Of a stretch of DNA of 64,000 bases, positions 1 through 64,000 are shown one piece after another (position 1 is the first letter of the stretch; every line of letters starts with the position of its first letter). The stretch lies in assembly GCF_008727865.1 (NCBI RefSeq), contig NZ_VTWU01000004.1, positions 248,001-312,000 of the forward strand, written 5' to 3'. Position numbers and translations under genes: made by a program. This stretch comes from Hymenobacter busanensis (GTDB lineage: Bacteria; Bacteroidota; Bacteroidia; Cytophagales; Hymenobacteraceae). The notes beneath the pieces were generated by a model. That model did not search any database. It was not told the origin of the DNA and saw nothing but the letters and a program-made list of their open reading frames with translations.

Positions 1-1080
1 AGCCCCGATACCTACTTCGACCGCAAGGAAGGCCGCAAGATGGACCTGTTCACGCAGTTCGCCGTCATTGCCAGCGACGAAGCCATTCGCGACGCGGGCC
101 TGGAAGGCAACGTGGACAAAGACCGCGTGGGCGTGATTTGGGGCTCCGGCATCGGCGGCCTGCGCACCTTTCAGGAGGAGTGCATTGCCTTTGCCAAGGG
201 CGACGGTACACCGCGCTTCAACCCGTTCTTCATTCCGAAGATGATTGCCGACTCCGCGTCGGGCAACATCTCGATTAAGAACGGTTTCCGCGGCCCGAAC
301 TTCATCACGACCTCGGCCTGCGCTTCGTCGTCCGACTCCATCGTGGCGGCCCTCAACTACATCCGCGCCGGCATGGCCGACGTGGTGGTGACGGGCGGCT
401 CCGAAGCGGCCATTACCGAAGCGGGCATTGGCGGCTTCAACGCCATCAAGGCCATGAGCGAGCGGAACGACGACCCGCAATCGGCCTCGCGGCCCTACGA
501 CAAGGACCGCGACGGGTTTGTGCTGGGCGAAGGCGCCGGGGCGTTGATCCTCGAAGCCTACGAGCATGCTGTGGCCCGTGGCGCCAAAATCTACGCCGAA
601 GTGCTCGGCGGCGGCTTGTCGTCGGATGCCTACCACATTACCGCACCCGACCCCACGGGCGAAGGGGTGGTGCTGGTGATGCAGAACGCGTTGCGCGACG
701 CCGGCATCGGCCCCGAGGCGGTGGACTACATCAACACGCACGGCACCAGCACCCCGCTGGGCGACGGCGCCGAGGTGAAGGCCATCCAAAAGGTGTTTGG
801 CGACTACGCTTACAAACTGAACATCAGCTCGACCAAGAGCATGACCGGCCACTTGCTGGGCGGCGCGGGCGGTATCGAGGCGGTGGCCAGCGTGCTGGCT
901 ATTCAGCACGGCATTATTCCGCCCACCATCAACCACGTCACCGACGACCCCGAGCTGGACGCGGGCCTGAACTTTACGTTCAACAAGGCTCAGACGCGCG
1001 AGGTGAACGTGGCCGTGAGCAATACCTTCGGCTTCGGCGGGCACAACACTTCCGTGGTGTTCGGCAAGCTGCGCGACTAA
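1..1080 (+). CDS. fabF: Beta-ketoacyl-ACP synthase II (FabF), 5'-truncated by window edge
   Basis: Condensing enzyme of type II fatty acid synthesis: it extends acyl-ACP with malonyl-ACP in the cytoplasm. The reading frame is open from base 1, where it reads SPDTYFDRKEGRKMDLF, a typical internal FabF segment, so roughly the first 50-60 residues lie outside the window. The thiolase-fold catalytic set is visible: the nucleophilic Cys in TTSACASSSDS (codon near base 318), the first His in NTHGTSTPLGD and the second in KSMTGHLLGGAGG, plus the C-terminal NTFGFGGHNTSVVF. It ends 3 bases before rnc. The order fabF-rnc (usually acpP-fabF-rnc) is standard in Bacteroidota and other bacteria and supports both calls. 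Confidence 0.96.
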   Translation, partial: SPDTYFDRKEGRKMDLFTQFAVIASDEAIRDAGLEGNVDKDRVGVIWGSGIGGLRTFQEECIAFAKGDGTPRFNPFFIPKMIADSASGNISIKNGFRGPNFITTSACASSSDSIVAALNYIRAGMADVVVTGGSEAAITEAGIGGFNAIKAMSERNDDPQSASRPYDKDRDGFVLGEGAGALILEAYEHAVARGAKIYAEVLGGGLSSDAYHITAPDPTGEGVVLVMQNALRDAGIGPEAVDYINTHGTSTPLGDGAEVKAIQKVFGDYAYKLNISSTKSMTGHLLGGAGGIEAVASVLAIQHGIIPPTINHVTDDPELDAGLNFTFNKAQTREVNVAVSNTFGFGGHNTSVVFGKLRD

Positions 1081-1083
1081 CCT

Positions 1084-1836
1084 ATGGCCATACTCCGCGG
1101 CGGCCAACCGCTTCCGCTTTTCGGATTTTTCCGTCGCTTGCTCGGCGGCGACCGTGCGTTTCGGCAGGCTATAGCCACCGTGACGGGTCGCACGCCGAGC
1201 AACGCGCGTTTGTACACCCTGGCCTTTACGCACGCCTCGGCGGTGCGCCAAACCGAGCAGGGCAAGCACCTCTCGAACGAGCGGCTGGAGTTCCTCGGCG
1301 ACGCCATTCTGGGTGCCGTGGTGGCCGAGTACCTGTTTCGCAAGTTTCCCTACGAGCCGGAGGGCTTCCTCACGGAAATTCGCTCGCGCATCGTGAACCG
1401 GGAAAGCATGAACCAGATGGCCCTAAAGCTGGGCCTCGATAAGCTGGTGCAACTCGACCCGGCGCAGAACCGGGCCGCCCGGTCGCGCTCGGTAAACGGC
1501 AACGCGCTGGAGGCTTTGGTGGGCGCGGTGTACCTCGACCACGGCTACACGGCGGCGCGGCGTTTCGTGCTGGCGCGGCTTATCCGCCCGTTTGTGGACG
1601 TGAAGGCGCTGACCTCGACCACCACCAACTTCAAGAGCAAGCTCATTGAGTGGGCGCAGCGCAAAGGCAAAGCCCTGCGCTACGAGCACAGCGGCGAGCA
1701 GCGCCCCGGCGGTGTGATGGAGTTTTCGGTAACTGTGTTCATCGAAGACGAAGCCGTGGCCTCAGGCATGGGCCTCTCGAAAAAACAGGCCGAGCAAACG
1801 GCTGCCGAGCGGGCCTTGGCAACGTTGGGGATGTAG
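1084..1836 (+). CDS. rnc: Ribonuclease III
   Basis: Double-strand-specific endoribonuclease for rRNA and mRNA processing; 250 aa, a normal length. The RNase III signature NERLEFLGD is at residues 65-73. The second acidic motif, NALEALVGAVYLDHG, starts at residue 140, so the metal-binding Glu/Asp set is complete. A double-stranded RNA-binding domain follows at about 180-250 (TNFKSKLIEWAQRKG, then the KKQAEQTAAERAL helix). The ATG three bases after the fabF stop implies co-transcription. The N-terminus (about 30 residues before the catalytic domain) is somewhat extended, which is common in this phylum. A long perfect hairpin lies about 50 bases after the stop and could be a substrate of this enzyme (inference). 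Confidence 0.96.
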   Translation: MAILRGGQPLPLFGFFRRLLGGDRAFRQAIATVTGRTPSNARLYTLAFTHASAVRQTEQGKHLSNERLEFLGDAILGAVVAEYLFRKFPYEPEGFLTEIRSRIVNRESMNQMALKLGLDKLVQLDPAQNRAARSRSVNGNALEALVGAVYLDHGYTAARRFVLARLIRPFVDVKALTSTTTNFKSKLIEWAQRKGKALRYEHSGEQRPGGVMEFSVTVFIEDEAVASGMGLSKKQAEQTAAERALATLGM

Positions 1837-1889
1837 AAGCCAAAAGCTGGCTTTGCAAGCGACACAATCGGCCCTTTTTCTTAGATAGA

Positions 1890-1944
1890 AACCGAAATAG
1901 CCTGACCAACCGAATTTACTTCGGTTGGTCAGGCTATTTCGGTT
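1890..1944. repeat. Perfect 25-bp inverted repeat (hairpin) between rnc and nadE
   Basis: Arm 1890-1914 and arm 1920-1944 are exact reverse complements separated by TTTAC. The arm begins AACCGAAATAGCCTGACC. No T-run follows on the + strand, so it does not look like an ordinary intrinsic terminator. The RNA form would be 25 bp of uninterrupted duplex. Confidence 0.9.
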
Positions 1945-1956
1945 GTGCCGCAAGCA

Positions 1957-1990
1957 GAAGAATTGGCACGCTTCGCTCGCAATGACAACC
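1957..1990. repeat. Possible dispersed-repeat fragment
   Basis: The stretch around GCACGCTTCGCTCGCAATGA resembles a short extragenic repeat (reverse strand TCATTGCGAGCGAAGCGTGC) that I associate with Hymenobacter-type genomes. I noticed no second copy in this window, so this rests on recollection rather than on an alignment. Confidence 0.3.
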
Positions 1991-2056
1991 AGGCGACAAC
2001 CCGAACGCGCGCTTTGCAGTTACTTGCAGGACGATTTTCCTTCTAGCTGACTTCTT

Positions 2057-4039
2057 ATGCGACTCGCCGGCGCTGCCCTCAACCAAACGCCCATTGACTG
2101 GCACAACAACCTGCGCAACATCTGCGAGGCCATTCAGCAAGCCAAAGACGCGCAGGTGGAACTGCTGTGCCTACCGGAATTGTGCCTGACGGGCTACGGC
2201 TGCGAAGACTTGTTTTTGCACGACTGGCTGAGCGAAACCGCGCTGGAGAAGCTGCAGCAGGTGCGCCGCTGCTGCACCGAGCCCAACATGGTGGTGTGCG
2301 TGGGCCTGCCCGTGCGCCTCAACGGGCGGACCTACAACACGGCCTGCGTGATTCGCAACCAGGAAATTCTGGGCTTCGCGGCCAAGCAGTTTCTGGCCAA
2401 CGACGGCGTGCACTACGAGCCGCGCTTTTTCAACTCCTGGATTGCCGGCACCACCGCCACCGTCGAGTTTGGCGAGGAGCAGTGGCCCATCGGCGACCTG
2501 ACCTTTGAGCACCTGGGCGTCACTTTCGGCTTCGAAATTTGCGAAGACGCCTGGCGGCCGGCCGAGGACCGGCCCGCGCCGCGCCTCACGGCCCGCGGTG
2601 TGCAGCTGATTGTGAACCCCTCGGCCTCGCACTTCGCCATGAGCAAAACCGACGTGCGCTACCAGCTCGTGCTCAAGGCCTCGCGCGACTACCAGGTAAC
2701 CTACCTCTACGCCAACCTGCTGGGCAACGAAGCCGGCCGCATCACCTACGACGGCGAAATCCTGATTGCCCGCAACGGCGAATTGCTCAAACGCAACCAA
2801 TTGCTGAGCTACAAAGACGTGGACCTGGAGTACGCCGACGTGGATTTCCAGCAGGAACCGCTCGTGACCGAGGACATCGTGCCGCTGCCCGTACCCGACG
2901 AATACCGCGAGCTGAACCAGGCGCTGAGTCTCGCCTTGTTCGACTACCTGCGCAAGGCCCGCAGCAAGGGCTTCGTGCTCAGCCTCTCGGGCGGCGCCGA
3001 CTCGTGCATGTGCGCCGTGGGCGTGGCCGAGCTGGTGCGGCTGGGCGTGCTGGAGCTGGGCGCCGAGGACTTCATGCGCAAAGCCGGCTGCTTTTCAGAG
3101 GAAGACATCCAGCACGTAACGGTGCACGCGGCCCTGCCAGCTTCGGCTAACGGTGCCGAAGTGGTTACCGACGCCGGCAACCGGGCGCAGGTGGTAACCG
3201 ATGAGGACCTGCAAGCCGGGCCAACCGACGCCAACCTTACGCTCAACCAGCAGCTCACCCGCCGCCTGCTCACCTGCGCTTACCAAGGCACCGTCAACTC
3301 CTCCGACGATACCTACCTCTCCGCCAAAGAGCTGGCCGACAACGTAGGCGCGGTGTTTTTCAACTGGGGCATCGATGAGGAAGTGAAGGGCTACACCGGC
3401 AAGATTGAGCACGCGCTGGGGCGGGAGTTGACGTGGAAAACCGACGATCTGGCCCTGCAAAACATTCAGGCGCGGGTGCGGGCCCCCAGCATCTGGCTGC
3501 TGGCCAACGTGCTCAACAGCCTACTCATCACCACGTCCAACCGAAGCGAAGCCGCCGTGGGCTACTGCACCATGGACGGCGACACGGCCGGCAGCATCTC
3601 GCCCATTGCGGGCGTCGACAAGGCGTTTGTGAAGCAGTGGCTGGTGTGGGCCGAGAAAGAGCTGGACTACCCCGGCCTGCGCCGCGTGAACAGCCTGGCC
3701 CCCACCGCCGAACTGCGCCCCCTGGAAGACAAGCAAACCGACGAGCGGGACCTGATGCCCTACCCGCTGCTCAACCGCATCGAGCGGTTGGCTTTCTACG
3801 AACGCCTCAGCCCGAAACAGGTGCTGAGCCGCCTGCGCGAGGAAATGCCCGATACCGACCGCGGCCAGCTCAAAACCTACGTGCAGCGTTTCTACACCCT
3901 CTGGAGCCGCAACCAGTGGAAGCGCGAACGGTACGCGCCCTCGTTTCACCTCGACGACTATAACCTCGACCCCCGCTCGTGGCTGCGTTTTCCTATCCTG
4001 AGCGGCGGTTTTGGGCAAGAGCTTCAGGATTTAGCATAG
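2057..4039 (+). CDS. nadE: Glutamine-dependent NAD(+) synthetase
   Basis: Last step of NAD biosynthesis: amidation of nicotinic acid adenine dinucleotide using glutamine and ATP. 660 aa, matching the two-domain bacterial enzyme. The N-terminal nitrilase-type glutaminase domain (about 1-290) has the Glu-Lys-Cys triad: E41 in LPELCLTGYGCEDLF, Lys in AAKQFLANDGVHYEPRFF, and Cys in FGFEICEDAW. The C-terminal synthetase domain (about 300-660) has the P-loop SLSGGADSCMCAVG and the later TTSNRSEAAVGYCTMDGD. The start gives MRLAGAALNQTPIDW, which begins directly with the first beta-strand of the nitrilase fold. It is separated from rnc by 220 bases carrying the hairpin, and ends at a strong bidirectional terminator. 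Confidence 0.96.
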   Translation: MRLAGAALNQTPIDWHNNLRNICEAIQQAKDAQVELLCLPELCLTGYGCEDLFLHDWLSETALEKLQQVRRCCTEPNMVVCVGLPVRLNGRTYNTACVIRNQEILGFAAKQFLANDGVHYEPRFFNSWIAGTTATVEFGEEQWPIGDLTFEHLGVTFGFEICEDAWRPAEDRPAPRLTARGVQLIVNPSASHFAMSKTDVRYQLVLKASRDYQVTYLYANLLGNEAGRITYDGEILIARNGELLKRNQLLSYKDVDLEYADVDFQQEPLVTEDIVPLPVPDEYRELNQALSLALFDYLRKARSKGFVLSLSGGADSCMCAVGVAELVRLGVLELGAEDFMRKAGCFSEEDIQHVTVHAALPASANGAEVVTDAGNRAQVVTDEDLQAGPTDANLTLNQQLTRRLLTCAYQGTVNSSDDTYLSAKELADNVGAVFFNWGIDEEVKGYTGKIEHALGRELTWKTDDLALQNIQARVRAPSIWLLANVLNSLLITTSNRSEAAVGYCTMDGDTAGSISPIAGVDKAFVKQWLVWAEKELDYPGLRRVNSLAPTAELRPLEDKQTDERDLMPYPLLNRIERLAFYERLSPKQVLSRLREEMPDTDRGQLKTYVQRFYTLWSRNQWKRERYAPSFHLDDYNLDPRSWLRFPILSGGFGQELQDLA

Positions 4040-4050
4040 CTACGTGTACT

Positions 4051-4106
4051 TTCGCCCACAAAAAAACGGCCCGCCAGAATCTGGCGGGCCGTTTTTTGTG
4101 GGCGAA
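4051..4106. terminator. Bidirectional terminator between nadE and the beta-helix gene
   Basis: Stem CGGCCCGCCAG / CTGGCGGGCCG (4067-4077 and 4081-4091, loop AAT) flanked by an A-run on the left and a T-run on the right, extended by pairing GCCCAC/GTGGGC. It sits between convergent genes and would work on both strands. Confidence 0.93.
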
Positions 4107-4116
4107 AGCGCAACGG

Positions 4117-7100
4117 TTATTCGCGCACTACGCGGCGGACGTCCACCCCGCCTTCGGTGGCCACGCGCAGCGTGTACACGCCCGAGGGCAGCTGGGTGAG
4201 GTTCACCTCGGTTTGATGCTTGCCCGAGGCTACCGGCGCAATTTCCTGCGTGCGCACCACCTGGCCCAACGCGTTCAGCACGGTGAGGGTAGCGGCTTTG
4301 CGGTAGCCTTGCAGCTCCAGCGTGAGCAGGCCCGAGGGCGTGGGGTTCGGGTACACCAGCAAGTTGCTGCCGGCCAATGCGCTGCTGCGCGAGCTGGTTA
4401 CCACCACCGTCACGGCATTCGACACCGGCGAGGTGCAGCCTTGCTGGTTGGTGAATACCGTGTACACGCCGTTCTGCGTCGCGCTGGTGAGCGTCAGCGT
4501 CGAGCCGTTGACGACTCCGCCCAGCGGGGAACCGTTCAGGTAGAACAGATTACCATTGGGCGCGCTCGAGGTCAGGACAACCGAGCCGTCGGGCTGGGTT
4601 TGCATGGTGAGCGTGGGGGCCGCCGGGGTAGCACGCACCGTGAAGGTGGTGGTGGCGCTAACCGCCGGGCAGGTGCCGTTGGCTGGCGCTACGTTGGTGA
4701 TGGTGTAGGTGCCGGCCGTGCTGGTGGCTACTGAAATAACCCCCGTGGTGGGGTTAATCGTCAAGCCAGCCGGGGTAGCCGAGAAGCTGCCGGCCGTGGC
4801 CCCAGCGCCCAGCGTGGGCGGAATGTTGTTGTTGACACCGGCGCAGAACGAGCCTTGCGGGTACGAGAACGTAGCCACCGGACCGGCTACCGTCATGGTG
4901 CGGGTGGGGGCGGGGGTCAGCACGTCGTTGGCGGTGTTGCCGTCGCCGACCACTGTGGCCGTAATGGCAAACGAGTAGGTGCCCTGGGCCGTCATGTTCA
5001 GCGTGCCGGGCAGCGTCACGTTCTGGGTGGCGTTGGGCGCCAGCGTGCCGGTGTTTACCGTAGTGGTAAACGACTGCGTGGTGCCGCCGGGCAGCGTAAC
5101 GACTACCGATACGGTGGCCGGGTACGTGGCCAGGTTCAGCGACGTGGTGCCGGCGTTGCGAATCTGCACTTCCAGGGTTTCGGCGGAGGTGTAGCAGGTA
5201 GCCGAAGCCGACGGGCCAACCAAGCCAGCGGGAGCTACGTCGCCGGCTACGGCCGAGAATTCAAACGCGCCCACGTCGGGCGTGGTGCCGCGGGTGGCAC
5301 CGGTAATATCAACGGTGATGCCGGCAATCGGCGTGCCCTTGTCGTTGAGGGCGCCGTTGGTCGGAATCGGGTTCGACGCGCTAACGAACATCGGGTTGAA
5401 GTCGACGCTGTTCTGGTCGAAGGCGTTGTTGTTGGCGGCCTGCCAAGCAGCCAGGGTAGCAAAGGCGCTGCCGTAGTAGCCCACGTTGCCGCCGGGCACA
5501 TACAGGTCGTTGTAGTTGGTGCTGGTCACGCCGGTAGCCGACGAGAGGTAGATGCCGTACTCAACACCCGTACCGGCCCGCTCTACGGCCACGATGTTGT
5601 TGCGGAAATCCACGTTGGTGCCGGTGGTCTGGTAGAAACCGTAGGCCGCCGAGGTCGACGTGGTAGCCGCCGGGGCACGCAGATCGAACGTATTGAAGTA
5701 GTAGCGTACGTTGCTGGCGCCGGTGTTGTAAACGCCGTACTCCAAACCTGCGCTGTTGAAGTTGTAGAACGCATTGTTCACCACCTCGTTTTCAGCCCCA
5801 ACGGCACCCGCGCCGGTGGTCATGTAAATACCATAGACGGTAGCCGTGGATGCCGGCTCGCCGGTGGCAGTGTCGTGGATGCGGTTACGCATCACATCTA
5901 CGTTGCGCGATGAAGTCGTCAAGTACACGCCGTAGAACGTCGAGACGTCGGTGCGGGTGGTGCGGTGAATGTCGTTGGCCAGGATCTGGGTGCCATCCTG
6001 CGCGGCCAGGTAGAAGCCGTAGAGGTAGAAATCCTTCACCTGGTTGTTGCGGGCAATGTTGCCCGTGGCCATGGCCGTAGCGCTGGCGCCCACCAGCGTA
6101 ATGCCGTAGTAGCCGCCCGTCACGGTGTTGTTCTCGAGCAGCAGCGAACTGGCCGAGGCCCCCGCCGTGGTGGCGCCCGTAGCCGAGCCGCTAACGACAA
6201 TGCCCGCAAAGTTGGTCGACGTCGATGCGGCGTTCGTTGTCACGGTGCAGCCGCTGATGGTGTTGTGGTCGGCGTCGTTGGTCAGCAGGATGCCCCAGCC
6301 GTAGGTACCGGGCGTGCCGCCGTTGGTGGCATCCACCACCAGGTTGTTGATGGTCACGTAATCGGCACCGTTGAGCGTAACCACGGCGCGTTCAGCCGAG
6401 TTGTTGGCCGCGAACTTGATGGTGCGGCCACCGCCGTTGAAGGTAACAGTGCGGGTAGCGTTGGCACCCGAAACTTCGTTCAGCGTGAGCTGCTCGGTGT
6501 AGGGGCCGCCCGATACGGTAAACATAGTGGCTGCCGATACGCCGCCCAGGTTCAGGGCTTCGGCCGCGGCCGTGAAAGAAGCGAAGTTGGTGCCACCCGT
6601 AGCCGCGCCGTTGTTGATGGTGTAGGCGCCGCTCAGGGCCGTGCGGGTCGTGAGGGTCTGCTGGTCGTTGGCGGTGTTGGCATCGGTGCCGCCGTTGGGC
6701 AGGCTGCCGGTTACCGTTAGCGTGTTCACGCCGTTCACGAAGCTCAGGCCGGTGAGGGTGAGCTGGCCGGTTTGCCCGGCGCCGATGTTGAGACCCGTGA
6801 AGTTGCGCGTAACGGCCGTGCCGCCGTTGAACACGTAGGTTAGCGTGAGCGAGGTGAGGGCCGTGGTACCGTTGTTGAGCACGTTTACCGTGGCGGGAAA
6901 GGTGCCGGCGGCAAAAGGCGTAGCCGGACCCACGATGCTGACAATAGCGGCATCGTTGGCGGCGGGCGTAAACTCGTAGGCGCCCATGTCGGGAGCAGTG
7001 GTGCTGCGGGTAGCGCCGGTGAAGTCAGTCGTTACGCGGGCCAGCGGGGTAGCCGAGCCGTTGAGCGGGGCGGCCGTGGGGCGCAGGTTGTTGGGCAGCG

Positions 7101-8523
7101 ACACAAAAGCCGGGTTCACGCCCACGCTGTTCTGATCGTACACGCCGCCGTTGGCGGTTTTCCAGTCGGTTAGCGTCGCAAATTCGGAGGTGCTGTAGCG
7201 GCCCGTAAAGAAATCGGTGCCGGTGCCCACGTACAGGTCGTTGTAGTTCGAGGCAATCAGGTTGGCCGGCAGCGGCATGGCCGTGCTGAAGTACAGCGCG
7301 TATTTGCTGCCCGTGCCGGTGGGGTTGCGCGTCACCGACACCACGTTATTTTTGAATTCGATGCCCGTGGCCAGCGTCACTTGGTAGAAGCCCGCCGTGG
7401 TGGAGGTGCTCACGGCCGCCGTGTTGTCGAGCGAGATGGTGTTGTGATAGTAGCGGCAGTAGTCGGAGCTGCTGTTGTACATGCCGTACTCAATGCCCGA
7501 GCCGTTGAAATCGTACACGAGGTTGTTCACCACGTCGTTTTCCTGGCCAGCCAGGCCGTCGTTGGCCGTAAAGTAGATGCCGTAAGCCGAACTCGTAGAG
7601 CTGGTGCTGCCCGTAAACGGCGAGTGGATGCGGTTGCGCTCCACGTCGCTGCTGCGGTTGTTCGACAGGTAAATGCCGTAGAACGTGCTCAAGCCCGTCG
7701 TGCGCGTGGCCCGGTGAATGTCGTTGCCGATGATTTGGGTGCCGTCGCTGAACTCCACGTCCATGCCGTAGAGGTAGAAGTCGCGAATTACGTTGCCCGA
7801 AATCTGGTGGGCGCCGGCCAGGGCCGTGAGGCTGGCGCCGTTCAGAATCACGCCGTAGTAGCCACCCGTAATGGTGTCGCCCTGCAGGGTGAGGAAGTTG
7901 GCCGAGTTGCCGGCCGTGGTGGCCGACGTGGCCGAGCCGCTGGCCACAATGCCCGCGTAGTTGGTCGAAGTAGAAGTAGTGCTGCTGATAACCGAGCAGT
8001 TGATGAGGGCGTTGCGGTCGGAGCCGTTCATCAGGTGCACGCCCCAGCCGTAGGTGCCGGGGGTGCCGCCGCCGGTGGCATCAATCACCAGATTGTTGAT
8101 GGTCACGTAGTCGGCGCCGTTGAACTGCAGTACCGTGCGCGTGGCACTGGCCGAGGGCGCAAAGCGCAGCACGCTGCGGTTGCCGTTGATGGTGATGGTA
8201 TTAGTAGCACTGGTGCCGGTAATGGCGTTCAGCGTCACTTGCTCGGTGTAGGGGCCGCCCGACACGGCAAACGTCACGGGGCCGCTCACGCCGTCGGCGT
8301 TCAGGCGGGCCGCAGCGGCCGTGAAAGAAGCGAAGTTGGTGCCGCCCGTAGCCGCACCGCTGTTGATGGTGTAGGCGCCGCTCAGGGGCGTTTGGGCCGA
8401 AGCGGCCGACGCCGTGCCCAGCAGCAGCAAGGCCGCACCAGCCCAGCGGCGCAGAAGAGCGCCCGGCCGGGATGTGGCGGTAAACAGGGAGGGCCGCTGG
8501 CTAGCGGGTAAAAGTGTGTGCAT
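4117..8523 (-). CDS. T9SS-secreted double right-handed beta-helix protein
   Basis: Very large predicted surface or secreted protein, 1468 aa. The chosen start (ATG at 8521-8523) gives an N-terminus with the hydrophobic segment AGAALLLLGTASAASAQ, cleavage expected near residue 44; upstream in-frame codons do not look like a signal peptide. Two homologous halves follow (about 45-565 and 626-1085), each starting SGAYTIN(S/N)GAATGGTNFASF and filled with beta-helix (parallel beta-helix/NosD-like) repeats such as YVTINNLV(I/V)DAT and ending MGAYEF/VGAFEF. CARDB-like linkers follow each half, then an Ig-like segment and a C-terminal sorting domain from about 1385 with LLVYPNPTPSGLLTLEL. The halves are evidently an internal duplication. 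Substrate unknown; polysaccharide binding or lysis and adhesion are both possible. Confidence 0.88.
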   Translation of the reverse strand: MHTLLPASQRPSLFTATSRPGALLRRWAGAALLLLGTASAASAQTPLSGAYTINSGAATGGTNFASFTAAAARLNADGVSGPVTFAVSGGPYTEQVTLNAITGTSATNTITINGNRSVLRFAPSASATRTVLQFNGADYVTINNLVIDATGGGTPGTYGWGVHLMNGSDRNALINCSVISSTTSTSTNYAGIVASGSATSATTAGNSANFLTLQGDTITGGYYGVILNGASLTALAGAHQISGNVIRDFYLYGMDVEFSDGTQIIGNDIHRATRTTGLSTFYGIYLSNNRSSDVERNRIHSPFTGSTSSTSSAYGIYFTANDGLAGQENDVVNNLVYDFNGSGIEYGMYNSSSDYCRYYHNTISLDNTAAVSTSTTAGFYQVTLATGIEFKNNVVSVTRNPTGTGSKYALYFSTAMPLPANLIASNYNDLYVGTGTDFFTGRYSTSEFATLTDWKTANGGVYDQNSVGVNPAFVSLPNNLRPTAAPLNGSATPLARVTTDFTGATRSTTAPDMGAYEFTPAANDAAIVSIVGPATPFAAGTFPATVNVLNNGTTALTSLTLTYVFNGGTAVTRNFTGLNIGAGQTGQLTLTGLSFVNGVNTLTVTGSLPNGGTDANTANDQQTLTTRTALSGAYTINNGAATGGTNFASFTAAAEALNLGGVSAATMFTVSGGPYTEQLTLNEVSGANATRTVTFNGGGRTIKFAANNSAERAVVTLNGADYVTINNLVVDATNGGTPGTYGWGILLTNDADHNTISGCTVTTNAASTSTNFAGIVVSGSATGATTAGASASSLLLENNTVTGGYYGITLVGASATAMATGNIARNNQVKDFYLYGFYLAAQDGTQILANDIHRTTRTDVSTFYGVYLTTSSRNVDVMRNRIHDTATGEPASTATVYGIYMTTGAGAVGAENEVVNNAFYNFNSAGLEYGVYNTGASNVRYYFNTFDLRAPAATTSTSAAYGFYQTTGTNVDFRNNIVAVERAGTGVEYGIYLSSATGVTSTNYNDLYVPGGNVGYYGSAFATLAAWQAANNNAFDQNSVDFNPMFVSASNPIPTNGALNDKGTPIAGITVDITGATRGTTPDVGAFEFSAVAGDVAPAGLVGPSASATCYTSAETLEVQIRNAGTTSLNLATYPATVSVVVTLPGGTTQSFTTTVNTGTLAPNATQNVTLPGTLNMTAQGTYSFAITATVVGDGNTANDVLTPAPTRTMTVAGPVATFSYPQGSFCAGVNNNIPPTLGAGATAGSFSATPAGLTINPTTGVISVATSTAGTYTITNVAPANGTCPAVSATTTFTVRATPAAPTLTMQTQPDGSVVLTSSAPNGNLFYLNGSPLGGVVNGSTLTLTSATQNGVYTVFTNQQGCTSPVSNAVTVVVTSSRSSALAGSNLLVYPNPTPSGLLTLELQGYRKAATLTVLNALGQVVRTQEIAPVASGKHQTEVNLTQLPSGVYTLRVATEGGVDVRRVVRE

Positions 8524-8844
8524 GAGTGGGTGGGTGATGGGGGTGTGGGTGAAAGAAACGAACGGCCCCGGTCGCCGACAGGCCACGCGGGCAAAGCGCG
8601 GACTGCCAAGACATAACGGGAAGGGCGCAACCGCGCCCACCGAGGGGAAAAGCAGAAGGGGGAGCCAACCTGGGGTGGAAGGTCGGCTTGGCAAAATACC
8701 CAAGAATTGGCAAAGTCCGAAACCAACCGCCTCGGAGAGAGGCCCGCAGCTCCGCAATGGTTGCGTACCGGCGTGGGTTTTGCCGTTTCGTGCGCTTGCG
8801 GGGCATTCTGTACTTTTACGCCCCTACGCAACTTCTCCTGCCTC

Positions 8845-9735
8845 ATGCTTGCCTTCATTACCTGGGACGTTTCGCCCATCATTGCCCAAATCGGGCCGCT
8901 CACGCTGCGCTGGTACGGACTGCTGTTTGCGTCGGGCTTCATCATCGGCTCCTTCATCCTCACCCATATCTACAAAGCCGAGCGTGTGTCGCCGCGCTGG
9001 GTCGACGTCATCACCATCTACATGCTCATCGGGACGGTGCTGGGCGCGCGCCTGGGCCACGTGCTGTTCTACGACCCCGCGCACTACCTCGCGCACCCCG
9101 GCGAAATCCTCAAGATATGGGAAGGCGGCCTGGCCAGCCACGGCGCCACGCTGGGCATCCTGCTGGCCACGTGGCTCTTCAGCCGCAACAACAAGTTCGA
9201 CTACCTGTGGGTGCTCGACCGTATCGTGATTGTGGTGGCCACCGGCGGCATGTGCATTCGGCTGGGCAACCTGATGAACTCCGAAATCATCGGCCGCCAG
9301 ACCGACGTGCCGTGGGCGTTCAAGTTTGTGCGCTACAACGAGATTCACCACGAGGTAACCAACGTGCCGCTGGAGCCGCACCACCCCACTCAGATTTACG
9401 AGGCGCTGTTCTGCCTGTTCCTGTTTGTGCTGCTCTACGGCCTCTGGAACAAGTACAAGGAGCGCACCCCGCGCGGCCTGCTCTTCGGCCTCTTTGTCAC
9501 GCTGCTGTTCACGTTCCGCTTCTTGGTCGAGTTCCTGAAGGAAAACCAGGAAGGCTTCGAAAGCACGTGGGCGCTGGCCCCGCTCAACATGGGCCAGGTG
9601 CTCAGCATTCCGCTGGTTTTTGTGGGCCTGTGGGTGCTGCTACGCGCCGGCAAGCAACCCGACAACCGCTACGGCTACGCCCCCCGCGACCTGAACGAGC
9701 CCGCCGCGCCGGCGGCCAAGCCAGTCACCCGCTAA
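8845..9735 (+). CDS. lgt: Prolipoprotein diacylglyceryl transferase
   Basis: Inner-membrane enzyme that transfers diacylglycerol from phosphatidylglycerol to the lipobox Cys of prolipoproteins, the first step of lipoprotein maturation. 296 aa with about seven hydrophobic segments. Family motifs are present: PLTLRWYGLLFASGFIIG near the N-terminus, GGLASHGATLGILLATW, the Arg/Asn-rich signature GGMCIRLGNLMNSEIIG, and HPTQIYEALFCL toward the C-terminus. The ATG at 8845 gives MLAFITWDVSPIIAQIG, the normal Lgt beginning; an upstream in-frame extension is not family-like. A TACTTTTA box (8811-8818) about 25 bases upstream could be the -7 element. The many lipoproteins in this window are its expected substrates. 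Confidence 0.94.
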   Translation: MLAFITWDVSPIIAQIGPLTLRWYGLLFASGFIIGSFILTHIYKAERVSPRWVDVITIYMLIGTVLGARLGHVLFYDPAHYLAHPGEILKIWEGGLASHGATLGILLATWLFSRNNKFDYLWVLDRIVIVVATGGMCIRLGNLMNSEIIGRQTDVPWAFKFVRYNEIHHEVTNVPLEPHHPTQIYEALFCLFLFVLLYGLWNKYKERTPRGLLFGLFVTLLFTFRFLVEFLKENQEGFESTWALAPLNMGQVLSIPLVFVGLWVLLRAGKQPDNRYGYAPRDLNEPAAPAAKPVTR

Positions 9736-9783
9736 CGCGAAGAAATTCGCTGTTGCAGCTTCTGCTGAAGCAAAGACGACGAT

Positions 9784-9823
9784 AAAAAAAAGCGTCAGCC
9801 ACTTGTGGCTGACGCTTTTTTTG
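9784..9823. terminator. Bidirectional terminator between lgt and the pectinesterase
   Basis: Perfect 12-bp stem AGCGTCAGCCAC (9791-9802) / GTGGCTGACGCT (9805-9816), preceded by seven A and followed by seven T; placed between convergent genes. Confidence 0.93.
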
Positions 9824-9862
9824 TGGGCTATACCCCCGTCGGCTACCTGCCGCCGTGGCTGC

Positions 9863-12466
9863 CTATTGCTTGTTGATGCGAGTCGTGAATTGCTCGGTCG
9901 GGCTGCTGTAGCGCAGCAGGTACTGCCCGCGGCTGAGTCCGGCCACATTGAGTGTAGTAGCGCGGCTGCCCGCAACACAAGACACCACGGCCACACGCTG
10001 ACCCAGCAGGGAGTACACGGCAATTTCGGTACCACCCGCGGCGGCCGGGTGCACCACGGTTAGTTGCTCCGTCGTCGGATTAGGGTATACCTGCAGCACG
10101 CTATTGCGGGCGGCCCGGCTGCCGTTGACCACGCCGGCCTCGCCTTTCACCACCACGTGCTTCAGCGTGGCAAAGCGGGTGGCGGTGGTGGTAGAGCCGC
10201 AGCTGAAATACACGCGCAAACTGAGCGTCTGACCTGGCTGCAGCGTGACGCCAGCGGCACCGGCCAGGGCCAAGCGGTAGGTGCTGCTGGTGTTGGTGGT
10301 GAAGATGGGTGTGGTGAAGCCGCCGTTGGCCGTGCTCTGCAGCGCGCCCCCCGGGCCGCGCCCACCTGTCACGTCGGTCGAGTCGGTTGTGAAGCCCGAC
10401 TTTGACCAAACCACTGCCAGCTTGGTATTGCTCGTCGAGCCCGTGACGTAGGCGTTGAGCAATACGGAGTCGAGACGCACCGGGCTGCCGGCAGTGCCGC
10501 TCACGGTGAATTGCTCGTAGTAGGTGCGGTTCAGGTTGCCGCCGTTGCCGCCCACAGCTGCCGTCCAGCCCCCATCGGCCGAAGGCGCAAAGGCTTGGCC
10601 GTAGCGGTTGGAGTAGGGCGGAATAGTAGCCGTAGCCGAGCCGTTGGAAAGCTGAAATTTGCGGAACGTGGGCAGGCTGGCCACCACCCGGGCCGAGCGC
10701 ACGGCCGTGCTATCCTGGTTGTTGCGCGTCATCGGCCACCAGAGCAGCGGCACCGACTGCGGCAACACCGCGGCCTGGGTAGTGCCCGTCAAAGCCACCG
10801 TCTGGCTGGCCGCGCCGGTGCTGCTGAGGGTGATGTTACCGGCAGAAGCGCCCACCGCTGCCGCGTTCAGCCGCACGCCGATGGTGGTGCTGGCTACGTT
10901 GCCGGTTGCGCTTGGCGTGAGTGTCAGCGCGGTGCTGCTGCCGAACCAAGTGGTGCCGCCGTTGGCCGACACTTCAAAGCCAGCCGGCGGGGCAATGCGC
11001 AAGACGGCCGTCAGGTTTTCAGCGGCCACCAGGAAGTTTTGCGCGGCCGAGGGCTGCCGGCCGCCCTGCAGGAAAGCCTGCAGCGCGCCGGTGGTCGTAA
11101 TGGTCGGCGTGCTCGAAATCTGCAGCGTGTCGGTAACGTGCGTCGCCAGGCCCGCTTTTGAAGCCCGCACGTAGTAGAAATACGACGAGCCGGGGGCTGG
11201 AATCGGGTCCGTGGTACCGAAGTTGATGTTCGTGGCGACGGTCGAGGTGGTGGTGTAGAGCGGGGTGTAGGTGCCGCGGCGGGTGCTGCTGCGGAACACC
11301 TGGTACTGCACGCCGGCAATGTGCCAACTCAGGTTCCAGGTGATGGTGGAAGGGGCCGTAGCCGTGCCTTTCACGGCCCAGAAGTTCGACACGGCAATGT
11401 CAGGTGCCCGGCGGCCGCAGAAATTGGGCACTATTGCGCACGGGTCCCAGCTGCCGAGCACGGCCGCGCGGGTGTACAGCGCGGTGTCGGCGTCGGTGAG
11501 CTGCATCGACCAGGGCACGCGCTGGCTGGTATTAACCAGGTTGCCGCTGAAGTCCCGGCTTTTGTACTCGGCGTATTGAATGACGCTGGTCACGGTGCCG
11601 GCGTCCCACACCTGCCAGCCCACGGGCTTGATCGTGCTGCCCATGGTCGTGTTCAGCCACACCACCTTGGTGTGCGAACGGTCGGTGGGCGTCGAGCCCG
11701 AGTCGTTTTGCCAGGGGCGGCCCAGGGTATAAGTCGTGGTGCCCCGGTTGTCGGGAATGGTACAGTTGCGGAACACGAAGCCGTAGGGCTGGCCCGGCTG
11801 GGTGTTGGCGGCCGTGATGTAGCCGCCGGTGCCGCCGTCGCGCCGGGTGCGCGGGTAAATGATGCAGTGCTCAAACACGCCCCGGCCCGCCCCGAAGATG
11901 AAGTCGACTACCCCGTCGATGTAGCACTCCTTGAAGTAGCTGCGGTTGCCGGCCTGCGAGTTGAGCTGCATCGTGTCCTGCCCGCCCAGGAAACGACAGT
12001 TCTTGAAAGCCACCCGGTCGCCGGTGATGTACATGGCCAGGCCCTGCGGGGCGTCGCCGTAGGTATTCTCAAAGGTGATGTTCAGCGCGCTGATGTCCGA
12101 CGCATTGATGATGAAGCTGGACGAGTTGCCGGGAAACGAGGGCGTGTTGGCGTCGTTCCACGAGAGGATGGTACCCGCCACGCTTTCGCCAGTCAGCTGC
12201 AGAAACGGCTTGTTGGCCGGCACAGTCACCTTTTCGCGGTACTTGCCATTCTTGATGAAGATGGTGTAGGGCGTGGTGCGCCCGGTAGGCGCCGCGTTGA
12301 TGGCAGCCTGCACGGTGGCAAAGCTGCCCGTACCGTCCTTGGCCACCACGGCGTTGTAGGTTTGGGCGCGGGCGGCCAGGCCCAGCAGCAACAGGAAGCT
12401 GAGCACAGCCCAAAAGCGGACCGCCAGCACCCAACGCAGGAGGTGCACAAAGGAAAGGTTTGCCAT
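9863..12466 (-). CDS. T9SS-secreted pectinesterase (carbohydrate esterase family 8)
   Basis: Removes methyl esters from homogalacturonan, preparing pectin for lyases. 867 aa, much longer than a plain family-8 catalytic domain (about 300 aa) because of added modules. The signal peptide is in FWAVLSFLLLLGLAARAQ. The catalytic beta-helix (about 35-330) starts YNAVVAKDGTGSFATVQAAI. It shows the family motifs GGQDTMQL (acid/base Asp, near 162), DFIFGAG (nucleophile Asp, near 185) and LGRPWQ (near 247). A fibronectin-III-like region and a further beta-domain follow, then a T9SS C-terminal domain with VLQVYPNPTTEQLTV. The ATG at 12464-12466 was chosen because it directly precedes the signal peptide. 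No pectate lyase or SusCD pair is adjacent, so it is not in a pectin utilisation locus within this window. Confidence 0.92.
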   Translation of the reverse strand: MANLSFVHLLRWVLAVRFWAVLSFLLLLGLAARAQTYNAVVAKDGTGSFATVQAAINAAPTGRTTPYTIFIKNGKYREKVTVPANKPFLQLTGESVAGTILSWNDANTPSFPGNSSSFIINASDISALNITFENTYGDAPQGLAMYITGDRVAFKNCRFLGGQDTMQLNSQAGNRSYFKECYIDGVVDFIFGAGRGVFEHCIIYPRTRRDGGTGGYITAANTQPGQPYGFVFRNCTIPDNRGTTTYTLGRPWQNDSGSTPTDRSHTKVVWLNTTMGSTIKPVGWQVWDAGTVTSVIQYAEYKSRDFSGNLVNTSQRVPWSMQLTDADTALYTRAAVLGSWDPCAIVPNFCGRRAPDIAVSNFWAVKGTATAPSTITWNLSWHIAGVQYQVFRSSTRRGTYTPLYTTTSTVATNINFGTTDPIPAPGSSYFYYVRASKAGLATHVTDTLQISSTPTITTTGALQAFLQGGRQPSAAQNFLVAAENLTAVLRIAPPAGFEVSANGGTTWFGSSTALTLTPSATGNVASTTIGVRLNAAAVGASAGNITLSSTGAASQTVALTGTTQAAVLPQSVPLLWWPMTRNNQDSTAVRSARVVASLPTFRKFQLSNGSATATIPPYSNRYGQAFAPSADGGWTAAVGGNGGNLNRTYYEQFTVSGTAGSPVRLDSVLLNAYVTGSTSNTKLAVVWSKSGFTTDSTDVTGGRGPGGALQSTANGGFTTPIFTTNTSSTYRLALAGAAGVTLQPGQTLSLRVYFSCGSTTTATRFATLKHVVVKGEAGVVNGSRAARNSVLQVYPNPTTEQLTVVHPAAAGGTEIAVYSLLGQRVAVVSCVAGSRATTLNVAGLSRGQYLLRYSSPTEQFTTRINKQ

Positions 12467-12499
12467 AAGGATTGGGGCTGGTGCTGAGCGGAATGCCAC

Positions 12500-12507
12500 C
12501 AATACTA
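12500..12507 (-). promoter_or_regulatory. Possible -7 element of the pectinesterase gene
   Basis: On the minus strand the sequence reads TAGTATTG about 35 bases before the start codon, close to TAnnTTTG, with TTGGGATTG about 20 bases further upstream as a possible -33 element. One mismatch makes it weak. Confidence 0.3.
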
Positions 12508-12673
12508 CCCCCATTACAATCCCAACAGCTGTAAGCCAGAAGCTTTTATTTGTGCAATCGATGCCGGGAACGTTGACACGTAGCCCTGCCAGCTACACGC
12601 CTCGTTGAAACGACAACACTGCTCGGCTGCGCTTGGTCGTCTCCTGCCAGCCAAGCCGTGCCCACCCAAAGCA

Positions 12674-12713
12674 AAGCACAACGCTTCGGCCGGAAGACCG
12701 AAGCGTTGTGCTT
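12674..12713 (-). terminator. Stem-loop terminator downstream of the propeller lipoprotein gene
   Basis: Perfect 16-bp stem AAGCACAACGCTTCGG (12674-12689) / CCGAAGCGTTGTGCTT (12698-12713) with an 8-base loop, about 48 bases beyond the minus-strand stop at 12761. There is no clean T-run on the minus-strand side (GCTTTGGGTGGG), so termination strength is uncertain. The rest of 12467-12760 shows no gene. Confidence 0.6.
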
Positions 12714-12760
12714 GTGGGAAAGACCAGCCGCGTTAGCAGGCGGCGAGCAGTGGAAAACGG

Positions 12761-13648
12761 CTACTGCAACTTGTACTGGTAAAGCACGCCCTGCTCGGTG
12801 CTGATGACCAGCGTTTGGTTGTCGGTAAACACGAGGCCTTCGGTTTGGCCGGCGCCGGGTAGCTCCACCGTGCGGGCCTTGGCTTTGGTGAAGTTGCCGC
12901 CTTTTACGTCGCAGAGGTACAGCTGCTCGCGGCCCAGCAGGGCCAGGTGCTTGCCGTCGGGGCTCAGGTTGGCGTCGGTGACTTCGCCGGGCAGCGTAAT
13001 CTGGCCCAGCAGCTTGGCCGTCTGTTGCGCGGGGCCGTCGGCCTGCAGGGTGTAAATCTTACAGTCGCGGCCGCGGGCGCGGTTGCGGGTGAAGAGGTAC
13101 AGCGTGCCGTTGTGCCACAGGCTGGATTCCACGTCGAAGTTGCGGTCGTTCTTGGGCGGCGGGAAAGCCGTTTGGTCGGGGTAGCTGAAGCGGATGGTGC
13201 TAACCTGGGCCGGGTTGTTGGGGTCGACGCGGTAGATGGTTAGGTCCTGGCGGGTGTTGGAGTTGTTGCCGCAGTCGCCAATGTAGAGACGCCCCTGCGC
13301 ATCCTGCGCCACCGATTCCCAGTCTTCCTGCTGAATGCCGGGAATCTCGACGCGCCGCACCAGCTCGCCGCTCTGGCGCACCAGGTACAACGTGGGCGTG
13401 TTGCCGTGGTCGCCGTGGGTGTAGAACGTGCCGGGTTCGGGGCCGCGCGCCAGACCGGAACTTTCGGGTACTTCGGCCGGCATGTTGCCCAGCCGGGTGA
13501 GGCCCGCCACCGGATTCATCACGGAGGTTTTGTCTTTCTTCTTGCCGCCTTTGCCCCCTCTTTTGTTGCCTTTGGCGTCGCTTTGCGCTTCGGAACAAGA
13601 GGTCGATGCCAGCAGCACGCCCAGCAAGGCTACATATACTCGGTTCAT
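12761..13648 (-). CDS. Beta-propeller lipoprotein (SdiA-regulated/NHL-like)
   Basis: 295 aa. The ATG at 13646-13648 gives a lipoprotein signal with lipobox ASTSC (Cys18), followed by a Lys/Gly-rich linker (GNKRGGKGGKKKDK). The remainder looks like a six- or seven-bladed propeller: repeats such as WESVAQDAQGRLYIGDCGNN, FDVESSLWHNGTLYLFTRN, VTDANLSPDGKHLALLG and GLVFTDNQTLVIST have the strand-turn-strand pattern of NHL/SdiA-regulated-like proteins. The DCGNN and ESSGLARGP segments recall the esterase-like-activity-of-phytase/SdiA-regulated family. Probably anchored in the outer membrane facing the periplasm or exterior; a substrate cannot be assigned. It lies 152 bases from yidD, and I do not see them as an obvious operon. 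Confidence 0.72.
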   Translation of the reverse strand: MNRVYVALLGVLLASTSCSEAQSDAKGNKRGGKGGKKKDKTSVMNPVAGLTRLGNMPAEVPESSGLARGPEPGTFYTHGDHGNTPTLYLVRQSGELVRRVEIPGIQQEDWESVAQDAQGRLYIGDCGNNSNTRQDLTIYRVDPNNPAQVSTIRFSYPDQTAFPPPKNDRNFDVESSLWHNGTLYLFTRNRARGRDCKIYTLQADGPAQQTAKLLGQITLPGEVTDANLSPDGKHLALLGREQLYLCDVKGGNFTKAKARTVELPGAGQTEGLVFTDNQTLVISTEQGVLYQYKLQ

Positions 13649-13800
13649 ATCAACAGAAGAATGCGGTGAAAAAACACCCGGCTGCCAAAGCAGACCGGGT
13701 GGGAGAGGGTATACGCAGGAACGGGAGGCAAGGCCATGCCGGGCAGTATGCCCGCCAGCGGCGAGGAGGCACCAGGAAAGACCTTTGCGGTGCCCGGAGT

Positions 13801-14025
13801 TCAGTCCGGCACGGGGTCGTAGCCGTGGCCGCCCCAGGGGTGGCAGCGCCCAATGCGGCGCAGCGCCAGCCAGCCCCCGCGCCACGGGCCGTGCCGCTGA
13901 ATGGCCTCGGCGGCGTAGGCCGAACAGGTAGGCGTGTAGCGGCACGAGGGCGGCGTGAGCGGCGAAATCAGGTGCCGGTAGATCCAGACCAGGGCCAGAA
14001 ACAACGATTTGAACAGAGACGCCAC
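13801..14025 (-). CDS. yidD: Membrane protein insertion efficiency factor YidD
   Basis: Small peripheral inner-membrane protein that assists YidC-dependent insertion; 74 aa, the normal size. An amphipathic or hydrophobic N-terminus ([19 protein letters not shown]) is followed by the diagnostic [15 protein letters not shown] motif with its conserved Cys residues and the end motif [11 protein letters not shown]. In many bacteria yidD sits in rpmH-rnpA-yidD-yidC; here it is detached from that cluster, which is common in Bacteroidota. Confidence 0.95.
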
Positions 14026-14153
14026 GCGTGGGTGTTGGGAGTGGATTACTGATTGTTACGGGTTGCCGATGAGCTGCTCGGGTGCCTTGGGTTGCGTGCC
14101 CCAGAACCAGCAGCCAGCCACTGGCCCACAACAATCGGCAACCGACAAAGGTG

Positions 14154-14161
14154 TAGGTTTG
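14154..14161 (+). promoter_or_regulatory. -7 element (TAnnTTTG) upstream of the S46 peptidase
   Basis: TAGGTTTG is an exact match to the Bacteroidota -7 consensus and would give a leader of about 40 bases before the ATG at 14206. No convincing -33 element was found. Confidence 0.45.
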
Positions 14162-14205
14162 TAGCCCATTCCTCATTTCACTCACCACTTTTCCCAGTTA
14201 CCCGA

Positions 14206-16476
14206 ATGTTTAAACGTTCCTGGCTGAAAGGCTTGCTGCTGGCGCTGCTGCTGCCGGCCGTGGCCCGCGCCGACGAAGGCATGTGGTTGCCGCTGCTCGT
14301 GAAGCGCCTCAACCAAGCCGACATGCAGAAAAAAGGCCTCAAGCTGACGGCCGAAGAAATCTACGACGTCAACAACGCCTCCCTGAAAGACGCCGTGGTG
14401 CAGCTCGGCGGCTTTTGCACCGGCGAGTTTGTGAGCGGCCAGGGCCTGCTGCTTACCAACCACCACTGCGGCTACGACGCCATTCAGAGCCACAGCACCC
14501 CGCAGAAAAACCTGCTGGCCGACGGTTTCTACGCCGCCAACAAGGGCGAGGAGCTGAAAAACCCCGGCTTGTTCGTGGACATTCTGGTGCGCATGGAAGA
14601 CGTGACCGGCAAGGTGCTCGAAGGCATTACGCCCCAAACGCCCGAGGCCGAGCGCGTAGCCACCGTGCAGAAGCGCCAGCGTGAAATGGCCGAGGCCGCC
14701 AAGGAAAACGGCCAGTACGTGGCTTACGTGCGCGACATGTTTGCCGGCAACGAATACTACCTGTTCGTGTACCAGCGCTTCGGCGACGTGCGCCTGGTGG
14801 GGGCCCCGCCCGAGTCGGTGGGCAAGTTTGGCGGCGACACCGACAACTGGATGTGGCCCCGCCACACCGCCGACTTCTCGATGTTCCGCGTGTACGCCGA
14901 CAAGAACAACAAGCCCACCGCCGGCTTCCAAGAAGGCAACCAGCCCTACGTGCCCAAAAAGCACCTGCCCGTGAGCCTGCAGGGCGTGGCCGAATCGGAC
15001 TTCGCCATGGTGTTCGGCTTTCCCGGCCGCACGCAGCGCTTTTTGCCCGCTGCCGGCCTTCAGCTCACCCTCGACCAGAGCAACCCGGCCCGCATTAAGC
15101 TGCGCGACACCCGCCTGAAAATCTGGAAAGAAGACGGCGACCAGGACCCCGCCCTGCGCCTCAAGTACGCTTCGAAGTACGCCAACATTGCCAACTACTG
15201 GAAGTACTTCATTGGCCAGAACGAGGGCATGAAGCGGCTGAAAACCGTGGACCAGAAAACGGCCGAAGAGCGCACCCTCATGCAGTGGATTGCCGCCGAC
15301 GCGGCCCGCGGCCAGCAGTACGGCTCGGTGCTCAACGACATCAACCAGGCCTACGCCACCATGCGCCAGTACAACCTCAGCTCGGTGTACATGAACGAAG
15401 CCGCGCTGGGCACCGAAATCCTGACGTTTGCCTCGCGCCTGCGCCCGCTCTACACCTTGCTGAAAGCCGAAAGCCCCGACCAGGCCGCCATCAAAAAGGC
15501 CACCGACGACTTGCAGGAGCCGACCGCGGAGTTCTTCAAGGACTACAGCTCCTCCACCGACAAGAAGGTGTTTGCGGCCCTGCTGCAGATGTACTACAAC
15601 GACGTGCCCAAGGAGCAGCAGCCCGACATCTTCCAGACCGTAGCCAAGCAGTACGGCGGCTCGATGCAGAAATACGCCGATGAGGTGTTTGGCAAGTCGT
15701 TCCTGACCTCGGAAGCCAAGACCAAGCAGTTCCTGCAGAAGCCCACGCTCCAGCAGCTGGAAAACGACCCGGCGTTCAAGACCATCAACAGCCTCTTCAC
15801 CAACTACCAGCAGAACATTGCGCCTAAGATGCAGGCCGCACAAGCTGGTTTGGGCCGCGCCAACCGCCTCTACGTGGCCGCCATGCGCGAGAAGAACAGC
15901 CAGAAAGTCTACTCGCCCGATGCCAACTCCACCATTCGCCTGAGCTACGGCACCGTGCGCGCCTACCAGGGCCGCGACGCCGTGCGCTACAACTACTTCA
16001 CCACGGCGCAGGGCATTCTGGAGAAGGAAGACGCCACCAACCCCGAGTTTGTGGTGCCCAAAAAGCAAATCGAGCTGCTGCGCGCCAAAGACTACGGCCG
16101 CTTTGCCGATAAAGACGGCACGCTGCACACGGCCTTCATCACCGACAACGACATTACCGGCGGCAACAGCGGCTCGCCCGTCATCAACGGCCGCGGCGAG
16201 CTGATTGGCCTGGCCTTCGACGGCAACTGGGAAGCCATGACCGGCGACCTGGCCTACGACCCCGAGCTGAAGCGCTGCATCAACGCCGACATCCGCTACG
16301 TGCTCTGGTGCATCGAGAAGCTGGGCGGCGCCAAGCACATCGTCGACGAAATGACCATCGTCAACAACGGTCCGAACCCCTCGGCCAGCACCGCCTCGGC
16401 AGGCGACGTGAAGGCCACCAAAGTGAAGATGAAAACCAAGAAGAAGAAAGGCGAAGCGGCTCCGGCCAGCCTGTAA
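14206..16476 (+). CDS. S46 family dipeptidyl-peptidase, DPP7-like
   Basis: Serine exopeptidase releasing dipeptides from oligopeptide N-termini in the periplasm; 756 aa, within the family range. Signal peptide KGLLLALLLPAVARA is followed by DEGMWLP, the typical S46 mature start. The chymotrypsin-fold triad is visible: His in TNHHCGYD (residues 86-87), Asp in RHTADFSMFR (near 223) and Ser655 in GGNSGSPVING. Eighteen residues after the Ser, position 673 is Gly (FDGNW). In this family Gly there goes with DPP7-type preference for hydrophobic P1 residues, whereas DPP11 has Arg (family knowledge; specificity is inferred). A helical insert lies at about 280-560. The C-terminus ends in a Lys-rich tail (KVKMKTKKKKGEAAPASL). 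A hairpin terminator follows. Confidence 0.94.
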   Translation: MFKRSWLKGLLLALLLPAVARADEGMWLPLLVKRLNQADMQKKGLKLTAEEIYDVNNASLKDAVVQLGGFCTGEFVSGQGLLLTNHHCGYDAIQSHSTPQKNLLADGFYAANKGEELKNPGLFVDILVRMEDVTGKVLEGITPQTPEAERVATVQKRQREMAEAAKENGQYVAYVRDMFAGNEYYLFVYQRFGDVRLVGAPPESVGKFGGDTDNWMWPRHTADFSMFRVYADKNNKPTAGFQEGNQPYVPKKHLPVSLQGVAESDFAMVFGFPGRTQRFLPAAGLQLTLDQSNPARIKLRDTRLKIWKEDGDQDPALRLKYASKYANIANYWKYFIGQNEGMKRLKTVDQKTAEERTLMQWIAADAARGQQYGSVLNDINQAYATMRQYNLSSVYMNEAALGTEILTFASRLRPLYTLLKAESPDQAAIKKATDDLQEPTAEFFKDYSSSTDKKVFAALLQMYYNDVPKEQQPDIFQTVAKQYGGSMQKYADEVFGKSFLTSEAKTKQFLQKPTLQQLENDPAFKTINSLFTNYQQNIAPKMQAAQAGLGRANRLYVAAMREKNSQKVYSPDANSTIRLSYGTVRAYQGRDAVRYNYFTTAQGILEKEDATNPEFVVPKKQIELLRAKDYGRFADKDGTLHTAFITDNDITGGNSGSPVINGRGELIGLAFDGNWEAMTGDLAYDPELKRCINADIRYVLWCIEKLGGAKHIVDEMTIVNNGPNPSASTASAGDVKATKVKMKTKKKKGEAAPASL

Positions 16477-16500
16477 GCCTCACGACTTCTTGGTTCTGAA

Positions 16501-16533
16501 AAAGCCCCGGCGCAGCAGTGTCGGGGCTTTTTT
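16501..16533 (+). terminator. Terminator after the S46 peptidase
   Basis: Stem AAAGCCCCG (16501-16509) / CGGGGCTTT (16522-16530) followed by TTT, 24 bases after the stop codon. Confidence 0.85.
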
Positions 16534-16636
16534 CGTGCGGGCTGAACCGCTCTTGCTGCCGGCGCGTTCATGCCGGGGCTTGCCAGGCCCGAAAGCCTAT
16601 TTCCCGGCACACCTGGCAAGTGTCAGCTTTGCGCCG

Positions 16637-16644
16637 TACCTTTG
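16637..16644 (+). promoter_or_regulatory. -7 element upstream of the Mpv17-like gene
   Basis: TACCTTTG, an exact TAnnTTTG match. The surrounding 22 bases (16629-16650) are nearly identical to those before the MFS gene (26606-26627). Transcription would begin near 16648, which supports the TTG start at 16681 over upstream in-frame codons. Confidence 0.55.
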
Positions 16645-16680
16645 CGGCCTTTTTACTGCGTTTTTTGCCCTTTTTTCGCT

Positions 16681-17214
16681 TTGCTTTATTCTCTTGCCAC
16701 GGCCCCGCTGCGCTTCCTCATTGCGCCGGTCATCCGTTCTACCGACGTGCAGCGCAACATGCTGCGCGGTATGTTTCTCTACGCCGCCGGCGACACCGCC
16801 GCGGCCCTCTTGCTCCACGATTTTCATTGGTCGCGCCTGCTGGGCGTAGCGTTGCTGGGCGGTTTTCTCTACGCCCGCGAAGTCCCCGCCTTCTTCGGCT
16901 GGATTGACCGCCGCGTGCCCCAGAGCAGCCGTCCGGCCATTGGCTGGCTGCGGGCCGCATTGTCGCAGGTCTACTTCAACCCGCTTTGGATCCTGCGTCA
17001 CATGGTGCTGCTGCTCGTCTTCACCGGCCAGTTCGACCAAATTGGCTGGCACCTGCTGCCCGTAGCGGCCCGCTCGTTTGCCCTGAATGCACCCGTGTCG
17101 TTGGTGGTCAATTACTTCATCCAAAACCACGTGCCGGGGCATCAGCGCTTCCTGGCCAGCTCCCTGTATTCGGGCCTGATGGCGGTTTACTACGCCATCA
17201 GCGCTACGTGGTAG
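16681..17214 (+). CDS. Mpv17/PMP22-like polytopic membrane protein (tentative)
   Basis: Predicted inner-membrane protein with about four hydrophobic segments. Taking the TTG at 16681 as start gives 177 aa, almost exactly the usual Mpv17 length. It follows a -7 box at 16637; the first in-frame ATG (16759) would remove the first conserved segment. By eye, four Mpv17/PMP22 features line up in order: YAAGDTAAAL (family: GD..xQ), a Gly-rich helix ending FFGWIDRRVP (family: WYxxLDRxxP), LSQVYFNPLW (family: xDQxxxxP) and NAPVSLVVNYFIQNHVPGHQ (family: WPxxQxxNFxxVPxxxR). The final Trp matches the W/Y-rich end. This family is best known from eukaryotic organelles, where it forms or regulates a channel; the function here is unknown. 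A plain DUF membrane protein is the alternative. Confidence 0.5.
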   Translation: MLYSLATAPLRFLIAPVIRSTDVQRNMLRGMFLYAAGDTAAALLLHDFHWSRLLGVALLGGFLYAREVPAFFGWIDRRVPQSSRPAIGWLRAALSQVYFNPLWILRHMVLLLVFTGQFDQIGWHLLPVAARSFALNAPVSLVVNYFIQNHVPGHQRFLASSLYSGLMAVYYAISATW

Positions 17215-17286
17215 GCGCCGAAGCAGGAGCGGCTTAGCGGCTTTTCTTGGGGCAGTTGCTTTCATAACCCCGTCTGAATCCGTTTC

Positions 17287-18327
17287 TTGCGGTTCGATTT
17301 CCCCGCCCGCCCCGCCTTGGACTCCCTTTCTGCTACCTCCCCCGCGCCGCGCGATTTGCTCGTGTGGCAACATGCCTTGGCGTGCCTGCGCGCCGGCGTG
17401 CCCGTTACGCTGCTGCTGGTGGCCCGCAGCACCGGCGGAAGCCCCGGCCGGCAAGGATTTAAGATGAGCGTGGCGGCGGGTTCCATGACAGGCTCCATCG
17501 GGGGCGGCATCATGGAGCACAAGTTTGTGGAGCTGGCCCGCGACCGGATGAAACGGGGCGAAACCGCCGTGCTCTTGCGCGAGCAGATTCACCGCTCCGA
17601 AGCGCCGTTCGACCGTTCCGGTATGATTTGCTCGGGGCAGCAAACCCTGCTGCTGCTGCCGCTGCTGCCGTGCCACATACCCGCCGTGCACACAGCCGTC
17701 GAATTGCTCGAACAGCACGAGGCGGGCACCATGCACCTGTCGCATACCGGCGAGCTGAGCGTGCATCTGGGGCGCACGGGCCGCGCCATGAACCTGGAAA
17801 TAACCGACGAGGCGGCGGGCCGCTGGCACTACAGCGAGGCCCTTGGATTCCGCGACCGGCTTACCATTGTGGGCGGCGGCCACGTGGCGCTGGCCTTGTC
17901 GCGCATTATGGCCACGCTCGACTTCCACCTGACGGTATTTGACGACCGGCCCGGCCTGAACACGCTGCTGATCAACCCGTACGTGCACGAAAAACGCAGC
18001 CTGAGCTACGACAAGCTGGCCGCGGAAGTGCCCGAAGGCCCCAATCAGTACGCCGTCATCATGACCTTCGGCTACCGCTCCGACGATGTGGCCGTGCGGC
18101 AGCTGCTCGACCACGACCTGGCCTACCTGGGCCTGATGGGCAGTGAGGCCAAAGTAGCCCGCTTGCTCGACGGCCTGCGCACCGACGGCTACAGCGAACA
18201 GCAGTTGCACCGGCTGTACACGCCCATCGGCTTGCCCATTCACAGCCGCACGCCCGAGGAAATAGCCATCAGCGTGGCGGCCGAAATCATTCGGGTGCGC
18301 AATGCCCCGTTTGGCGACGCCCGCTAG
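17287..18327 (+). CDS. xdhC: XdhC/CoxI family molybdenum-enzyme maturation protein
   Basis: Accessory protein that binds molybdenum cofactor, promotes its sulfuration and delivers it to xanthine dehydrogenase in the cytoplasm. 346 aa if the TTG at 17287 is used; no ATG precedes the first conserved motif, so the start is uncertain (a GTG within LLVWQHAL is another option). The N-terminal XdhC/CoxI motif is clear: VARSTGGSPGRQGFKM, then GSIGGGIMEHKF, and CSGQQTLLLL, which has the conserved Cys. A Rossmann-like C-terminal domain follows from about residue 195 (RLTIVGGGHVALALSRIM), then YAVIMTFGYRSDD, YLGLMGSEAKVARL and the terminal SRTPEEIAISVAAEIIRVR. Its likely clients XdhA and XdhB lie about 20 kb away on the other strand. 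Confidence 0.9.
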   Translation: MRFDFPARPALDSLSATSPAPRDLLVWQHALACLRAGVPVTLLLVARSTGGSPGRQGFKMSVAAGSMTGSIGGGIMEHKFVELARDRMKRGETAVLLREQIHRSEAPFDRSGMICSGQQTLLLLPLLPCHIPAVHTAVELLEQHEAGTMHLSHTGELSVHLGRTGRAMNLEITDEAAGRWHYSEALGFRDRLTIVGGGHVALALSRIMATLDFHLTVFDDRPGLNTLLINPYVHEKRSLSYDKLAAEVPEGPNQYAVIMTFGYRSDDVAVRQLLDHDLAYLGLMGSEAKVARLLDGLRTDGYSEQQLHRLYTPIGLPIHSRTPEEIAISVAAEIIRVRNAPFGDAR

Positions 18328-18361
18328 CCGACCGGGTCGCGCGGGACGCTGCTTTTTGTGG

Positions 18362-18369
18362 TAGTTTTG
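18362..18369 (+). promoter_or_regulatory. Possible -7 element before the 18.4-kb hypothetical gene
   Basis: TAGTTTTG matches TAnnTTTG. If used, transcription would begin at about 18375, which would exclude the ATG at 18373 and favour the GTG at 18409 as start. Confidence 0.35.
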
Positions 18370-18372
18370 GCA

Positions 18373-18948
18373 ATGGCTCCTGGGCCACCTACGCAAAGCA
18401 TTATCCTTGTGCGCCGCCTCATAGCTGGTTTGCTGCTGCTGCTTTTTGCCTACCACCTGATGGGAGTGTACCCCCTCGGCATGTGGCAGCGGCAGCAGTT
18501 TCGGGCTGCGGCGGCGCAACGGCGCGCGCACCGCCCCGATTTCGGTCTTACCCGTATTACCGTCGCCTGCTCCGAGGCGGCCCAGGCCCAGCTGCGCTGG
18601 ATTACCGACGACGAGTTTCGGTTCCGGGGCAGCCTCTACGACGCGCTCTACACGCACGTGGGTACCGACTCGGTAACGTACTGGTGCTGGCACGACCAAG
18701 GGGAGGAGCAGCTGCTGGACCGCGTAGCCGCGCACCCCCGCGACTGGGCGCACCCCAGCGCGGAAGCGGGTAAAATGGCCAAAAAGCTGTTCGGCTTTTG
18801 GCTTGCGGTATTGATGCCGGACCCCGGCGTAGCGCTGCCCAAGCCACTGCTGGAATCGACCAGGCCGCACTACGCCGCCTTTCTGCAGGGGCACGGTACC
18901 CGGCCACCGGCGGCCCCGTTCGTGCCGCCCCGCGCTGTGCGCGGCTAA
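18373..18948 (+). CDS. Hypothetical membrane-anchored protein
   Basis: I do not recognise a family. 191 aa from the ATG at 18373. A single N-terminal hydrophobic segment (RRLIAGLLLLLFAYHLMGVYPLG) suggests an uncleaved anchor with the rest in the periplasm. The soluble part is rich in Trp, Arg and His (for example LRWITDDEFRFRGSLYDAL, YWCWHDQGEEQ), with a Pro/Arg-rich end. An alternative start, GTG at 18409, would place RRLIAGLL directly at the N-terminus and fits a possible promoter at 18362. It follows xdhC by 45 bases and might be transcribed with it, but nothing in the sequence links it to molybdenum metabolism. Confidence 0.6.
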   Translation: MAPGPPTQSIILVRRLIAGLLLLLFAYHLMGVYPLGMWQRQQFRAAAAQRRAHRPDFGLTRITVACSEAAQAQLRWITDDEFRFRGSLYDALYTHVGTDSVTYWCWHDQGEEQLLDRVAAHPRDWAHPSAEAGKMAKKLFGFWLAVLMPDPGVALPKPLLESTRPHYAAFLQGHGTRPPAAPFVPPRAVRG

Positions 18949-19258
18949 TGGGCTGGCCCGCAAAGCTCCTGCCCACCGGCTGCTCTTTCTGGAAATTGAT
19001 GCTACAGAAACCTGCAGCAGCCTCGCGCCAGCACGGCGAATAGAGCAGGTTTGCAGCTTCGCTATTGTTTCCACTGGTGTGGTGACGTGCCCGTTGACGG
19101 AGGCCAAGGGCCTGGGCCATCATATACCAAACCCTGTGCCTGAGTTACGCCGGCAGTTGCTGGCGCCCTGGGTTTCCTTTTGTGTTTCGGCCAGCGCCAA
19201 ACGCGCTGCCGCGCACTTCCAACACGCTTGGCCGTAGCTGGCCAATTCTCTGCTTTTC
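18949..19258. other. Gene-free interval before the heme operon
   Basis: 310 bases without a convincing coding frame. Expected to carry the promoter and regulatory site of the heme-uptake operon. I could not find an exact TAnnTTTG box or an obvious Fur-like palindrome. Confidence 0.5.
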
Positions 19259-21559
19259 ATGAAATTCATTTATACCGTTGTGCTCCTGCTGTGGAGCATG
19301 GCCGCGCTGCCGTTGGCGGCCGTGGCCCAATACACCGCTGCGGGCACCGTGCTCGATCAGCAAACCCGCCAGCCGCTGGTGGGGGCCGCCGTGGCGGCCG
19401 GCAACTCCACCCTTGCCGTGACGACCGACGAAAACGGCCGCTTCACGCTGTCGGCTCCCGAGGCCTTTGAAGCGGTGAAGGTGCAGTACCTGGGCTACGT
19501 GCCGCAGGTGGTGCCGCTGAAAAACGCCAACGCGGTGGCCATGGTCATTGCCTTGGAAGCATCCAACACCGGCCTGAGCGAAGTGCAGGTGGTGGGCTAC
19601 GGCACCGGCACCGAGCGGAAATTGCTGGAAACCCCGGCCGCCCTGAGCATCGTGACGGAGAAAGACATCCAGCGCAACAACCCGATTTTCCTGCAGAACA
19701 CACTGAACCAGGTGCCGGGCGTGCGCATGAACGTACGCAGCGCCGCCTCGCAGTCCAACATCCTGATTCGCGGCATCGGCACCTACGGGCGCTTCAGCAT
19801 CCGCGGCATCAAGCTTTACCAGAACGGCATCCCACTCTCCGAAGCCGACGGCACCACGTCGCTCGACGACCTCGACTATACCACCCTTGGCCGCATCGAC
19901 GTGATTAAGGGCCCGGCCTCCACGCTCTACGGCGCCACGCTGGGCGGCGTCGTGTCGTTTCAAACGCGCAAAGCCGCACCGGGCACGAGTCTCCACGTGG
20001 GCACCACGGTGGGCAAATACGGCCTGTTTCGCACCAATACCGGCGTGGGCATCGGCAGCGACAAAGTGAACCTGCTGGTGAACTACGGCCACCAGGAAAC
20101 CCGCGGCTTCCGCGAGGCACAATCCAACAGCCGCAAGGATTTTGTGACCGTGGCCGGCGACTTCTACGTGTCGGACCGGCAGACGGTGAGCCTGCTGGCC
20201 ACCTACACCGCCCAGCACGACAACTACGCCGGCGAGCTGGACAGCACCGATTTCTTCACCAACTACCGCAAAACCGCCCCGGCTTACGTGAGCAAGGACG
20301 TGGGGGTGGATGCCGAAGTGACGCGCCTGGGCTTTACGCACACCTACCGTTTCACCGACAGCTTCGCCAACACCACGAGCCTGTTTACGTCGACTTCCTA
20401 CTCGCTGAGCCCGGTGGAGCCCAACTTTGCCCGCGTGCAGCGCGGCAAGCGCGGCGTGCGCAGCGTGTTTACCTACGCGCCCGAGCTGGGCACCCTGCGC
20501 CCGCGCTTTGCCCTGGGCACCGAATACTTGGCCAACCAGGACATGAACAAGCGCTACGCCATTTCCGCGCAAGGCGTAGCCGGCGCCATCAACTCCGACC
20601 AGGAAATCCGCGCCACGCAGGTCAACACCTTTGCCCAGGCCGAAGCTTCGCTGACTGCCCACACCACGCTGACACTGGGCGCGAGCTACAACGTGGTGAG
20701 CTTCCGGCTGAGCGACTTGCTGGCCCCGCGCTTCACCGGCTACCGGCAGTTCAAGCCCGTCATTACGCCGCGGGCGGCCTTGGTGCACACCTTCAACGAC
20801 CAGTTTTCGGTGTACGCGCAGTACAGCACCGGTTTTTCGCCGCCCATCAGCAGCCAGATTGGCTTGTCGAGCGGCCCGATTAACCCCGACCTGAAGCCCG
20901 AGAAAAACCGCAACCTGGAGCTGGGCTCGCGCGGCACCGTGCTCGGCAACAAGCTCAACTACGACCTCACGCTGTTTCGGATGCGGGTGCAGAACGGCCT
21001 TGTGCAGCAGCGCGACGCCGCCAACGTAACCTACTTCGTGAATTCGGGCGAGACGCAGTACCAAGGCGTGGAGCTGGCCGTGTCGGGCAACCTAGTGGCC
21101 GCCAACAGTACCGGCCTGCTCACCCAGCTGCGGCCCTTTGTGAGCTACACCTACACCGACGCCGAGTTCAAGGACTACAAGCTGCTCACCGGCGACTTTA
21201 GCGGCAAGCAAGTGACGGGCACCTTCCGCAATCTGTTCACCGGCGGCCTCGATGCAGAAACGCGCTTCGGCCTGTACCTGAACCTGACCGCGCAGTACAC
21301 CGACCGCACGCCTATTCAGGACAACAACAAGCGCTACGCCGCCGCCTACTGGCTGCTCAACAGCAAAGCCGGCGTGCGCGGCAAACTCTTCTCGCATTTC
21401 GGCTACGACGTATTCGCCGGCCTCGACAACATAGCCGACGAGCACTACGCCGTGTCGGTGGCGCTGAACCAGGCCACGCCCGTGGGCAAGCCCACCTTCT
21501 ACAACCCCGGCACGCCCCGCAACTGGTACGCCGGCGCCAACCTCAACTACACGTTTTAA
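19259..21559 (+). CDS. TonB-dependent outer-membrane receptor, probably for heme
   Basis: 766 aa. Signal peptide (YTVVLLLWSMAALPLAAVAQ) followed by a CarboxypepD-regulatory-like domain at about 22-105 (AAGTVLDQQTRQPLVGAAV). The plug follows at about 115-230 (ETPAALSIVTEKDIQRN, IKGPASTLYGATLGGVVSF), then a 22-strand beta-barrel ending in an aromatic residue (AGANLNYTF), as required for outer-membrane insertion. Energy would come from TonB-ExbBD encoded elsewhere. Sixty-six bases separate it from hmuT, and the next three genes are a heme-type ABC importer, so heme is the likely cargo (inference from context); a siderophore cannot be excluded. No SusD partner is present. Confidence 0.88.
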   Translation: MKFIYTVVLLLWSMAALPLAAVAQYTAAGTVLDQQTRQPLVGAAVAAGNSTLAVTTDENGRFTLSAPEAFEAVKVQYLGYVPQVVPLKNANAVAMVIALEASNTGLSEVQVVGYGTGTERKLLETPAALSIVTEKDIQRNNPIFLQNTLNQVPGVRMNVRSAASQSNILIRGIGTYGRFSIRGIKLYQNGIPLSEADGTTSLDDLDYTTLGRIDVIKGPASTLYGATLGGVVSFQTRKAAPGTSLHVGTTVGKYGLFRTNTGVGIGSDKVNLLVNYGHQETRGFREAQSNSRKDFVTVAGDFYVSDRQTVSLLATYTAQHDNYAGELDSTDFFTNYRKTAPAYVSKDVGVDAEVTRLGFTHTYRFTDSFANTTSLFTSTSYSLSPVEPNFARVQRGKRGVRSVFTYAPELGTLRPRFALGTEYLANQDMNKRYAISAQGVAGAINSDQEIRATQVNTFAQAEASLTAHTTLTLGASYNVVSFRLSDLLAPRFTGYRQFKPVITPRAALVHTFNDQFSVYAQYSTGFSPPISSQIGLSSGPINPDLKPEKNRNLELGSRGTVLGNKLNYDLTLFRMRVQNGLVQQRDAANVTYFVNSGETQYQGVELAVSGNLVAANSTGLLTQLRPFVSYTYTDAEFKDYKLLTGDFSGKQVTGTFRNLFTGGLDAETRFGLYLNLTAQYTDRTPIQDNNKRYAAAYWLLNSKAGVRGKLFSHFGYDVFAGLDNIADEHYAVSVALNQATPVGKPTFYNPGTPRNWYAGANLNYTF

Positions 21560-21625
21560 GCCAAGGGTAGCGCGAACTGAAAAATCGCGCTACCCCGCTG
21601 CGGCGCTTCCTAGCTTCTTCGTCTG

Positions 21626-22552
21626 ATGAAAAGACCTTTTTACACCTTGCTGTTGGCCGCTGCCACGTGGCTAAGCGCCTGCAACCAAACCGATAAAGCC
21701 GCCGACACCGTCACCGCGCCGGCGGCTCCAGCAGCCACTACCGATTCCACGGCCCGCATCCATACCGACCGCATCGTGTCGGTGTCGAAGCAGCTGACGG
21801 AAATGATTTTTGCCCTCGGCGCCGGCGACCATCTGGTGGGCCGGGATTTGTCGAGCAGCTACCCGCCCGAAGCCAAGAAGCTGACCTCGGTGGGCTACCA
21901 CCGCCTTTTGAACGCCGAAGGCATCATCTCGCTCAAGCCCAGCGTGGTGTTTCACGACGGCAACATTGCGCCCGAAGCCGTGCTGACGCAGGTGGCTGGC
22001 GTGGGCATTCCGCTGCAGGAATTTCCCTCGACCAAAACCATTCCCGAAACCGAGCAGCTGCTGCGCCGCTTGGGCCAGCTCTTCGGCAAGCACGCGCAGG
22101 CCGACACACTCTGCCGCCGCCTCGCCGCCGACATGCAGCAGGCCGAAAAAGCCCGCCAGCAGTATGCCGACAAGCCCAAGGTGGTCATCATCCATTACGG
22201 CATGCAGAAGAACATTTACCTGGCCATGGGGCAGAAAAACCTGGCCTCGCAGCTGCTGGAATGGGCCGGCGCCACCAACTCGCTGCAAGCCACCGAGGGC
22301 ATGAAGCCAATCAGCTCCGAGTTGATTGCTGAGGCCCAGCCCGACGTGATTCTGGCTACCGACTTCGGGTTCGACCGCACCGGCGGGCTGGAGGCGTTCA
22401 AGAAGCTGCCCGGCGTGGCCCTTACGCCCGCGGCCAAAAACAACCGCATCTACCGCGTGGAAGAGCACGACATGGTGTACCTCGGCCCGCGCACCGGGCA
22501 GGTGGTGCTGCAGCTGCAGAAGCTCATTCACCAAACCGCGCCCCGGCCGTGA
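21626..22552 (+). CDS. hmuT: Heme ABC transporter substrate-binding lipoprotein
   Basis: 308 aa. Lipobox LSAC (Cys19), then a Thr/Ala-rich linker and a class III (FhuD/BtuF-like) binding protein fold with two lobes joined by a long helix. The segment EMIFALGAGDHLVGRDLSSS and VGYHRLLNAEGIISLKPSVV closely follow the HmuT pattern (EIVYALG.GDRLVGRD, VGYMR.LS.EG), which points to heme rather than B12 or a siderophore. The C-terminal lobe includes EAQPDVILATDFGFDRTGG and YLGPRTGQVVLQLQKLI. It delivers heme to HmuU. The stop codon overlaps the start of hmuU, so the two are translationally coupled. Confidence 0.9.
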   Translation: MKRPFYTLLLAAATWLSACNQTDKAADTVTAPAAPAATTDSTARIHTDRIVSVSKQLTEMIFALGAGDHLVGRDLSSSYPPEAKKLTSVGYHRLLNAEGIISLKPSVVFHDGNIAPEAVLTQVAGVGIPLQEFPSTKTIPETEQLLRRLGQLFGKHAQADTLCRRLAADMQQAEKARQQYADKPKVVIIHYGMQKNIYLAMGQKNLASQLLEWAGATNSLQATEGMKPISSELIAEAQPDVILATDFGFDRTGGLEAFKKLPGVALTPAAKNNRIYRVEEHDMVYLGPRTGQVVLQLQKLIHQTAPRP

Positions 22553-23628
22553 TGATACAGTCGCTGCCCCGCGTGCGCACGTATTTCGGGTTGCTGGCCG
22601 CACTGCTGGTGCTGTGTATGCTGGCGTCGGCGCGGCTGGGCGCGGTGGTGCTTACCTGGGCCGAAATCGGAGGCTTCGCCGCCGAAGCGCTAGGGCTTGG
22701 CACCCCGTCGACGGATGGCCTGGCGACGCTCCACCGCGACGTGTTTTTCCAGATCCGGTTGCCGCGGGTGGTGCTCTGTGCCTTGGTGGGCGCGGCGCTG
22801 TCGGCCTCGGGCACGCTCATGCAAGCCTTGTTTCGCAACCCCATTGTGGAGCCGGGCCTGATTGGCACCTCGGCCGGGGCGGCGCTGGGCGCAGCGGCGG
22901 TGTTCGTGTTGGGCAGCAAGGTTCAGGGCCTGAGTTCGACGGTAGTGGCCTCGGTGGTGCTGCCCGGCGCGGCTTTTCTGGGCGCGTTGGCTGCCACGTG
23001 GCTGGTCTACCGGCTGTCGGCGGCACAGGGGCGCGTGACGGTGGCTACCATGCTGCTGGCCGGTATTGCCGTCAATGCCCTGGCCACGGGCGGCACCGGC
23101 TGCTTTTCTTACTTCGCCCGCGACCCGCAGGCCCGCTCCATCACCTTCTGGAGCCTCGGCAGCTTCTCCAGCGCCGACTGGTCCGGCGTGTACTTGGTAG
23201 GGGCGGCGCTGGCGCTGGGCGTGGGACTGAGCCTGCAGCTCACAAAGGGCCTAAACGCCCTGCAGCTCGGCGAAAACGAGGCGCAATACCTGGGCGTGAA
23301 CGTGCGTCGGCTGCAAACGCGGGTGCTGCTGCTGAACACGTTGCTGGTGGCCGTGGCTACCTCGCTCGTCGGCGTTATCGGCTTTGTGGGCTTGCTGGTG
23401 CCGCACTTGCTGCGTCTGCTCGGCTTCTCCGACAACCGCCGCCTGCTGCTCGGTGCCTGCCTGCTGGGCGGCGCGCTGCTGGTGGTAGCCGATGCCGTGG
23501 CGCGCACCGTTATTGCGCCCGCCGAATTGCCCATTGGGGTGCTCACGGCGTTTGTGGGCGCGCCGGTGTTTCTCTGGATGCTGGCCCGGCACCACCGGCC
23601 CGGCCAACGCGGCGGCTTCTATGCGTAG
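22552..23628 (+). CDS. hmuU: Heme ABC transporter permease (FecCD family)
   Basis: About 358 aa and roughly ten transmembrane helices. FecCD/BtuC hallmarks: IRLPRVVLCALVGAALSASG near the N-terminus, FRNPIVEPGLIGTSAGAALG, and near the end the ATPase-contact region VGVIGFVGLLVPHLLRLL and the terminal PIGVLTAFVGAPVFLWML. The start is either the GTG at 22549 (4-base overlap with hmuT) or the ATG at 22552 (1-base overlap); both give tight coupling. It forms the membrane channel of the HmuTUV importer and is followed five bases later by hmuV. Confidence 0.93.
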   Translation: MIQSLPRVRTYFGLLAALLVLCMLASARLGAVVLTWAEIGGFAAEALGLGTPSTDGLATLHRDVFFQIRLPRVVLCALVGAALSASGTLMQALFRNPIVEPGLIGTSAGAALGAAAVFVLGSKVQGLSSTVVASVVLPGAAFLGALAATWLVYRLSAAQGRVTVATMLLAGIAVNALATGGTGCFSYFARDPQARSITFWSLGSFSSADWSGVYLVGAALALGVGLSLQLTKGLNALQLGENEAQYLGVNVRRLQTRVLLLNTLLVAVATSLVGVIGFVGLLVPHLLRLLGFSDNRRLLLGACLLGGALLVVADAVARTVIAPAELPIGVLTAFVGAPVFLWMLARHHRPGQRGGFYA

Positions 23629-23633
23629 TATCC

Positions 23634-24431
23634 ATGCTTAGCGCCCACAACGTCAGCTTCCGCGTCGGCCCCAAAGTCTTGCTGCACGACGCCTCCATTG
23701 ACTGCCCCGCCGGCCGGTTTACGGTGCTCATGGGCCCCAACGGCGCCGGCAAAACCACCCTGCTGCGCCTGTTGGCGGGCTTGTATGCGCCATCCGAGGG
23801 CAACGTGCTGCTCAACCGCCGGCCCCTGGCCAGCTACCCGGCGGCCGAGCTGGCGCGGGTGCGGGCGGTGCTGTCGCAGGAAACGCAGCTGGTGTTTCCG
23901 CTCAGCGTGCAGGAAGTGGTGCTCATGGGCCGCTATCCGCATTTCCGGCAAGCCCCCAACGCCTACGACCACGTGATTGTGCAGCAGGCCCTGGAGGCGC
24001 TGGGCATGCACGCCTTCGCCGAGCGCGACTACCTCTCGCTCTCGGGCGGCGAGGCCCAAAAAGTGCAGATGGCCCGCGTACTGGCCCAACTCTGGGAGCC
24101 GCTGCCCAATCAGCCCCGCATATTGCTGCTCGACGAACCGGTATCAAGCCTCGACCTGAACTACCAGCACCAACTGTTGCGTCGCGCCCACGCGCTGTCC
24201 CGCGCGGGGGCGACGGTAGTAGCCATCCTGCACGATCTGAACTTAGCCCTGACATATGCGGATCAACTGGTGCTGCTCAAAAGCGGGTCGGTGCATACCA
24301 CGCTAGCCGCTCCCGAAACCTTGACGGCGGGCATGGTGCAGGCCGTGTTCGAGGTACCGGTGCAGCTGCTGTCCAATCCTTTTTCCGACCGTCCGCTGGT
24401 GGTGTACGCGCCCCACAACAACCTGCATTAA
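23634..24431 (+). CDS. hmuV: Heme ABC transporter ATP-binding protein
   Basis: 265 aa. Walker A MGPNGAGKTT at 33-42, Q-loop region VLSQETQLVFPL, signature LSGGEAQKVQMARVL, Walker B ILLLDEPVSSLD, and the switch His in AILHDLNLAL. The phrase LMGRYPHF after the Q-loop is typical of FecE/HmuV-type subunits. It powers heme import through HmuU. The ATG at 23634 lies 5 bases after the hmuU stop. The same frame stays open far upstream within hmuU, but only because of GC-rich codon bias; there is no fusion. The C-terminus is convergent with the ABC exporter gene, leaving 50 bases in between and no clear terminator. Confidence 0.93.
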   Translation: MLSAHNVSFRVGPKVLLHDASIDCPAGRFTVLMGPNGAGKTTLLRLLAGLYAPSEGNVLLNRRPLASYPAAELARVRAVLSQETQLVFPLSVQEVVLMGRYPHFRQAPNAYDHVIVQQALEALGMHAFAERDYLSLSGGEAQKVQMARVLAQLWEPLPNQPRILLLDEPVSSLDLNYQHQLLRRAHALSRAGATVVAILHDLNLALTYADQLVLLKSGSVHTTLAAPETLTAGMVQAVFEVPVQLLSNPFSDRPLVVYAPHNNLH

Positions 24432-24481
24432 GCACGTCAGCACCCTGGCAAGCGCCGCCGACTAGCACAAGCTGGCATAGT

Positions 24482-26371
24482 CTACCGGTACCCCGCCGCC
24501 TGCAGCTGAAACAGCTCGGCGTAGCGGCCGCCCTTGGCCAGCAGCTCCTCGTGCGACCCTAACTCCTGCAGCTGCCCGTTTTCGATGACCAGGATGCGGT
24601 CGGCCATGCGCACGGTGCTGAAGCGGTGCGAGATGAGCACGGCCGTTTTGCCCTGCGTCAGCTCCTTGAAGCGCTGAAACACCTCGTACTCGGCGCGGGC
24701 GTCGAGGGCGGCGGTGGGCTCGTCGAGAATCAGCAGCTGCGCGTCGCGCATGTAGGCGCGGCCGAGGGCAATTTTCTGCCACTCGCCACCGCTCAAATCC
24801 ACGCCGCCCGCGAAGCGCCGCCCGATCATCTGCTCGTAGCCCTGGGGCAGCTTGGCAATGACGGAATCGGCCAGGCTGCGGGCAGCGGCGCCTTCGATGC
24901 GGTCCTGGTTCTGCCGCTCGTCGATGCGGCCCACGGCAATGTTTTGGCCAGCGGGCAGCTGAAAGCGCACGAAATCCTGGAAGATGACGCCGATTTCCTG
25001 GCGCAGCTCGGCCGGGTCGTACTCGCGCAGGTCGTAGCCGTCGAGCAGGATGCGGCCTTCGGTGGGGTCGTAGAGGCGGGCCAGCAGCTTGACGAGCGTG
25101 GTTTTACCGGCGCCGTTTTCGCCCACCAGCGCCAGCTTCTCGCCGGCTTTCAGCATGAAATTCAGGTTCCGAAGAGCCCATTTTGCGCCGTTCTTGTACT
25201 GAAAACCCACGTTTTCAAACTGAAAACCTTGCCGGATGGGCCGGGGAAAGGGTATCGGTCGTTCACCCGTAAGCTCTTGGCGCACAATGCGCGGCCGCAG
25301 CGCAAAAAAGTCGAAGAAGTCCTGCAGGTACAGCGCCCCGTCGGCCACCGAGCTGAAGCGGCTTAGGATGCCTTCGAGCAAGCCCCGCATGCGCGCAAAC
25401 GAGCCGGCCAGAAACGTGAGCTGCCCGATGCTGACCTGGCCCAACACGGCCTGCCGGATGATGTACACGTAGGCCGCGTAGTAGCCCGCCGCGCCCACGG
25501 CCGCGAAAAACGAGCCCCAGCCCGCCCGCCGAATCACGAGGTCCTTGTTTTTCTGGTAGAACTCGTCGGAGAGTTGCCGGAACCGGTCGATGAGGAAGCG
25601 TGAGAGGCCGAAAATCTTGACCTCCTTGGCCGTTTCGTCGGAGGCGCCGGTCTGGCGCAGGTAGTCCAGCTCGCGCCGCTCGGGCGTCCAGCCGTGCACC
25701 AGCGAGTAGCTGCGTTCGTTGAAGTGCGACTCGCCCAAGAACGCCGGCACCACTGCCACCAGCAGCAAGAGCAGCAGCCAGGGGTTGAAGGCCGCAAGGC
25801 CCACGGCCAGAAACGCCATCGTAATAACGTCCTGGGCCTGGCTGAGCACCTGGGCCATGAGCACGGTGCGCGAGAGGGTTTGGCGGCGGGCACGCTCCAG
25901 CTTGTCGTAGAACGTGCTGTCCTCAAACTGGTCGAGGTCCAGCTCGGCGGCGTGCTCCATCAGCCGCACCGAAGTGCGGTTGGCAAACAGGTCGCCCAGC
26001 AGCGAGTCGAGCAGGGCAGTGCCGCGGCCCAGTAGGTCGGAGAGGATGGCCAGGCCGAATTCCAGCGCGGCGTAGCCCGAGGCGGGCATCAGGTTGGCGG
26101 GGCGCTGCTCGGCCGGCAGCTGGCTCAGGTGCACCACCGAGTCGAGCAGCAGCTGAGCCACGTAGAGCATGGCTACCGGCAGGGCGGCGCGCAGCAGGCG
26201 CAGGGCTACGTTGCCCAACGTGAGGGCCGGGCTGGTCTGCCAGATCAGGCGCAGAAACTCGGGCAGGTTGCGTAGGGCCGAAAACCGCTCCCGCAAGCTC
26301 ACGGCCGGCTTGCCCTCGGGGCGCGGCCGTTTGGCCGATATCGATTCGAATAGGTTGGTCCAAAAACTCAT
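24482..26371 (-). CDS. ABC-type exporter, fused permease and ATPase
   Basis: 629 aa half-transporter expected to work as a homodimer in the inner membrane. The N-terminal membrane domain (about 50-350) has around six hydrophobic segments, for example LRAALPVAMLYVAQLLLDSVV and AFNPWLLLLLLVAVVPAFLG. The C-terminal ATPase domain has Walker A GENGAGKTTLVKLL (near 415), signature DLSGGEWQKIALGRAY, Walker B LLILDEPTAALD and the switch His in LISHRFSTV. This is the multidrug/lipid-type exporter family; the substrate cannot be read from the sequence. A coiled, charged segment before the ATPase domain (LRPRIVRQELTGERP) is normal for the family. The gene stands alone. Confidence 0.93.
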   Translation of the reverse strand: MSFWTNLFESISAKRPRPEGKPAVSLRERFSALRNLPEFLRLIWQTSPALTLGNVALRLLRAALPVAMLYVAQLLLDSVVHLSQLPAEQRPANLMPASGYAALEFGLAILSDLLGRGTALLDSLLGDLFANRTSVRLMEHAAELDLDQFEDSTFYDKLERARRQTLSRTVLMAQVLSQAQDVITMAFLAVGLAAFNPWLLLLLLVAVVPAFLGESHFNERSYSLVHGWTPERRELDYLRQTGASDETAKEVKIFGLSRFLIDRFRQLSDEFYQKNKDLVIRRAGWGSFFAAVGAAGYYAAYVYIIRQAVLGQVSIGQLTFLAGSFARMRGLLEGILSRFSSVADGALYLQDFFDFFALRPRIVRQELTGERPIPFPRPIRQGFQFENVGFQYKNGAKWALRNLNFMLKAGEKLALVGENGAGKTTLVKLLARLYDPTEGRILLDGYDLREYDPAELRQEIGVIFQDFVRFQLPAGQNIAVGRIDERQNQDRIEGAAARSLADSVIAKLPQGYEQMIGRRFAGGVDLSGGEWQKIALGRAYMRDAQLLILDEPTAALDARAEYEVFQRFKELTQGKTAVLISHRFSTVRMADRILVIENGQLQELGSHEELLAKGGRYAELFQLQAAGYR

Positions 26372-26613
26372 TGGCCCTCAGCTACGCAAGCGCCGCGCCG
26401 AAAGATGGGCAGCAGCCGTTTTGGCAGGCGGGGCAACGGCGGCAACAGCGCTGCCTGCGTTTGTATTTTCCCGCTAAGCACTTTCGCCGCCCGTTCGGAG
26501 TGCCTTCGTTCTGCCTATATCTAAACCGCTCCTGGGCTCTATGTTCTTAATTAGACAAAACCGTGAAAACCAGCCCAGCGGCAGCCCGGCGCCGGGGCGT
26601 CCGCGTTGCGCCC

Positions 26614-26621
26614 TACCTTTG
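26614..26621 (+). promoter_or_regulatory. -7 element upstream of the MFS gene
   Basis: TACCTTTG, exact TAnnTTTG match, 28 bases before the ATG at 26650. The context TACCTTTGCGGCCT is identical to that at 16637-16650, with another seven matching bases just upstream. Confidence 0.55.
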
Positions 26622-26649
26622 CGGCCTATTCGCGCCCACGCTTTCCCCT

Positions 26650-27828
26650 ATGCCCACTACCGAGAAGGTCTATTCCGCCAGCTTCTGGCTGATGTGCCTG
26701 AGTTCGTTTCTGTTCTTCATGAGCTTCAACCTGCTCATCCCGGAACTGCCCGACCACCTCACCCGCATGGGCGGCGGCGACTACAAAGGCCTCATCATTG
26801 GCCTGTTCACCATCACGGCCGGCTTTTCGCGCCCCTTCAGCGGCAAGCTCGCCGACACCGTGGGCCGCATTCCGGTCATGGTCGTTGGCTCGTTGGTGTG
26901 TTTCATCTGCGGCTTTTTCTACGTGTGGGCCGGCACGGTCTTCACCTTCCTCACGCTGCGGCTGCTGCACGGCTTCAGCACCGGCTTCAAGCCCACCGGC
27001 ACAGCTGCCTACGTGGCCGACATCATTCCGCTGGAGCGCCGCGGCGAGGCCATGGGCCTGCTAGGCGTGGCCGGCAGCTTGGGCATGGCCGCCGGGCCGG
27101 CGCTGGGCGGCTACATCACCCAGTGGTTTTCGCTCAACACCCTGTTCTACCTGTCCAGCGGCATGGCCCTGCTGTCGGTGCTGGTACAAGGCACCATGAC
27201 GGAAACCCTGCCCCCGGCTCAGCGCGAGAAGTTCCGCTGGGGCCTGTTGCGCATTGGCCTCGACGAAATTCTGGAGCCGCAGGTGCTGCGCCCGGCTCTC
27301 GTCACGCTGCTGTGTTTGTTTCCCTTCGGCGCCCTGCTCACGGTGGCTCCCGACCAAAGCCGCCTGCTGGGCATCGACAACAAAGGCCTGTTTTTTACCT
27401 GCTACACCCTGGCCTCGCTGCTGGTGCGGCTAGTAGCCGGCCGCGCCTCCGACCGCCACGGCCGCGTGCCGGTGCTGCGCATCTCCTCGGTGCTGATGGT
27501 GGCGGCGCTGCTGCTGCTGAGCGTGGCCCACACGCCCTTCCTGTTTCTGGCGTCGGCCGCGCTGTTCGGCGTTTCCACCGGCCTCAACTCGCCCACGCTC
27601 TACGCCTGGACCATCGACCTGAGCCACCCCGAGCGGCGGGGGCGGGCCGTGGCCACCATGTACATCGCGCTGGAAATTGGTATTGGGCTGGGCGCCTTGC
27701 TCGGCGGCTGGCTCTACAGCAACGAGCCCGCCCGCCTGCCCTTCGTGCACGGCATGAGCGCGGCCAGTGTGCTGGCAGCGCTGGTGTACCTCTACCGCGT
27801 GCCGGCCCGGCAGCCAGTCAACGGATAA
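26650..27828 (+). CDS. Major facilitator superfamily transporter
   Basis: 392 aa with twelve predicted membrane helices, the standard MFS size. The first half carries the cytoplasmic-loop motif GKLADTVGRIPVMVVG (MFS motif A, normally GxLaDrxGRkxxl) and the antiporter-like GVAGSLGMAAGPALGGYI (motif C, about helix 5); the second half has a further motif-A copy, GRASDRHGRVPVLRISS. Motif C suggests a drug or metabolite efflux antiporter, but the substrate is unknown. The ATG at 26650 was preferred over an upstream frame because the promoter-like box at 26614 lies inside that extension. The gene is divergent from the ABC exporter. Confidence 0.92.
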   Translation: MPTTEKVYSASFWLMCLSSFLFFMSFNLLIPELPDHLTRMGGGDYKGLIIGLFTITAGFSRPFSGKLADTVGRIPVMVVGSLVCFICGFFYVWAGTVFTFLTLRLLHGFSTGFKPTGTAAYVADIIPLERRGEAMGLLGVAGSLGMAAGPALGGYITQWFSLNTLFYLSSGMALLSVLVQGTMTETLPPAQREKFRWGLLRIGLDEILEPQVLRPALVTLLCLFPFGALLTVAPDQSRLLGIDNKGLFFTCYTLASLLVRLVAGRASDRHGRVPVLRISSVLMVAALLLLSVAHTPFLFLASAALFGVSTGLNSPTLYAWTIDLSHPERRGRAVATMYIALEIGIGLGALLGGWLYSNEPARLPFVHGMSAASVLAALVYLYRVPARQPVNG

Positions 27829-27853
27829 CGCATTACCTTTATCGTGCTACCGT

Positions 27854-28237
27854 ATGCCGCGCGGCACCTCGCTCACGGGGCGGCGGCTGTTTCTGGCGCC
27901 CAACTTGCTCAACCGCCTGCCCCCGGCGCCAGCCCGGATAGGGGAGCGGCGCACGGCCCTCGTGCTCGAAACACCTTTCACCGATGCCGATACGGTTCGG
28001 TTTCAGCTGCCGGCGGGCTTTAAATCGGAGTCGTTGCCCGCGCCGGTCCAATTGACCACGCCCTACGGCAGCTACTCCGCCGAGGTGCAGGTGCAGCCGA
28101 GCGGTTCGGTCCTCTACATTCGGTGTTTGCAGATGCCCAAGGCCCGGTTTGAGCCTGCGCAACACGAAGGCTATGCGGATTTTCGGCGCCGCGTGAGCCA
28201 GGCCGACCGTGTGCAGCTGGTGTTCGTCAAATCATAA
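27854..28237 (+). pseudogene. C-terminal fragment of a DUF3857/transglutaminase-like protein
   Basis: 127 aa that resemble only the last part of Bacteroidota DUF3857-transglutaminase proteins (usually over 600 aa). The segment LFLAPNLLNRLPPAPAR, a beta-rich stretch TDADTVRFQLPAGFKSESLP, then SVLYIRCLQMPKARFEP and a final helix/strand FRRRVSQADRVQLVFVKS line up with that C-terminal domain. There is no signal peptide, no DUF3857 domain and no catalytic transglutaminase core upstream; the MFS gene ends 26 bases before. I therefore read it as a remnant of a larger gene. It may still be expressed from the ATG at 27854, and a free-standing domain is the alternative. Confidence 0.5.
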
Positions 28238-28293
28238 TCGTAAATTGTCTGCGCGCCGGTGCAGCCGTGTACCGGTGGTTGTGTCAATACGCC

Positions 28294-28328
28294 AAGGGCG
28301 CCCGGAGGCAGTTTTTCCGGGCGCCCTT
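28294..28328 (+). terminator. Terminator-like hairpin after the DUF3857 fragment
   Basis: Perfect 12-bp stem AAGGGCGCCCGG (28294-28305) / CCGGGCGCCCTT (28317-28328) followed by GTTTTCC, 57 bases after the fragment's stop. Confidence 0.7.
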
Positions 28329-28412
28329 GTTTTCCACCAGAGGCTCGGCGTGTATTCCAAACAACTACCTGCCAGTCGGGGGGTGAAGTTTTTACCTAAA
28401 CACAAGGTCGGT

Positions 28413-28964
28413 ATGTTCACATGGCGCGTCGGGCAGCTTATGCTGGGTATTGGTGCCGGGATGGTACTGGGTGCGGCCGTTTCCCTGCAAGCGGGGCGTG
28501 TTGCTTCCCCCGATTATTGGAACCTCACCCCCAAAGCCGAGCGGGCCAAGCTCGGCAAAGCGCGCCTGAACCCGGCGGTAGCACAGGTGCTGACGCTCAA
28601 CTGGCCGGCTCTGCAGAGCTACCTGAAGCAGGTGCCCACCGAAGGCAGCCACCCAACGCTGCTGGCCCTGCCGCTCCCCGATGGGTCGCGCCGCCGGTTC
28701 CGCGTGAGCCGGAGCGCGGTGATGGCGCCCGAACTGGCCGCCAAGTACCCCGACATCCGCGCCTATACCGGTCAGGACCCGGCCGACGCCACCACTACGG
28801 TCAGCTTCGAAACCTCGCCGGCCGGCTTGCGGGCCATGCTCACGGTGCAGGGCCGCGTGTACCTGATCGAGCCCTTTCGGCCGGCCGACCCGCGCCATTA
28901 CCTGTGCTTCGACAAAGCCACGCTGCCGGCTGGTAGCAAACGGTTTTCCGAGCCCAGCCGCTAA
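28413..28964 (+). CDS. Free-standing propeptide-like protein of a reprolysin-type peptidase
   Basis: 183 aa. The N-terminus (WRVGQLMLGIGAGMVLGAAVSLQAG) is a signal peptide or membrane anchor. The rest parallels the N-terminal propeptide of the neighbouring metalloprotease: LQSYLKQVPTEG / LRAVLAQAPAEG; LALPLPDGSRRRFRVSRSAV / ISLPLPDGTSQRFRITTTDV; MAPELAAKYPDIRAYTGQ / MHPALAARFPQIKTYAAQ; SPAGLRAMLTVQGRVYLIEP / TPAGFHAMIMTAENTLFIDP. It stops cleanly after the propeptide homology, with no catalytic domain following. It lies 120 bases upstream of the protease gene on the same strand. It could be a dedicated inhibitor or folding helper, or a truncated duplicate; the intact signal and lack of frameshifts favour a retained gene. 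Confidence 0.8.
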   Translation: MFTWRVGQLMLGIGAGMVLGAAVSLQAGRVASPDYWNLTPKAERAKLGKARLNPAVAQVLTLNWPALQSYLKQVPTEGSHPTLLALPLPDGSRRRFRVSRSAVMAPELAAKYPDIRAYTGQDPADATTTVSFETSPAGLRAMLTVQGRVYLIEPFRPADPRHYLCFDKATLPAGSKRFSEPSR

Positions 28965-28994
28965 AGCCGTCGACTGACTGGCCGCAATGGTCGA

Positions 28995-29031
28995 TTTTTG
29001 CCCGAAACCTCTGGGAAAATCACTACTTTAG
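28995..29031 (+). promoter_or_regulatory. Candidate promoter of the metalloprotease gene
   Basis: TTTTTG (28995-29000) and TACTTTAG (29024-29031) separated by 23 bases, resembling the Bacteroidota -33 TTTG and -7 TAnnTTTG elements with one mismatch in the latter; 53 bases before the ATG at 29085. This implies the protease can be transcribed separately from the propeptide-like gene. Confidence 0.4.
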
Positions 29032-29084
29032 AGGCCGTTATTCTTCTCCTCGACTTTTTCACAACCCACCCTTTTTTACTGCCA

Positions 29085-32000
29085 ATGCGCACACTCTTTA
29101 CTCCGTCTGGCCCTGCCCTTCGTGGCGCGCTGTTGGGAGGACTGCTGGTGACTGGCCTAGCCGCTCCGTTTGCCGCTTCGGCGCAACGGGTGCTCTGGTC
29201 CGACGACAACCAGCTGCCGACCGCGTCCCGCTCTGCTACCCGTGCTCTTGAGCACTTCCGGGCAGTAAGCATTCAGCCTGCCAACCTGCGGGCCGTGCTG
29301 GCCCAGGCGCCCGCCGAGGGCTCGGTAGCCGGCCGCAACTCCGGTACCGTTATTTCGCTGCCCCTGCCCGACGGCACGTCGCAGCGCTTCCGCATCACCA
29401 CCACCGACGTGATGCACCCGGCCCTTGCCGCCCGCTTCCCGCAAATCAAAACCTACGCCGCCCAAGGCATCGACGACCCGTCGGCCAGCGGCGTGCTGGA
29501 CATGACGCCGGCGGGTTTCCACGCCATGATCATGACGGCGGAAAACACGCTCTTTATTGACCCCACGCCCGACGGCATTCACCACCTGGTGTTCAACCGC
29601 CGCGACATCAACCGCGCGGCGCTGGTACAGGCCAAGTGCTACACCGAAACCACGCCAACGGTGAACGACCGCCTGGCGCCCGTGGCAACTGCTCAGCGTC
29701 GTCCCAACGGTTCGCAACTGCGTACCTACCGCTTGGCCATGGCCTGCACCGGCGAATACGCCCAAACCAAGGGCGGAACGGTTGCCGGCGCGCTGGCAGG
29801 CATCACCACGTCGGTAAACCGCGTGGCTAGCGTCTACCGCAAGGAGGTGGCCGTGAGCTTCCAGCTGATTGCCAACAACGACGTGCTCATCAACCTCGAC
29901 CCAGCCACCGACCCCTACACCAACCTGAGCAACGGGGCCGCGCTCAACACCAACCAGACGGTGGTTGACCAGCGCGTCGGCTCCGCCAACTACGACATCG
30001 GTCACTTGTTCAACACCGCCGACGGCGGTATTGCGCAACGGCCCTCGGTGTGCATCAACAGCGGCAAGGCCCGCGGCTCCACGGGTCTGCCCAACCCCAC
30101 CGGCGACGCCTTCGATATCGACTACGTGGCCCACGAAATCGGCCACCAGTTCGGCGGCAACCACACCTTCAACTACGACGGCGGCGGCAGCTGCGCCGGC
30201 GGCACGCGGGCAGCTGTAGCGGCCTACGAGCCCGGCAGCGGCACCACCATCATGGCCTACGCGGGTATCTGCGGCTCGGCCGGCGACATTCAGCCTAACT
30301 CCGACCCGTATTTCCACACCAAGAGCTACGACGAAATCCTGACCCACATTACGGGTACGGGTAACTGCGTAACGCCGGTAGCGACGGGCAACAACCCGCC
30401 CGTGGTAAACGCTGGTGCCGACTACATCATTCCGAAGAGCACCCCGTTTGAGCTGACCGGCTCGGCTACTGACCCCGACGGCGACGCGCTGACCTATTCG
30501 TGGGAGCAGTTTGACCTCGGCCCGGCCGGTACGCCCACGGCTCCGACCGGCGATGCGCCGATTTTCCGCTCCAACGTGCCCTCGACGAGCCCGACCCGCG
30601 TATTCCCCGGTCCGCTGCGGCGTACCTCGCCCGGTGGTCCGGCAGTGGCTGGCTCTTTTGAAACCCTGCCGTCGTACGACCGCGTGATGAACTTCCGCCT
30701 GACGGCCCGCGACAACCGCCCGACGGGTGGTGGCGTGGAGTACGACGGTGCTACCATCACGGTATCGTCGGTAGGCGGTCCGCTGTTGGTTACGGCGCCC
30801 AACACCAGCAACATCATCTGGCGTGCCGGGGCTACCGAACTGGTGACCTGGAACGTGGCCAACACGACGGCAGCTCCCATCAACGCAGCCAACGTAGACA
30901 TTCTGCTCTCCGTTGACGGCGGTGCTACCTACCCCTTCACGTTGCTGGCCAACACGCCCAACGACGGTACACAGCAGCTGAGCATTCCGTCGAACGTGAC
31001 GGCTACCACGCAGGCCCGTATCAAGGTGAAAGCCTCGGGCAACGTGTTCTTCGACACCTCCGACCAGAACTTCACGCTGCAGGTACCCACCTCGCCGGCA
31101 TTTTACCTGTCGGCTAACTGCGGCACGGCTGCCACTACGGTTTGCCCCGGCAGCTCGGGCTCCTGCGCCGTGAGCGTAGGACAAGTACTGGGCTTCACGG
31201 GTCAGGTAACCTTCTCGACCCTGAGCCTGCCCACGGGCGTAACGGCTTCGTTCTCGGCCAACCCCGTAGCTCCGGGCAGCAGCAGCACCGTTACCCTTGC
31301 CACCGCTGCCAACACCCCGGCCGGTACGTACACCATCAACGTGGTGGGTACCAGCGGTTCGCAAACCGAAACCCAGCAAATCACGCTGGTGGTGCGCAAC
31401 TCAGCCAACGTAGCTCCCGCGCCGACCTCGCCGGCCCCGAACTCGGCACGCGCGCTGCCGCAGCCGACGTTCACGTGGTCACCCATTCCGGGCGCTACGA
31501 GCTACGACATCCAGGTGTCGACCGACCCGGCGTTTGTTACGTTGCTGATCAACGCCAACGTGACCAACAACCAGTACACGGCTACCACCGTGCTCAACAA
31601 CAACGGCCGATACTTCTGGCGGGTACGTGGCTCGGCCGACTGCGGCACGGGTCCGTTCTCGGCTGCTTCGCAGTTCTACGTAGGCAACCAGCAGTGCACC
31701 ACCTACACGTCGGCCAACGTGCCCGTTACCATCGGTACGGGCGGTGGCTCAACGTACACCTCGACGTTGCCCATCAACATCACCGGAAACGACCCGATTG
31801 CGGACATTAACGTAAAAGGCCTGCGCATCACGCACAATGACGTATCGGAACTGAGCATCGCCCTGCTGAACCCCTCGGGCCGTCGTTCGCAGCTGTACAC
31901 GGTAGTGTGCAACGGTCCGAACCTCAGCGCCAACTTCGACGACAGCGCGCCGACGGTGGTAACCTGCCCCATCACTACCGGTGGCACCTATCGTCCCGAA

Positions 32001-32411
32001 ACGGCCTTGAGCACCTACACCGGCACCTTGCCCAACGGCACGTGGTCGTTGCAGGTAACCGACTTCATCACCGGCAACGGGGGCTCTATTACCGGCTGGG
32101 GCCTGGAAATCTGCACCATCACCGATGCTATCCTCGCGGGCCGCGACGCCCAGCAGCTGCAAGGCGTGGCCGTGTTCCCGAACCCGAGCACGGGCGAGTT
32201 TAACCTGCAGGTGGACAACGCCCAGCGCGGTACCCTCTCGCTGCACGTAACCGACGCCCTGGGCCGCACGGTACTCACCGAGCAGGTAGCCAAAGGCGCT
32301 GCCATGCTCCAGCACCGCATCGACCTGAGCAAGCTGAGCCAAGGCATGTACCAACTGCACCTGGCCCTGCCTGGTGGCGGCACTTCGGTACAGAAGCTGA
32401 TGAAGCTGTAA
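29085..32411 (+). CDS. T9SS-secreted reprolysin-like zinc metalloprotease
   Basis: 1108 aa secreted endopeptidase. Signal peptide LLGGLLVTGLAAPFAASAQ; propeptide at about 50-200; metzincin catalytic domain at about 215-450 with the zinc motif HEIGHQFGGNH starting at His350 and the Met-turn TTIMAYAGIC near 390, typical of M12B/reprolysin-like bacterial enzymes. Cadherin/PKD-like and other beta-domains follow, including a fibronectin-III-like region (PAPTSPAPNSARALPQPTF). A proprotein-convertase P-domain occupies about 890-1015 (GLRITHNDVSELSIALLNP, GTWSLQVTDFITGNGG). The T9SS C-terminal domain starts near 1027 with VAVFPNPSTGEFNL. The ATG at 29085 was chosen for the signal peptide. A free-standing homologue of the propeptide is encoded just upstream. 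Confidence 0.93.
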   Translation: MRTLFTPSGPALRGALLGGLLVTGLAAPFAASAQRVLWSDDNQLPTASRSATRALEHFRAVSIQPANLRAVLAQAPAEGSVAGRNSGTVISLPLPDGTSQRFRITTTDVMHPALAARFPQIKTYAAQGIDDPSASGVLDMTPAGFHAMIMTAENTLFIDPTPDGIHHLVFNRRDINRAALVQAKCYTETTPTVNDRLAPVATAQRRPNGSQLRTYRLAMACTGEYAQTKGGTVAGALAGITTSVNRVASVYRKEVAVSFQLIANNDVLINLDPATDPYTNLSNGAALNTNQTVVDQRVGSANYDIGHLFNTADGGIAQRPSVCINSGKARGSTGLPNPTGDAFDIDYVAHEIGHQFGGNHTFNYDGGGSCAGGTRAAVAAYEPGSGTTIMAYAGICGSAGDIQPNSDPYFHTKSYDEILTHITGTGNCVTPVATGNNPPVVNAGADYIIPKSTPFELTGSATDPDGDALTYSWEQFDLGPAGTPTAPTGDAPIFRSNVPSTSPTRVFPGPLRRTSPGGPAVAGSFETLPSYDRVMNFRLTARDNRPTGGGVEYDGATITVSSVGGPLLVTAPNTSNIIWRAGATELVTWNVANTTAAPINAANVDILLSVDGGATYPFTLLANTPNDGTQQLSIPSNVTATTQARIKVKASGNVFFDTSDQNFTLQVPTSPAFYLSANCGTAATTVCPGSSGSCAVSVGQVLGFTGQVTFSTLSLPTGVTASFSANPVAPGSSSTVTLATAANTPAGTYTINVVGTSGSQTETQQITLVVRNSANVAPAPTSPAPNSARALPQPTFTWSPIPGATSYDIQVSTDPAFVTLLINANVTNNQYTATTVLNNNGRYFWRVRGSADCGTGPFSAASQFYVGNQQCTTYTSANVPVTIGTGGGSTYTSTLPINITGNDPIADINVKGLRITHNDVSELSIALLNPSGRRSQLYTVVCNGPNLSANFDDSAPTVVTCPITTGGTYRPETALSTYTGTLPNGTWSLQVTDFITGNGGSITGWGLEICTITDAILAGRDAQQLQGVAVFPNPSTGEFNLQVDNAQRGTLSLHVTDALGRTVLTEQVAKGAAMLQHRIDLSKLSQGMYQLHLALPGGGTSVQKLMKL

Positions 32412-32432
32412 TACAGCAGGCGTATTTGCACG

Positions 32433-32467
32433 AAAAAGGCCGCTTCCCTCGGGAGGCGGCCTTTTTT
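32433..32467 (+). terminator. Terminator after the metalloprotease
   Basis: Stem GGCCGCTTCCC / GGGAGGCGGCC (one G-T pair) with an A-run before and TTTTTT after it, about 25 bases past the stop. Confidence 0.9.
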
Positions 32468-32470
32468 ATG

Positions 32471-32670
32471 TACCTCATTAGCTACAGCAGCTGATGAATC
32501 AAAGGGCGCTGACACCTTCTAATTCGATAGGAAGCCAGCTCGGCACTATACCTAAGCAAACGAACTGCGGAGCTAACTTCTGATCGGCCTCTGGAATGTG
32601 CAAGGGCAAAATGGAGCGTTGAAGGCAGAAATGACCCTATAATGGGCAGTTAGCCAGAATGCATAAAACA
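32471..32670. other. Gene-free interval between convergent genes
   Basis: Together with its two flanking terminators this makes 349 bases (32412-32760) without a gene. I see no coding signal, repeat or RNA motif in the middle part. Confidence 0.5.
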
Positions 32671-32709
32671 AAAATCCCCGCAAGGGCCGGGCGGCGTACT
32701 TGCGGGGAT
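32671..32709 (-). terminator. Terminator of the HhH/PorV-like operon
   Basis: Perfect 11-bp stem ATCCCCGCAAG (32674-32684) / CTTGCGGGGAT (32699-32709); on the minus strand it is followed by TTTTTGTTTT. It lies 52 bases beyond the stop at 32761. Confidence 0.88.
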
Positions 32710-32760
32710 ATTCGGGCAGGGAAGAATTCTTTTGAAGGCGCAGAGCTCTGGCAATGGGTG

Positions 32761-34950
32761 TTATAGGGCAATGCGCAGCTGCGCTTTTATATCGGAGCGC
32801 TGCGGGCCCTGAATCTGTTCCAGGCCCGAGCCAACCGTGGTTTGGTCGCGGTAGCGCGTGGCGGCGTAGCGCAGCCACAACGTGAGCCGGCGGTTGAGCT
32901 TAACCTCAGCCAGAGCGTACATACGCGTGCCCCGACCCGAAAGGCCCGGAATGGAGAAGGCGTACAGCACGTCCTGCTCGTAGGCGTATTGGCGGGTATT
33001 GAAGTCGTCGGTGTCGAAGAGGGCGTAGCGGCCGGTGAGGCGCAGGCGCTGGTGGGGCTGCACGGTTACATCCTGGGCCAGCAAGTAGCCGGTGGTAGTG
33101 GGGCCGTTGTTCACGCGATAGTGCGTGCCCTGCAAGCGGGTGCGCAGGCTCAGAATCAGCGACGGGCTGGTATCGTAGAACAGCAGCAGCGAACGGCGCA
33201 CAGTGGGCACGGGTACCGGCATAGGCTGGGTCAGCTGGGCATCGTCGTACTCTTTCTGGCGCGTGCGAATTTGCACGTAGAGCAGGCTGGTTTTGGTGGG
33301 CGCATAAGTCACGCGCAGCAGCCAGTCGTAGCCGCGGGAAGGGGCGCCCACTTGGTACTTCAGCCACGGGAAGCTGAATTGGTCGTAGTAAGCCGACAGC
33401 TCCCAGCGGGCAATGGGCCGCAGCTTGAGCCCGAAGTACAGCCCGTTTTCGTTGATGTTGCGGGTGTTTTCGGCCAGCGCATTGCCGTAGAGGGTATGGA
33501 AGTCGCGCCCGTAGCGGCGGTGCAATACCGACACATCCACATCAGAGCCGAGGCTGGCCAGCAGGCCGTTGACGGTGCCGATGCCGCCGCCACTGCTGCG
33601 GGCGGTTTCGCCAAACAGGCTCACGTTGCGCCAGCCGTAGCTGTAGTGCGTGCTCAGGGCCAGGTTATGGTCGCCGCGAAACTCGTAACGGTTGTAGGGC
33701 TCCAGGCTGCGCTCCAGCGGCGTGCTCAGCTGGGTGTTCACGCCCGTCAGGCCGATGTTGAAGCGGCCACCGGTGGGAGCGTAGGTCAAGTCGCCGCCGG
33801 TCACGAACTCGCGCACGTTTTTGCGGTTGGCCAGTTCGTTTTGGGTACGGTGAAAGCCGGAAATCAGCAGCCCGGAGGCAAATTCGTCGAACTCCCGCAG
33901 GGTGTCGGCTTCGGCGGTTTTCAACGAGGCGTCCACCCGTTTGCTGGAGGCGAAGCCGGTGAAACGAAGCGCGGGCGTGAGGGCCACGGCCGCCGCCGCG
34001 CCGCGGAAAAACGTGCTTTCCAGCACCGAGTTGTAGGGCCGCGCGCCCAGGTTGCTGCGGCGCAGGGTGGTAATTGTTTCGGCTCCCTTGCCCACCTGCA
34101 GGCCCGACGACAGCAACAACCCTTGCCCAAACTGCAGCTGGTAGTCGCCCAGAATAAGCGTCTTCAGGCGGCCGCGGTCGAAGAGAGCAACGTGGGCCGC
34201 GTAGTAATCGAAGCCGTAGCGACGGGTTTTGGCATCCCAAGTAAACTGCTCGCCCGCGTCTTTCTCCGCCGAAAACCCGATGCTGAAGTCGCGGGCGTGG
34301 CTGGTGCGGAAGCGCACGAGGAATTTATCGGGCGAGCCGAGGTAGCGGCTGGCGGGCCGGCCGGTGCTGGTGGTGTCGGCGCCGGCGTAGCCGGGGCGGT
34401 CTTCCAGCACCCGCTCGTAGCGCAGAAACAGGGCGTTGTTGTCTTCCTGCCAGATGCGTTTCCAGAGTGGCCCGCGGGTGGAGTTGGCGTTCTGGTCGCC
34501 CACGTTCACAAACGAAGCCACCCGGTAGGCCGTGCGCAGGTCGAAGCCGCGGATACTCTGCAGCTCGTAGAGGCTCAGCAGCGGGCCGTTTTTCTGGCGA
34601 TGCTCCAGCAGGGCCGTAATCTGCGGCTCCGACAGCAACAGCAAGCTCGACAGCTCCTCGCGGCTGGCGGTGTTCAGGTTGAGCGGCGTTTGCAGGTATT
34701 GCAGCAGCGTTTCGTAGAGGTCCTCGTAGGGCACGTTGTCGCTCTGGGGCTCGGCAAACAGCTCCTGCACTAGCCGGTCAAGGTCGGGGCGCGGACGCGG
34801 GTATTCCGGTGCCTGGGCCTGCGCCGTAGTGGCACTTAGGGAAATCAGCGCTGCCGCCAACCATTGGGCGCTCCGCCTGCCGCCCCGCCAGAAAGGCGTT
34901 GCCGAGGCCGCTTTGCGGCCAACGACTTCCGTAATCAACCGCTGGCTCAT
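32761..34950 (-). CDS. Helix-hairpin-helix outer-membrane protein
   Basis: 729 aa. A signal-like segment (QWLAAALISLSATTAQAQAPE) is followed at about 85-140 by a ComEA-like double helix-hairpin-helix: LNLNTASREELSSLLLLSE and GPLLSLYELQSIRGFD. The remaining 550 residues are rich in alternating aromatic/polar strands (for example RYEFRGDHNLALSTHYSYGW, LTLWLRYAATRYRD), as in a large outer-membrane beta-barrel. This combination is a known but uncharacterised Bacteroidota family; whether the HhH element binds DNA is not known. The start codon overlaps the stop of the upstream PorV-like gene by four bases (ATGA), so the two are translationally coupled. Confidence 0.8.
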   Translation of the reverse strand: MSQRLITEVVGRKAASATPFWRGGRRSAQWLAAALISLSATTAQAQAPEYPRPRPDLDRLVQELFAEPQSDNVPYEDLYETLLQYLQTPLNLNTASREELSSLLLLSEPQITALLEHRQKNGPLLSLYELQSIRGFDLRTAYRVASFVNVGDQNANSTRGPLWKRIWQEDNNALFLRYERVLEDRPGYAGADTTSTGRPASRYLGSPDKFLVRFRTSHARDFSIGFSAEKDAGEQFTWDAKTRRYGFDYYAAHVALFDRGRLKTLILGDYQLQFGQGLLLSSGLQVGKGAETITTLRRSNLGARPYNSVLESTFFRGAAAAVALTPALRFTGFASSKRVDASLKTAEADTLREFDEFASGLLISGFHRTQNELANRKNVREFVTGGDLTYAPTGGRFNIGLTGVNTQLSTPLERSLEPYNRYEFRGDHNLALSTHYSYGWRNVSLFGETARSSGGGIGTVNGLLASLGSDVDVSVLHRRYGRDFHTLYGNALAENTRNINENGLYFGLKLRPIARWELSAYYDQFSFPWLKYQVGAPSRGYDWLLRVTYAPTKTSLLYVQIRTRQKEYDDAQLTQPMPVPVPTVRRSLLLFYDTSPSLILSLRTRLQGTHYRVNNGPTTTGYLLAQDVTVQPHQRLRLTGRYALFDTDDFNTRQYAYEQDVLYAFSIPGLSGRGTRMYALAEVKLNRRLTLWLRYAATRYRDQTTVGSGLEQIQGPQRSDIKAQLRIAL

Positions 34951-35810
34951 GGTTTCGGACCCAATCGGAAGTTCACGTTCAAATGCTGACTCAGGCCGAG
35001 CACGTTGTGGAGCTGGGCGCCGTAATCGACACGCAGCTGGCCAAAACGCAGGCCGAAGCCAGCCGACACCTGTTCGGTGAGCGTGGCAATGCCGGCGCGC
35101 ACCGTGAGGGCATCGACAACCTGGTACTCCACGCCGGCACGGAAATCGGCGTCGCGGTCAATGTCCTTCTCGGTTTCGGCCACCAGCAGCACTTTGGTAG
35201 TCGGCCGAAAACCCAGCCCGGCGCGCAGCACGGTGGGCACCCGTTCGTCTTGGTACTCGGCCAGCTTGGCTTGGTTGAGGTTGTAGAGGTACACCCCGAA
35301 GGTGAGCTTCTGCGGTACCACATCGGCCTGACCGCCCAACGACGCAGCTACCGTGCGGCGGCTGCCCAGGCCTTCGATGCTCAGCTGTAGCATATCGAGG
35401 CGGGCGCCCACGCTGATAAGCCCAAGACGGTAAGCGTAGCCCAGGCCGGCGCGCGACTCGCTGTAGCGTTTGTCGCCGAAGCGCTGCAGCTCCAGGCCAG
35501 CCACGCCGTGCGGCGCGGTGGTGGCGGTGCTGCCTTCGGGCTGGCGGCCCAGCGGCAGGGCGGCGGCCAGGGCGGCGTTGTTGAGGTTCGGAATCAGGAA
35601 GCGGTTTTCGGCATACACGCCCACTTCGGGGCGGGTGAGCTGAGCCAGGCCGGCCACGTTGTTGCCCACGGCCCACAAGTCGCCGCCCAGCGTAACGGAG
35701 GCATTGCCGAGCGCCGCCGCCCGGGCCCCGCGCACGCCCGGCGCACCGCTTTGGGCCTGTGCCGCTACCGCGGCAAGAAGTAAACAACCCAGTATGTATA
35801 GTTTCGGCAT
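34947..35810 (-). CDS. PorV/PorQ-like outer-membrane beta-barrel protein
   Basis: 287 aa with signal peptide (LGCLLLAAVAAQAQSG). The start of the mature protein, GVRGARAAALGNASVTLGGD, then WAVGNNVAGLAQLTRPEVGV, is the pattern shared by PorV/PorQ and FadL-like barrels of Bacteroidota (A-x-x-A-x-G-x-A-x-V/T, then W-x-x-x-N-P/V-A). Further amphipathic strands follow, ending VNFRLGPKP. PorV shuttles T9SS cargo and PorQ is a T9SS-associated barrel; this is a related protein rather than a clear PorV. It is the promoter-proximal gene of a two-gene operon with the HhH barrel protein. A -7-like box lies about 22 bases upstream. Confidence 0.75.
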   Translation of the reverse strand: MPKLYILGCLLLAAVAAQAQSGAPGVRGARAAALGNASVTLGGDLWAVGNNVAGLAQLTRPEVGVYAENRFLIPNLNNAALAAALPLGRQPEGSTATTAPHGVAGLELQRFGDKRYSESRAGLGYAYRLGLISVGARLDMLQLSIEGLGSRRTVAASLGGQADVVPQKLTFGVYLYNLNQAKLAEYQDERVPTVLRAGLGFRPTTKVLLVAETEKDIDRDADFRAGVEYQVVDALTVRAGIATLTEQVSAGFGLRFGQLRVDYGAQLHNVLGLSQHLNVNFRLGPKP

Positions 35811-35831
35811 AAGCAGGCAGAAGTCAGCACC

Positions 35832-35839
35832 TTAAAGTA
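35832..35839 (-). promoter_or_regulatory. -7-like element of the PorV-like/HhH operon
   Basis: Minus strand reads TACTTTAA, one step from TAnnTTTG, 22-29 bases before the ATG; upstream is a T-rich TGTTTTTTC stretch. Confidence 0.4.
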
Positions 35840-35921
35840 CCGCAATAGAATTCGTAAGAAAAAACATTACGCAGGCAGCCGATGGGTTTATTCGCCGGGC
35901 GGCTCGTTGTGATGCTCGTAG

Positions 35922-35959
35922 GCCGCTGGCCGCTGCCCAAGCGAGCAGCGGCCAGCGGC
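35922..35959. repeat. Perfect 15-bp inverted repeat downstream of xdhB
   Basis: Arms GCCGCTGGCCGCTGC (35922-35936) and GCAGCGGCCAGCGGC (35945-35959) with loop CCAAGCGA. It lies 65 bases beyond the xdhB stop and no T-run follows, so it is a weak terminator or a processing hairpin. Confidence 0.6.
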
Positions 35960-36023
35960 ACAAAAACGGCTCAATCCGCAGCCTCTCGCATGAGCCTGCT
36001 TAATCAGGTCCGGGTGTCTGGAC

Positions 36024-38339
36024 TCAATTGCGCACCGAAGCCTCCGCACCGGATGCTTGAGAAGCGGCCGGCGCTGCTGCCGATTCGCGGGCGGCGTAGA
36101 GGTTCAGCAGCACCTTTTCGGGCGTGAAAGGCGCCGAGAATTCCGGGCGCACATCGGGGCGGAAGGCGCGTACGGCGTTGCGGATGGCGAAGTAGGCGCC
36201 AAGGCCGTACATCAGCGGCGGTTCGCCCACGGCTTTGGCACGCAGGATGGCGTTGGGGTGGCCGGGCGTTTCCAGAAATTCCACGTCGAGCACCTTCGGT
36301 ACGCTGTAGAGGTCGGGGACTTTGTAGGTACTCAGGGCATTGCTGAGCAGGCGGCCGTCCTGGTTGTAAATCAGCTCTTCCATCGTCATCCAGCCCAGGC
36401 CCTGCACGAGGCCGCCTTCAATCTGGCCGCGGTCGATGCCGGGCGTAAAGCTCTGGCCGAAATCGTGCACAAGGCGCACGGCGTCCACGTCGTAGGTGCC
36501 GCGCATGGCATCTACGGTGGCTTGCACCAGGGCCGTGCCGTACACGTGGTAAGCAAACGGGTGGCCTTTTTCCTGGGTCTGGTCGAACCACAAATCGGGC
36601 GTGGCGTAGTGGGCGTTTTCGCTCAGGTTCACGCGCTTCCAATATGCCGTCGACACCAGCTTTTCCCAGTTCGTTTCGGCGGGCTTGCCGGCGGCCAGCA
36701 CCTGCTCGTCCTGAATTTCCAGGCCCTCGTAGTTCATCTTCAGATCCTCGGCCGCGTGGCGCAGCAGGCGGGTGCGCAGCTCACGACAGGCCATTTCCAC
36801 GGCCTTGCCGTTGAGGTCGGCCGTGGCCGAAGCCGCCGAGGGCGAGGTATTGGCCACTCGGGTGGTGTTGGTGGTTTCCAGCCGCACGCGTTTCGGACTG
36901 ATGCCAAGCGTGCGGGCCGCCACCTGAATCATCTTGGTATTCACGCCCTGGCCCATTTCCACCGCGCCGGTGCTCACGCCCACCGAGCCATCGGTGTAGA
37001 TGTGCACCAAGGCACGGGCCTGGTTCATGGCCGTTTTGGTGAACGAGATGCCGAAGCAAATGGGCATCACGGCCAAGCCGCGCTTTCTCACCGGGCTCTG
37101 TTGGTTGAAAGCGTCGACTTCGGCCTGCCACTTTTTCAGCTCAAACTTCTGGTCGGCAGCCTGCCAGCTCAATTCGGCGTTGCAGTCTTCCACGCGCTGC
37201 CCGTAGGGAAACACCTGCCCGTCCTGCAGCAGGTTGCGGCGCTGAATTTCCCAGGCCAGCACGCCCAGCTCGTCGGCGGCCTTGGCAATGGCCGACTCGA
37301 TAACGAACATGCCCTGCGGCCCGCCAAAGCCGCGGAAGGCCGTGTTGGGCGGCAAATGCGTGCGGCAGCTGTAAGCCGTGGCCCGCACGTTGGGAATGAA
37401 GTAGGTATTGCAGGCGTGAAACAGGGTGCGCTCCAGCACAGCCGGCGAGAGGTCGGCCGCCGCACCGGCGTTTTGGTAAAACGTTACTTCGTAGGCCAGC
37501 AGCTTCAGATCGGCCGAAAGGCCCAGCTTGAAGTCGGAGGTGTAGGGGTGGCGCTTGCCGGTCATGCGCAGGTCGTCGTGGCGGCCGAGCACCAGCTTCA
37601 CCGGCTTCTTGGTCACGAAGGCGCCCAGCGCGGCCAGGGCGCCCCAGGTGGTGGCCTGGTCTTCTTTGCCGCCGAAACCGCCGCCGAGGCGTGTCACGTC
37701 GATTTCGACTTTGTGCATACCCGTGCCCAACACCCGCGCCGTGTGGCGCTGCACCGCCGTCGGGCCCTGCGTGGAGGAGTGCACGCGCACCCCGCCGCCA
37801 TCGGTGGGGTAGGCGTAAGCGCCCTGGGTTTCGATGTACAAGTGCTCCTGCCCGCCGTTTTCGGCCGTGCCTTCGATAATGTGGGCGCATTCGGCCCAGG
37901 CTGCGGCTGGGTCGCCGAGGCGGAAGGTGCGCGGCGGCACAATCAGCTCGCCCTTGGCCTGCGCCTCGCGCGGGTCGGTGATGATGGGCAGCGGCTCGAT
38001 GTCGGCGGTGATGAGCTTGACGGCGGCGCGGGCCTGGGGCTCGGTTTCGGCCAGCACCAAGGCCACGGGCATGCCCTGAAAATGCACGTGCGAGCCGGCC
38101 AGCAGCTCTTCGTCGGGCACGATGCCGCCGATCTGGTTTTCGCCGGGAATGTCCTGGGCGGTAAGGATGCGCACCACGCCGGGCGCGCGGCGGGCCGCTT
38201 CCAGGTTCAGGCTGAGCAGCTTGCCGTGGGCCAGAGGCGAGCCGTACACGGCTGCGTGCAAGGTGCCGCGCTGCACCGGAATGTCGTCGAGGTATTGGGA
38301 TTCGCCGCGCACGTGGCCGGCAGCGTCGAGGTTGTGCAT
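36024..38339 (-). CDS. xdhB: Xanthine dehydrogenase, molybdopterin-binding subunit
   Basis: Large catalytic subunit that hydroxylates hypoxanthine and xanthine in the cytoplasm; 771 aa. The ATG at 38337-38339 gives MHNLDAAGHVRGESQYLDD, the standard start of this subunit. Family motifs: LGGGFGGKEDQA (molybdopterin contact), the FRGFGGPQGMF segment with the substrate-binding Arg, GAVEMGQGVNTKM, SPSAASATADLNGKAV, and near the C-terminus the catalytic Glu in KAVGEPPLMYGLGAYFAIR. It follows xdhA by 182 bases on the same strand. With XdhA (FeS and FAD) it makes a two-subunit enzyme. The maturation factor XdhC is encoded at 17.3 kb. The C-terminal Ala/Ser-rich tail (AAAPAASQASGAEA) is unusual but harmless-looking. 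Confidence 0.95.
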   Translation of the reverse strand: MHNLDAAGHVRGESQYLDDIPVQRGTLHAAVYGSPLAHGKLLSLNLEAARRAPGVVRILTAQDIPGENQIGGIVPDEELLAGSHVHFQGMPVALVLAETEPQARAAVKLITADIEPLPIITDPREAQAKGELIVPPRTFRLGDPAAAWAECAHIIEGTAENGGQEHLYIETQGAYAYPTDGGGVRVHSSTQGPTAVQRHTARVLGTGMHKVEIDVTRLGGGFGGKEDQATTWGALAALGAFVTKKPVKLVLGRHDDLRMTGKRHPYTSDFKLGLSADLKLLAYEVTFYQNAGAAADLSPAVLERTLFHACNTYFIPNVRATAYSCRTHLPPNTAFRGFGGPQGMFVIESAIAKAADELGVLAWEIQRRNLLQDGQVFPYGQRVEDCNAELSWQAADQKFELKKWQAEVDAFNQQSPVRKRGLAVMPICFGISFTKTAMNQARALVHIYTDGSVGVSTGAVEMGQGVNTKMIQVAARTLGISPKRVRLETTNTTRVANTSPSAASATADLNGKAVEMACRELRTRLLRHAAEDLKMNYEGLEIQDEQVLAAGKPAETNWEKLVSTAYWKRVNLSENAHYATPDLWFDQTQEKGHPFAYHVYGTALVQATVDAMRGTYDVDAVRLVHDFGQSFTPGIDRGQIEGGLVQGLGWMTMEELIYNQDGRLLSNALSTYKVPDLYSVPKVLDVEFLETPGHPNAILRAKAVGEPPLMYGLGAYFAIRNAVRAFRPDVRPEFSAPFTPEKVLLNLYAARESAAAPAASQASGAEASVRN

Positions 38340-38521
38340 GGAAGAGGGGAAGAGAACGAAACGCCCGGCCTGTTGCCGGATGGGGCGGTTTGGTCGTTGC
38401 TGATGACTGCATGTAGCGCCAACTTTCAGTTGGTGCTGGTGTGGCACACGCTACTGTGGGGCTGAGCGGTTCCGCATCGGGGCCCAGAGCCCCGGTTCCG
38501 ACTCAAAATCAGCGCTATATT

Positions 38522-39985
38522 CTATACCAATTCCTGCAGCGCGAATTGGGCCGGGAAGTGCTCCAGAAAGTGCGCAAACAGCAACTGGCGCAACAGCAGA
38601 CGCTTGTACGCTTCAGTGCCGCGGGCGTCGCCGATGGGGCTGATTTCCTGCTGGGCTACCTCGTTGGCGGCGCGTAGCGTGTCGGGGTTCAGGTCTTTGC
38701 CGGCTAGAAACGCCGAGGTGCGGCGCAGGTACAACGGCGTGGGTCCCACGCCGCCGCCGGAAAGGTGTGCCTCCTGAATTCGACCATCGGCAACGCGCAG
38801 CCGGGCGGCGGAATTCACGCTGGCAATGTCGAGGTGGGTGCGCTTGCTGACTTTCTCGAAGTTGAATACCTCGTGGGCAGCCGGCGGCCGGAAACTGATT
38901 TCCACCAGTTGTTCGTCGGGCTGGCGGTTGAGCTGCTTGTAGCCGCGGTACAGCTCGCGCAGCGGCAGCTGGCGCGTGCGGCCGGCGGCGTCCTGCAAGG
39001 TCAGCTCAGCGTCGAGGGCAAGGAAAAAGATGGTCAGGTCGCCGATGGGGGAGGCGTTGACGAAGTTGCCGGCCACGGTGGCCATGTTGCGGATGGGCGT
39101 GCTCGACACCAGCTTCAGGTGCTGCCGCAGGCGCGGAAAACGGCGCTGCATCAGCTCCGAGCCGCGCAGATCTTCTACCGTAGTGGCGGCGCCCAGGCTG
39201 ATGCGCCCGTCAGGCGTCTCGCGGATAAAGCAGCGGTCGGCGTGGCCGTAGAGCAGCTGCACCTCGGCGGCCAGCACGTCGTCGGCACGCTGCACCAGCA
39301 GGTCGGTGCCGCCGCCCAGCAGGTAGCTGGCTACGGTGGTTTCGGTGCCGTTCGGCTCGGTGAGCTGACCACCGGTGCGGGCGGCTACGTCGGCCACGGT
39401 TTCGGCGCGTAACTCGGCCAGCTGGGCCGGCATCTGCTGGAAATAGGCCGGGACAAAGCCCTGTTCCACCAGCCAGGCTAGGCGCTCGGGGGCGGCGTCG
39501 CGCTCCAGCAGCTGGGCCGTGAGGCGGTCGGTGGCGCGCTCCAGCGACTTGTAGCCGGTGCAGCGGCAAATGTTGCCGTCGATGGCGGCGCGGCCGGCTT
39601 CATCGGTGGCCTGTCCGCCGAGGCAGTGGCCGGTGAGCGACATCACGAAGCCCGGGGTGCAGAAGCCGCACTGGGTGCCGCCTTCGGCCACAATGGCCTC
39701 TTGCACGGGCGTGAGGCCGGCGGGTTGACTGATGCCCTCGACGGTGACAATGTGCCGGCCGTGGGCGTTGCCGAGCGGCGTGAGGCAGGACGTCATGGAT
39801 TGGTACCGAACTGCGCCGTCGGGCTGCAACTCGCCCACCAGCATGGTGCAGGCGCCGCAGTCGCCCTCGCGGCAACCGATTTTGGTGCCGGTCAGGTGCT
39901 GGTGGTAGCGGACGTAATCGAGCAGGGTGCTGCCGGCTCGCAAGGTGGGCCGCACGAGTTGGTCGTTGAGGTAAAACTGGAGCAT
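38522..39985 (-). CDS. xdhA: Xanthine dehydrogenase, small subunit (2Fe-2S and FAD)
   Basis: Electron-transfer subunit of xanthine dehydrogenase, 487 aa. The ferredoxin-like domain has IGCREGDCGACTML (Cys38, 43, 46) and Cys67 in SMTSCLTPLG. The second cluster domain has QCGFCTPGFVMS and ICRCTGYKSLERA. From about 215 the FAD domain includes YLLGGGTDLLVQ and the family motif IRNMATVAGNFVNASPIGDL, and a CO-dehydrogenase-flavoprotein-like C-terminal domain follows. The ATG at 39983-39985 gives MLQFYLNDQLV, the normal beginning. It is transcribed with xdhB, probably from a TATCTTG box near 40015-40021 on the minus strand. It is divergent from the DUF4136 lipoprotein gene. Confidence 0.95.
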   Translation of the reverse strand: MLQFYLNDQLVRPTLRAGSTLLDYVRYHQHLTGTKIGCREGDCGACTMLVGELQPDGAVRYQSMTSCLTPLGNAHGRHIVTVEGISQPAGLTPVQEAIVAEGGTQCGFCTPGFVMSLTGHCLGGQATDEAGRAAIDGNICRCTGYKSLERATDRLTAQLLERDAAPERLAWLVEQGFVPAYFQQMPAQLAELRAETVADVAARTGGQLTEPNGTETTVASYLLGGGTDLLVQRADDVLAAEVQLLYGHADRCFIRETPDGRISLGAATTVEDLRGSELMQRRFPRLRQHLKLVSSTPIRNMATVAGNFVNASPIGDLTIFFLALDAELTLQDAAGRTRQLPLRELYRGYKQLNRQPDEQLVEISFRPPAAHEVFNFEKVSKRTHLDIASVNSAARLRVADGRIQEAHLSGGGVGPTPLYLRRTSAFLAGKDLNPDTLRAANEVAQQEISPIGDARGTEAYKRLLLRQLLFAHFLEHFPAQFALQELV

Positions 39986-40144
39986 AAGCGGGGAAAACGG
40001 CACAGCCGGACAGGCAAGATATCGAAAAGCAACGTTTGGCCCACTATGGCCGAGTTAGCAAATGATAATCAGCGCAGAAGCAGACCGTCGTTAAGACTTT
40101 TTCGTATCTTCCAAGTCCCCGCCAAACCTCACACAATCTCGCGT

Positions 40145-40735
40145 ATGAAACCCATCTCTACCGTCGCTGTGCTGCTCCTGGGCTGGATGCTCACCGGCTG
40201 TTTTGCCGCTCGCGAAAGTCGCATTGAGTCTGATTACAGCTACGCCGGGGATTTCCGCCACTACCGCACCTACAACTTCCTGGAGTCGAATACCGAGCCG
40301 GATACTTCCCGGCTGTCGTCTACGGTGCGCGAGGCCATTCAAACGCACCTTCGCTCGCAGGGCTACCGCCTGGTGAACCGCCGCCCCGATCTGCTGGTAT
40401 CGTACCGGGTGTTCGACGGGGCCATGCGCTTCACCGGCTACGACCAGCCCGATTTGACGCAGTGGGTGAAAAAGGAGGAAGTGGAATCGGAGGACACGCC
40501 CGAAGACCAGAAGCAGGGTTACAAGCGGGTGCGCTACCTGCTGAGCGACGGGACGCTGCTGATTACGCTTATTGAGCGTAAAAACGGCCGCGCCGTGTGG
40601 CAGGGCTACGCGTCCAACGTGTCGGCCCCGGTTGGCTCGCAGGCGCTGGTTTCCATGCGCCGGGCCGTGCGCTCCATCTTCGACCGGTACCGGATTCTGT
40701 CGGAAGACTATCAGCAGGAAGCCCAGATACGATAA
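40145..40735 (+). CDS. DUF4136 lipoprotein
   Basis: 196 aa. Lipobox LTGC (Cys19) after a short hydrophobic signal (VAVLLLGWMLTG). The DUF4136 pattern follows: SDYSYAGDFRHYRTYNFLE, then TVREAIQTHLRSQGYRLV, NRRPDLLVSYRVF and late RNGRAVWQGYAS-type wording (KNGRAVWQGYASNVS). These proteins are small, periplasm-facing lipoproteins of unknown function. The gene stands alone between the divergent xdhAB and a strong terminator. Confidence 0.88.
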   Translation: MKPISTVAVLLLGWMLTGCFAARESRIESDYSYAGDFRHYRTYNFLESNTEPDTSRLSSTVREAIQTHLRSQGYRLVNRRPDLLVSYRVFDGAMRFTGYDQPDLTQWVKKEEVESEDTPEDQKQGYKRVRYLLSDGTLLITLIERKNGRAVWQGYASNVSAPVGSQALVSMRRAVRSIFDRYRILSEDYQQEAQIR

Positions 40736-40748
40736 AGTCATCCACCGA

Positions 40749-40796
40749 AAACGCCACGGGGCCGCGGTCAGCACTGACCGCGGCCCCGTGGCGTTT
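40749..40796. terminator. 22-bp perfect hairpin, bidirectional terminator
   Basis: Arms 40749-40770 and 40775-40796 are exact reverse complements (begin AAACGCCACGGGGCCGC), loop GCAC. The stem ends in AAA/TTT and lies between convergent genes ending at 40735 and 40810. The duplex is unusually long and GC-rich. Confidence 0.85.
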
Positions 40797-40809
40797 GTTC
40801 TCAACCGGC

Positions 40810-41742
40810 TTAGCGGTTTTTGCCGGCCGGAATGCGAAACTGCACACCCAACGACGGAATGATGGTTACGCCCTTGAGCTTGGCTTCCTTGTTGTTGAGC
40901 AGCTTGTAGGTGCCGTAGTTCTGGTAGTAAATAGCCAGCGCCGGCAGGAAATAGGCGTAGCGGTAGCCCAGCTTCAGGTTGACGAAGCCGCCCAGCGCGC
41001 CGTAGCTTTTCTTCGCCAGCAGGCTGGGTATTTTTTCGGTAACGGTGGTGGAGCCGGGCACATAGCTGAAAATTTTGCCGGGCTCGAAACCGTACTTGAC
41101 AAACGAGCGGCTGTAGGCCAACCCATACGACACGTTGCCGATTTCCTCTTCGTTGCCGAAAGAGTGGCTGAACACCACGGGCACCAGCAAATCAATGCGC
41201 TTGGCCGTGAAGCCGAGCAGCGTCTGGGCATCGTCGAGAAAGGGAATGTTGGGCAGCTTGGCCCGCTGGGTCGAAAACTGCAGGCCCACGCTGCCGTAGT
41301 TGGCGTTGGCCGGTCCGCCGGGCTTTTCGGGCGTGCCCGTGGGGCCCATGAACTGGTACATGGCATCGAAGCTGTGGGCGCCGAAGGAGTACTTGTAGCC
41401 CACGTCGAGCCGGTCGACTACGCCGTAGCGCACGTAGAGGTCGGAAGTAGCTACGGTGGGGTCGAGCACGTAGGCCAGAGCCGCTTCCTGGACTTTGTCG
41501 AGAGCCGGGCGGTAGTTCACCGTGTCTTGCGTAATGGCCTGCTCCGCCAACGACTTGACGGCTCCGGTAATCTTGCCAATAGACGAAGTGCCCACGTTGA
41601 AGCCCAGGTTACCACCGGCCTTGAACTGGCCGCGCGGCGTGACTTTGCCGGAATGAATGACGGAGCGCGGGGCGGTACAGGCAGCCATCAGCAGCAGGCA
41701 CAGCCACGGAAGCTGGCGCAACAGGGGGGAGAGTCGAATCAT
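40810..41742 (-). CDS. Outer-membrane lipoprotein, function unknown
   Basis: 310 aa from the ATG at 41740-41742. Lipobox LMAAC (Cys22) after LPWLCLLLMA. The body alternates glycine-rich and aromatic strands (FKAGGNLGFNVGTSS, LYVRYGVVDRLDVGYKYSFG, GALGGFVNLKLGYRYAYFLP), like a small outer-membrane barrel or barrel-like lipoprotein. I recognise no named family. It stands alone, convergent with the DUF4136 gene and divergent from the polytopic protein gene at 41852. Confidence 0.7.
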   Translation of the reverse strand: MIRLSPLLRQLPWLCLLLMAACTAPRSVIHSGKVTPRGQFKAGGNLGFNVGTSSIGKITGAVKSLAEQAITQDTVNYRPALDKVQEAALAYVLDPTVATSDLYVRYGVVDRLDVGYKYSFGAHSFDAMYQFMGPTGTPEKPGGPANANYGSVGLQFSTQRAKLPNIPFLDDAQTLLGFTAKRIDLLVPVVFSHSFGNEEEIGNVSYGLAYSRSFVKYGFEPGKIFSYVPGSTTVTEKIPSLLAKKSYGALGGFVNLKLGYRYAYFLPALAIYYQNYGTYKLLNNKEAKLKGVTIIPSLGVQFRIPAGKNR

Positions 41743-41851
41743 GGAGCGAAGAAAGGCACTACGGACGAGAAACCGGTAATTCGGCGCGGGGCGAAAATCG
41801 GGCCGAAATGCCGAGGTTGGCCGGGTAGATTTGCCAACCTTTGCGCCCCGT

Positions 41852-43558
41852 ATGCTCATTGTACTGATTACATGGCTGGTTGCGGCCCTCATCACCTGCG
41901 TGTGGGGCACGGCCGCGTACCGGTTGCTCGGCCATTCCAGCCGGCCGACCGACCAGCCAACACCCGCGCCCGAATGGTTGAGCGCCGTGGGACTGAGCGC
42001 GTTGATTGCGTTTTTGCAGCTCTGGTCGTTGGCGGGGCCGGTGGGCGCGGCCCGGTGGCCGGTGGCTCTGCTCACGGCAATCGGGGCCGTGGTTTGCCGC
42101 CGCGAAATCGGCTCGTTGGCCCGGCGTGGCTGGCCGGCGCAGTGGCGCGCTGCCGAAAAATGGAGTGCCGCGCTGCTGGTGGTTCTGCTGGGCTGGATAG
42201 TGGTGTACGCCTCGCAACGGCCCATGAGCTTCGACGTGGGCCTGTATACCCTGCAAACCCTGCAGTGGGCCGAACATTTCCCCGCGGTACCCGGCTTGGG
42301 CAACCTGCACGGGCGCCTGGCTTTCAATTCCAGCTGGTTTTTGCCCACGGCCTTGTTGCGGGTAAGCACGCCGGTAGGGCCCGCTTACGGCCTGAGCAGC
42401 TACTCACTGGCCTTGCTGGCGGTGGCCGCCGCCCGAGCCGTGGGAACGGGCTGGCGAAACCCCAAGGCGGCCGGCGCCGGCGCGTGGGTGCCGTTGCTGC
42501 TGTTGTTTCTCCTGCTTTACGTGTTCCAAAGCCGTCTTTCCTCGGCACTCACGGATGGACCCATGACGGGGCTGCTGGCACTGCTGCTGCTGCACTACGC
42601 GGCGCTATGGCGCCGCTATCCGGCGGGGCTGCCACCGGCCGAGGCTCGGGCGGTGGTGCTTCTGGCCGTGACGTTGGTTACCATCAAGCTGTCGGCGCTG
42701 CCAGTGGTGTTGCTGGCGCTGCATGCCGCCTGGGCTATACCTGAAAAGCGGCCGCGCATTGGATGGTGGCTGAGCCTGGGAGGCGTAGCCGCAGTATTGG
42801 CATTGCCTTGGGTGGTGCGCAACGCCGTGCTGTCGGGCTACCTGGTGTACCCGCTGCCCGCCCTCGACGTGCTGACGGTAGACTGGAAAATACCGCTGAC
42901 CGCGGCCCAGGCCGAGCAGAATCTCATCGTGAATCTGGCACGCAACGTGCCACACGCCGTGGCCGCCGCAACTCCCCAGCCGCACCTGCGCGACTGGTTT
43001 GCCAACTGGTGGCAACTGAGCTTCGGCTACCAGCAAGCCATTTTGGTAGCGGCCGCGTTGTCGGTAGTGGCGGCCGCGTGGCGCTGGCGGCGCGGGGTGC
43101 CGGCCACCGAGACGGGCTGGGCCGTAGGGTGGATTATGGCGTGGCTGGGTACGTGGTTTTGGCTGCTGGTGGCTCCCGACTTCCGCTTTGGTATGGGCTT
43201 TATGCTGACGGCGACTCTCTGGCCCTGGGCCGCTGCCCACTGGCCGTGGCCTTCGCCGCGAGTACGCTACGCCGTGGCCGCGCTGCTGGGGCTGTGGGTG
43301 GCGCAGCAGATGCGCGACCCGCTCTACCACTTGCGCACCACGCCCCGCCAGTTTGCCACCCGCGTATTGTGGCCCGAAGCCGCTCCAATGCCCGAAACCG
43401 AGTGGTTGCCTGCCAGCCCCGGAACGTGGGTGCGGGTGCCCCGCACGGGCCTGCAGTGCTACGGCGCGCCTTTGCCCTGCGCTATGTGCGCCGAAGCGGG
43501 CCTCGAGCGGCGCGGCCCTTCGCTTGCCAACGGCTTTCGGCGGCAGCGGAACCACTAG
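41852..43558 (+). CDS. Polytopic membrane protein, GT-C glycosyltransferase-like (LIC_10190-type)
   Basis: 568 aa with at least ten hydrophobic helices. The extracytoplasmic loop after the third or fourth helix contains FDVGLYTLQTLQWAEHFPAV, then PGLGNLHGRLAFNSSWFLP; this D-x-G-L-Y plus V-P-G-L-G-N-L-H-x-R-x-x-F-N-S-S pattern is shared with uncharacterised LIC_10190-type proteins and recalls the acidic first loop of GT-C glycosyltransferases. Later helices include LPWVVRNAVLSGYLVYPLPA. I infer a lipid-linked-sugar-dependent membrane enzyme, but no activity has been shown for such proteins as far as I know. The C-terminal tail (CYGAPLPCAMC) has four Cys. The ATG at 41852 was preferred over upstream in-frame codons. 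Confidence 0.65.
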   Translation: MLIVLITWLVAALITCVWGTAAYRLLGHSSRPTDQPTPAPEWLSAVGLSALIAFLQLWSLAGPVGAARWPVALLTAIGAVVCRREIGSLARRGWPAQWRAAEKWSAALLVVLLGWIVVYASQRPMSFDVGLYTLQTLQWAEHFPAVPGLGNLHGRLAFNSSWFLPTALLRVSTPVGPAYGLSSYSLALLAVAAARAVGTGWRNPKAAGAGAWVPLLLLFLLLYVFQSRLSSALTDGPMTGLLALLLLHYAALWRRYPAGLPPAEARAVVLLAVTLVTIKLSALPVVLLALHAAWAIPEKRPRIGWWLSLGGVAAVLALPWVVRNAVLSGYLVYPLPALDVLTVDWKIPLTAAQAEQNLIVNLARNVPHAVAAATPQPHLRDWFANWWQLSFGYQQAILVAAALSVVAAAWRWRRGVPATETGWAVGWIMAWLGTWFWLLVAPDFRFGMGFMLTATLWPWAAAHWPWPSPRVRYAVAALLGLWVAQQMRDPLYHLRTTPRQFATRVLWPEAAPMPETEWLPASPGTWVRVPRTGLQCYGAPLPCAMCAEAGLERRGPSLANGFRRQRNH

Positions 43559-43660
43559 CCCGCGGGCGGCTGTTGCGGGGCGCGGGCTGGTAAACCCTGC
43601 CACAATTGTGTATCTTCCATTACTGTCCGGCGGCTGCCGGGCCTGTTGCTCTTTTGGTTT

Positions 43661-44212
43661 ATGCCGCCGCGTCTTCTATTGCTTTGTTGGTGGGCTCTTG
43701 GGCTGCTTGGGGCGCTGAGCCCGGCGCGGGCTGCTGCTCCGGCACCGCCCACGGTAGCCACAGTCTACGTATTTTTGGCCGAAACCTGCCCCATTAGCCA
43801 GAGTTGCACGCTGACGCTGCGCGAGCTACACCGGCAGTATGCGGCGCGGGGGGTACGTTTTGTGGGCGTGTTCCCCGATGAGCAAACCCGCCCCGCCGAC
43901 GTTATTCTGTTCCGCAAAACCTACCAGGTGCCTTTCGAGCTGAAACTCGACGCGGGCCAGCAACTCACCCGCCGTTGGGGCGCCCGCATCACGCCGGAGG
44001 TGGTGGTGGTGGCTGCCGATGGCCGCACCGTGGCCTATCAAGGCCGCATCGACAACGCGTATGCAGCCTTGGGGCAGCGCCGCACCGTGGTAACTACCCA
44101 CGAGCTGGCCGATGCGCTGGCGGCCGTGGTAGCCGGCAAAGCCGTGGCGCAGCCCCGCACAGAGGCTGTGGGCTGCTTTATCAACGTCAAAGGGTTGCCC
44201 GCCGCCAACTAA
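43661..44212 (+). CDS. Secreted redoxin (AhpC/TSA-like)
   Basis: 183 aa with signal peptide (PPRLLLLCWWALGLLGALSPARAAA). The thioredoxin-like fold starts at VATVYVFLAETCPISQSC; Cys43 in ETCPISQ occupies the peroxiredoxin/TlpA Cys position and Cys49 follows six residues later. Further on, GVRFVGVFPDEQTRPADVILF, then the conserved cis-Pro strand ARITPEVVVVAADG. This CPISQ subtype of redoxin is often found next to, or fused with, cytochrome c and copper-monooxygenase-like domains; exactly such a gene follows 147 bases downstream. It may supply electrons or assist copper or heme insertion in the exported partner (inference). Thiol peroxidase activity is the alternative. Confidence 0.82.
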   Translation: MPPRLLLLCWWALGLLGALSPARAAAPAPPTVATVYVFLAETCPISQSCTLTLRELHRQYAARGVRFVGVFPDEQTRPADVILFRKTYQVPFELKLDAGQQLTRRWGARITPEVVVVAADGRTVAYQGRIDNAYAALGQRRTVVTTHELADALAAVVAGKAVAQPRTEAVGCFINVKGLPAAN

Positions 44213-44359
44213 AAAGGGCGGTGGGCTTAGTGCTTGCGGCGGGTATTTTGCCTATACTACATTGTGATTTTTCTTTCGGGGGTTGCCACTGGCCCATTGC
44301 CTTCTGCCCAACGCCACTGCCGCTTGCTACCCTCTTCTACAATCGTTTTGCCGCACTGC

Positions 44360-45940
44360 ATGATGGACCCTCTACGCAGCTTTTTACGCTTGATGTTGTT
44401 GATGCTGGCCCCCGTTGGGGCATTGGCGCAACCCACGACCCTCAACTTCAGCGAGCATATCGCGCCCATTATTTACCAGCATTGCACGCCCTGCCACCGG
44501 CCGGGTGAAGTGGCGCCGTTCTCGCTCACCAGCTACGCCGACGTAGCAGCACGCGCCCTCACCATCAAGTACGTGACAGGCATCCGCTACATGCCGCCCT
44601 GGAAGGCCGACCCCTCGTACAGCCATTTCCTCGACGAAAATACCCTCACGCAAACCCAGATCGACAACATCCGGCAGTGGGTGGATGCGGGCGCGCCGCG
44701 CGGCAACCCCGCCCTGGAGCCCGCCGTGCCCACGTACCCCAGCGGCTCCCAGCTGGGCACGCCCGACTTGGTAGTGCCCATGCAGCAGAGCTACACCCAC
44801 CAGGGCAACAACCAGGACATGTACCGCGTGTTTGTGCTGCCCGTGACGCTGCCCGCCGACCGCGACGTGGCGGCCATTGAGTTCCGGGCCGGCAACAAGC
44901 GCATCGTGCACCACGCCATTGTGGCCCTCGATACCACCCAGCGCGGCCCCCAGCGCGACGCCCTCGACCCCGGTTACGGCTACACCCAGTTCGGGGGCTT
45001 CGGCTTCACACCCACCGAAGACAACTGGGCCGGCTACGTGCCTGGCTCCAAGCCGCGGTATTTTCCCAACGGCATCGGCAAGAAGCTGTACCGCCGGGCC
45101 AATCTGCTGCTCCAGATTCACTATGGGCCCTCGGCCACCACGCAAGTCGATTCTTCCACCATCAATATTTTCTTCAGCCGGCAGCCGGTGCAGCGCTACG
45201 TGCAAACGATTCCCATATCGGTGCTGCAGCTCACGAACGGGCCCTTCGTGATTCCGGCCAACCAGGTGAAAACCTTCCGCGCCGAAGTGCTGATACCCCT
45301 CGACGGAAGCCTGCTGAGCGTATTGCCTCACGCCCACCTGTTGGGCAAAAGCTGGAAGGCTTGGGGCGTGAAGCCCAACGGCGACTCCATCAAGCTCATC
45401 CGCATCAACGACTGGAACTTCAACTGGCAGGGAGCCTATCGTTTCCCCGCGCTGCAGCATTTGGTGCCCGGCACGCGCCTCACCATTGAGGCCACCTACG
45501 ACAACACGCCCAACAACCCGCGCAACCCCCACGATCCGCCCCAGCAGGTGACCTGGGGCGAGTCGACCACCGACGAAATGTTCGTGTTCTACCTCGACGC
45601 CATACCCTACCGTGCCGGCGACGAAAGCATGGTGCTGTCGGCGCAAAGCACCAAGGACCTCACGTCGCTGGGCAACCACCTGTACCCCGTGTACCCCAAC
45701 CCGGCCGGGGCTGAGGCCTTGCACGTAGGGTTCACGCTGGCCCGGGCAGCGCCTGTTACGCTCACCCTGCGCGACGCCAACGGCCGCGTGGTGCGTACCC
45801 TGCTCCGGCACGAGCGGCGGGCTGCCGGGCCGCACGAGGTGCTGCTGCCCGCGGCCCAGCTGAGCGCGGGCCTGTACCTGCTGCAACTGGAAACCGGCGG
45901 CTTCACCCAAACCCAAAAGGTGATGGTGCTGGGCCGGTAA
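44360..45940 (+). CDS. T9SS-secreted cytochrome c/PHM-like copper monooxygenase
   Basis: 526 aa. Signal peptide (RLMLLMLAPVGALAQ), then a c-type cytochrome domain with heme motif CTPCH (Cys42-His46) and MPPWKAD, containing a possible Met ligand. The rest resembles copper type II ascorbate-dependent monooxygenases (peptidylglycine/dopamine hydroxylase fold). His184-His185 in RIVHHAIVAL and His254 in LLLQIHYG would be the CuH site; His324-x-His326 in LPHAHLLGKSW and Met407 in DEMFVFYLD the CuM site. Order and spacing follow the animal PHM ligands. The last 85 residues form a T9SS sorting domain (LYPVYPNPAGAEALHV). A redoxin gene precedes it. Substrate unknown. Confidence 0.85.
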   Translation: MMDPLRSFLRLMLLMLAPVGALAQPTTLNFSEHIAPIIYQHCTPCHRPGEVAPFSLTSYADVAARALTIKYVTGIRYMPPWKADPSYSHFLDENTLTQTQIDNIRQWVDAGAPRGNPALEPAVPTYPSGSQLGTPDLVVPMQQSYTHQGNNQDMYRVFVLPVTLPADRDVAAIEFRAGNKRIVHHAIVALDTTQRGPQRDALDPGYGYTQFGGFGFTPTEDNWAGYVPGSKPRYFPNGIGKKLYRRANLLLQIHYGPSATTQVDSSTINIFFSRQPVQRYVQTIPISVLQLTNGPFVIPANQVKTFRAEVLIPLDGSLLSVLPHAHLLGKSWKAWGVKPNGDSIKLIRINDWNFNWQGAYRFPALQHLVPGTRLTIEATYDNTPNNPRNPHDPPQQVTWGESTTDEMFVFYLDAIPYRAGDESMVLSAQSTKDLTSLGNHLYPVYPNPAGAEALHVGFTLARAAPVTLTLRDANGRVVRTLLRHERRAAGPHEVLLPAAQLSAGLYLLQLETGGFTQTQKVMVLGR

Positions 45941-46066
45941 CGGTTTCAAGGGAATGCCCACGGCGCGGTGCTGCAGCAACAGGCTGGGGCACCGCGCCGC
46001 GTGTTTAGGCAGCTTTTTACGGTTGAGCTTCGTATAGCCGGTATCATTTCCCGATACCCTTCGACC

Positions 46067-46387
46067 ATGAGCACCGACGAGCAAAAGCCCCAAACCCCGC
46101 CCGCCAATAGCGGCGCCAACGACAACCCGGACGAGTTCAGCGAGTTTCGCCGCAAAGACGCCCCGGCCACCGAAGATTACTCGCCCGAAAGCCGCCGCGC
46201 CAACCCCGCCGAGCAGCGCGGCCACGTAGAGCAAAACCAGAACCCCGAAGCCGTGGCCGCCGCCCGCAACGGTTCCGAGAGCGAACGGCGCGCTGCCTAC
46301 GCCCTCGACGACCCACGCTATGGCAGCGCCGCCAACGAGCCAAGCTGGAGCGACAAAGACAAAACCGACGACAAAGACTCGGAATAG
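46067..46387 (+). CDS. Small hydrophilic, probably disordered protein
   Basis: 106 aa, extremely rich in Glu, Asp, Asn, Pro, Arg and Ser, with no hydrophobic core (for example PPANSGANDNPDEFSEFRRK and SESERRAAYALDDPRYGS). I recognise no family. The composition is that of an intrinsically disordered, possibly stress-related cytoplasmic protein. The ATG at 46067 is the last plausible start before the charged region; there is no signal peptide. Confidence 0.55.
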   Translation: MSTDEQKPQTPPANSGANDNPDEFSEFRRKDAPATEDYSPESRRANPAEQRGHVEQNQNPEAVAAARNGSESERRAAYALDDPRYGSAANEPSWSDKDKTDDKDSE

Positions 46388-46756
46388 ACCTGACGAGGTC
46401 TTGTGTAAAGCGACCGGCCGGGCGCAGTGCAAAACGAGGCGGCCCCAAAACGTAACGGAGTTGCGCCGGCTACTGCTTTTCCGCCTGCCAGAGCAAATAG
46501 CGCAGCTGCACGGTGGACACGTTCAGTTTGCGGGCGACGGTGGCGCGCACCCTTCCTGGGCCCAGGAAGGGTGCGCGCGGCTTAAGTCGGCGCAGCGGCG
46601 AGCCGCGGTCGTGACTTGGTGATGGTGAAGGGGCGGGCAGGTGCGCAAGCCATAATCGGCAGGCGCACCGCAGTGGCGGTAGTGGACATGCTGGTGGAAG
46701 GTAGAAGCGCCGTTGCGGGCGCTTAGGGGTGCAAAAGCCGTTGCTATCTTGGCCGG
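46388..46756. other. Gene-free interval with a palindrome and a possible coding remnant
   Basis: 369 bases without a convincing intact gene. A 36-bp perfect palindrome lies at 46543-46578. To its left, the minus strand can be read as RATVARKLNVSTVQLRYLLW up to a stop near 46470, which looks like a helix-turn-helix remnant, but no matching upstream part is seen. Confidence 0.4.
46543..46578. repeat. 36-bp perfect palindrome
   Basis: GCGCGCACCCTTCCTGGG (46543-46560) is followed immediately by its exact reverse complement (46561-46578) with no spacer. No T-run follows, so it is not a normal terminator. Confidence 0.85.
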
Positions 46757-47074
46757 ATGAAAAAGCTGTTATTACTGGTTGCCGGCCTGTGGATGCTGGC
46801 CGTACATCCAACCGTGGCTGCGGATCCGGAAGTGGTGATTGTGAAAATCATCGAAATTCCCAGCCGGAGTAAGGTTATTATCACCCGCGGAGAAGGCAAA
46901 GTGGAGGAGTTGGACCTGCCTCTGGGCGTCAGCAGTAAGAATGCGGCCGAAAGCACGGCGGTGTATTACCGGGTGGCCAAGCAGTTGTACGCGGAAGGGT
47001 ACGTGTTGCAGGGGACGATGTACGCGAGCGAGGGCACGTCAACGCTTTTGTTTGTCAAGACCCCGAAGCCGTGA
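46757..47074 (+). CDS. Small secreted hypothetical protein
   Basis: 105 aa with a clear signal peptide (KKLLLLVAGLWMLAVHPTVAA). The mature part is short and beta-rich: VVIVKIIEIPSRSKVIITRG, then VYYRVAKQLYAEGYVLQGTM and TSTLLFVKTPKP. It is probably periplasmic or secreted; I recognise no family. A TATCTTGG sequence at 46745-46752 resembles a -7 element but lies only 5 bases before the ATG, which would mean a nearly leaderless mRNA. The 3' end overlaps a convergent nuclease remnant by 20 bases. Confidence 0.65.
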   Translation: MKKLLLLVAGLWMLAVHPTVAADPEVVIVKIIEIPSRSKVIITRGEGKVEELDLPLGVSSKNAAESTAVYYRVAKQLYAEGYVLQGTMYASEGTSTLLFVKTPKP

Positions 47075-47317
47075 CAATGGCCAGCGCCTGCTCGACGGAA
47101 TGCACGATGTGGTAGGGCGAGCCGCGCCAGTCGGCTTTGAACTGCGCTTCGCCGAGCGTGAGCTGCTCTTTGGCGTAGCCTTTACTTCGAGAAGAAAAGT
47201 GCGGCCGCGGTAGCCCACGAGCAGGTCGAAGCAGTTCTTGAGCGGGCAGCACTGCTGCCCGGCCGGTGGCTTTATGTTTCGAAAAGGCCCTGCCGCGCAC
47301 GTGTGCTGGTGCCGCAC
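47055..47317 (-). pseudogene. Frameshifted VRR-NUC/phage-type nuclease remnant
   Basis: Read on the minus strand, one frame gives NCFDLLVGYRGRTFLLEVK and the next gives KGYAKEQLTLGEAQFKADW followed by RGSPYHIVHSVEQALAIV. Together they form the conserved core of small phage- or mobile-element-linked nuclease-like proteins (PDLLVGYRG..FLLEVK...LT..EQ.....W.G....V.S.EEAL.IV). The frames join at the TTT run 47181-47183: adding one A to the coding-strand AAA restores a continuous reading, EVKGYAKEQL. The N-terminus is also short and poorly conserved (MRHQHTCAAGPFRNIKPP). It may be a decayed gene, or intact if the run was miscalled. The stop overlaps the convergent small secreted gene. Confidence 0.6.
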
Positions 47318-47412
47318 GCTCTAGGCGGTTCCGACGCCCCTCGAAGCCAAAACCGCCCCACCAGCCGACGCTTTTGCGTTACTTGCCGCCCGGTTTCCGA
47401 TTCAGCAGCTCC

Positions 47413-48483
47413 ATGAATATCCTCTACGGTGTACCCGGCGAAGGCCTCGGCCACGCCACCCGCAGCAAAGTCATTATCCGTCACCTGCTCGATGCCGGCC
47501 ACGACGTGCAGGTGGTGAGCAGCAGCCGGGCGTTTAAGCTGCTGCAGGACAATTTTGGCGAACGGGTGCGTGAAATTCGCGGCTTTCACCTGGCCTACAA
47601 GCACCTGAGCGTCTCGAAAAGCCGCACGGCCTCGCTCACGCTGCGCACCGCACCCGATTCGCTGCGTCTCAATTTCACGCGCTACCGCGACCTGCTGCGC
47701 AACTGCTGCCGCTTCGACCTCGTGATTTCCGACTTCGAGTCGTTCAGCTACTTTTTCGCCAAAGCCCAGCGCCTGCCCGTGATTAGCATCGACAACATGC
47801 AAATCATCAGCCGCACGCAGCTGGATGTGGTGGTGCCCAAAAAAGAGCGGGCCAACCTGCAGCTGGCGCGGCACGTGGTGCGCGCCAAGCTGCCGCGCAG
47901 CCAGCACTACCTCGTCACCACGTTCTTTCATCCGCCCCTCACCAAAACCGACACCACGCTCGTGCCGCCCATCATTCGGCCCGAAATAGTGGCGGCCCGG
48001 CCCACCGCTGGGCCGCACGTGCTGGTGTATCAGTCGAGCACCAACCAGGCCGATCTGGTGCCCATGCTCCAGCAGCTGCCGCAACAGGAATTTCGGGTTT
48101 ACGGCTTCAACCGCGACGAAGACCACGGCAACGTGAAGCTGCGCCCGTTTTCCGAGGCCGGCTTCATTGCCGATCTGGCTTCGGCCCGCGCCGTAGTGAC
48201 CAACGGCGGTTTTTCGCTGATTTCGGAAGCCGTGTACCTGCACAAGCCCATTTGCGCCATTCCCATTCCGGCCCAGTTTGAGCAATGGCTGAACGCTGCC
48301 GAAGTGGAAAAGCTGCACTACGGTCGCCACTTTTCCGACCTGACCGCCGACAATCTGCGGGCCTTTCTTTACGATCTGCAACCCTTCGAGCAAGCCCTGG
48401 CCAGCTACGAGCAGCACGGCAACGAGGAGCTGTTTGCCCGGCTCGACGACGTGCTGGGCGAAGTAGGAGCGGGGCTGGGCTAA
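47413..48483 (+). CDS. GT-B glycosyltransferase, MJ1255/VC2487-like
   Basis: 356 aa. The N-terminal MNILYGVPGEGLGHATRSKV has the Gly-rich acceptor loop (GxGxGHxxR) of GT-B enzymes of the MurG/GT28-related group. The C-terminal half has the nucleotide-sugar binding region AVVTNGGFSLISEAVYLHKP (the NGG-x-S-x-x-S/EA-x-x-x-x-x-P motif), preceded by SEAGFIADLASA. Length and motifs match the MJ1255/VC2487 family. It would transfer a sugar to an unknown acceptor on the cytoplasmic side. The ATG at 47413 starts directly at the first beta-strand. It is followed by the HEAT-cyclophilin lipoprotein gene after 108 bases. Confidence 0.85.
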   Translation: MNILYGVPGEGLGHATRSKVIIRHLLDAGHDVQVVSSSRAFKLLQDNFGERVREIRGFHLAYKHLSVSKSRTASLTLRTAPDSLRLNFTRYRDLLRNCCRFDLVISDFESFSYFFAKAQRLPVISIDNMQIISRTQLDVVVPKKERANLQLARHVVRAKLPRSQHYLVTTFFHPPLTKTDTTLVPPIIRPEIVAARPTAGPHVLVYQSSTNQADLVPMLQQLPQQEFRVYGFNRDEDHGNVKLRPFSEAGFIADLASARAVVTNGGFSLISEAVYLHKPICAIPIPAQFEQWLNAAEVEKLHYGRHFSDLTADNLRAFLYDLQPFEQALASYEQHGNEELFARLDDVLGEVGAGLG

Positions 48484-48591
48484 AGTGGGCCTCGCGTCAA
48501 GCAAGCTGCAGGAGTGCAGCAGCAAGAACTTCCGGTGGACGGCAACCCGCCGGTTCTTTCATCCAGCCGCGTTTGCCTAAATTCCGGCCTG

Positions 48592-50562
48592 ATGATGTTC
48601 CGCTCCGCCACCGTTTCTGCCGCTTGCAGCCTTGGCCTGCTGTGCGTGGCCGCCTGCACCAGCTCGCGCCCCACCAGCAGCACTGCCCCGCTCAACCAGT
48701 TTGCCGCCGATAGCACCCTGCGCCGCATTGCCGAGGCGCAGGACCAGCGCCAAACGGCTACGCTGCGGCCTTTCCTGCACCATCCCAAGCCCCGCTACCG
48801 CCGCGCCGCCGCCCTGGCTTTTGCCTCGGTGCAAGACCGCGCCGCCCTGCCCGATCTGCTCGGGACCCTGTCGGATGCCAACGTGGAAGTGCGCACCGCC
48901 GCGGCCTACGCCCTTGGCCAAACCGCCGACAGTGCCGCCGCCCCGGCGCTGGCCAGCCAGCTCGGCACCGAAACCGATGCCTTGGCCCGCCGCTACGAGT
49001 TGGAAGCCCTGGGCCGTTGCGTAGGCCAAACCACGCTGCCGCTGCTGCTGCGCCTGCCTGCTGCTCCCGATACCCTCACGCTCGTGGGGCAAAGCTGGGG
49101 CCTCTACCGCGCCGGCCTGCGCGGCATCACGTCCGAGGCGGCCGTGCGTCGCACGGTGTCGTTGCTGGCCGCCACCCAGCCCGTTGGTGCCCGCTTGGCC
49201 GCTGCCAACGCCCTGTCCCGCACGCCGCGCCTTGACCTCACGCAGTACGAAACGCCCCTTACGGCCGCCGCCACCGCCGACCCACGCTACGCCGTGCGCT
49301 CGGCCGCTACCACGGCGCTGGGCAAAGTGAAATCGACGACCCTGGCCGGCACGCTCAGCAGCATTCTGCGCCGCGACGCAGACTACCGCGTGCGCGTTTC
49401 GGCCTTGCGGGCTATGAAAACCGGCATGTACACGCAAGTAAAGGAAGCCGCCTGGGCCGCCCTCGACGATGCCAATGCGCAGGTGTCCGTTACGGCCGCC
49501 GAGTTTTTCCTGGCCCAGGCCACCGGCGAAACCGGCAAGCTTTTTCTCGACCGGGCAGCCCGAATAAGCAATTGGCGCACCCGCAGCGTGTTGCTGGCGG
49601 CAGCCCTGCACCACGCCGGCACCGAAGAAAAACCCAGCATCCGGCAGGCTATTGAGCAGCGCTATACGGCCGCTACCGATGCTTACGAGCGGGCTTTTCT
49701 GCTCAAGGCGCTGGGCGAAGACCCGGCAGCCTACGCGTTCATCGAGCAGGCTACGTTTGCGCCCAAGCAAGTGCCCGTTATCAGCACCTACGGCATCGAA
49801 GCCCTGGTAGCCTTGCGCAGCTTGGCCGGTTTTCCGGCGGCTCAGCAGCCGCTGTTCGTGAGCACGCTCGAAAAAGCCTTGGCCAGCAACGACGTGGCGC
49901 TGATTGGTACGGCGGCTGGGGCCCTCAAAGAGCCGAAACTAGACCTGCGCCGCGACTTCCGCAACCTGGCACTGCTGCGCACGGCCCAGCAGCGCATTGC
50001 CCTGCCGCGTGATATCGAAGCCTGGCAAGCCTTGCAGCAAGCCCTCGACTACCTCGAAAATAAAGCTGCGCCCACCCCGCTGCCCAGCGCGGCCGCGCAG
50101 CACCCCATCGACTGGGCTTTGGTGCAAACCGTGCCCAGCGCACAGCGTGCCATGGTGCACACCTCTCGCGGCGACGTAGTGCTGCGTTTGTTGGTGGAAG
50201 ACGCCCCAGGCTCGGTTGCCAGCTTTGTGCAGCTGGTGCGGCAGGACTTCTACGCCAACAAGAACTTTCACCGGGTGGTACCCAATTTTGTGGCCCAGGG
50301 CGGCTGCCCACGCGGCGACGGGTGGGGTGGCACCGACTACACCCTTCGCTCGGAATTTGCCGACCTGCACTACGGCGAGGGTGCCGTGGGCTTGGCCTCG
50401 GCCGGCAAAGACACTGAGAGTTGCCAGTGGTTTATCACCCATAGCCCCACTCCCCACCTCGATGGCCGCTACACCATTTTCGCCCAAGTAGAGCGCGGCA
50501 TGGACGTGGTACACCGCCTCGACATCGGCGACGAAATTCGTAGCGTCGAGTTACTGAAGTAG
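48592..50562 (+). CDS. HEAT-repeat and cyclophilin-type peptidyl-prolyl isomerase lipoprotein
   Basis: 656 aa. Lipobox VAAC (Cys22) after MMFRSATVSAACSLGLLCVA. From about 45 to 480 come HEAT-like helical repeats, for example ALPDLLGTLSDANVEVRTAA, then AYALGQTADSAAAPALASQL, and ADPRYAVRSAATTALGKV. The last 150 residues are a cyclophilin domain: GDVVLRLLVEDAPGSVASFV, NFHRVVPNFVAQGGCPRGDG, GLASAGKDTESCQWFIT and HLDGRYTIFAQVERG, including the catalytic Arg-Phe pair. It would be a proline isomerase or chaperone anchored in the outer membrane, with HEAT repeats as a client-binding scaffold. It may help fold exported proteins such as the T9SS cargo here (inference). Confidence 0.92.
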   Translation: MMFRSATVSAACSLGLLCVAACTSSRPTSSTAPLNQFAADSTLRRIAEAQDQRQTATLRPFLHHPKPRYRRAAALAFASVQDRAALPDLLGTLSDANVEVRTAAAYALGQTADSAAAPALASQLGTETDALARRYELEALGRCVGQTTLPLLLRLPAAPDTLTLVGQSWGLYRAGLRGITSEAAVRRTVSLLAATQPVGARLAAANALSRTPRLDLTQYETPLTAAATADPRYAVRSAATTALGKVKSTTLAGTLSSILRRDADYRVRVSALRAMKTGMYTQVKEAAWAALDDANAQVSVTAAEFFLAQATGETGKLFLDRAARISNWRTRSVLLAAALHHAGTEEKPSIRQAIEQRYTAATDAYERAFLLKALGEDPAAYAFIEQATFAPKQVPVISTYGIEALVALRSLAGFPAAQQPLFVSTLEKALASNDVALIGTAAGALKEPKLDLRRDFRNLALLRTAQQRIALPRDIEAWQALQQALDYLENKAAPTPLPSAAAQHPIDWALVQTVPSAQRAMVHTSRGDVVLRLLVEDAPGSVASFVQLVRQDFYANKNFHRVVPNFVAQGGCPRGDGWGGTDYTLRSEFADLHYGEGAVGLASAGKDTESCQWFITHSPTPHLDGRYTIFAQVERGMDVVHRLDIGDEIRSVELLK

Positions 50563-50598
50563 CCGCAGCGAGCAAGCTCGCGTGTGCCCTTTGCCCAA

Positions 50599-50642
50599 GA
50601 ACAAGAACGGCCGGTCCTATGTGGGACCGGCCGTTCTTGTTC
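50599..50642. terminator. Bidirectional terminator between the cyclophilin and beta-helix genes
   Basis: Perfect 19-bp stem GAACAAGAACGGCCGGTCC (50599-50617) / GGACCGGCCGTTCTTGTTC (50624-50642), loop TATGTG, between convergent genes. Confidence 0.85.
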
Positions 50643-50659
50643 AGCAGCAATACAGTGAT

Positions 50660-53614
50660 TTACTGCACTACCAAGCGCTGCATGGTTGCCTTTTGGCCCG
50701 TGCCGTTCACCTGCAGCAAGTACACGCCGGGCTTCACCTGGCCAGTTAGCGGAAGCACTGCCTCGGTGCCTTTAAATAGCACCGTGGTGCGCAGCACTAC
50801 CCGACCCGTAAGGTCGGTCAATTGCACTTGCACTGGCCCGGCTCCGGCGCCCGGGAGGCGAAGCGTTACCTGGTCTTTGGCGGGGTTAGGGTAAAGAGCC
50901 AGGGCCTGCTGGGCAAGCTGCAGCTTCACGGCCGCTACCATCGAGTACGTGGCTTTGCCGTTGGTATCGAGCTGGCGCAGGCGGTAGTACACTTTGCCAC
51001 CAAGGCCAGCCACGTCAAGCCAGGAATAGGCCTGCGGGTGCGCCGTAGTGCCCTGACCGGGTACAAACCCTACTTTCTGCCAAGACTCGCCGGTTATCGA
51101 GCGTTCAATTTCGAACCCGGCGTTGTCTTTCTCGGTAGCTGTATTCCACCGAATGCGGGCGGCGCCGTCGCCTTCTGTTTCGGCCCAGAAAGCCGTCAGC
51201 TCCACGGGCAGCGGGTTGATGGGCGTCGTCGAGCCGAAAGAAAAGACGCCAAAGCCACTCACTGCGGCCGCCGAAACCACCGAGCCGGCCGCGGCCGAAC
51301 CCGTGGTACCACCGTTGCCTTCGCTCACAAACGTAGCGCCATCGAAACGGGCCACTTGCAGCGTGCCGGGGTCGACGATGCCGCTACGTGTGCCGTTTTC
51401 CCAGTACAGCCGCACGGCCACCAAGCCGCTCCCGGCGTCGTGCGTGAGCGTCCAGTATTCCACGCGGCTCACGCGCACTAAGGGCGGCGACAAGGTGCCG
51501 CTGCTGTAGGGCTGCGCGAAATACTCGCCGGTGTAAGAGCTGGCCGCATCGGCGGGGGCCGAAATAGCCAGGCGCGCCCACACCCCGTCGCGCCCGAGCG
51601 GAAAGACGAAAGCATCGTTGCCGAGCTTGCGGAGCGGGCCCGCGACGTAGCTGCCCGCGTTGCCTTCGGTGCTGGTGGCATTGTCGGGCATGGTCAGCAG
51701 GTTGGTGGCGGTAGTAGCCACAAAACCGTTGGTAAGGGTGAGGCTATTGCTGAGCAGCAGCGGCACGCCCAGCGTCAGCGTTTTGCCCACGCCGTTAAGG
51801 GTAAGATCGGTAAGCGTGAGCGAGCCAGCACCTTCCTGCGTGAGCGTGAAGCTCTTGGTAACGACGGCGTTTTCGCTGTACACGCCGGCCAAGGCTTCCA
51901 CTGTTCCGCCGTCGAGCACCAGGCTGGCGCCTTCGCCCAGCCGGCCCGTAGAGCCAGCCGCCGGGCTGTCTTGGTTCACGTTCAGGAAGCTCAAATCACC
52001 TTGCCAGCCAGCCGCTGCCGATACGTCGGTGCGGCTGTTGAGGAAGGGGTTGTAGTCGATGCGGCCCGTGGGCGTGAGCGACGATACTTCGGTGAAGCTG
52101 CCGTTGAGCGTGCGCACGCGCCCGCCGAATCCGGTAGCCCCGCGTATTTCGGCTGCTGAGGTGCCGTCGAGCCAGTTCAGCGCGGCATCCACCACGTTGG
52201 TAAGGTTGATGGCCCGGATACCGGTTACCTGGCAGCTGTCGATGCGGTTCTGGCGGATACTGTCGCCGGCCGAAACCAGCAGCACGTTGCCGGTACCACC
52301 AAAATACGGGTTGATTTGGCTAGACGAACCTGTGGGCCGGTCCTGCACCTGAATACCAAACTGGCACTGGCTGACCTGGTTATACACCACTTTGTTGTTG
52401 CTGCCTTCCAGCACCATGCCGAACGCATTGACGTTGAATGCCGACGAGTTGGGCGTGGAGTAGTAACCACGAATTGTGTTGCCTTCAATCCAGGCGCCAC
52501 CCGTTACCAGGTCGCCGTTTACCCCGCCTACCGACGGCGCCCCGGCCGAAGCCCGGTCGCGGTCGACGAAGGCAATGCCGGCGTTGTCAAACGACGGATC
52601 GGGCGAGTTGGTGATGATCTGGCGCACAATGCGGTTGTTGCGCACCACCAAGCTGCCGGGGCCGCTGGCTTTGCCCGTGCCCGTGCACGACTTCAGCTCA
52701 AACCCGTTCGAGAAGTTGTTGATGATGGCGTTGTTCTCGAGCAGGGCCGCAATGCTGGTGTAGGTGCCGCCGCCGTCGCGCACGCCCCCGATACCCAGAA
52801 TAGACATGGCCGCACCCAAGTTGCCGCCAAACCGGCAGCCCCGAATGGTGAGGTCCCCGATGCTGCCGTCGTTGATGTCGATGCCCGCGCGGCGGTTGTT
52901 CTCAAAGAAGCTGTCTTCGATGAGAATGTGCTGCTTGTTGCCGTTCACCATGTACAGGCCACGGCCCGCGCCGTTGTTGCTGGTATTGGGCGCAGCCGCC
53001 GAGCCCGAAGCCCGCACGCGGCGAAAGATGATATTGGACGTACCGGGCTGGGCGCCGCCCTGCCCGTTCCAGTAAATCCCGAACTGCCGGTTGTTGACCG
53101 TTTCCACGTCCTCAAGCAGGAAGTAGTTCTTGCTGCTGGAAATGTCGGTCTGAATGCCAAGGTCGTAGTTGCGGATGGTCATATCCGCAATGGTGACGGG
53201 CGCACCCGCGGTGCCGCCGCTGGCCGTGATGAAGATGCCCGATACGAATGACTGTGAACTGGAAGGGGCCAGCCCTCCGTCGAATATGGTGGCCGAAGCC
53301 GGACTGGCTGTTACCGTGCCAGCGCCCTGCAAGCTCACGTTGCGGCTAAGCACGACTTGTTCAGAATACGTACCGGCATCAACGAAAACGGTAGCAGTAG
53401 CCGCGCCGGCCGATTCCAATGCGCGTGCAACCGTAGCGTAAGGTGCTGCGGTCGAGCCGTTGCCGGTTGCGTCGTTGCCGGGGGCCGTGGTGTACACGTC
53501 GCCGGCTGTCGAAAGGTCGTTGATGAAGAGGGTTGCCGGTCCCTGCGCGCGGGCAGCTGTCGAAAGCAAGCTGAGCGTTAGCAGGCCAGGCAGTAAGCGT
53601 AAGGTGTGTCGCAT
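50660..53614 (-). CDS. T9SS-secreted right-handed beta-helix protein
   Basis: 984 aa. Signal peptide LLPGLLTLSLLSTAARAQ. From about 40 to 480 a parallel beta-helix, starting with the typical GNGSTAAPYATVARALESAG and rich in NosD-like turns (ENNAIINNFSNGFELKS, EGNTIRGYYSTPNSSAFNV). A beta-sandwich region follows (about 520-760), then a fibronectin-like domain introduced by PLPVELTAFWAETEGDG (about 790-890) and the T9SS C-terminal domain with LALYPNPAKDQVTL. Probably a surface or secreted polysaccharide-acting or adhesive protein; no catalytic residues can be assigned. It is unrelated in sequence order to the double beta-helix protein at 4.1-8.5 kb but has the same general architecture. Confidence 0.87.
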   Translation of the reverse strand: MRHTLRLLPGLLTLSLLSTAARAQGPATLFINDLSTAGDVYTTAPGNDATGNGSTAAPYATVARALESAGAATATVFVDAGTYSEQVVLSRNVSLQGAGTVTASPASATIFDGGLAPSSSQSFVSGIFITASGGTAGAPVTIADMTIRNYDLGIQTDISSSKNYFLLEDVETVNNRQFGIYWNGQGGAQPGTSNIIFRRVRASGSAAAPNTSNNGAGRGLYMVNGNKQHILIEDSFFENNRRAGIDINDGSIGDLTIRGCRFGGNLGAAMSILGIGGVRDGGGTYTSIAALLENNAIINNFSNGFELKSCTGTGKASGPGSLVVRNNRIVRQIITNSPDPSFDNAGIAFVDRDRASAGAPSVGGVNGDLVTGGAWIEGNTIRGYYSTPNSSAFNVNAFGMVLEGSNNKVVYNQVSQCQFGIQVQDRPTGSSSQINPYFGGTGNVLLVSAGDSIRQNRIDSCQVTGIRAINLTNVVDAALNWLDGTSAAEIRGATGFGGRVRTLNGSFTEVSSLTPTGRIDYNPFLNSRTDVSAAAGWQGDLSFLNVNQDSPAAGSTGRLGEGASLVLDGGTVEALAGVYSENAVVTKSFTLTQEGAGSLTLTDLTLNGVGKTLTLGVPLLLSNSLTLTNGFVATTATNLLTMPDNATSTEGNAGSYVAGPLRKLGNDAFVFPLGRDGVWARLAISAPADAASSYTGEYFAQPYSSGTLSPPLVRVSRVEYWTLTHDAGSGLVAVRLYWENGTRSGIVDPGTLQVARFDGATFVSEGNGGTTGSAAAGSVVSAAAVSGFGVFSFGSTTPINPLPVELTAFWAETEGDGAARIRWNTATEKDNAGFEIERSITGESWQKVGFVPGQGTTAHPQAYSWLDVAGLGGKVYYRLRQLDTNGKATYSMVAAVKLQLAQQALALYPNPAKDQVTLRLPGAGAGPVQVQLTDLTGRVVLRTTVLFKGTEAVLPLTGQVKPGVYLLQVNGTGQKATMQRLVVQ

Positions 53615-53699
53615 ATCCCAACCGGAAAAAAGTGTATGCCCTCAACGTACCTCACCCGGCACAGGTTGAGTCCGCACCGCTGGCAAGCCGCTTGGATTT

Positions 53700-53832
53700 G
53701 TATTTTTTTAGCCGGAACGCCGTGCTACCCGCCGCTCATTGTCTGCAAATAGCCTTTTGACTAGATGAAAAATATTTAGTTTAATTAGTTGAAAATAATA
53801 TAGTTAACATTGATTATTCGTTGAATTATATC
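53700..53832. other. AT-rich upstream region
   Basis: A conspicuously AT-rich stretch (for example GAAAATAATATAGTTAACAT) in otherwise GC-rich DNA, between the beta-helix gene and the cupin gene. It is most simply read as upstream regulatory DNA; no gene is seen. Confidence 0.5.
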
Positions 53833-53858
53833 GGCCCGCCCCGGAGGACGGGCCGATA
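53829..53858 (-). terminator. Possible terminator of the cupin gene
   Basis: Stem TATCGGCCCG (53829-53838) / CGGGCCGATA (53849-53858), 14 bases past the minus-strand stop at 53873; followed on that strand by ATAATTC, not a strong T-run. Confidence 0.55.
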
Positions 53859-53872
53859 CAAACCCGGTTCCG

Positions 53873-54211
53873 CTACTGGTCGCGGTTGTGCACTTGAGCG
53901 GGAGGCGTGGTAGCTTCCACGGCTGTAAACGGCTCTAGAATCCGGTAGGTGTGCGAGGCGCCTTTAGGCACTACCCAGGAGTTACCGGGCTCCAGCAATA
54001 CCGTCTGGCCTTCGAGGTGCAGCTCGGCTCGGCCGCTTACCACGAAGCCTACTGTTTCGTAGGCGCGGCTGACGGGCTCTTTCGCTTCGCCGGGCTGCTC
54101 GTCTTCCCACAAGCGCATGGAAACGTGCAGGCCGGATGCCAAGTACTTCTGGCCCTCAGGGCCTTTGGGCGAGTGCCGCGAGTCAATTTTGGTTACCGTC
54201 GTGTCGGCCAT
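53873..54211 (-). CDS. Small cupin-domain protein
   Basis: 112 aa, single-domain cupin. The two cupin motifs are recognisable: YETVGFVVSGRAELHLEGQ (motif 1 region, with Glu) and LEPGNSWVVPKGASHTY (motif 2, P-x-G-x-x-H). The first motif lacks the usual paired His residues, so metal binding is uncertain. The ATG at 54209-54211 gives MADTTVTKIDSRHSP, with no signal peptide. Cytoplasmic; probably binds a small ligand. The gene sits between an AT-rich region and the tRNA-Ala gene on the same strand. Confidence 0.78.
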   Translation of the reverse strand: MADTTVTKIDSRHSPKGPEGQKYLASGLHVSMRLWEDEQPGEAKEPVSRAYETVGFVVSGRAELHLEGQTVLLEPGNSWVVPKGASHTYRILEPFTAVEATTPPAQVHNRDQ

Positions 54212-54322
54212 GGAAACAGGATTTTGGAGTGGACAGATGCGTGAAGTTCGTTGGCTAACGCAGCCCTGGCCCGCACGGTTGTCTACACCAGCCCGCTTGT
54301 TACCGGATAAAGCTGAAAAACA

Positions 54323-54353
54323 AAAAAGCCCCCTACGAACCGTAGGAGGCTTT

Positions 54354-54354
<1 letters not shown>
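54323..54354 (-). terminator. Terminator of tRNA-Ala
   Basis: On the minus strand, directly after the tRNA, a stem AGCCTCCTACGG / TAGGGGGCT (with a G-T pair) is followed by TTTTTTG. Confidence 0.85.
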
Positions 54355-54431
<77 letters not shown>

Positions 54432-54468
54432 TTTGAAAATACCGCGCGCCGTTTGCGTTTGGTGAGTG

Positions 54469-54498
54469 CAAAAGTACGGCGTCGAGGTGAATCTGCAA
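54469..54498 (-). promoter_or_regulatory. Promoter of tRNA-Ala
   Basis: Minus strand: TTG (54496-54498), 19 bases, then TACTTTTG (54469-54476), an exact -7 match, 38 bases before the tRNA 5' end. Confidence 0.6.
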
Positions 54499-54538
54499 GG
54501 ACGCGCCACAACTTTTTTATAACCCGCTGGAAATGCGC

Positions 54539-54575
54539 CACAAAAAAAGCGGGCGGAACCGAAGTCCCGCCCGCT
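54539..54575 (-). terminator. Terminator of the first Oar-like receptor gene (duplicated sequence)
   Basis: Stem AGCGGGCGG / CCGCCCGCT with A-run on the + strand side (T-run on the minus strand). These 37 bases are identical to those at 58272-58308. Confidence 0.9.
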
Positions 54576-54597
54576 CGCTATATCCGATGCAGCCGTG

Positions 54598-57500
54598 CTA
54601 GTTGAACAGGTAGCGCACGCCCACCTGCATCTGCCAGCGCGAACCGATGTTGCCCACGTCGTCGCGGAAGGTTTTGGTTTGCGGAACCCCCGCCGTTACC
54701 GAGCCATCGGCATTGCGCACGGGGTTCGAAAGGTAGGTGTACTGGAAAGTAGGCCGGCCTTCGGCGGTGTAGCCCGTCCACGTCAGCGGGTTAGTGCGCA
54801 CGGGCGTCTGGATAATGCCCCAGTCGCTGTTGAGTAGGTTGCCCACGTTAAACATGTCTACGCTCAGCTGCAGCGTGTTTTTATTGTCGCCGAGGCTGGT
54901 GAAGATGTCCTGCAGCACCTTCACATCCACGCGGTGCTGCCAGGGCCGCACGGCCCCGTTGCGTTCGGCATACTCGCCGCGGTGCTCGTTGAGGTACTTA
55001 TCCTGCTTGATGTAGGCATCCAGATCGGCCCACTGCTGAGCGGCGGTGTAGGTGCCGCCACCTTGCGCCGCCGAAAACGTGATGGGACGCAGCTCAATGT
55101 CGTTTTGGTCGCGCGGGATGTACATCAGGTCGTTGGTGCGCTGTCCGTCGCCGTTCATGTCACCGTTGTAGGTGTAGGAGAAGCGGCCGGGGTTGGTGAC
55201 GGTGGAAGCCGGGGCGCCTTCGTAGAACAACGATAGGGTGGTGCCCAAGTGGCCCAGGTACTCCTTGCGGTAGGAGGCCGATGCCACTACGCGGTGTTGC
55301 TGCAGGAACTGCGAGTAGCTGAGTACGTTGGCGTTGGGGTCGCCCGAAACCACCCGGTCGCGCCAGATCGACTGGGCAATGGAGCCGCCGTCGTTTACCG
55401 AGCGCGAATCGGTATAGGTGTAAGCTGCGCTGGCGTAAAGGCCGCTGCTGAACGATTTCTGGAGCTGGCCCGTGAGCGAATACGAATAGCCTTCGTTGGT
55501 ATTGCGCATCACAATGGCATCGGAAATACCCGGTTGCTGGGGCGTATTCAGGTTCTGGTTGGTGCCCAGATTGGGGTAAATCTGGTTGCGGGCCGTAAGC
55601 ACCACACCGCCGGTGGCATTGGTCGTGATGTCGTAAAAAATCGGGCGGTTGTCGGAGCCGGCCGACTGGCGGAGCGGGTTGGGCAGGTTCACGTTTTGGT
55701 GGTAAACCGCATTCAGGTCCTTCGTGTAAATTCCTTCGAGGGTAGCTACTACGCCGCCCGGCAGTTGGTAGTCCACGGCCAGGTTGGAGCGCCAAACCTG
55801 CGGAAACTTAAAGTCGCGGTCGGTAACAGCCAAGTTGTAGCGGGTGTTGGCGGCCCGGGCCGTGGGCACGTAGGCATTCACGTCCTGCGAAAAGCGGTAG
55901 GGCCCGGTTTCGTTGCGCGTGAGGGCGGCACTGATGGAGCCGAAGAGCAAACCGTTGTTGCTGGCCTGATTGGAAATCCACACGAACGGCACGCGGCCGG
56001 TGAACACGCCGGTACCGCCCCGCACTTGCAGTTTCTGGTCGTCGAACACGTCCCAGTTGAAGCCCACCCGCGGCGAAAACAGCACCGTACGCTTGGGCAG
56101 TTGGCCGGTGTTGATTTTCTCGCCGTTGCGGAAGGTCAGCTGGGCCGCGTTTTCGTTTTGGGCCACGTCCGAATCAATAATCGGTAAGTCGCCGCGCAAG
56201 CCCACGGTCAGCTTCAGGTTGTTGCGTGGCGTCCATTCGTCCTGCACGTAGAGGCCGTACTGCTGCGCCTTGATGACGGCATAGGGAAACGCGCCGGAGC
56301 TGTTGGCCGCAAATTGTACGTTGTAGTTCACGGGCGGCGGCACCCGGTCGCCGGTTGCCAAAGGCACCAGCTGGCCCGTGGCGTCGCGCTTGAAGCCCGC
56401 CGAGGCGTAGAAGTCGTCGAGCGAGTTGAACTGGAAGGCTCCGTAGTAGTTCGGGGCAAAACCGTTGCGGAACTTGTAGAACTCGTTGTAGGTGCCAAGC
56501 GTGACGTTGTGCTTGCCCAGGTATGCCGTGAAATTGTCGCCGACCTGCGTTACGTCCGAGTCAAGCAGGTTGAAGGCCGTGAAGGGTTCGTAGCCAAAGG
56601 ACGTGAGCGTGGCGCCCGCCGAAGCAGTGCTGCCCGCGGGCGAAAGGCCGGTATTGGTGCCAATTTCCACGAATGGAAACAAACTCGAAAAGGCGTCGCG
56701 CGAGTCGCGGAAGGCCGAGTAGCCAGCCGTGAAGTTATTGGAGTAGCGGCTGCCGATGGTGCTGTTCAACTCGGCAATAAACGAGTTCAGGTCGTTGTTG
56801 ATGGTGTAGTACGACGACTTAAACGGCAGGCCAAACTGCGTCTGGCCCCGGCCTGGCCCGGTGGCCCCGCCTAGGGCCCCGCTGCTGCTGGGAGGCACGT
56901 CGCGGTACGAGTTCAGGAAGTTGTACTTCAAGCTAAAGCGGTGCGACGACGAGATGTTCCAATCCAGCTTGGCGGTGATTTTGTCGCTGTTTTGGCGCAG
57001 CGAGTAGTTTTCGAAAGCCCCGGCCGCAAATCCGTAGTTCGATTGCAGGAAGTTGCTGAGTTGGGTCAAGTCGGCCGCCGAGGCATTCGAGATAGTACCG
57101 CTAGCCGTCTGGCCTTCGCGTCGGGCCTGGAAGTTGCCGGCCGGCGGGTCGGAGCGGCGTTCCTGCTCGGCATTCAGGAAGATGAACACCTTGTCTTTGA
57201 TGATGGGTGCGCCCACGCGAAAGCCGTAGTTCTTGAGCGTGAAGTCGGGGTAATCCTGCTTCACGTCGCCCACTTTGCTGCCCACCAGCTTTTCGTTGCG
57301 GTAGAAGCCGTAAATGGACGCCGACACTTTATTGGTGCCCGAGCGCGTCACGGCGTTGATGCCCGCTCCGGTGAAGGAACCTTGCCGCACATCGTAGGGA
57401 GCCAGGCTCACCTGTATCTGGTCGATGGCGTCGAGCGAAATCGGCTGGGCATTGGCCTGCCCGCCCACGGTCGCCGACAAGCCAAAGGAGTTATTGAAAA

Positions 57501-58065
57501 TGGCGCCGTCGATGGTCACGTTGTTGTAGCCGCCATTGCGGCCGCCAAAGCTTTGCCCATTGGCCTGGGGCGTGAGGCGCGTGAAGTCGTCGAACGAGCG
57601 GTTAAGCGTGGGCAGGCGCTCAATCTGTTCGCGCTGCACCGAGGTAGCCGCGCCCGTGCGGTCGGCGTTGATGACGGTGTTGCGGGTGCCTTGCACTTCC
57701 ACGTTGGCCAGTTGCTGCGTGGCCTCGGTCAGGTTGATATCAAGGCGCAGGTTCTGGCCCAGCGTCAGGTAAATCTGGTTGCGGGTTACTTCCTGGTACC
57801 CCACAAACGTCACACGCACATCGTAGGGCCCGCCCACGCGCATGTTCTGGATGTTGTAGCGGCCGTCGGCGTTGGTAGGCGCTACATACTGCGTGTTGGT
57901 GGGCGTGTGCACCGCAATAACCGTAGCACCGGGCAAGCCGGCCCCGCTCTGATCCGAAATGACGCCGCTCATGGCCGCGGTAGTGGTGCCTTGCCCCCAC
58001 GCGTGCTGCACCAGCAGCACAGGTAGTAACAGCAGCACCAATCGGTAAAGGAAGAAGTGTTTCAT
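54598..58065 (-). CDS. Oar-like TonB-dependent receptor, copy 1
   Basis: 1155 aa outer-membrane protein. Signal peptide (LVLLLLPVLLVQHAWGQ), CarboxypepD-regulatory-like domain at about 30-115 (GVISDQSGAGLPGATVIAV), plug at about 130-260 (RTGAATSVQREQIERLPTLN; TRSGTNKVSASIYGFYR) and a large barrel ending VGVRYLFN. The absence of a SusD gene and the Oar-type plug wording (RLTPQANGQSFGGRNGGYNN) set it apart from SusC glycan importers; Oar proteins act in adhesion, protein export or uptake of large substrates. It is a paralogue of the next gene upstream (58333-61698). A perfect TACTTTTG -7 box lies upstream. Confidence 0.9.
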   Translation of the reverse strand: MKHFFLYRLVLLLLPVLLVQHAWGQGTTTAAMSGVISDQSGAGLPGATVIAVHTPTNTQYVAPTNADGRYNIQNMRVGGPYDVRVTFVGYQEVTRNQIYLTLGQNLRLDINLTEATQQLANVEVQGTRNTVINADRTGAATSVQREQIERLPTLNRSFDDFTRLTPQANGQSFGGRNGGYNNVTIDGAIFNNSFGLSATVGGQANAQPISLDAIDQIQVSLAPYDVRQGSFTGAGINAVTRSGTNKVSASIYGFYRNEKLVGSKVGDVKQDYPDFTLKNYGFRVGAPIIKDKVFIFLNAEQERRSDPPAGNFQARREGQTASGTISNASAADLTQLSNFLQSNYGFAAGAFENYSLRQNSDKITAKLDWNISSSHRFSLKYNFLNSYRDVPPSSSGALGGATGPGRGQTQFGLPFKSSYYTINNDLNSFIAELNSTIGSRYSNNFTAGYSAFRDSRDAFSSLFPFVEIGTNTGLSPAGSTASAGATLTSFGYEPFTAFNLLDSDVTQVGDNFTAYLGKHNVTLGTYNEFYKFRNGFAPNYYGAFQFNSLDDFYASAGFKRDATGQLVPLATGDRVPPPVNYNVQFAANSSGAFPYAVIKAQQYGLYVQDEWTPRNNLKLTVGLRGDLPIIDSDVAQNENAAQLTFRNGEKINTGQLPKRTVLFSPRVGFNWDVFDDQKLQVRGGTGVFTGRVPFVWISNQASNNGLLFGSISAALTRNETGPYRFSQDVNAYVPTARAANTRYNLAVTDRDFKFPQVWRSNLAVDYQLPGGVVATLEGIYTKDLNAVYHQNVNLPNPLRQSAGSDNRPIFYDITTNATGGVVLTARNQIYPNLGTNQNLNTPQQPGISDAIVMRNTNEGYSYSLTGQLQKSFSSGLYASAAYTYTDSRSVNDGGSIAQSIWRDRVVSGDPNANVLSYSQFLQQHRVVASASYRKEYLGHLGTTLSLFYEGAPASTVTNPGRFSYTYNGDMNGDGQRTNDLMYIPRDQNDIELRPITFSAAQGGGTYTAAQQWADLDAYIKQDKYLNEHRGEYAERNGAVRPWQHRVDVKVLQDIFTSLGDNKNTLQLSVDMFNVGNLLNSDWGIIQTPVRTNPLTWTGYTAEGRPTFQYTYLSNPVRNADGSVTAGVPQTKTFRDDVGNIGSRWQMQVGVRYLFN

Positions 58066-58090
58066 ACAAGCTCTGGTAAGAAAGGTTGGG

Positions 58091-58098
58091 CAAAAGTA
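58091..58098 (-). promoter_or_regulatory. -7 element of Oar-like copy 1
   Basis: Minus strand TACTTTTG, exact TAnnTTTG match, 26-33 bases before the start codon. Upstream (58100-58250) the DNA is AT-rich (for example TTATATATTTAATTACG on the minus strand) but has no clear -33 element. Confidence 0.5.
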
Positions 58099-58271
58099 CC
58101 GGTGGGCTTCTTGACTGCTTTTACCGGAATATTAAGAAAAGGGCTGGTGTCTGTTTCAAGTTGGTGTTCAAGCGAACTTGCTCCAATCACAAAAGTTCTG
58201 CGGTCGTAATTAAATATATAATAATTTTTATATAAAGGGTAGTCAACCAAAGCATTCTGGCTGGGGCAGAG

Positions 58272-58308
58272 CACAAAAAAAGCGGGCGGAACCGAAGTCC
58301 CGCCCGCT
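58272..58308 (-). terminator. Terminator of the second Oar-like receptor gene (duplicated sequence)
   Basis: Identical over 37 bases to 54539-54575: CACAAAAAAAGCGGGCGG, then ACCGAAGTCCCGCCCGCT. It lies 25 bases past the stop at 58333. Confidence 0.9.
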
Positions 58309-58332
58309 TAAAGCGTTAAACCAACAAAGGGC

Positions 58333-61300
58333 TTAGTTGAAGATGTAGCGCAAGCCCACCTGCATGTAGTAGGTCGACGACAAGCTTACCGAGTTGCGGA
58401 ATGTCTTGCTAGCCAGCTGGTTGCTGGTAGCGCGGTCCAGCGCCATGCGGAACGTCGGCTTGGTGGTGCCGTTCTGGTTCAGCGTACCAACGGGAACCAA
58501 GATCTGGTTGTTGTTCACGGTCGTCGATTGGAACGCACCCCATTCGTTGTTCAGCAGGTTGCCTACGTTGAACACGTCCAGGCTCAGCTGCAGCGTGTTG
58601 CGCTTCTCGCCGATGTTAACGAAGATGTCTTGCAGCAACTTCACATCGAACTGGTTGCGCCAGGGGAACTGAGCACCATTGCGCTCGGCGTACTTGCCTT
58701 TGCGGGTGCGCAGGTATTTGTCCTGTTCGATAAACTTGAAGAATGCGTCGCTCTGCTGCTGGGGCGAGTACGAGGTGATTTCCGAACCGCTGATGATGGT
58801 GTACGTGGTGAACGTAATTTCCGAAGCGTCTTTCGGCACGTAAATCAGGTCGGCGTTGGCACCGTCGCGGTTGAAGTCCGTCGAGTAGGTGTACGAGTAA
58901 CGACCCGTGCTGCCGCCTTCGTAGAACAACGACAGGGTGGTGCCCAAGTGGCCCAGGTACTCCTTGCGGTACGAGAGCGAACCGATAACACGGTCCGGCG
59001 TTACGTAGTTGGCGTACGACAACTCAGGCGTGTTAGCGCCATTCACCGTCTGGTTGCCCTGCCATGCAGTGCTTACCTGGTCGCCGCTGCCGTCGTACAG
59101 GTTCTTCGCCTCGCTGTGCACGTAGGCTGCCGAAGCGTAGATGCCGTTGCCAAACTGCTTCTCCAGCTTAGCCGTGGCCGACCAGTAGTAGCCTTTCGAA
59201 GCGTTGTCGAGTACGTAAGCGTTGAAGGCACCACCGTTGCTAGCACCGTTTGCTACGAACTTGCCGCTAGCCACCGGGTTTACAAACTTGTCGCGGTCAT
59301 TAGCAGGGTAGATCAGACGGTTGTCGGGGTAGCCGGCAATGTTCAGCGGCTTCGGCGTTACCAAGTTGGCGTTGCGGAAGAGCGCGGTATTCAGGTCTTT
59401 GTTGTAAATCCCCTCTAAGGTACCTACAATGCCCAAGGGCAGTTGCACGTCGACACCGATGCTCGACTTCCACGTTTGCGGGAAGCGGAAATCGGGGTCC
59501 AAAGCAGTAATCTGCGACGGAGCAACCGTACCAGCAGGGGCCGGCGTTTCGGGCAGATAGAAGCGCGGGTCGGGGCTGAAACCGCGGTAGCCGCCTTGCA
59601 AATCTTTCACAGCTGCGCCGTTGTTGATCTGCGTAATCTGAATCATGCCGGCGTCGCTGGCTTGGCTTACAATCCACACGTAAGGTACGCGGCCCGTAAA
59701 GATGCCCGTACCGCCGCGCAGCTGCAGCGTCCGGTCACCCTTCACGTCGTAGTTGAAGCCCACACGGGGCGACCACAGCACACGGTTCTTGGGCAGGTTG
59801 GCCACGTTGATTTTCTCGCCGTTGTTGAACGTCAAAGGCGTGATGAGCGGGTGCTCTTTCAGGTCTTGGCCAAAGCTGGTGAAGTCGGCACGGATGCCCG
59901 GCGTGATGCGCAGCCGGTCGGTAACCGTAATTTCATCCTGCAGGTAAGCAGCGTATTGTCCGTAGGTGAAGCTCGGGAAGGCTTGCTTGTAGCCGGGAGA
60001 CAACGAGTACGTAATGGCGTAGCTGTTGGGCAGAGCTGTCTTGGCAATGTTCGGGTCGGGGTTCGAAGCCGTCACGAAGTCCTGCCACGAGGCAAATTGG
60101 TAGTAGCTAGTACCGTAGCGCTGAAAACCGTTCTTGGTTTCGCTCAGGTCAATTTGAGCACCCAAGGTTACGTTGTGTATGCCTTTGTTCCAGGTGAAAT
60201 CGTCTTTGAACGATTTGATGGCCACGTCGCGCAGGTTGCCGTAGGAAAACAGTTCGTAACCAAACGAGGTGAAAGGCGAGCCGTCTTGCAGGATGTCTAC
60301 GAAGGGGAAAATCGAGCTTTCCGAGCTGCGTGGGTCGTTCTGCTTCGTGTAGGTAGCCCGGAACGTGTTGCCCATGTTGCTGCCGAAGGTCGAGTTCAAT
60401 TCGCCAGCCAGCGAGTAGAAGTTTGACTCTTCGTTGTAGCCACTGTTCTGGTAGAACATCGCGTTCAGGTCTTGGCGGCTGCCCGAGAAGGGAAGCGAGG
60501 TCGACGTGCCGTTCGGGAAGGCCGGACGCTTGCTGTTCGTCTGGCTGTAGCGGATGTTGAAGCGGTTGCGGTTGTTGATGGTCCAGTCGAGACGACCCAG
60601 GATTTTGGTGCGCGGGCTCACGAAATCGTAACCCTCGTACGGGCCGGTTTTGTAGCCGTAACGGTCGTTCAGGTAAGTGCTGATTTCGTCCAGCTGGTTG
60701 CGCGTCGGGCGCGAAATCGTCTGGCTCGTGCCGAAGTTGCTCTTGCCGTTCGCGTCGAGCGTAGCAGCCGTGCGCGTTTGGCCCGGAACCGTGTTTTTCT
60801 CGTCTTCAAAGTTGACAAAGAAGAACAGCTTGTCCTTGATGATCGGACCGCCCAAACGGGCACCGTATTGGTAGAAGGTCGAGTTCGAGATGTTTACCTT
60901 CTCTTTGCCCACCTTGTCACCGTAGAAATCTTCGGTGCGGCCATAGGAGTACACCGAGCCCGAGAAGTTGTTGGAGCCCGAACGCGTTACGGCGTTTACG
61001 GCGCTGCCAATGAAGCCCGACTGGCGCACGTCGAAAGGTGCTACGCTCACCGAAATCTGTTCGATAGCGTCCAGCGAGATGGGCGAGCCACCAGCCGGCA
61101 GGTTGCCACCAATACCGAAGTTGTTGTTGAAGTCGGAGCCGTCAACCGTGATAAAGTTCTGACGGCTGTTGCCACCACCTACCGACTGGCCGTTGGCCTG
61201 GGGGGTGAGGCGGGTCAGGTCGTTCAGGCTACGCGTAATCGAGGGCAAACGCTCGATCTGCTCGCGCTGAATGTTGGTTACCGAGCCGGTGCGGTCCGAG

Positions 61301-61698
61301 TTGATCAGCGCATCGCGGCGGCCTTGTACCTCTACGCCGGCCAGCGTTTGCGTGGTCTCGCTCAGGTTCACGTCCAGGCGCAGGTTTTGGCCCAGGCTCA
61401 GGAAAATGCCTTCGCGGACGGCTTCCTGGTAGCCTACGAAGGTTACCCGTACCGTGTACGGACCACCCACGCGCATCGCCTGGATGTTGTAGCGGCCGTC
61501 GGCGTTGGTGGGCGCCACGTACTGCGAGTTGGTAGGCGTGTGCACGGCAATAACCGTGGCACCGGGCAGACCTTCTCCTGATTTATCGGTGACGACACCG
61601 CTCATGGAAGAGGTCGTAACGCCTTGGCTCCAGCCCAGCTGCGCCGACAGCAGCGTCAGCAGCAACAAGAGCAAGTGGCGTAAACGTACTTGTTTCAT
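58333..61698 (-). CDS. Oar-like TonB-dependent receptor, copy 2
   Basis: 1121 aa. Start at the ATG 61696-61698, giving signal peptide RLRHLLLLLLTLLSAQLGWSQ; the regulatory-like domain GVVTDKSGEGLPGATVIAV, plug (TGSVTNIQREQIERLPSIT; TRSGSNNFSGSVYSYGR) and barrel follow in the same order as in copy 1, ending MQVGLRYIFN. The two proteins keep long stretches of near-identity (for example RVTFVGYQEA/RVTFVGYQEV and SYRKEYLGHLGTTLSLFYEG) but diverge in the barrel loops, consistent with a tandem duplication followed by ligand specialisation. It has its own promoter and terminator, so the two are separate transcription units. The ligand is unknown. Confidence 0.9.
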   Translation of the reverse strand: MKQVRLRHLLLLLLTLLSAQLGWSQGVTTSSMSGVVTDKSGEGLPGATVIAVHTPTNSQYVAPTNADGRYNIQAMRVGGPYTVRVTFVGYQEAVREGIFLSLGQNLRLDVNLSETTQTLAGVEVQGRRDALINSDRTGSVTNIQREQIERLPSITRSLNDLTRLTPQANGQSVGGGNSRQNFITVDGSDFNNNFGIGGNLPAGGSPISLDAIEQISVSVAPFDVRQSGFIGSAVNAVTRSGSNNFSGSVYSYGRTEDFYGDKVGKEKVNISNSTFYQYGARLGGPIIKDKLFFFVNFEDEKNTVPGQTRTAATLDANGKSNFGTSQTISRPTRNQLDEISTYLNDRYGYKTGPYEGYDFVSPRTKILGRLDWTINNRNRFNIRYSQTNSKRPAFPNGTSTSLPFSGSRQDLNAMFYQNSGYNEESNFYSLAGELNSTFGSNMGNTFRATYTKQNDPRSSESSIFPFVDILQDGSPFTSFGYELFSYGNLRDVAIKSFKDDFTWNKGIHNVTLGAQIDLSETKNGFQRYGTSYYQFASWQDFVTASNPDPNIAKTALPNSYAITYSLSPGYKQAFPSFTYGQYAAYLQDEITVTDRLRITPGIRADFTSFGQDLKEHPLITPLTFNNGEKINVANLPKNRVLWSPRVGFNYDVKGDRTLQLRGGTGIFTGRVPYVWIVSQASDAGMIQITQINNGAAVKDLQGGYRGFSPDPRFYLPETPAPAGTVAPSQITALDPDFRFPQTWKSSIGVDVQLPLGIVGTLEGIYNKDLNTALFRNANLVTPKPLNIAGYPDNRLIYPANDRDKFVNPVASGKFVANGASNGGAFNAYVLDNASKGYYWSATAKLEKQFGNGIYASAAYVHSEAKNLYDGSGDQVSTAWQGNQTVNGANTPELSYANYVTPDRVIGSLSYRKEYLGHLGTTLSLFYEGGSTGRYSYTYSTDFNRDGANADLIYVPKDASEITFTTYTIISGSEITSYSPQQQSDAFFKFIEQDKYLRTRKGKYAERNGAQFPWRNQFDVKLLQDIFVNIGEKRNTLQLSLDVFNVGNLLNNEWGAFQSTTVNNNQILVPVGTLNQNGTTKPTFRMALDRATSNQLASKTFRNSVSLSSTYYMQVGLRYIFN

Positions 61699-61716
61699 AA
61701 AAGGGAACATTGGTGA

Positions 61717-61746
61717 AAAAGGTACTCTGGGAAAACGGGGACAAAA
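61717..61746 (-). promoter_or_regulatory. Promoter of Oar-like copy 2
   Basis: Minus strand TTTTG (61742-61746), 17 bases, TACCTTTT (61717-61724): near-consensus -33 and -7 elements, 18 bases before the start codon. Confidence 0.5.
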
Positions 61747-61848
61747 CTAGAGCCGAAAACCGGCACACGCGGTTACCTGAGCATTACATTTACCGGGTTA
61801 CCACACAACCAAAAGAGCAGAAACGGGTAGCAAAGCTACGACGGAAAT

Positions 61849-62499
61849 TCACAACTTAGGACGTACTGCCTTTATGAATCTACTCAGATAATAATCACTT
61901 TCTAAGGCATTTTCCACCACGCCTAACGACGTGGAAGAGTGAATGAACTGCACCCCCTCGTCGCTGACTTCGGTGACCAAGCCCACGTGGGTAATGGTGC
62001 CACTGCCAGGCGAAGCTCCGAAAAATACCAAATCCCCGGCGCGTAAATCCTGGGGCCGCACCGGGTCGCCCCACGCAGCCTGCTCGTTGGAAGACCGCGG
62101 TATGGTGACGCCGGCTGCCCCAAAGGAAGCACACAGCAAGCCCGAGCAGTCGAGGCCCAGGCGGGTAGTGCCGCCAAATTTGTAGGGCGTGCCCTGGTAC
62201 GAACGAGCGGTTTCGATGACAGAAGCCAACTGCCGGTCGATGCTGGCCGGGCTGCTGTTGCGTTTGGGCCGCACGGCCGTTTTCGTCTTTACTTTCGTGC
62301 GCACCGTGGTGTGGCCCTTGCGGCGGCCTTCCGCCTTCATGCGCGCCATGTCGCGGGCCGAGTAGTACCGGCCGTTGCGGTAATTCAGCTTCTGGCTGCT
62401 TTTGCAACCGGCCAAGAGCAAGAGCCCCGTGAGCGTGAGCCAAGTAAAATAAGCCAGCGGCCGCCCCGAAAGCCCTACTTTTATCAACGATTTCCGCAT
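61849..62499 (-). CDS. NlpC/P60 family (C40) cell-wall hydrolase lipoprotein
   Basis: 216 aa. Lipobox LLAGC (Cys32) after FTWLTLTGLLLLA; a basic linker (RRKGHTTVRTKVKTKTAVR) follows. The C40 papain-like domain (about 88-216) has Cys118 in LDCSGLL, His171 in ITHVGLV and the third polar residue His187 in FIHSS. It cleaves peptidoglycan stem peptides, probably D-Glu-meso-DAP type, from the outer-membrane side of the periplasm. The start codon lies only 18 bases from the divergent oxidase gene's start. A perfect TATCTTTG box sits in that gap, so the mRNA may be almost leaderless. A slightly longer start (MAHSRIFAP) overlapping the divergent gene is possible but less likely. Confidence 0.92.
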   Translation of the reverse strand: MRKSLIKVGLSGRPLAYFTWLTLTGLLLLAGCKSSQKLNYRNGRYYSARDMARMKAEGRRKGHTTVRTKVKTKTAVRPKRNSSPASIDRQLASVIETARSYQGTPYKFGGTTRLGLDCSGLLCASFGAAGVTIPRSSNEQAAWGDPVRPQDLRAGDLVFFGASPGSGTITHVGLVTEVSDEGVQFIHSSTSLGVVENALESDYYLSRFIKAVRPKL

Positions 62500-62504
62500 C
62501 GGAG

Positions 62505-62512
62505 CAAAGATA
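62505..62512 (-). promoter_or_regulatory. -7 element of the NlpC/P60 gene
   Basis: Minus strand TATCTTTG, exact match, ending 5 bases before the ATG at 62499. Confidence 0.55.
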
Positions 62513-62517
62513 CGCGA

Positions 62518-63948
62518 ATGAGCCATTTGCAAGAAAGAAAGCCGTTTGGACAATGCACGCCTGCGTTGCTGGCGTCGTTTAGCACTATTGTGGGGCCCGA
62601 GCACGTGCTCACACCCAGCACCCTGGCCGCCGACGAGTACGCCCGCTACGGGCGCGACCATACCGAAGACCTGTACTTTCAGCCCGACGTGGTGCTGCGC
62701 CCCGCCAACGCTGACGAGGTAAGCCGTATTATGCGCCTGTGCCACGAATACCGGATTCCCGTGACGCCCCGTGGCGCCGGTACCGGGCTGAGCGGCGGGG
62801 CACTGCCGGCGCACGGCGGCGTGGTACTCAGCACCGAGCGCCTCAACCGCATCATCCAAATCGACGAGCGGAACCTGCAGGCCACCGTGGAGCCAGGCGT
62901 GGTGAACGAGGCATTTCAGAACGCGGTGAAGGAAGTGGGGCTGTTTTACCCGCCCGACCCCGCCAGCAAAGGCAGTTGCTTTTTGGGCGGCAACCTCGCG
63001 CACAGCAGCGGCGGCCCCAAAGCCGTGAAGTACGGCACCACCCGCGACTATGTGCTCAACCTGGAAGTGGTCCTGCCCACCGGCGAAATCATCTGGACGG
63101 CAGCCAACACGCTTAAAAACTCCACCGGCTACAACCTGACGCAGCTCATGGTGGGCTCGGAGGGCACCTTGGGCATCATCACCAAAGTGGTGTTCCGTCT
63201 GCTGCCGTTTCCGCAGCAGAACATCCTGATGCTGGTGCCTTTTCGGCAGGAAGAACAGGCCGCTGAGGCTGTAGCGGCCGTGTTTCGGACGGGTATCATC
63301 CCCTCGGGCATGGAGTTTATGGAGCGCGAGGCCATTGCGTGGTCGTCGGAGTACCTGCAGATTCCGCTTACCCTGCCCGACGACATCCGTGCCCACTTGC
63401 TCATCGAACTCGACGGGCAGGACCTGGACCAGCTATATAAGGAAGCCGAACTGGTGTACGGCGTGCTGGAGCACTACGACGTAGGCGACATTCTGCTGGC
63501 CGATACCGCCACCCAAAAAGACGAGCTGTGGCGCATTCGGCGCAACATCGGCAATGCTGTGCGCTACAACTCGGTATATAAGGAAGAAGACACCGTAGTG
63601 CCCCGCGCCGAGTTGCCCACGCTCCTCAAGGGCGTGAAGGAAATCGGGGCACGGTACGGCTTCAAGAGCGTGTGCTACGGCCACGCCGGCGACGGCAACT
63701 TGCATGTAAACATCATTCGCGGCGAGCTGACCGACGAACAATGGAACGTGGGCCTGCGCCAGCCGATTTCGGAGATATTTGAGCTGTGCGTGAAACTGGG
63801 CGGCACCATCTCCGGCGAACATGGCATCGGGCTGGTGCAGAAACCCTACATCGGCATTGCGCTGAAAGAAACCAATCTGGCGTTGATGCGCGGTATCAAA
63901 CAAGTCTTTGATCCGCACGGCATTCTGAACCCGGACAAAATCTTTTAA
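62518..63948 (+). CDS. FAD-binding oxidase/dehydrogenase (GlcD-like)
   Basis: 476 aa. FAD-binding domain 4 (PCMH type): VLRPANADEVSRIMRLCHE, then PVTPRGAGTGLSGGALPAHG (pyrophosphate loop), LQATVEPGVVNEAFQNAV and ATLGIITK-type wording (SEGTLGIITKVVFRLLP). The C-terminal FAD-oxidase domain ends with the substrate-side GHAGDGNLHVNII, SGEHGIGLVQKPYI and FDPHGILNPDKIF, typical of glycolate/D-lactate dehydrogenase subunit GlcD and relatives. It probably oxidises a 2-hydroxy acid; no GlcE or GlcF subunit lies within the window, and a D-lactate dehydrogenase is equally likely. The ATG at 62518 is the start nearest the divergent gene. Confidence 0.92.
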   Translation: MSHLQERKPFGQCTPALLASFSTIVGPEHVLTPSTLAADEYARYGRDHTEDLYFQPDVVLRPANADEVSRIMRLCHEYRIPVTPRGAGTGLSGGALPAHGGVVLSTERLNRIIQIDERNLQATVEPGVVNEAFQNAVKEVGLFYPPDPASKGSCFLGGNLAHSSGGPKAVKYGTTRDYVLNLEVVLPTGEIIWTAANTLKNSTGYNLTQLMVGSEGTLGIITKVVFRLLPFPQQNILMLVPFRQEEQAAEAVAAVFRTGIIPSGMEFMEREAIAWSSEYLQIPLTLPDDIRAHLLIELDGQDLDQLYKEAELVYGVLEHYDVGDILLADTATQKDELWRIRRNIGNAVRYNSVYKEEDTVVPRAELPTLLKGVKEIGARYGFKSVCYGHAGDGNLHVNIIRGELTDEQWNVGLRQPISEIFELCVKLGGTISGEHGIGLVQKPYIGIALKETNLALMRGIKQVFDPHGILNPDKIF

Positions 63949-64000
63949 ATCGACCAGTCAGACGGCCAGGCTCCAAGTAGCAACTACCGGCTGGGTGAAT

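Follow-up and report, generated by a model that had tools for sequence, protein, structure and literature searches.

A putative exported dicopper monooxygenase with its own cytochrome c domain in Hymenobacter busanensis, and untailed relatives beside SusC/SusD genes

Textbooks present PHM and DBH as animal enzymes that need ascorbate. A stretch of 64,000 nucleotides from Hymenobacter busanensis (hereafter the window, meaning the whole stretch that was analysed) carries two adjacent genes that raise the question of what an enzyme of this kind might do in a bacterium, and where it would find its electrons. The preliminary description of this pair proposed an exported, self-sufficient C-H hydroxylase with the ligand set of PHM and a heme of its own, helped by the redoxin encoded just before it. 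Both open reading frames, and the motifs CTPCH, HH, QIHYG, HxH and Met407, were confirmed in the sequence at the positions claimed. The features are listed here, with residues of the enzyme numbered from Met1 at 44360:

43661..44212, + strand: redoxin (AhpC-TSA/TlpA-like), secreted, without a T9SS tail, upstream of the enzyme; ATG at 43661, stop ends at 44212
43787..43789, + strand: Cys of CPISQ (Cys48 counted from TTG at 43646); Cys in 81/81 rows, window included
44174..44176, + strand: C-terminal Cys of GC[FL]I (Cys177 counted from 43646); Cys in 81/81 rows
44360..45940, + strand: predicted cytochrome c / PHM-like dicopper protein with T9SS tail, 526 aa; ATG at 44360, stop ends at 45940
44360..44428, + strand: predicted signal peptide, residues ~1-23, read from the sequence with an estimated cleavage site
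44483..44497, + strand: heme c attachment site CTPCH, residues 42-46; C, C and H in 124/124 rows reaching it
44591..44593, + strand: Met78 (in YMPPW), which probably serves as the distal ligand of the heme; 125/125 rows
44909..44914, + strand: His184-His185, CuH ligands by homology; 125/125 rows, aligned with HH of DBH 4zel
45119..45121, + strand: His254 (QIHYG), third CuH ligand by homology; 125/125 rows, aligned with the first His of DBH VHYH
45329..45337, + strand: His324-x-His326, CuM ligands by homology; 125/125 rows, aligned with HTH of DBH
45578..45580, + strand: Met407 (DEM), CuM Met ligand by homology; 125/125 rows, alignment to PHM DEMCNLY at E 1.4, not significant alone
45311..45595, + strand: Pfam Cu2_monoox_C match, E 9.1e-6, over cut-off
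45689..45928, + strand: T9SS type A sorting domain, TIGR04183 E 3.7e-9

In wild-type PHM, CuM is bound by H242, H244 and M314. The CuH ligands of rat PHM are H107, H108 and H172 according to an excerpt of PMC6123673, where H242 and H244 are mentioned only for a mutant whose ligands form a merged site. With these CuH and CuM positions, the gaps in animal PHM are 65, 135 and 70 residues. In the window enzyme, the gaps measure 70 (184 to 254), 140 (184 to 324) and 81 (326 to 407), matching the 70, 140 and about 81 given earlier. Among Pfam models, PF03712 (the C-terminal domain) and Por_Secre_tail score over cut-off on this protein, PF01082 (the N-terminal domain) has no match and Cytochrome_CBB3 stays below cut-off. 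Across the 23 members of profile A2, PF03712 is found in 16/23, PF01082 in 1/23 and Cytochrome_CBB3, at E 0.01 or better, in 15/23. The predicted T9SS tail was borne out by both Por_Secre_tail and TIGR04183, the latter also matching 28 of the 50 members of A1. The features of a c-type cytochrome are the CxxCH motif (as CTPCH) and the invariant Met78, a candidate axial methionine.

An AlphaFold2 model of the enzyme, built on 50 aligned rows, has a mean pLDDT of 91, and of only 67 in the ten-residue block that bears Met78. Foldseek against the PDB places human DBH or rat PHM at every rank from 1 to 31 (best E 2.2e-13), and rank 32 is unrelated (E 6.4e-7, TM-score 0.12). The fold match is moderate, with TMt 0.56-0.67 for the PHM entries, 0.38-0.39 for DBH and rmsd 3.9-10.4; identity to PHM in these fold alignments is 14-16%. 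The 23-row profile A2 also finds human DBH (4zel), the best match by fold and by sequence profile, from sequence alone at E 4.7e-6, with HH, the single His and HxH aligned. Because the alignment of Met407 with DEMCNLY of PHM is not significant by itself (profile search, E 1.4), this residue is placed by where it stands in the chain and by its invariance. On its modelled two-domain fold and full set of predicted ligands, the enzyme is a probable member of the PHM/DBH copper superfamily, as the preliminary description had supposed.

How strictly these residues are kept was followed in a 125-row alignment of distinct sequences from several phyla, window included, each with an A2 score above 250 and a span of more than 350 positions. 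From L001-L031 this set took only L002, L008, L009, L017 and L020-L023; it left out L113, L116, L121-L132 and L160-L163, and L180 is also absent. Both copper sites (His184/185 and His254; His324/326 and Met407) and Met78 are invariant in 125/125 rows, so that the homologues keep every claimed ligand position, and CxxCH stands in all 124 rows that reach it, in agreement with the heme site read from CTPCH; the remaining row, L076, is cut at a contig end. Pro79, Pro80, Trp107, Gly229, Gln357, Asn382, Asn386, Asn389 and Glu406 are likewise present in 125/125 rows. Nor do the copper ligands ever vary across the 103 rows of another alignment, made up of the window, 95 loci and 7 second copies; L001, L002 and L024-L031 (the own locus, or matches to the tail alone) and six duplicates (L018, L032-L035 and L091) were excluded from it. 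The invariant set appears to be under catalytic constraint.

Within the same family, 18 of 150 genomes, the window genome G000 included, have a near-full-length match (58-100% identity) and five have a match of about 40% identity, so the gene is patchy. The enzyme profile matches 25/395 Bacteroidota genomes at E 1e-20 and, at E 1e-30, 56/149 genomes sampled in the phylum to which a Singulisphaera record belongs and 4/115 sampled in that of a Verrucomicrobia record. Carriage by viruses or plasmids was considered and rejected: IMG/VR pattern scans with profile A2 and the fused protein confirmed no viral relative, tblastn of P0001 against PLSDB plasmids returned none at E 1e-15, and among the 50 matches listed for predicted viral folds TMq is at most 0.27.

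Is the redoxin, then, a part of this system? The window redoxin matches Pfam AhpC-TSA (1.6e-8) and Redoxin (3.7e-8), its model has a mean pLDDT of 94.8 with 2ywo, 3u5r and 2cvb as the best folds, and a search with TIGR04183 gave no T9SS match. We surveyed its co-occurrence with the enzyme in two samples. The near-relative set leans towards the window protein's kin because it keeps the best 80 of 163 loci (L032-L111); it holds 88 enzyme ORFs, 82 of them with at least 900 nt upstream. In 63 of these 82, the gene immediately upstream, on the same strand, is a redoxin gene. Of the rest, three have a divergent redoxin, five are second tandem copies behind such a redoxin/enzyme pair, one has a redoxin downstream and 10 have none nearby. 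The even Bacteroidota sample comprises 30 enzyme ORFs from profile-matched places: 17 tailed (tail length 90-115 aa), 11 untailed and unfused, one fused (L207) and one N-terminal fragment (L189, which with L188 makes up two fragments of G172); some stretches are short on one side, e.g. L002, L188, L190 and L200. Here, a redoxin is near or fused in 11/30 (six upstream on the same strand, one divergent, three downstream, one fused), namely in 4/17 tailed copies (three of these four downstream), 6/11 untailed unfused copies and the fused L207, while 19/30 have none nearby. The pairing is real among near relatives, but it is not general; the suggested partnership stands for the window's kin and for the fused forms and is weaker in the even sample. 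The redoxin profile matches 267/395 Bacteroidota genomes (E 1e-12) against 25/395 for the enzyme (E 1e-20), a comparison across differing limits. With high-scoring redoxins in enzyme-free genomes and 19/30 copies with none nearby, we rejected the idea that the redoxin is a general or exclusive partner.

In 13 distinct proteins, redoxin, cytochrome and PHM-like parts form one ORF (L118, L140, L145, L147-L151, L153, L154, L156, L157 and L162/L163). Among the best-scoring places, the Planctomycetota loci L141-L154 include 8/14 fused forms, 5/14 with a separate adjoining redoxin and 1/14 with none, where the upstream sequence is short. Fusions outside this group are L118, L156, L157, L162/L163 and the Bacteroidota protein L140. 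The fused redoxin domains keep the first Cys in 13/13 and the last in 12/13. L180 (G546) was considered as a real cytochrome-free form and rejected, as it looks like a deletion or assembly break; it is probably a broken fused gene, since the first part of a redoxin lies in one frame upstream.

G543 has nine profile matches, among which L114 (the same locus as L088), L117, L119, L158 and L159 carry longer C-terminal extensions; no redoxin was found beside the enzyme at these five, in the other G543 copies examined or in both L111 copies. One A1 member that matched TPR models is taken to be L088, and L119 looks TPR-like by eye. In G011 (L126), a redoxin of 71% identity and the window's neighbours are kept, and no PHM gene was found between the redoxin and the glycosyltransferase gene. 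Upstream of the redoxin/enzyme pair in the window, xanthine dehydrogenase-type genes occupy 36024-40003 on the - strand, and the gene at 38522-40003 in this stretch has the same place in G011. At L121, L123, L125 and L131, in enzyme-free genomes, the redoxin relative has a neighbour that resembles a thioredoxin gene by eye and may belong to another system.

A tree of the enzymes, made by a quick method with SH-aLRT as its only support, splits a T9SS-tailed clade, in which the nearest named rows to the window protein are Hymenobacter, from an untailed clade. The untailed clade includes a second copy from the window's own genome (L120, L179; contig C4), which SusC/SusD genes enclose and which lacks a neighbouring redoxin. 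The window copy itself has no SusC/SusD among its ten neighbours by Pfam. In the near-relative set, SusD-like genes are found near 15/29 untailed-clade loci vs 0/48 T9SS-clade loci (Fisher p 2e-8, a value that ignores shared descent), and SusD seed searches returned the same 15 loci. Loci of at least 11 kb make up 24/29 of the untailed and 29/48 of the T9SS clade, with SusD in 14 and 0, respectively. The even sample, chosen independently of SusD and scored within the fetched stretch, has SusD near 10/11 untailed unfused copies vs 0/17 tailed ones. In L181, the SusD gene is incomplete and sits at the distant end of the stretch; four of the 17 tailed copies (L191, L203, L205 and L206) have a SusC-like match without SusD, and the untailed copies L165 (G815) and L204 (G253) have no SusC/SusD pair. 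Across 12 genomes, the matches per genome run from 2 to at least 45 for SusD-like_2 and from 2 to at least 91 for SusD_RagB, so that a SusD neighbour by chance is estimated for under one to ~10% of copies. G814 has just two SusD-like_2 matches in its whole genome, and these flank the enzyme.

The arrangements differ between groups. Chitinophagaceae-type loci run SusC-SusD-redoxin-PHM, Hymenobacter-type loci run SusC-SusD-PHM with no redoxin, and L079, L087, L100 and L110 have a convergent lipoprotein-SusD-SusC block; Pfam scans of example loci bore this out with matches to SusD or to the TonB plug. Further enzyme paralogues in G806, G808, G810 and G811 each have their own SusC/SusD pair. The five genes before SusC that were scanned are two ROK genes (L170, L171) and three FecR genes (L175-L177). 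At L171, L174 and L178, the enzyme is directly followed by a UnbV_ASPIC/FG-GAP gene and a PAP2-superfamily gene, whose product may be haloperoxidase-like. From its gene neighbourhood, the enzyme of the untailed branch is probably part of nutrient uptake, and given the link to SusC/SusD importers the reaction there probably prepares a nutrient for uptake. Synteny in Cyclobacteriaceae-type loci was set aside as a guide to function, as the recurrent neighbours include an apparent ribosomal-protein gene. At L039, L040, L045 and L046, a T9SS-tailed enzyme is followed by a gene of one BLAST cluster, whose L045 member has DUF4886 and PKD domains and a T9SS tail below cut-off.

With moderate confidence, we read the product of the second gene as a dicopper monooxygenase from the PHM/DBH superfamily that the T9SS sorts for export and that brings its own electron relay; the redoxin would work in the periplasm, and the untailed sister would be linked to nutrients. 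Each copper of PHM receives one reducing equivalent, which ascorbate provides (PMC6123673, excerpt); in the bacterial enzyme, the fused cytochrome could supply it instead. The c-type heme, with His and Met ligands, would take ascorbate's place and pass single electrons to CuH, CuM would bind O2, and the enzyme would hydroxylate an external substrate at a C-H (or X-H) bond. The redoxin probably stays periplasmic while the enzyme is exported, since only the latter has a T9SS tail, and a role in assembly therefore fits better than a steady supply of electrons. We are less sure of what that role would be: before export, it may keep thiols reduced or load metal, and in fused forms it may act in cis. 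Metal handling would fit the His-rich ends of nine redoxins from untailed-branch loci. That the redoxin instead donates electrons directly to the cytochrome during turnover seems rather unlikely to us; the 13 single-chain fusions and the two cysteines kept in 81/81 rows speak for it, but in the window pair only the enzyme has a T9SS tail, and 19/30 copies in the even sample have no redoxin nearby.

Other readings of the copper domain were weighed against the favoured one. Since a cytochrome domain can carry electrons in both directions, the enzyme might oxidise its substrate with electrons leaving via the heme, or it might use H2O2, with the redoxin managing peroxide. H2O2 can bypass a PHM requirement (PMC6123673, excerpt), and the neighbouring gene has the AhpC-TSA/redoxin fold. 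However, every ligand of the PHM/DBH set is retained, and PHM consumes a single reducing equivalent for each copper (same excerpt), so we regard this peroxygenase or reverse mode as unlikely. Less probable again is an exported protein that gathers copper or heme, with the SusC/SusD loci as metal importers: it would account for those neighbours and for the nine His-rich redoxin tails, but two separate PHM-like sites and the invariant Met, Glu406, Gln357, Asn382, Asn386 and Asn389 look catalytic. ROK regulators, which make up two of the five pre-SusC genes scanned beside three FecR, are moreover usually sugar-linked. A bacterial peptidylglycine-alpha-amidating enzyme would share fold and copper ligands with PHM, yet columns 322, 409 and 411, which a weak alignment places at the equivalents of PHM Arg240, Asn316 and Tyr318 (substrate contacts), vary, and Pfam named no family of the lyase type (PAL) in the proteins scanned. 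We consider this very improbable and rejected peptide amidation as a working reading. The preliminary interpretation as a whole is partly supported.

How much of this is new? The fold and the copper ligands are already known. PHM (rat; 1phm, 1sdw) and the bacterial enzyme have in common the two-domain copper fold, the ligand order and a similar spacing; unlike PHM, the bacterial enzyme has a heme c domain, which may replace ascorbate, and a T9SS tail, no PAL partner was seen among the scanned proteins, and the substrate-contact residues are not kept. DBH carries a DOMON domain, whereas the bacterial enzyme has a cytochrome c domain in front and bacterial export signals. The window redoxin has the same fold as 2ywi, 3u5r and 2cvb, whose database entries describe hypothetical or uncharacterised proteins or a probable thiol-disulfide isomerase, and 2ywi and 3u5r share its C-terminal GCxI; unlike these, the redoxin of this family is found beside or fused to a copper enzyme. 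In adjoining SusC, SusD, FecR or ROK genes, the untailed copies resemble nutrient-uptake loci; what sets their loci apart is the predicted dicopper heme enzyme. The window copy lies outside such a locus. LPMOs have a different fold, one copper and an electron donor on another protein. A fungal LPMO with cellobiose dehydrogenase is a secreted copper oxygenase that a redox protein can reduce (PMC5987398, excerpt). The bacterial enzyme would likewise be a secreted copper oxygenase reduced by a redox protein, but differs in its fold, its two predicted coppers and its donor in the same chain. Among the matches listed in titles and abstract beginnings of mostly non-subscription literature, we found no description of the cytochrome fusion, the redoxin link or the SusC/SusD link. 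The finding that untailed relatives adjoin SusC/SusD importers is new here.

More tentatively, with a confidence that falls somewhat short of even, we propose oxidative nutrient capture as the wider theme: cytochrome-bearing PHM-type oxygenases would attack a substrate from outside, either on the cell surface or within the periplasm, one branch would pass its product on to SusC/SusD, and PHM and DBH would be animal relatives, dependent on ascorbate, of a family widespread in bacteria. In the window, the surface form may run the same chemistry without a dedicated importer. The link to SusC/SusD makes for a testable claim on substrates, and the importer loci with their regulators offer a handle on induction. 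If the favoured reading is true, the heme domain in the same chain would provide a self-contained system for studying how electrons are supplied to both coppers, and this heme-bearing bacterial branch could show what role the PHM/DBH fold plays outside animals.
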